Below, piece after piece: positions 1 to 17,473 of a DNA stretch of 17,473 bases. The notes beneath the pieces are model-generated. The model did no database searches. It saw nothing but the letters and a program-made list of their open reading frames with translations, and had not been told where the DNA came from. Every line of letters starts with the position of its first letter. Position 1 is the stretch's first letter. The stretch is from positions 1 to 17,473 of the forward strand of contig RFJF01000146.1 in NCBI GenBank assembly GCA_003695455.1, read 5' to 3'. This DNA comes from Chloroflexota bacterium (lineage in GTDB: Bacteria; Chloroflexota; Anaerolineae; 4572-78; J111). The position numbers and the translations under genes are program-made.

Positions 1-476
1 CCCGGTTTGGGCCGCGGCGTGCCTACCGGCTGAATGGAGGGCGTGCCGACCGGCGCGGCCTCAACCCGAACCGTGACCGGGGCCGGAGAGCCTTTTTCGG
101 CGTTGTTAAAATCAATGTCTTTGACGCGCAGGGTGTACACGCCGGGGCTGTCAGGAATCCATTCCTGGCGCACGGTGCCTTCGCCTGGCTGGTCGGCGCG
201 GAGCTGGGTTTCGGCCTGGCCTTCTTTTTGAACCCACAACTCCACCCGCGATAGCTCTTTAAACGAGGCGTGCCGGCTCAGCACCTGCACCGGAAAACCC
301 ACCGCAATCACCGTTTGGTCGGCGGGGGTGATGATGGCCGAGCTTTGTGGCGCGGGCAATTTGGCGCTGCTCTGCCCGCCAAACAGATCACCAAAACTGC
401 ACCCGCTGATCAGCACGCTGACCAGCAGAATCACCAGAATTACACCAAAAATTAACCGGACTCTGTTTTTATTCAT
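1..476 (-). CDS. Ig-like-domain lipoprotein (3' end outside window)
   Basis: The leftward frame starts at an ATG at 474-476 and stays open to the window edge, so only about 158 N-terminal residues are seen. The N-terminus (MNKNRVRLIF...) has a basic start, a hydrophobic segment and a lipobox ISGC with the lipidation cysteine at residue 26, so it should be an envelope-anchored lipoprotein. Residues about 45-140 look like one beta-sandwich (Ig-like) domain, with the motif PGVYTLRVKD near its end. A Pro/Thr-rich linker with two PVGTP units follows. A GAGGAG ribosome site lies about 13 bases upstream. It sits 45 bases downstream of a second leftward lipoprotein of similar fold, so the two probably form one operon. 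The specific function is unknown; carbohydrate or protein binding at the surface is only a guess. Confidence 0.75.
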   Translation of the reverse strand, partial: MNKNRVRLIFGVILVILLVSVLISGCSFGDLFGGQSSAKLPAPQSSAIITPADQTVIAVGFPVQVLSRHASFKELSRVELWVQKEGQAETQLRADQPGEGTVRQEWIPDSPGVYTLRVKDIDFNNAEKGSPAPVTVRVEAAPVGTPSIQPVGTPRPKP

Positions 477-521
477 CCCTGCAAAACTCCTCGCCCGAAC
501 GCGTTCCTGCAAAAGACCCGG

Positions 522-965
522 CTACTGCGCGGTAAACCGGATAGACGCCGATTCTTGCCAGTTGCCCACCAGATTGTACCCCTTGACTTTGATTAAATAA
601 TCGCCGCGTTGGGTAGGCACAAAGGTTTGCTCGGCGGTGAAGGTGGTTTGCGCAAACGGCGGGGCATCGGCCCGAACCAGCACGTTGGCAAACGTTTGAC
701 CCTGATTATTCGGCGGCAGTTCAACCGCCACCAGTTCAATGTGAGACACGCCGCATTTGGCGTCTTTGGTGCGCGCTTTAACGGTGACGGGGCGGTTAAC
801 CGGCAGTGGCCCGGCAGGCTCCCGAACCAGCAGCACGGTTTCCGGCACCTCGCTGCCGGTGCACGTTTCGTCGGGGGTTGTGTTGCAAGCAACCATTGGC
901 AGCAGCAGTAACAGCAAAATCAGGCAGTGCCGCAACGGTGTTGCGGCCAGGTTTTTGGCAATCAT
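522..965 (-). CDS. Small Ig-like-domain lipoprotein
   Basis: This is a 147-residue protein with a lipoprotein signal: a basic start, a leucine-rich core at residues 15-23, and MVAC with the lipidation cysteine at 27. The mature part is a single beta-rich domain; the segment near residues 118-135 (RGDYLIKVKGYNLVGNW) resembles the closing strands of bacterial Ig-like folds. Two further cysteines (C35 and C71) could form a disulfide outside the membrane. GAGGAA lies about 11 bases before the ATG. The neighbouring downstream gene encodes a second lipoprotein with a similar domain, suggesting a duplicated pair. The gene is divergent from an ECF sigma factor gene, so it may belong to that regulon, but no shared promoter motif was found. 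Function not recognised. Confidence 0.7.
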   Translation of the reverse strand: MIAKNLAATPLRHCLILLLLLLPMVACNTTPDETCTGSEVPETVLLVREPAGPLPVNRPVTVKARTKDAKCGVSHIELVAVELPPNNQGQTFANVLVRADAPPFAQTTFTAEQTFVPTQRGDYLIKVKGYNLVGNWQESASIRFTAQ

Positions 966-1007
966 ATCAGGTTATTCCTCAACAGGGCGACATGTATCCA
1001 AAATAAT

Positions 1008-1037
1008 GTAATATGTCAAATTGATATGTGAAGTCAA
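1008..1037 (-). promoter_or_regulatory. Candidate promoter of leftward lipoprotein genes
   Basis: On the minus strand, TTGACT (1032-1037) and TATTAC (1008-1013) are separated by 18 bases. The -35 matches consensus at five of six positions, the -10 at four. The surrounding AT-rich DNA offers alternative registers, so the exact start is uncertain. Confidence 0.4.
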
Positions 1038-1229
1038 TTATAGCACAAGATGCTGGAATTTGGTAGTCATAATATTTGATTTTGCAGCCGAATTAAAACC
1101 TGAATTGCAGAACTGCGCCGGTTGGGGGATAAAAGTAGTCTTGCCAAATGCCCGATGGTGGCAGCGGCGCAACCTGTGTTGGGAAAATCGTGGGGTGAGC
1201 GTGGGATGGCAAACGCCTGCGGCTCACGT

Positions 1230-1257
1230 TTGTCTAAACCGGCTGTGGTACTATAAT
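1230..1257 (+). promoter_or_regulatory. Candidate promoter of sigma/anti-sigma pair
   Basis: TTGTCT (1230-1235) and a perfect TATAAT (1252-1257) lie 16 bases apart. Transcription would start near 1264, giving a leader of about 37 bases. A second TATAAT at 1295-1300 touches the start codon but has no -35 partner. Confidence 0.45.
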
Positions 1258-1300
1258 TTCAATTTTCGGGTCAAAGGATTGTGGATTCACGGCGTATAAT

Positions 1301-1921
1301 ATGATGCAAACCAAAACCTCTCCCGAGCAGGATGTGACTGATCCTGTGCTGGTTGAGCGCTGGCAAAACGGCGATGCCGCGGCGTTTGACGCGCTGTACA
1401 CCCGCCACGCCCAAACTATTTACCGGTTGGGCTGGGCCATGTTGCAGCAAACGCAGGCCGCAGAAGATGTGGTGCAAGAAACGTTTATGCGCGCCCACAA
1501 AGCGCGCCATCGGTTTGACCCCGACCGCGCCAGTTTTGGCACCTGGTTGTACCAGATTGCGCTCAACTACTGCCGCAGCCACCTGCGCAAAAAACGATTG
1601 GTCACCATGCCGTGGCTGCGCCCATCCGGCGAGCCGCCGGAACTGCCGGACCCCATGCTGGGGCCGGAGGGTCATGCCCTGCGCGGCGAATACCGCCGCC
1701 TGCTGTGGGAGGCTGTGCAAAAACTGAGCAACCCGCTCAAAGAGGTGATTACCTTGCATTATTATATGGAACTGCCTGCCGTAGAAATTGCGGCCATGCT
1801 GGATTGTCCGGAGGGAACCATTTACTCCCGGCTGCACAACGCCCGGCGAAGGCTGGCGGAAACGTTGTCTGCACAGGGCGTTTCGGCTCCGGAGATTTTT
1901 GAGGCCCAGAATGCACACTAA
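1301..1921 (+). CDS. ECF-type RNA polymerase sigma factor
   Basis: This 206-residue protein has the two-domain layout of extracytoplasmic-function sigma factors. Sigma region 2 covers about residues 24-92 and includes the core-binding segment AAEDVVQETFMRAH (53-66) and the -10-recognition segment FGTWLYQIALNYCRSHLR. Region 4 covers about 130-188 with the helix-turn-helix LPAVEIAAMLDCPEGTIYSRLHNARRRL. It redirects core RNA polymerase to a small regulon. The start is the ATG at 1301 or 1304; no Shine-Dalgarno stands before either. Its stop codon lies inside the start of the next gene, a membrane anti-sigma factor, so the two are translationally coupled and almost certainly form a signalling pair. 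The stimulus is not evident; neighbouring lipoprotein genes make an envelope signal plausible. Confidence 0.93.
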   Translation: MMQTKTSPEQDVTDPVLVERWQNGDAAAFDALYTRHAQTIYRLGWAMLQQTQAAEDVVQETFMRAHKARHRFDPDRASFGTWLYQIALNYCRSHLRKKRLVTMPWLRPSGEPPELPDPMLGPEGHALRGEYRRLLWEAVQKLSNPLKEVITLHYYMELPAVEIAAMLDCPEGTIYSRLHNARRRLAETLSAQGVSAPEIFEAQNAH

Positions 1922-3401
1922 TCACGTAGACAGGCAGATTGAGGCCTATCTGGACCACCAACTTTCGGCGGAAGAACGCCGGCAGGTAGAGCTGCATCTC
2001 AAACAGTGTCCCGCCTGCGCCCAACGGCTGATTGACGCCCGCGGCCTGGAACGTGAACTTGGCCCGGTGCTGAAAGCGGCATTGGGCCAACCCACCCTGC
2101 CGCCGCACTTGCGGTACACCGTGCGGCAGGCCATTCAGCCCACTCCCCGCCGCTCATTTTTGAGTTGGGCCACGCCGTTGAAAGTGCTCAACGCACTGGG
2201 GTCAGTGGCGGTGGTGGCGCTGCTGGCTTTTGGCGCGCTGGTGGTCATTCGCGGGCAAATCCCCGGTCTGTCATCAATGTTTATTACCACCCGGCAAACG
2301 CTGGCGCCCGTGACCGGCGGCGGCACATCTGAGGCCACGCCGGTCCCGCCCACCGTGACCGCGCCCGCTGAACCTGAATCCGAGTCTCCGGCAGCCGCGC
2401 GCCACTCGGCGCAGGATGTTTTGCCAAAAAGCGCAATTCAACAACCGGCCTCCGGCAATGCCCCGGCGGCGGGCCGTTCAGCACAGCCGGCGCCGCCGGC
2501 ATTGTCACCCCAACCCGCTGCGCCAACTCCGGTGGCCCTGCCCGGCGGAACCATTGCCTACCCGCTGTTTAACGGCCAGATGTATCAAATTCATCTGATC
2601 AATCCTGACGGCACCAACCTGCGCACCGCCCCCATGTTGGGGGTATCCGAGCCTGCCCTGCATCCCGCCAAAAATGATTTTGCGCTGGCGGTTCGCTCCT
2701 GGAATGACCCCGACGGCCCACGTTCACTGGTTACCACCGATATTCTGGCCGAACGGCCGCAATCCATTACCCATTTCTGGGAAGACGCCCAGCCCGATTG
2801 GTCGCCCAAAGAAAACCGGTTAATCTTCGCCTCGCAGCGGGAAAGCGACCGTCGCTGGCGGCTGTACAGCGCCTGGGGCGACGGCTCGCTGGAGGTAAAT
2901 TTGCGGCGAGAAGGGCAATCGCCCACGTTTGCCCCGGACGGTTTCCGGTTTGTGTACCAGGGGTGTGACGAAACCGGTAATCGCTGTGGTTTGTGGCGCA
3001 CAGACATTGAACACAGCGAGCAGCAAACAGAATTGATTCTGGAAAACCCGTTGGCCCGGTCGCCGGATTGGTCGCCGGTTTCAGAGGAAATTGTGTACAT
3101 GGCAAATCCCAACGGCGACTGGGATTTGTATTTGGCTAACAGCGATGGCAGCGGCGCGCATCGCCTGACCCGTGGTTTGGCCAACGACGGCCTGCCGGTC
3201 TGGTCGCCCGATGGGCAGTGGATTGCGTTTGTGTCTGACAGAGAGGGCGCGTGGGGGGTGTGGATTTTGCACCCCAAAAGCGGCCAGATGCGGCGCGTGG
3301 TGGCGTTTGAACAAGGTACGCTGACGCCGCCGGTGCGAGCCCCCTACACGGAACACGGCGAACGCCACTGGTGGGATGAACAAATCAGTTGGGGCAAATG
3401 A
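1911..3401 (+). CDS. Membrane anti-sigma factor with TolB-like beta-propeller
   Basis: The ATG at 1911 overlaps the sigma gene by 11 bases and gives 496 residues; a longer frame reaching back to 1788 lies wholly inside the sigma gene and is rejected. The N-terminus is a zinc-binding anti-sigma domain: H29-x3-C33-x2-C36 within HLKQCPAC. A single transmembrane helix follows at about residues 93-113, then a Pro/Ala/Thr-rich linker to about 215. Residues about 216-496 form a beta-propeller built of TolB/PD40-type blades, seen in repeats such as PDWSP, PVWSPDGQWIAFVSD and DWDLYLANSDGSGAHRLT. The predicted job is to hold the sigma factor at the membrane and release it when the outer propeller senses something. 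Domain identities are strong; the ligand is unknown. Confidence 0.88.
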   Translation: MHTNHVDRQIEAYLDHQLSAEERRQVELHLKQCPACAQRLIDARGLERELGPVLKAALGQPTLPPHLRYTVRQAIQPTPRRSFLSWATPLKVLNALGSVAVVALLAFGALVVIRGQIPGLSSMFITTRQTLAPVTGGGTSEATPVPPTVTAPAEPESESPAAARHSAQDVLPKSAIQQPASGNAPAAGRSAQPAPPALSPQPAAPTPVALPGGTIAYPLFNGQMYQIHLINPDGTNLRTAPMLGVSEPALHPAKNDFALAVRSWNDPDGPRSLVTTDILAERPQSITHFWEDAQPDWSPKENRLIFASQRESDRRWRLYSAWGDGSLEVNLRREGQSPTFAPDGFRFVYQGCDETGNRCGLWRTDIEHSEQQTELILENPLARSPDWSPVSEEIVYMANPNGDWDLYLANSDGSGAHRLTRGLANDGLPVWSPDGQWIAFVSDREGAWGVWILHPKSGQMRRVVAFEQGTLTPPVRAPYTEHGERHWWDEQISWGK

Positions 3402-3433
3402 GAAAGCAGATTAGGGCCACAAGCCGGGGAATC

Positions 3434-3468
3434 AAAAAAATCATCCTGCATTTGGGATGATTTTTTTT
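3434..3468. terminator. Bidirectional rho-independent terminator
   Basis: The stem ATCATCC (3440-3446) / GGATGAT (3455-3461) with an 8-base loop is flanked by an A-run on the left and a T-run on the right. It can therefore stop both the rightward anti-sigma transcript and the leftward DinB-type transcript, whose genes converge here. Confidence 0.85.
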
Positions 3469-3485
3469 GTGCAGTTTGAGTGGTG

Positions 3486-3947
3486 TTACAGCCGGGTGTG
3501 CCAGCGGCGCAGCTCTTGCAAATGTTCTTCGTAGTGGCCCCACGTTTCTACGGCAATTGAGCGGGCCACAACCTCATTTTGTAACCGGCGCGGCGGCATT
3601 TGCCGGATGGCTGCCAGCAGGCTGCGATGGGCGGCGCGGGAGTCAAAGTTTACCTCTTCCCAACTCCAGTTTTTGCGCTCTTCGTATGCTTCTTTATTCA
3701 GCGCATCCACATCCGGCTCGGCCTGAAGCGGCAAGTCTGAGTCGTGCGCCTCATCCAACAGCGAGGCGCAGCGCCATTCCCAGGCGCTGATGTGGGCCAT
3801 CACATCCTTTACTGACCAGCCATTAGACAGGTTGGGGGCAGTCAGTTGGGCTTCCGGTAAATTTTCAATCAACCGAGTCAATTCGGCGTAGCTGTCTTCA
3901 ATTTTATCAATCACTGTTTCAATAGTGACTTCCAAAAAATTCCCCAT
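3486..3947 (-). CDS. DinB/ClbS-DfsB-like four-helix-bundle protein
   Basis: This 153-residue all-helical protein has the layout of the DinB/ClbS (DfsB) superfamily, whose members bind a metal in a four-helix bundle. Candidate ligands are H52 in VKDVMAHISAWEWR and the pair H138/H142 in WGHYEEHLQELRRW; this one-plus-two histidine spacing is typical. The family includes thiol-transferase-like enzymes and the cyclopropane hydrolase ClbS, so a thiol or detoxification role is possible, but no substrate can be named. A strong AAGGGGG ribosome site precedes the ATG by about 10 bases. It is monocistronic, with its own candidate promoter and a terminator shared with the convergent anti-sigma gene. No link to the nearby SUF genes is evident beyond proximity. 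Confidence 0.8.
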   Translation of the reverse strand: MGNFLEVTIETVIDKIEDSYAELTRLIENLPEAQLTAPNLSNGWSVKDVMAHISAWEWRCASLLDEAHDSDLPLQAEPDVDALNKEAYEERKNWSWEEVNFDSRAAHRSLLAAIRQMPPRRLQNEVVARSIAVETWGHYEEHLQELRRWHTRL

Positions 3948-3998
3948 AATTTTTCATCCCCCTTGATGAATTGTTTGGGTAACCGGCTGAATACCGGT

Positions 3999-4026
3999 AT
4001 TGTTCCCAAAATCAGAGAAATGTCAA
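3999..4026 (-). promoter_or_regulatory. Candidate promoter of DinB-like gene
   Basis: On the minus strand there is a perfect TTGACA (4021-4026), a 16-base spacer and AACAAT (3999-4004, four of six). A 10-base perfect palindrome ATACCGGTAT (3991-4000) overlaps the -10 edge and could be an operator. Confidence 0.45.
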
Positions 4027-4050
4027 TTTCACGTTTTTGTATGATTGCAC

Positions 4051-4087
4051 AAAAAAAGGCAGAGCGAGGCATCGCTCTACCTTTTTT
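4051..4087 (-). terminator. Terminator of mrp
   Basis: A 10-pair stem (4058-4067 with 4072-4081, loop GGCA) is flanked by A7 on the left and T6 on the right. On the minus strand every pair forms (one G-U) and is followed by seven U, so it ends the leftward mrp transcript just past its stop. On the plus strand there is one mismatch. Confidence 0.88.
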
Positions 4088-4104
4088 ATCGGCAGTAACC
4101 GGAA

Positions 4105-5205
4105 TTAGTTGATGATTTTTAAGGCGGGGTCGCCGTAAATGTTGGTGTTTTCCTGACCGTGCAAAATATTTTGCAGGCTCACGGCGGCGGCAACTTTGCG
4201 GGCAATCTCGCGGATGGATTGCGCCGCCGGAGATTTTGGGTCCCGGATTACAATAGGCGTGCCTTCGTCGCCGCCTTTGCGCACTTCCGGTTCCAGCGGA
4301 ACTTCGCCCAGAAAATCGGCGCCAACCTGTTGGGCCATTTCCTGACCGCCGCCGTGCCCAAAAATATCGTAGCGGGTTCCGGTGTCGGGGGCCACAAAGT
4401 AGCTCATATTTTCAATGACTCCAAAAACGGGTACGTTGAGCTGCTGAAACATCGAGACGCCGCGCACCACGTCATCCAGGGCCACCTGTTGCGGGGTGGT
4501 CACAATGACTGCGCCGGTCAGCCCAATGCTCTGCGACAGGCTGAGGCTGGCATCGCCGGTGCCGGGCGGCAAATCAATCACCAGATAATCCAGCCCGCCC
4601 CAATCCACATCTTCCAGAAACTGGCGGATGGCGTTGTGAATCATCGGGCCGCGCCAGATGACGGCCTGCCCTTTTTCTACCAAAAAGCCCATGCTCATCA
4701 ATTTTACGCCGTGGGCTTCCAGCGGCTGAATTTTGCCGTTGTAGCCTTTGGGCTGACCGCTGACGCCCATCATCAACGGAATGTTGGGGCCGTACACATC
4801 CACATCCAGCAGGCCCACTTTGGCCCCATCCAGCGCCAGGCTGATAGCCAGATTTGTGGCGGTGGTGCTTTTGCCCACTCCGCCTTTGCCAGAGGCCACA
4901 GCAATGGCATTTTTCACACCGATGTCCATGCGGCCCATCAAACGGGCATCGGACGGCACGCGGGAATCAAAGTTGATGGATACGGTTTCAACCCCGGAAA
5001 TGGCTTTGACCGCGGCGCTGGCTTCGGCTTCTATTTGATGTTTCAGCGGGCAGGCCGGGGTGGTGAGCATAATGGTAAAATCAACGGCGCCGTCGTTAAT
5101 TTGCAGGTTTTCAATCATTTTGAGGGTAACAAGGTCTTTGTGCAGCTCCGGCTCAATCACGTGGCTGAGTGCTTCAATGACCTGAGATTTTGTAATATTT
5201 GCCAT
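4105..5205 (-). CDS. mrp: Mrp/ApbC-family Fe-S carrier ATPase with MIP18 domain
   Basis: This is a 366-residue P-loop ATPase of the Mrp/NBP35 family, which binds and delivers iron-sulfur clusters to apoproteins in the cytosol. Residues 1-80 form an N-terminal MIP18/DUF59 domain ([11 protein letters not shown] at 19-29, TTPACPL with C52). The ATPase core has the deviant Walker [10 protein letters not shown] (106-114), [10 protein letters not shown] (134-143) and DLPPGTGD (211-218). The usual C-terminal CxxC bridging pair is absent: the segment after ENMSYF reads VAPDTG. Cyanobacterial Mrp proteins are also known to lack it. The start at 5205 is chosen because GGAG lies 6-7 bases upstream; a frame extending to 5274 crosses this site and is unlikely. 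It lies downstream of sufR on the same strand, divergent from sufCBD, supporting a role in Fe-S trafficking. Confidence 0.93.
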
Positions 5206-5273
5206 AATTTTCTCCGTAGTTGGCTTAAACAAGATTGACCGGGGTACTTTAAGACTGCCCGGCCAATTGTGCA

Positions 5274-5309
5274 AATTTAAAAACTCCCAAGGAAGCCTAC
5301 CCCGGGAGT
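5274..5309 (-). terminator. Terminator of sufR
   Basis: On the minus strand ACTCCC (5304-5309) pairs with GGGAGT (5283-5288), extended by four inner pairs, and is followed by TTTTT. It lies directly after the sufR stop, so mrp either relies on read-through or has its own start in 5206-5273, where I see no good promoter. Confidence 0.72.
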
Positions 5310-5314
5310 GAAAT

Positions 5315-5974
5315 TTACTTGTTTTTTGGTTTTACCTTGTACACACACGCGCCGTCGCCGTTAATCAGATGGCTTTTGCGTTCAACTTTTGCATCCAACA
5401 GGTTCTCCAACATCACGTGGTCGTAATCGCAGGCCGAGTAACAGCCCTCGGCCACGTTGATGATGGGGCAGTTGGCTTCTTTAAGAATGAACGTGTCATC
5501 TTCTCCGGGTTCCCAGGTTGACATGTAGCCGTCGGCCTCGCGCAGCCGGGTGAGCTGGTCCAACCGTTCATTCAATGTGCGGCCGGTAATCTGCGACCGG
5601 TAATTTTGAATGAGTTGCTGGGAGCGCATTCTGAAAATGGCGTCAATGGCGTCACTGCCGTACAGTTCGGTGATTGTTTCCAGCACATCGGTGGCCAATT
5701 CTTCGTAGCGGCGCGGAAAGTAGCTGTCGGCGGCTTCTCCCAGCCGGTACACAAAACTGGGCCGTCCCATACCGCGCTGAACTTCATCGTACGCTACCAG
5801 GTTGTCGCTTTCCAGCTTGGTCAGGTGGCGGCGCACCGCCACCGAACTAATGCCCAGCAGTTTGGCTAATTCATCGGCGGTGAGTTGCCCGTTTTCTTTG
5901 AGAAGCTTCAAAATTTTGCGGCGGGTGGCCGGCATTTGTTTGTGTACAAGTGTACCGTTTTCTGTTCGGGTCAT
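5315..5974 (-). CDS. sufR: SufR-like Fe-S-sensing transcriptional regulator
   Basis: This 219-residue protein has an N-terminal winged helix-turn-helix (about 19-75: [34 protein letters not shown], wing [12 protein letters not shown]). Its C-terminal domain carries four cysteines at 169, 178, 182 and 210 ([22 protein letters not shown]), positioned like the cluster ligands of SufR-type repressors. Known SufR proteins bind an Fe-S cluster and repress the divergent suf operon when clusters are plentiful. The ATG at 5972-5974 is preferred because GGAG lies 8 bases upstream; an upstream ATG at 6070 would run through the gene's own -10 box. The divergent sufC gene and the operator-like site between them strongly support the name. 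The cysteine spacing differs from the cyanobacterial pattern as I recall it. Confidence 0.88.
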
Positions 5975-6041
5975 AAAAAATGCTCCAGCAAATAAGAGGC
6001 TAAAAATCAACTTATCCAGCGAATTTACGCCGCTGGACAGG

Positions 6042-6070
6042 ATTATATCACGCATTTTTGAACTTTGCAA
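6042..6070 (-). promoter_or_regulatory. Promoter of sufR
   Basis: On the minus strand TTGCAA (6065-6070, four of six) and a perfect TATAAT (6042-6047) are 17 bases apart. Transcription would start near 6035. This start falls within the inverted repeat TCCAGCG-N9-CGCTGGA (6015-6037). Confidence 0.75.
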
Positions 6071-6077
6071 TATTTAA

Positions 6078-6091
6078 TAACAAAATAGTTG
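6078..6091. promoter_or_regulatory. Candidate SufR operator TAAC-N6-GTTG
   Basis: TAAC (6078-6081), six bases, GTTG (6088-6091). This matches the cyanobacterial SufR site CAAC-N6-GTTG at seven of eight positions. The GTTG half overlaps the sufC -35 box and the site lies 8 bases upstream of the sufR -35 box, so binding would block sufCBD and could also affect sufR. Confidence 0.65.
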
Positions 6092-6117
6092 ACAAAGTGT
6101 GGGGGCCATGCTAAAAT
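6089..6117 (+). promoter_or_regulatory. Promoter of sufCBD
   Basis: A perfect TTGACA (6089-6094) and TAAAAT (6112-6117, five of six) with an ideal 17-base spacer. Transcription would start near 6124, giving a leader of about 66 bases before sufC. Confidence 0.82.
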
Positions 6118-6189
6118 AGCCGGGATTTAGGCAATTGCACAAGATTATCAACAGAATTTCCACGTAAAGGAGTTTTCAAACGAAGCATT

Positions 6190-6975
6190 ATGACCTCTTC
6201 TCTCTCGATCAAAAATCTGCGTGTTAGTGTTGAGGATAAACTTATTCTCAAAGGGCTGAACCTGGAAATTGGGCTGGGCGAAGTCCACGCCATTATGGGC
6301 CCCAATGGTTCCGGCAAAAGCACCATGGCCTACTCGCTGGCCGGCCACCCCAAGTACGAAGTGGAAGGCGGCGAAGTGTGGCTTGATGGCGAAAACCTGC
6401 TTGAAATGACCCCCGATGAACGCGCCCGCGCCGGCTTGTTTCTGGCGTTCCAGTACCCAACCGCCATTCCCGGCATCAGCATGGCCAACTTTTTGCGAAC
6501 TTCGGTCAATGCCGTGAAAGGGCAGACCAACGGCAACGGCAAAAAAGGCATCCCCATCACCGAATTTCGCAAGCTGCTCAATGAAAAAATGAGCTTGCTC
6601 AAAATGGACAAAAGTTTTGCCCGCCGCTACCTGAACGAGGGTTTTTCCGGCGGCGAGAAAAAGCGCGCCGAAATTTTGCAGATGGCCCTGCTTGAACCCA
6701 AGTTTGCCATTTTGGATGAAACCGATTCCGGCCTTGACATTGATGCCTTGCGGGTTGTGTCTGAAGGCGTCAACGCCCTCACCGGCCCGGACCGCTCATT
6801 TATTGTGATTACCCACTACCAGCGCATTCTCAATTACATCAAGCCTGATTTTGTCCACATTATGTACGACGGCCAAATCATCGAATCCGGTGGGCCGGAA
6901 CTGGCTGAAAAGCTTGAAGCTGAAGGGTACGACCAACTGATTAAAGAACACGAAGCCGCACAAACCGCGGCCTGA
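6190..6975 (+). CDS. sufC: SufC, ATPase of the SUF Fe-S scaffold complex
   Basis: This is a 261-residue ABC-type ATPase, the normal SufC length. It drives conformational change in the SufB-SufC-SufD scaffold that builds Fe-S clusters. Visible motifs: Walker [10 protein letters not shown] (37-45), Q-loop [10 protein letters not shown] (Q88), signature FSGGEKKR (152-159), Walker B with the family-typical [11 protein letters not shown] (173-183), and the switch histidine H209 in VITHYQRIL. It is the first gene of a rightward operon with sufB 34 bases and sufD 1448 bases further on. AAAGGAG at 6166-6172 is unusually far (17 bases) from the ATG; a GAAG at 6182-6185 is closer. No better start is available in frame. 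Regulation by the divergent SufR is expected. Confidence 0.97.
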
Positions 6976-7009
6976 TAGTGCCGGGCGGCCACCACAAACG
7001 GAGAAAATT

Positions 7010-8422
7010 ATGGCACAGACATTTGACGTTAATCTTGATGATTATAAATACGGTTTCAGCGTGCCGGAAGATTACGCCTTTAAAGCCGAAAAAGGGCTGA
7101 ATGAAAAAATCGTCCGGCAGATTTCTGAGATGAAGAATGAACCGGGCTGGATGACCGATTTCCGGTTGCGCGGTTACAAACATTTTCTTGAGCGCCCCAT
7201 GCCCCAGTGGGGCGGCCGGGGTATGCTCAATGAAATTGATTTTGACGATATTTACTACTACATCAAACCCACCGGTGCAGACAAGGCGTTTGAATCATGG
7301 GATGATGTGCCGGAAGACATTAAAAATACCTTTGACCGGCTGGGCATTCCTGAAGCCGAACAGAAATTTTTGGCTGGCGTGGGCGCTCAGTACGAGAGCG
7401 AGGTCATTTACCACAGCATCATTGAAGACCTTGAAAAAAAGGGCGTCCTCTTTTTAGACATGGACGCCGGCTTGCGTGAACATCCGGAAATTGTCAAAGA
7501 ATATTTTGGCACCATCATTCCCCCGGAAGACAACAAGTTTGCCGCGCTGAACACGGCGGTCTGGTCCGGCGGCAGTTTCATTTACGTGCCGCCGGGGATC
7601 GAGGTGGGCCTGCCGCTGCAAGCCTACTTCCGCATTAACGCCCAGAATATGGGCCAGTTTGAGCGCACGCTCATCATTGTTGACGAAGGCGCTTACGTGC
7701 ACTACGTAGAAGGCTGCACCGCGCCCACCTACTCTACCGACAGCCTGCACAGTGCTGTGGTTGAAATTATTGTTAAAGAAAACGGCCGCTGCCGCTACTC
7801 TACCATTCAAAACTGGAGCCACAACGTTTACAACCTGGTGACCAAACGCGCGCAGGCCTACAAAAACGCCACCATGGAATGGGTTGACGGCAACCTTGGC
7901 TCAAAGCTGACCATGAAATACCCGGCGGTGTGGTTGATGGATGAAGGCGCCCACGGCGAAGTACTGTCCATTGCCTTTGCCGGCAAAGGGCAAATTCAGG
8001 ATGCCGGCGGTAAAATTGTCCACGCCGCACCCAACACCAGTTCGGTTATCACCAGCAAATCCATCAGCAAAAGCGGCGGTCGCGGCAGCTATCGTGGGTT
8101 GATCAAAGTGGCCCCCAACGCTCACCACAGCAAAAGCAACGTGGTCTGCGACGCCCTGATTCTGGACGAGGAGTCCGCATCAGATACCTTCCCTTATATT
8201 GAAATTGAAAACAACAACGTGTCCATTGGGCACGAAGCCAGCGTTTCCAAAGTTTCAGAAGAGCAGCTTTTCTACCTGATGAGCCGCGGCATCCCCGAAG
8301 ACCAGGCCGCCAACATGATTGTCAGTGGTTTTATTGAGCCAATTGTAAAAGAACTGCCCATGGAATACGCGCTGGAAATGAACCGCCTCATAGAAATGGA
8401 AATGGAGGGCTCTGTAGGTTAA
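7010..8422 (+). CDS. sufB: SufB, core subunit of the SUF Fe-S scaffold
   Basis: This 470-residue SufB-family beta-helix protein is where the nascent cluster is thought to form in the SufBCD complex. It has the typical N-terminal helical region (1-120) and beta-helix core. Candidate functional residues are C236 in HYVEGCTAP, matching the E. coli sulfur-accepting cysteine, C380 in VVCDALI, matching the SufB cysteine at the SufB-SufD interface, and H408/E409 in [10 protein letters not shown]261 is additional. A GGAG lies 6 bases upstream of the ATG. The first codons and ribosome site are identical over 18 bases to those of mrp. The stop is followed after one base by the sufD start, indicating coupled translation and equal subunit production. 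Confidence 0.97.
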
Positions 8423-8423
8423 A

Positions 8424-9797
8424 ATGGCACACCAACTCACCCGAACCCAATCAACAAAAGACGCCCTGCTCAATGCCGGAATTTTCACCAAATCTGATGT
8501 GACCGCCCTCTCCGCCCGCCTGAACGAGCCGGACTGGCTGGCCCAACAGCGGCAAACCGCATGGACAGTGTTTGAAGAAACCCCCATGCCCAGCCGCTCC
8601 GACGAAGATTGGCGGCGCACCAGCCTGCAAAAAATCAAGTGGAACAAAATGCAGCCCGCCGGTCCCTCAAGCGTGGCCCCCACCCAAAACCTGGCCGATT
8701 TGCCGGCCGATGTGCGCAGCGCCGTGGAAGAAGGTCACGCTGCCGCCGGCCGGATTGTAATTGCCAACGGGCGCGTAGTTTACTTTGAACTGGACCCGGA
8801 ACTGGCCCAACAGGGCGTTATTTTTGCCGAACTCTCTACCGCCGCCCGCGAACACCCCCAACTGGTGCAGCCGTATCTGGCCGCAGAAGCCGTGCCCCCG
8901 TCGAATGGGAAATTTGCCGCGCTCAACGCGGCGTTGTGGCAGGGCGGCGTGTTTTTGTATCTGCCCAAAGGCGTGGCGGTTGACCAGCACAAGCCGTTCC
9001 AGACCGCCTTCATTCTGGAAGGCGAAGGCAGCGTGATTGTGCCGCGCACCCTGATTGTGGCCGAAGAATCATCGGAAGCCACCTACATTGAAGAGAGCAT
9101 CTCGCACGGGGCGCACAACATTGCCATGAACGTGGGCGTGGTTGAAATTTACGCCCAGGCTAATTCGCAAATTCGGTACGTGGATGTGCAAAACTGGGGC
9201 GAAGATGTGTACAACTTCAACGTCAAACGCTCAATTGGGCAGGCTGACAGCAACGTTATCTGGGAAACCGGCCAACTGGGCGGCCGGCTGACCAAAACCT
9301 ACTTTGACAGCGTGCTGGCAGGCAACGGCTCAAACACCGAACTCAACGGCGTTTATTTTTTGGAAGGCAAACAACACCTTGATTTGGACAGCCTGCTGCA
9401 TCACATTGGCGTAGCCACCGGCGGCGATTTGCTGCTGCACGGCGCAGTCAAAGATAAAAGTCGCAGCGTGTTTACCGGTCTCATCAAAATTGACCCTACC
9501 GGCCAGCAAACCAACAGTTACCTCAAAAATGAAAACCTGATGCTGGACGAAACCGCCCGCACCGATTCCATCCCCAGCCTGGAAATTGAAGCCAACGATG
9601 TGCGCGCTTCGCACGGGGCCACCATCGGCCAGATTGACGAGGAGTACATCTTTTACCTGCAAAGCCGGGGTATTCCGCGCAACACCGCCGTACGCATGGT
9701 GGTTGAGGGCTTTTTCTACAAAGTGTTTGACCGCATGTACAACGAGCGCGTACGAGAAAAACTGTTCAGCGCCGTAACGGCCAAAATCGGCGATTAA
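8424..9797 (+). CDS. sufD: SufD, SUF scaffold subunit
   Basis: This 457-residue SufD pairs with SufB in the SufBC2D scaffold and is linked to iron entry in E. coli. The N-terminal helical part (about 1-110) is followed by the beta-helix with the landmarks KFAALNAALWQGGVFLYLPKG (163-183, a conserved scaffold segment) and the C-terminal segment RASHGATIGQID. H397 in this segment matches the histidine considered a cluster ligand in E. coli. The adjacent E. coli cysteine is alanine here (A395), and I find no cysteine anywhere in the protein. The gene starts one base after sufB with no clear ribosome site, so it depends on coupling. A terminator-like hairpin follows. Confidence 0.95.
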   Translation: MAHQLTRTQSTKDALLNAGIFTKSDVTALSARLNEPDWLAQQRQTAWTVFEETPMPSRSDEDWRRTSLQKIKWNKMQPAGPSSVAPTQNLADLPADVRSAVEEGHAAAGRIVIANGRVVYFELDPELAQQGVIFAELSTAAREHPQLVQPYLAAEAVPPSNGKFAALNAALWQGGVFLYLPKGVAVDQHKPFQTAFILEGEGSVIVPRTLIVAEESSEATYIEESISHGAHNIAMNVGVVEIYAQANSQIRYVDVQNWGEDVYNFNVKRSIGQADSNVIWETGQLGGRLTKTYFDSVLAGNGSNTELNGVYFLEGKQHLDLDSLLHHIGVATGGDLLLHGAVKDKSRSVFTGLIKIDPTGQQTNSYLKNENLMLDETARTDSIPSLEIEANDVRASHGATIGQIDEEYIFYLQSRGIPRNTAVRMVVEGFFYKVFDRMYNERVREKLFSAVTAKIGD

Positions 9798-9825
9798 TTA
9801 CGAGACGCTGCTCCTTTGAACTTGA

Positions 9826-9886
9826 GCGTGTTGCGGTGCGCGTGTCCCGATTGGCGGAGATCACGCAAGGCGCAGCACGCTTTTTT
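9826..9886 (+). terminator. Terminator or attenuator after sufD
   Basis: An outer stem GCGTGTTGCG (9826-9835) / CGCAGCACGC (9871-9880) has one wobble pair. An inner stem GCGTG (9840-9844) / CACGC (9862-9866) is also present. TTTTTT follows directly (9881-9886). It separates sufCBD from the sulfurtransferase-sufU-sufS block, and I see no promoter between it and the next gene, so partial read-through is likely. Confidence 0.7.
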
Positions 9887-9920
9887 AAAGGTTGGCGGGT
9901 AGATTGAAAGGAGACACGTG

Positions 9921-10763
9921 ATGAGCGAATACGCACACCCCGAAGCGCTGGTCAGCACAAGTTGGGTGGCCGAACACCTCAATGATGCCAACATTCGGCT
10001 GGTGGAATCTAACGAAGATGTGCTGTTATACGGCACCGGACACATCCCCGGCGCGGTCAACATTGACTGGGTGAATGATTTGAACGACCCGCTGGTGCGT
10101 GATTATCTGGACGGTGAGGGCTTTTCGCAACTGATGGCCAGCCGGGGTATCAGCCCGGATACCACCGTTATTTTTTACGGCGATAAAAACAACTGGTGGG
10201 CCTGCTACGCCTTTTGGGTGTTTCAGCTTTTTGGGCACACCAACGCCAAAGTGATGAACGGCGGGCGAGCCAAATGGGTGGCCGAAGGCCGGCCAATGAC
10301 CAAAGATTTGCCGGAATACCCCATTGCCGGCTACCCGGTTCCTGTGCGCACCGATTACAAAATTCGGGCCTTCCGTGACCAGGTGATGCACCACCTGCAA
10401 AGCGGCGGCGCGCTGGTAGATGTGCGCTCGCCGGGTGAATTCAGCGGCGATTTGCTGCACATGCCCGATTACCCGCAGGAAGGCGCGGTGCGCGGCGGGC
10501 ACATTCCCGGCGCGGCCAACATTCCGTGGGCCAAAGCCGCCAACCCCGACGGCACTTTCAAATCTGCCGCTGAACTGCGCGAGTTGTACGAAGGGCAGGG
10601 CATCACCCCGGATAAAAATGTTGTTGCCTACTGCCGCATTGGCGAACGCAGCAGCCACACCTGGTTTGTGCTCACCTACCTGCTGGGCTACCCCAGCGTG
10701 CGCAACTACGACGGCAGTTGGACCGAGTGGGGTAACTCGGTTGGCGTACCGATTGAAAAATAA
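9921..10763 (+). CDS. Thiosulfate sulfurtransferase (CysA2/SseA-like, two rhodanese domains)
   Basis: This 280-residue tandem rhodanese protein has an inactive N-terminal domain (about 10-125) and a catalytic C-terminal domain (about 145-280). The active-site loop is [12 protein letters not shown] with the persulfide cysteine at C238. The CRIGERS loop is the form I recall in mycobacterial CysA2/CysA3 and argues for thiosulfate rather than mercaptopyruvate (which usually has CGSGVT/S). It moves sulfane sulfur from a donor to an acceptor thiol in the cytosol. The ATG at 9921 is chosen because AAAGGAG (9907-9913) sits 7 bases upstream; a GTG three bases earlier is less likely. Placed between sufD and sufU-sufS, it may supply sulfur to the SUF system or to the downstream rhodanese-MoeB/CysO module. 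Confidence 0.9.
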
Positions 10764-10781
10764 AATTCAGATTGGCAGACC

Positions 10782-11210
10782 ATGACTCACAACAACCACC
10801 AGACCCCCAAAATGGACCGGCAGGGTTACGCCGAACAACTTCTGGAACACTACGAATTTCCGCGCCACTACGGCAAACTTGCCAACCCCGACATTGTTGC
10901 CCGCGGCGAAAATCCCGGTTGCGGTGATGAAATAACCATTTACCTGACCGTGGCCGAGGGTGGCGTGGTTGAGCAGGTGCAATTTGAAGGGCAGGGCTGT
11001 ACCATCAGTCTGGGGGCGGCATCGCTGTTAATGGAGATGGTGCAGGGCAAAACCCTTGCCCAAATACAGGCCCTCGACTATAATCATCTGGTTGACCGGC
11101 TGGGGCGCGATGTGGTTCTGACCCGCGTGCGCTGCGCCACACTGGGGTTGAAAACGCTCAAAGATGCAGTGCGGAAGTACTACGCCCGCCAGGTTCAGCC
11201 ATCCTCCTGA
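10782..11210 (+). CDS. sufU: SufU/IscU-like scaffold or sulfur acceptor, copy 1
   Basis: This 142-residue protein belongs to the NifU-N/IscU/SufU family. The three family cysteines are present: C47 in ENPGCGDE (with D49), C73 in GQGCTIS, and C118 in VRCATLGLK. SufU proteins take persulfide from SufS through a zinc site; IscU proteins hold clusters. The stretch between the second and third cysteines is as short as in IscU and lacks the roughly 20-residue insertion of Bacillus SufU, but the last cysteine is preceded by Arg, as in SufU, not by the IscU histidine. The ATG at 10782 lacks a ribosome site, and the ATG at 10812 (residue 11) is an alternative. It lies directly upstream of sufS, with a paralogue directly downstream of it. 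Confidence 0.85.
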   Translation: MTHNNHQTPKMDRQGYAEQLLEHYEFPRHYGKLANPDIVARGENPGCGDEITIYLTVAEGGVVEQVQFEGQGCTISLGAASLLMEMVQGKTLAQIQALDYNHLVDRLGRDVVLTRVRCATLGLKTLKDAVRKYYARQVQPSS

Positions 11211-11222
11211 TTGGAGAAAAAA

Positions 11223-12446
11223 ATGTTTGACACCCACAAAATCCGGCAAGATTTTCCCATTCTCAGCCAGCCGGCCAACGGCAAACCGCTGACCTATCTG
11301 GACAGTGGCGCCAGCTCGCAAAAGCCGCTGGCTGTCATTGAGGCCATGGACGTGTATTACCGCCAGTACAACGCCAACGTGCATCGCGGCATCTACCAGA
11401 TCAGCGAGAAAGCCTCGGCGGCGTACGAGCAGGCGCGCAAAAAAACAGGCCGATTCATCAACGCCCGCAGTTGGCGAGAGGTCATTTTTACCCGCAACAC
11501 CACAGAAAGCGTCAATCTGGTGGCCTTCAGTTGGGGGCAGGCCAACATCTCCGCCGGCGATGTAATAATTTCAACCGAGATGGAACACCACGCCAACCTG
11601 GTGCCGTGGCAGCAACTGGCCGCCCGAACCGGGGCCACCGTCAAATACATCCCCGTGACCCAACAGGGGTATCTGGATTTGGATGCGTTTGACCAAATGC
11701 TCAATTCGTCGGTGAAGCTGGTGGCCGTGACCGGCATGAGCAACGTGCTGGGAACCATTCCCCCGCTGGATGAGATTATCCGCAAGGCGCATGCCGTGGG
11801 CGCGCTGGTGCTGGTTGACGGGGCGCAGAGCGTACCCCACATGCCCACCGACGTGCAGGCGCTCGATTGCGATTTTCTGGTCTTTTCCGGCCACAAAATG
11901 CTGGGGCCAACCGGCATTGGCGTGTTGTGGGCGCGCAAGGAAATTCTGGCCGATATGCCGCCTTTTCTCACCGGCGGCGATATGATCAAAAAAGTCACGC
12001 TCAACGGCTGTGACTGGAACGACCTGCCGTGGAAATTTGAAGCCGGCACGCCCTCCATTGCCGAGGCGATTGGGCTGGGTTACGCCGTGGATTACCTGAA
12101 CGCGCTGGGCATGGACAACGTGCGCCGCCACGAGATTGAGCTGGTCAGCTACGCGCTGGAACGGCTCAGCCAGGTTGAAGGTATTCGCATTTACGGGCCG
12201 CAGGACCCGGCGGTGCGCGGCGGCGCGGTGGCTTTTACGCTGGGCAACATTCACGCCCACGACGTGTCTGCCGTCCTCGACGGCGACGGCGTGGCCGTGC
12301 GGGCCGGGCATCACTGCGCCATGCCCCTGCACGATAAGTTTGAACTGCAAGCCACCACCCGCGCCAGTTTTTATGTGTACAACACCCCGGAAGAAATTGA
12401 CAAACTGGCCCAGGGACTGGAGCGGGTCATCGAACTTTTTGGATAA
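11223..12446 (+). CDS. sufS: SufS, cysteine desulfurase (group II)
   Basis: This 407-residue PLP enzyme removes sulfur from cysteine as a persulfide, releasing alanine, and feeds the SUF machine. Key residues: PLP lysine K225 in FSGHKMLGPTGIG, the histidine of TEMEHHANLVPW near 122-123, D199 in VLVDGAQS, and the catalytic C365 in RAGHHCAMPLH, whose short loop is typical of group II (SufS/CsdA) enzymes. Length matches the family. The ATG at 11223 has GGAG six bases upstream; an upstream TTG at 11211 lies on that ribosome site and is rejected. Placement between two SufU-type genes indicates SufU-dependent, not SufE-dependent, sulfur transfer, consistent with no sufE being present. Confidence 0.96.
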   Translation: MFDTHKIRQDFPILSQPANGKPLTYLDSGASSQKPLAVIEAMDVYYRQYNANVHRGIYQISEKASAAYEQARKKTGRFINARSWREVIFTRNTTESVNLVAFSWGQANISAGDVIISTEMEHHANLVPWQQLAARTGATVKYIPVTQQGYLDLDAFDQMLNSSVKLVAVTGMSNVLGTIPPLDEIIRKAHAVGALVLVDGAQSVPHMPTDVQALDCDFLVFSGHKMLGPTGIGVLWARKEILADMPPFLTGGDMIKKVTLNGCDWNDLPWKFEAGTPSIAEAIGLGYAVDYLNALGMDNVRRHEIELVSYALERLSQVEGIRIYGPQDPAVRGGAVAFTLGNIHAHDVSAVLDGDGVAVRAGHHCAMPLHDKFELQATTRASFYVYNTPEEIDKLAQGLERVIELFG

Positions 12447-12455
12447 AATCAAATC

Positions 12456-12857
12456 ATGGACGACTTCTACAAAGAGAACATACTTGACCACTACCGCGAC
12501 CCGCGCAACGCCGGCACGCTGGCCGATGCCACCCACTCGCACGAGGAACACAACCCCCTCTGCGGCGATATTGTGCGGATTGACCTGCACGTCAACGATG
12601 ACAACGTCATTGACAAAGTAGCCTTCTCCGGCAAGGGGTGTGCCATTAGCCAGGCCAGCGCCAGCATGCTCACCGAACTGCTGGAAGGCAAAACTCTGGA
12701 AGAGGCCAAACAGATTGGCAAAGATGATATTCTGGATTTACTGGGCATTGAAATTGGCCCGGTTCGGCTCAAATGCGCGCTGCTTTCGCTGAAGGTACTC
12801 AAGGCCGGTGTGTACGGCCTGAGCGAATCCGACTGGAATGACGACGACGATTGGTAA
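12456..12857 (+). CDS. sufU: SufU/IscU-like scaffold or sulfur acceptor, copy 2
   Basis: This is the second NifU-N/SufU-family protein, 133 residues. The start MDDFYKENILDHYRDPRNAG is the classic SufU N-terminus, and ligands are C36/D38 in NPLCGDIV, C62 in GKGCAISQASASML, and C107 in VRLKCALLSL. Together these match the SufU zinc site (three Cys plus Asp). As in copy 1, the long SufU insertion is missing. The tail is very acidic (SESDWNDDDDW), a feature copy 1 lacks. It begins 9 bases after sufS without a clear ribosome site and its stop abuts the Rieske start, so translation is probably coupled. It is closer to standard SufU than copy 1, so I infer it is the main partner of SufS; copy 1 may be specialised. 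Confidence 0.92.
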   Translation: MDDFYKENILDHYRDPRNAGTLADATHSHEEHNPLCGDIVRIDLHVNDDNVIDKVAFSGKGCAISQASASMLTELLEGKTLEEAKQIGKDDILDLLGIEIGPVRLKCALLSLKVLKAGVYGLSESDWNDDDDW

Positions 12858-13175
12858 ATGATGACAGAATTTGTGCAAGTAGCTACATTGGCAGACCTGG
12901 CCCCCGGCCAGAAAATACGGGTTGAATATGATGGCGAAGACGTGGGGTTGTTCAACATCGGCGGGCAGATTTACGCCATTTCTGATGTTTGCACCCACGA
13001 TGACGGCCCGCTGATTGACGGCGAACTGGACGGCGACTGCGTGATTTGCCCCCGCCACGGGGCACGGTTCAACGTAAAAACCGGCGCGCAAACCATGCCC
13101 GCCTTCTCGCCGGCGCCCACGTTTCAGGTAAGAATTGAGGGCGATAATATACTGATTGCCCCCAACGATGATTGA
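12858..13175 (+). CDS. Rieske [2Fe-2S] ferredoxin
   Basis: This 105-residue single-domain Rieske protein has ligands C45-x-H47 (DVCTHDDGPLIDGEL) and C64-x2-H67 (CPRHGARFNVKTG). It is a soluble electron carrier like the ferredoxins of aromatic dioxygenases, with no signal peptide or membrane anchor. An additional cysteine, C61, lies between the ligand pairs. The ATG directly follows the sufU stop (a second ATG lies at 12861), so it is read as part of the sufS operon. The likely role is electron supply for cluster assembly, or a resident client; Rieske genes beside sufU/sufT are known in several bacteria. No dioxygenase genes are nearby, which argues against a catabolic role. Confidence 0.92.
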   Translation: MMTEFVQVATLADLAPGQKIRVEYDGEDVGLFNIGGQIYAISDVCTHDDGPLIDGELDGDCVICPRHGARFNVKTGAQTMPAFSPAPTFQVRIEGDNILIAPNDD

Positions 13176-13195
13176 AAATTAACATTTTACCGGTT

Positions 13196-13224
13196 GGGAG
13201 ACCCTGCGCTTTGCTCAGGGTGAC
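13196..13224. repeat. Dispersed palindromic repeat (putative)
   Basis: ACCCTG (13201-13206), a 9-base loop, CAGGGT (13216-13221), with flanks GGGAG and GACAC. I recognise this as resembling a palindromic intergenic repeat common in many environmental bacterial genomes, whose minus-strand reading gives the peptide HPEQS. The following bases to about 13270 are low-complexity CCTGA/CTCCCGA-type sequence. Confidence 0.5.
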
Positions 13225-13289
13225 ACGCCCGAAACTTCCCCCTAATTCCTGACTCCCGACCCCTGAATCCTATTTTTAAAGGAGCAAAC

Positions 13290-13607
13290 ATGGCTGAAGA
13301 AACAACTCCCGCCGCCGGCGAAGTGACCGAAGAAACCGTGCGTGAAGCCCTGCGCAGCGTAGTTGACCCGGAACTGCATCTGGATATTGTGACCCTGGGG
13401 TTACTGCGCAGCGTTAATCTTGAAACCACCCCGGCTGAGGTTAAAATGCTGCTGACCACCCCGTTTTGTCCCTACGGGCCGTGGCTGGTTCAGCAGGTCA
13501 AGGATTTTGCAGAAAAAGCCGTGGGCGGTGATGTCAAGGTTCAGGTTTTGCCCGAACAGTGGACCCCGGAAATGATGGAAGACCCCACCCTGCTGGGTTT
13601 CTTCTAA
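13290..13607 (+). CDS. MIP18/DUF59 family Fe-S maturation protein (SufT-like)
   Basis: This 105-residue stand-alone MIP18 domain has the family marks DPELHLDIVTLGL (26-38) and LLTTPFCPYGPWL with the conserved C60. The C-terminus is WTPEMMEDPTLLGFF. SufT, PaaD and eukaryotic CIA2 belong here; they help place Fe-S clusters in target proteins. AAAGGAG lies five bases upstream of the ATG. It is separated from the Rieske gene by 114 bases containing a palindromic repeat, so it may be at the end of the same transcript or have its own start. The same domain type forms the N-terminus of Mrp in this window. I leave the symbol empty because SufT, PaaD-like and other subgroups cannot be told apart by eye. 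Confidence 0.88.
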   Translation: MAEETTPAAGEVTEETVREALRSVVDPELHLDIVTLGLLRSVNLETTPAEVKMLLTTPFCPYGPWLVQQVKDFAEKAVGGDVKVQVLPEQWTPEMMEDPTLLGFF

Positions 13608-13623
13608 AATTCAATTTGACCAA

Positions 13624-13654
13624 AATTGCCGGTGCGGGTAAGATACCGGCAATT
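13624..13654 (+). other. Perfect 10-pair hairpin after MIP18 gene
   Basis: AATTGCCGGT (13624-13633) pairs perfectly with ACCGGCAATT (13645-13654), loop of 11 bases. It lacks a following T-run, so it is a weak terminator at best; it could protect the 3' end of the upstream message. Confidence 0.55.
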
Positions 13655-13725
13655 CAATCTGTCTATATCACAGAAACTTATTTGTAACTATAAGATTTTC
13701 TTATTTGAGTTGTAAAATGTTGAAC

Positions 13726-13851
13726 GTGCTGACCAACGCAATCTGTTGTTGCATCTGTTGTATGCGGGCGCGGTAGCCCCGCCCTCAATGATTGAGGGCC
13801 TGGCTGCGGCAGCCCGCATCGCCGTGTTGCAACGACGATGAGCTTCAGCAC
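13726..13851 (+). ncRNA. Candidate structured cis-regulatory RNA
   Basis: Five nested helices stack on one axis: GTGCTGA/TCAGCAC (13726-13732 with 13845-13851), GTTGTTGCA/TGCAACGAC (13745-13753 with 13828-13836, one G-U), ATGCGGGC/GCCCGCAT (13762-13769 with 13812-13819), GTAGCC/GGCTGC (13773-13778 with 13802-13807, one G-U) and GCCCTCA/TGAGGGC (13781-13787 with 13793-13799) closed by a five-base loop. Bases 13833-13842 can instead pair with 13929-13938, the 5' arm of the following terminator. This is the layout of a transcription-attenuating leader. I do not recognise it as TPP, SAM, cobalamin, T-box or another class I know by eye. A 6S-like RNA or a mobile palindromic element are alternatives. 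Confidence 0.5.
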
Positions 13852-13925
13852 CAGCAGCCACACCCTCAAATTGTACGGAACCCTTCCGGTCAGCACCCCG
13901 TCATCCACCACCGGTCTGCACCCCC

Positions 13926-13959
13926 AAACTCATCGTTGTTTCCAACGGTGAGTTTTTTT
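13926..13959 (+). terminator. Rho-independent terminator upstream of cysO-like gene
   Basis: A 13-pair stem (13926-13938 with 13943-13955, one G-U) has the loop TTTC and the run TTTTTTT ends at 13959. It lies 63 bases before the start codon of the next gene, in the position of a leader terminator. It could also end a separate small RNA. Confidence 0.85.
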
Positions 13960-14022
13960 ATTGCAGTGAAAATACCCAAACCAGGAAAATTTTAATTCCA
14001 AAATAAAGGAGTAACCATAAAC

Positions 14023-14298
14023 ATGACCACCGTACGAATTCCCAGCCCCCTGCGCCGCTACACCAACAGCCAAAGCAAAGTTCAGGCCAGCGGAGCCACC
14101 GTTCAGGAACTCATCAACAATCTGGAGGCCGAATACCCCGGCGTCAAATCCCGGCTGTGTGATGACAGCGGCCAGATTAAACGCTACGTCAACGTATTTG
14201 TCAACGGCAACGAAATCCGCACCCTGCAAGGGCCGGAAACCCCTGTGGCCGCCACCGATGAAATTTCAATTGTCCCGGCCATGGCCGGCGGCCGCTAA
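14023..14298 (+). CDS. CysO/MoaD/ThiS-like sulfur carrier protein with C-terminal GGR
   Basis: This 91-residue ubiquitin-fold sulfur carrier begins with TTVRIPSPLRRYT, has the middle segment ELINNLEAEYPGVKSRL and KRYVNVFVNGNEIR, and ends SIVPAMAGGR. The layout and several segments resemble M. tuberculosis CysO more than ThiS or MoaD (for example the RYVNVFVN strand and VPAMAGG tail). Such carriers receive sulfur as a C-terminal thiocarboxylate after adenylation of the terminal glycine. Here an extra Arg follows Gly-Gly, so a protease would have to trim it first; no protease gene is visible in the window. AAGGAG lies 11 bases upstream. The next genes encode a rhodanese-MoeB fusion and a CysM-like synthase, which supports a cysteine-biosynthesis role. 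Molybdopterin or thiamine synthesis is less likely, as no moa, moe or thi partners are seen. Confidence 0.85.
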   Translation: MTTVRIPSPLRRYTNSQSKVQASGATVQELINNLEAEYPGVKSRLCDDSGQIKRYVNVFVNGNEIRTLQGPETPVAATDEISIVPAMAGGR

Positions 14299-14315
14299 CC
14301 GCAAGCGAGGCAAAC

Positions 14316-15530
14316 ATGGCTTACATTACAAGTGACCAACTGCTGGCTAAACTCCGGCAGGAAATCAAGGAAATCAGCGTGCATGAACTGGCCGACAAGC
14401 TGGACAAAGGAGAAATCACGCTGGTGGACATTCGCGGGCGCGATGAGTGGGACCAGGGCCACATCAGCGGCGCAGCCCACATTCCCCGTGGATTTCTGGA
14501 ACTGCAAATTGAAACCCGGCAGGCCAACCGCCGCAAACCCATCGCCGTGATGTGCGCCGGCGGGGTTCGCAGTCTGCTGGGCGCGCGAGACCTGCAAACC
14601 ATGGGCTACAGAAATGTGGTGTCGGTGGCCGGCGGCTTTAGCGGCTGGAAAAACGCCGGTTATCCCTTTGTGGTGCCGCGCACGCTCACCCCGGAACAAC
14701 GCAACCGCTACGCTCGCCACATTGTCATGCCGGAAGTTGGCGAAGAGGGCCAACTCAAACTGATGGATGCCAGCGTGCTGCTGATTGGCGCGGGCGGGCT
14801 GGGCAGTCCGGCGGCCATTTATTTGGCTGCCGCCGGCGTGGGCCGGATTGGGCTGGTTGATTTTGACGTGGTAGATACCAGCAACCTTCAGCGGCAAATT
14901 ATTCATCGGCTGGATGACGTGGACAAGCCCAAGGTTGAATCCGCCGCCCACACCATCGGCCAACTCAACCCGGATGTCAGCGTGATTGGCCACCGCACCC
15001 AGATTACCAGCCAGAACGCTTTCAACATCATCAGCCAGTACGATATTGTGATTAACGGCTCGGACAACTTCCCCACCCGCTACCTGGTTAACGATGCCTG
15101 CGTGCTGCTGGGCAAACCACTGGTAGATGCCAGCGTGCTGCGCTTTGAGGGGCAGGTGACGGTGTTTGATACCACCAAAGGCGGGCCGTGCTACCGCTGC
15201 CTCTACCCCGATCCCCCGCCGCCCGGCGAAGTGCCAAGCTGCGCCGAAGGCGGCGTGCTGGGCGTGCTGCCCGGCATCATCGGTAGTTTGGAGGCGCTGG
15301 AAGCCATCAAACTGATTTTGGGCCAGGGCGACCCGCTGGTGGGCCGGCTGTTGCAGTACGATGCACTCGACGGCGAATTCCGCGCACTGAACATCGCCAA
15401 AAATCCGGCCTGCCCCGTTTGCGGCGAGCACCCCACCGTGACCGAATTAATTGATTACAACCAGTTCTGCGGCGTACCCCCGGTAGAAGTTGTGTCTGCC
15501 AACGGCGCGCAGGCGGCCGTATCGGCCTGA
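14316..15530 (+). CDS. Rhodanese-MoeB/ThiF fusion, sulfur-carrier activating enzyme
   Basis: This 404-residue two-domain protein has a rhodanese domain (about 15-120, LVDIRGRDEWDQGHI, active cysteine C80 in VMCAGGVRS) followed by an E1-like adenylyltransferase (about 122-390). The latter shows the ATP loop GAGGLGSP (158-165), NLQRQ (190-194), zinc cysteines C292/C295 and C366/C369, and C309 in VPSCAEGGVLG, matching a catalytic cysteine of MoeB/MOCS3. It should adenylate the carrier protein's terminal glycine and replace AMP with sulfur from the rhodanese persulfide. In MoeZ and MOCS3 the rhodanese domain is C-terminal, so the order is reversed here. It starts 17 bases after the carrier gene, with GCGAGG just upstream, forming one operon. 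Confidence 0.93.
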   Translation: MAYITSDQLLAKLRQEIKEISVHELADKLDKGEITLVDIRGRDEWDQGHISGAAHIPRGFLELQIETRQANRRKPIAVMCAGGVRSLLGARDLQTMGYRNVVSVAGGFSGWKNAGYPFVVPRTLTPEQRNRYARHIVMPEVGEEGQLKLMDASVLLIGAGGLGSPAAIYLAAAGVGRIGLVDFDVVDTSNLQRQIIHRLDDVDKPKVESAAHTIGQLNPDVSVIGHRTQITSQNAFNIISQYDIVINGSDNFPTRYLVNDACVLLGKPLVDASVLRFEGQVTVFDTTKGGPCYRCLYPDPPPPGEVPSCAEGGVLGVLPGIIGSLEALEAIKLILGQGDPLVGRLLQYDALDGEFRALNIAKNPACPVCGEHPTVTELIDYNQFCGVPPVEVVSANGAQAAVSA

Positions 15531-15608
15531 TGAATGGTGAATGGTGAATTGAGAATTTTGAATTGTCAATTCACCGGATAACAAATGACCGATGACTGAG
15601 AGAATCTT
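15531..15608. repeat. Direct and inverted repeats between moeB-fusion and cysM-like genes
   Basis: Three near-identical TGAATGG/TGAATTG units (15531-15551) precede a perfect 10-base inverted repeat, GGTGAATTGA (15543-15552) with TCAATTCACC (15566-15575). No T-run follows, so this is not a clear terminator. It may be a small dispersed element; the genes on both sides probably stay on one transcript. Confidence 0.5.
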
Positions 15609-16592
15609 ATGACAATTTTACAAGCAGTGAACCAACCCAAAGTCAGCGTGCCGCCGTTTGTGTTGGCCCGGCCCGCCGGGCGCAGCCGCCCGCTGAGCGA
15701 CACGCTGCTGTCTCGTATTGGCAACACGCCGTTGCTGCCCCTGCACAACATTGCCGCCGCCGAAGGCGTCAGCCCCAACGTGGTAGTTTTTGCCAAAGCC
15801 GAATGGTTCAACGCCAGCGGCTCGGTGAAGGCCCGGCCCGCGCTGGGCATGATTGAAGATGGCGAACGGCGCGGCCTGCTGACCCCCGGCAAAACCATCA
15901 TTGACGCCACCTCCGGCAACACCGGCATTGCCATGGCCATGATTGGCGCGGCCAAAGGCTACCGGGTCAAACTGGTAATGCCCGGCAACGTCAGCGATGA
16001 GCGCAAAAAAATTCTGGCCGCCTACGGCGCCGAACTTTTGCTGACCGACCCGCTGGAAGGCATTGATGAATCTATCCGCACCGTCCACCGGCTGGCGCAC
16101 GAAGAGCCGGAGCGCTATTTTCATCCGGACCAGTACAACAACCCCGCCAACTGGCAATCGCACTACCACTCTACCGGCGTGGAAGTGTGGGAGCAAACCG
16201 GCGGCGCGGTGACGCATTTTGTGGCCGGCATTGGCACCAGCGGCACACTGATGGGCACAGGCCGGCGGCTCAAGGATTTTAACCCGGCGGTGCAGGTAGT
16301 GGCCGTGGAACCCGCCGATGAACTGGCTATCATCGAGGGGTTGAAGCATATGGAAACCAGCATTGTGCCCGGCATTTACGACCCCGGCTTTGCCGACCGG
16401 CACATCTCGGCGCTGCCGGACGACGCGCACAATATGGCCCGGCGGCTGGCGCAGGAGGAAGGCCTGTTTGTGGGCTACTCGGCGGGAGCGGCGGCCTGGG
16501 CAGCTATTGAGCTGGCAAAATCGCTGGACGAGGGTGTGGTGATTACCCTGTTTCCGGACGGCGGCGAAAAGTATTTGAGCGTGGCTCGCTAG
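15609..16592 (+). CDS. CysM-like PLP-dependent cysteine synthase
   Basis: This 327-residue fold-type II PLP enzyme has an active-site lysine K74 in NASGSVKARPAL, the substrate loop TSGNTGI (101-107), the phosphate-binding GIGTSGTLMGTG (208-218) and YSAGAAAWAAI near 290-300. The segments DQYNNPANWQSHYHSTG and VPGIYDP resemble M. tuberculosis CysM, which takes sulfur from CysO thiocarboxylate and uses O-phosphoserine. The CysM arginine that recognises phosphate is not evident by eye (the segment reads VEPADELAI), so the acceptor could be O-acetylserine or O-phosphoserine. No good ribosome site precedes the ATG at 15609. Adjacency to the carrier and its activating enzyme is the main argument for thiocarboxylate-dependent synthesis; a free-sulfide synthase is the alternative. 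Confidence 0.9.
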   Translation: MTILQAVNQPKVSVPPFVLARPAGRSRPLSDTLLSRIGNTPLLPLHNIAAAEGVSPNVVVFAKAEWFNASGSVKARPALGMIEDGERRGLLTPGKTIIDATSGNTGIAMAMIGAAKGYRVKLVMPGNVSDERKKILAAYGAELLLTDPLEGIDESIRTVHRLAHEEPERYFHPDQYNNPANWQSHYHSTGVEVWEQTGGAVTHFVAGIGTSGTLMGTGRRLKDFNPAVQVVAVEPADELAIIEGLKHMETSIVPGIYDPGFADRHISALPDDAHNMARRLAQEEGLFVGYSAGAAAWAAIELAKSLDEGVVITLFPDGGEKYLSVAR

Positions 16593-16597
16593 TTTTG

Positions 16598-16630
16598 CGC
16601 GCCGGGGAGTTTTCCCCGGCGCGTTTTGAT
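16598..16630 (+). terminator. Terminator after cysM-like gene
   Basis: A perfect 11-pair GC-rich stem (16598-16608 with 16613-16623), loop GTTT, followed by TTTTGATTTT. It ends the carrier-activator-synthase operon six bases past the stop codon. Confidence 0.92.
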
Positions 16631-16636
16631 TTTCTA

Positions 16637-16665
16637 TTGACAATTCTATAAAAAAAACCTATACT
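16637..16665 (+). promoter_or_regulatory. Strong promoter of CBS-domain gene
   Basis: A perfect TTGACA (16637-16642) and TATACT (16660-16665, five of six) with a 17-base AT-rich spacer. Transcription would start near 16672, exactly where a hairpin ACGTTG-CCTCT-CAACGT (16672-16688) begins, leaving a leader of about 115 bases. Confidence 0.82.
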
Positions 16666-16787
16666 TTCACTACGTTGCCTCTCAACGTGTACCATTCATC
16701 ACCGCAACCCCGGCGCCATCCTCGCAGATCGAACGAAACGAAAAGACTTGGAACAAAATAATTTAAACAGCTTTCAGGGGGGAAAGT

Positions 16788-17225
16788 ATGAATATCAAAA
16801 GTATTCTGGCAACCAAAGGCGCGCATGTTGTAACAATTGGCCCGGACCAACAGGTGAGGGATGCGCTGAAGGTGCTGGCAGAGCACAATTACGGTGCGCT
16901 GGTTATTGCCGATACGCAAAATCATCCCATCGGCATTATTTCTGAACGGGATATTGTGCGGCTGGCGGCCAAAAACGAGAACTGCTTCTCGGTGCCGGTT
17001 GGCGAGGTGATGACCAAAAACCTCATCCTCGGTGTGCCGCAGGATGATTTGCGGGCGGTAGCCAACACCATGACCGACCGCCGCATCCGGCACCTGCCTA
17101 TTGTGGATGACCAGGGTGTGCTGATGGGCATTGTGTCGATTGGTGATGTGGTCAAAGCCGAGCGCAACAATCTTGAAGGTGAGGCCGACACCCTGCGCCG
17201 TCAAATTCTGGCAACGGCGGTGTAA
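16788..17225 (+). CDS. Tandem CBS-domain protein
   Basis: This 145-residue protein consists of two CBS motifs (about 8-65 and 75-130), with VIADTQNHPIGIISERDIVR and LPIVDDQGVLMGIVSIGDVV as the characteristic strand-helix endings. Paired CBS motifs form a Bateman module that binds adenine nucleotides or S-adenosylmethionine and acts as an energy or metabolite sensor. No catalytic or DNA-binding domain is attached, so it is a stand-alone sensor of unknown target. A strong GGGGGGAAAG ribosome site lies just before the ATG. It has its own strong promoter and terminator, so it is expressed separately from the sulfur genes, probably at a high level. A link to sulfur metabolism is only positional. 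Confidence 0.93.
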   Translation: MNIKSILATKGAHVVTIGPDQQVRDALKVLAEHNYGALVIADTQNHPIGIISERDIVRLAAKNENCFSVPVGEVMTKNLILGVPQDDLRAVANTMTDRRIRHLPIVDDQGVLMGIVSIGDVVKAERNNLEGEADTLRRQILATAV

Positions 17226-17265
17226 CCGGGGCACGGCGGTGCTTTGCCAAAAAATAGCGTTGGGG

Positions 17266-17304
17266 GGCGTGCCTGTTACAGGTGTAACAGGTGCGCCTTT
17301 TGTT
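17266..17304 (+). terminator. Terminator after CBS-domain gene
   Basis: A 14-pair stem (17266-17279 with 17284-17297, two G-U pairs), loop AGGT, followed by TTTTGTTTG. It isolates the CBS gene from the reductase gene downstream. Confidence 0.87.
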
Positions 17305-17335
17305 TGTAACAAAATTTAATTAACAGGAGATGCTT

Positions 17336-17473
17336 ATGCCAACCCCAGGAACTGCTTCCAACCCCTTGCGCGTCGCCATTATTGGCGCCGGGCCAACCGG
17401 CTTTTACGCCGCCGACCACTTTCTCAAACAAAAAGACCTTGCGGTAGAAATAGACCTGTTTGACAAACTTCCC
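17336..17473 (+). CDS. Ferredoxin-NADP reductase, FprA/adrenodoxin-reductase type (3' end outside window)
   Basis: Only the first 46 codons are present. After a short polar leader the sequence [20 protein letters not shown] gives the FAD-binding beta-alpha-beta motif GxGPxGFYAA, typical of FprA and adrenodoxin reductases, and the next strand ends [10 protein letters not shown] as expected for this family. The enzyme moves electrons between NADPH and ferredoxin. AGGAG (17325-17329) stands six bases before the ATG at 17336; an in-frame ATG at 17330 touches the ribosome site and is less likely. Proximity to a Rieske ferredoxin and SUF genes suggests it could provide reducing power for cluster assembly, but other flavoproteins with the same N-terminus cannot be excluded from this fragment. 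Confidence 0.8.

Follow-up and report, generated by a model that had tools for sequence, protein, structure and literature searches.

A conserved cysteine-codon leader very likely acts as a ribosome-mediated transcription attenuator of CysO-MoeZ-CysM genes in Chloroflexota

The window, that is the whole stretch of 17,473 nucleotides analysed here (Chloroflexota contig RFJF01000146.1), carries on its forward strand genes for a CysO/SAMP1-like sulfur carrier protein (14023..14298; NF041918, PF02597), a rhodanese-MoeB/MoeZ-type adenylyltransferase (E1; 14316..15530; NF006444, PF00899, PF00581) and a CysM-type cysteine synthase (15609..16592). The last of these scored 382 bits for TIGR01138, just under the cut-off of 394.2, and exceeded the cut-off of TIGR01136; a CBS-domain protein is encoded downstream of its gene (16788-17225). 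In mycobacteria CysM takes its sulfur from the CysO thiocarboxylate, and therefore this gene set is most likely a cysteine-synthesis operon. Judged by the CysO gene among the best 80 of 160 loci, the closest named relatives are Anaerolineae/Anaerolineales MAGs (Chloroflexota), with a top identity of 82%. Further upstream lies a suf Fe-S gene set (6190-13607) comprising SufC, SufB, SufD, rhodanese, SufU, SufS, SufU-like, Rieske and, as the last gene, SufT-like (13290-13607), from which a winged-helix regulator gene on the reverse strand (5315-6070), SufR-like in appearance, diverges. The suf gene names were mostly assigned by reading the ORFs, and the profile scan covered the SufT-like, Rieske and regulator proteins.

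Between the suf cluster and the CysO-MoeZ-CysM genes lies the leader element, with all of its parts on the forward strand. A promoter-like site (TTGACC-17-TAAGAT, 13616..13644) was located by pattern scan and probably belongs to the leader, with an expected transcription start near 13651. It is followed by a leader ORF of 19 codons (MLNVLTNAICCCICCMRAR-stop, 13717..13776), recognized by ORF reading and by its counterparts in relatives, which contains five Cys codons and precedes cysteine-synthesis genes; both the ORF and the promoter-like site were absent from the original prediction. The regulatory codons Cys-Cys-Cys-Ile-Cys-Cys occupy positions 13744..13761, and the Cys codons among them (13744-13752 and 13756-13761) sit within the 5′ strand of a long hairpin (13726-13851). 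This hairpin, described in the original prediction, has a minimum free energy of −70.9 kcal/mol (z −6.57; none of 200 dinucleotide shuffles equally stable). In the fold, the lower stem (13741..13839) pairs the Cys-codon strand 13741-13753 with 13828-13839. Above it stands hairpin P1 (13764..13817), identified from folds, whose 5′ arm carries the Arg-Ala-Arg codons and the stop codon of the ORF, and the consensus fold of 8 leaders contains a further hairpin, P2 (13817..13840).

The intrinsic terminator at 13926-13959 consists of 13 pairs, a 4-nt loop and a T run ending 63 bases ahead of the CysO-like start (14023), as had been predicted; it exceeded all 200 shuffles in stability (z −7.41) and was also recovered by a pattern scan that returned 3 sites in total against 3.4 expected from shuffles. 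Folding of the entire region 13700-14030 gave a z of −7.40 (0 of 100 shuffles). The postulated ten-pair alternative between 13833-13842, hereafter the antiterminator strand, and 13929-13938 in the 5′ arm of the terminator is present letter for letter, including its one G-U pair. By sequence it competes both with the terminator and with the hairpin helix using 13828-13839. The antiterminator strand is overlapped by the lower stem, which would hide it, and P2 would provide an alternative cover for it.

In order to assess the conservation of the leader, CysO genes were searched in 120 related genomes, 72 of which gave a match, and the best loci were examined; six genomes of the same family or order whose CysO matches were weaker or partial (G008, G011, G016, G020, G023 and G024) were left out. 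A leader ending in C-x-C-x-x-R-[AG]-[RP]-stop was present upstream of CysO in all 10 same-family/order loci examined. A second, named set consisted of the best 80 of 160 CysO loci and contains those 10 records again. Throughout these 80 loci (703,316 bases), the motif CxCxxR[AG][RPK]-stop occurred 14 times on the coding strand and not once on the other, 10 of the copies lying 184-539 nt before CysO and 4 at about 1.2 kb. A looser rule admitted ORFs of up to 35 codons that carry, close to their end, either C-x-C or three Cys within five codons and that lie no more than 700 nt from CysO; it detected a leader in 50 of the 80 loci, compared with 2 on the reverse strand. The 30 loci lacking a leader belong, by title, to other phyla (13), to the 1.2-kb type (4), to unassigned organisms (3) and to Chloroflexota (10: L042, L049, L065, L070, L089, L090, L098, L100, L104 and L105); among the latter, L042 has a leader with a GTG start after all, recognized in L130, whose contig has the same length, and L100 offers merely 176 nt of upstream sequence.

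After removal of L041 and L103, judged spurious by eye, 48 loci remained for the terminator count, and an intrinsic terminator was found downstream of the leader in 42 of them (5 on the reverse strand; shuffle mean 7.4). The individual parts were placed in these 48 loci and the window; L048 and L053 were dropped because they lack an antiterminator motif, and L076 because a terminator was not found in it, which left 46 loci. An earlier placement rule had located the parts in 33 of the 49, and the antiterminator positions of L061, L077, L095 and L096 were adjusted by hand. Upstream of the leader, TTGAC...TAnnnT was present in 42 of the 46 loci (window included) and in none on the reverse strand. 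The loci L032-L040 and L054 are the same records as L003-L011 and L021 and are therefore not independent. Leaders were also present in L087 and L101, which derive from MAGs named Litorilinea aerophila, a relative available in culture. Altogether, the leader is conserved among orthologous loci, and the lack of conservation that would have spoken against the original prediction was not observed.

Pairwise comparison of 12 related Caldilineaceae leaders gave 44, 127 and 220 differences at the first, second and third codon positions (4, 6 and 7 variable columns, respectively), and this third-position excess is as would be expected for a translated ORF. A frame test, with 46 of 46 leaders in frame and 0 in other frames, was set aside as evidence, because the loci had been chosen by that same frame and the test is circular. 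The Arg-Ala-Arg tail was considered as an amino-acid signal and rejected, since its CGG GCG codons coincide with the GCGGGCG arm of P1 and many Caldilineaceae leaders end sooner, with TAG at the same place.

Some loci deviate from this arrangement. In L057, L074, L081 and L106 only about 9 nt lie between the end of a promoter-like site (TTGACA-TACACT) and the ATG of the leader, whose transcript may thus have little or no 5′ untranslated sequence; leaderless transcription has reportedly been described for mycobacterial polycysteine ORFs. In L005 (identical to L035; genome G009) the attenuator terminator and CysO lie further apart, owing to about 250 nt of extra intergenic DNA that contains additional inverted repeats. 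An Ardenticatenaceae-type variant lies about 1.2 kb upstream of CysO in L047, L067, L075 and L084, and the same leader occurs in L016, L018 and L022. It ends in RCICIRRGR-stop ahead of a rhodanese-CysO-MoeZ-CysM set. Its stop codon is covered by a GCGGGGGCGTTAGCC hairpin, a GCCACCGTCGGCC-T-run follows at a distance, and its switching logic looks different.

The original prediction left the choice between an attenuator and a new riboswitch. A metabolite-binding riboswitch for cysteine, O-acetylserine or another sulfur compound could act through the same hairpins, the ORF being a by-product of the stem, and such a reading would account for a stable and conserved hairpin with terminator and alternative pairing as well as for conservation at the nucleotide level at some positions (TGC-NNN-TGT, GCGGG). 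What is conserved, however, is an ORF that carries C-x-C close to the stop codon and whose Cys codons pair with the antiterminator strand; C-x-C is retained in orthologous leaders while the remaining peptide, including the residues flanking C-x-C, and the distance to the stop codon vary. Moreover, a conserved unpaired core was not seen outside the stems. The Rfam scan proposed as a check gave no match for the window at gathering level, and for 13600-14030 the best E value was 0.98, with neither a riboswitch nor a T-box among the 7 matches up to E 10. A riboswitch is therefore very unlikely. Since the strand hiding the antiterminator contains the Cys codons, attenuation by a ribosome that responds to Cys-tRNA is the most likely mechanism. 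Of the original prediction, both the term attenuator and the proposal of a sulfur-related signal, for instance cysteine, thus have good support.

Covariation, which had been suggested as a further check, was analysed in an alignment of 31 more distant loci with short P1 (30 distinct rows), the group of the window being counted separately. In these distant relatives 80.6% of the cells of the Cys-codon stem were paired, a value reached by 2 of 500 shuffles, both-sided changes were found in 4 of 9 pairs (7 of 500 shuffles), and the covariation score of 0.201 exceeded the shuffles (0.153, sd 0.014; 0 of 500) and all slid versions of the stem, although related sequences can surpass such shuffles even without structure. 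In the closest group, formed by the window and the 7 leaders most similar to it, P1 and P2 were retained in 97.6% of cells, with no covariation excess (160 of 500 shuffles). Excess covariation was thus found for the Cys-codon stem in the more distant relatives and not for P1 and P2 within the closest group.

The fit between the pairing partners was additionally examined by permuting strands among 18 loci less than 75% alike. The Cys-codon strand paired more stably in its own locus (−13.8 kcal/mol) than after permutation (−11.1 kcal/mol, sd 0.65; 2 of 20,000 permutations), and so did the antiterminator with its own terminator (−15.5 versus −12.9 kcal/mol, sd 0.59; 0 of 20,000). In a rerun with 17 loci (L055 dropped), in which the antiterminator was picked blind to the terminator, the corresponding counts were 6 and 4 of 20,000; a control pairing not expected to form also beat permutation (79 of 20,000), and relatedness therefore accounts for part of the signal.

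These results bear on the reading that the terminator is secondary and the leader peptide acts, as has been suggested in Actinobacteria, through Rho or through coupling of translation. Cys leader ORFs lacking terminators have indeed been predicted for Mycobacterium, Propionibacterium acnes and Bifidobacterium longum, where they precede cys operons, according to the available part of that study (PMC1262725). Here, in contrast, an intrinsic terminator accompanies most of the leaders, the antiterminator pairs better with the terminator of its own locus than with those of other loci, and in the window 246 bases separate the leader stop codon from the CysO start, all of which makes coupling or Rho very improbable as the main mechanism in comparison with ribosome-mediated attenuation.

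In order to determine the distribution of the element, two covariance models were built. Model R1, representing the group of the window, was run on 298 genomes of the class and found one site in each of 8, of which 7 had served to train it; model R2, representing the more distant group, found 36 sites in 35 of the 298 genomes. Downstream genes were inspected for 38 of the 44 sites (8 R1 sites and 30 of the 36 R2 sites), their names being based solely on BLAST comparison with ten proteins of the window. All 38 precede either a CysO/MoeZ gene (27) or a cysteine-synthase gene (11), the latter 40-75% identical to CysM of the window. Some of the CysO-linked R2 sites had trained the models, and none of the 11 cysteine-synthase-linked sites had. 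An in-frame leader around C-x-C was present at 37 of the 38 sites; it was absent from L140, and L130, L141 and L144 have a non-ATG start only. In genome G005, of the same family and with no CysO match, the same leader stands directly before CysM (L116), which suggests that the attenuator follows cysteine synthesis rather than CysO.

The presence of C-x-C in nearly all leaders, even in those with just two Cys codons, would also fit a nascent C-x-C peptide that itself arrests the ribosome on a metal or sulfur species. Known arrest peptides are not reported to vary widely in this way, unlike the residues before and after C-x-C in these leaders; pairing with the antiterminator strand also explains TGC-NNN-TGT, and the linkage to cysteine genes at every inspected site argues against such an arrest, which appears highly improbable. 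A reading with no regulation at all, in which the element is a mobile hairpin or simply a suf terminator with read-through, would agree with the position of the element next to the SufT-like gene, on its downstream side, in the window and several close relatives, but is practically negligible given that its own genome (4.38 Mb, 87% complete) contains a single match, the element itself, and none of the further copies that the original prediction had considered as a sign of a mobile repeat, that in other families the sites precede CysO or cysteine-synthase genes, and that a promoter-like site lies upstream of the leader.

For the attenuator reading, the effect of ribosome position was modelled by folding the transcript up to the 5′ arm of the terminator with a ribosome-sized stretch masked; such folds describe an equilibrium of truncated RNA and are a rough guide only. 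In a first run on the 46 loci, the ribosome was placed on the last C-x-C, and the window showed no switching. The first Cys codon was used thereafter, because a starved ribosome should halt there first. In the RNA of the window the modelled number of antiterminator pairs rose from 0.0 with no ribosome to 10.8 when the first Cys codon was occupied, and was again 0.0 when the stop codon was; these values were nearly unchanged over three assumed leading edges of the ribosome. When the codons were scanned one by one, the four codons before the Cys run and the first Cys codon gave the ON state (0.89-0.99 of the arm paired), and stalls at the second to fifth Cys codon gave OFF (at most 0.06). Across the 46 loci, a stall at the first Cys codon increased the antiterminator pairing over that with no ribosome in 26 (reverse in 0) and over that at the stop position in 19 (reverse in 1); for the 18 non-redundant loci the respective numbers were 9 (reverse 0) and 4 (reverse 1). 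The remaining loci changed little, being ON or OFF at every tested position, or switched in one comparison only.

Taken together, sequence comparison and modelling make it very likely that the element is a ribosome-mediated transcription attenuator which controls the CysO-MoeZ-CysM genes by Cys-tRNA supply. RNA polymerase would start near 13651 and a ribosome would translate the 19-codon leader. With ample cysteine, the ribosome would pass the Cys codons and reach the stop codon within P1, leaving the antiterminator strand covered in P2; with no ribosome, this strand would be covered by the stem with the Cys codons. In both situations the terminator (13926-13955) would form and transcription would end. 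When Cys-tRNA is scarce, the ribosome would halt at the first Cys codon (13744) and keep the Cys-codon strand from the stem, so that 13833-13842 would be free to pair with 13929-13938, no terminator would form and the operon would be read. Leader translation, stalling, termination and the cysteine response are all four what we infer from the ORF, the competing pairings, the conservation of leader and terminator, the covariation of the Cys-codon stem in relatives and the linkage to cysteine genes. In a leader conserved across much of the class, the nascent C-x-C peptide might, by metal binding or reaction with sulfide, tune the stalling beyond Cys-tRNA supply. This addition is a long shot; if true, cysteine synthesis by the CysO route would respond not just to cysteine but also to the state of sulfur or metal.

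The trp and his attenuators likewise combine a leader peptide rich in codons of the end product with mutually exclusive pairings, and stalling leads to read-through. The present leader shares these properties and differs from them in that the regulatory codons themselves form the strand hiding the antiterminator, as well as in amino acid and organism. Mycobacterial polycysteine leader ORFs before cysteine genes are said to have been described by Canestrari et al. in 2020. In the available part of PMC1262725, from 2005, Cys-codon leader ORFs are predicted for Mycobacterium and Propionibacterium acnes, upstream of cys operons, and for Bifidobacterium longum, upstream of cbs; these too are short ORFs with runs of Cys codons near the stop, upstream of cysteine genes, and that study found no conservation of terminator hairpins for them, unlike the conserved terminator and antiterminator found here. 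The nearest known system in mechanism, as far as the available part of PMC8632094 describes it, is the uORFC-8-2 motif, located before cysS in Rhodobacterales and proposed to act by ribosome-mediated attenuation through Cys-tRNA. Both have a short ORF, Cys codons in the first stem (two in uORFC-8-2) and an intrinsic terminator; uORFC-8-2 has tandem Cys codons and its own structure model, and its target is cysteinyl-tRNA synthetase in another phylum rather than cysteine synthesis. Membership of the present leader in uORFC-8-2 was rejected, since the downstream gene is CysO and not cysS and the C-x-C leaders contain no obligatory tandem Cys.

A cysteine leader is not named in the available parts of a Streptomyces leader-peptide table and of a premature-terminator survey, and searches of open-licence PMC papers gave no account of such peptides from Chloroflexi/Chloroflexota or upstream of cysO. 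The element is widely conserved and most likely new to Chloroflexota, Cys leader peptides as such being already known. Beside Actinobacteria and Rhodobacterales it adds a further setting of such peptides, and with the two covariance models the element and its target genes can be annotated. For a large, mostly uncultured bacterial group, it supplies a cis-regulatory RNA of which no description was found, and it would mark the CysO-MoeZ-CysM route as a cysteine source under cysteine feedback in this group of Chloroflexota.
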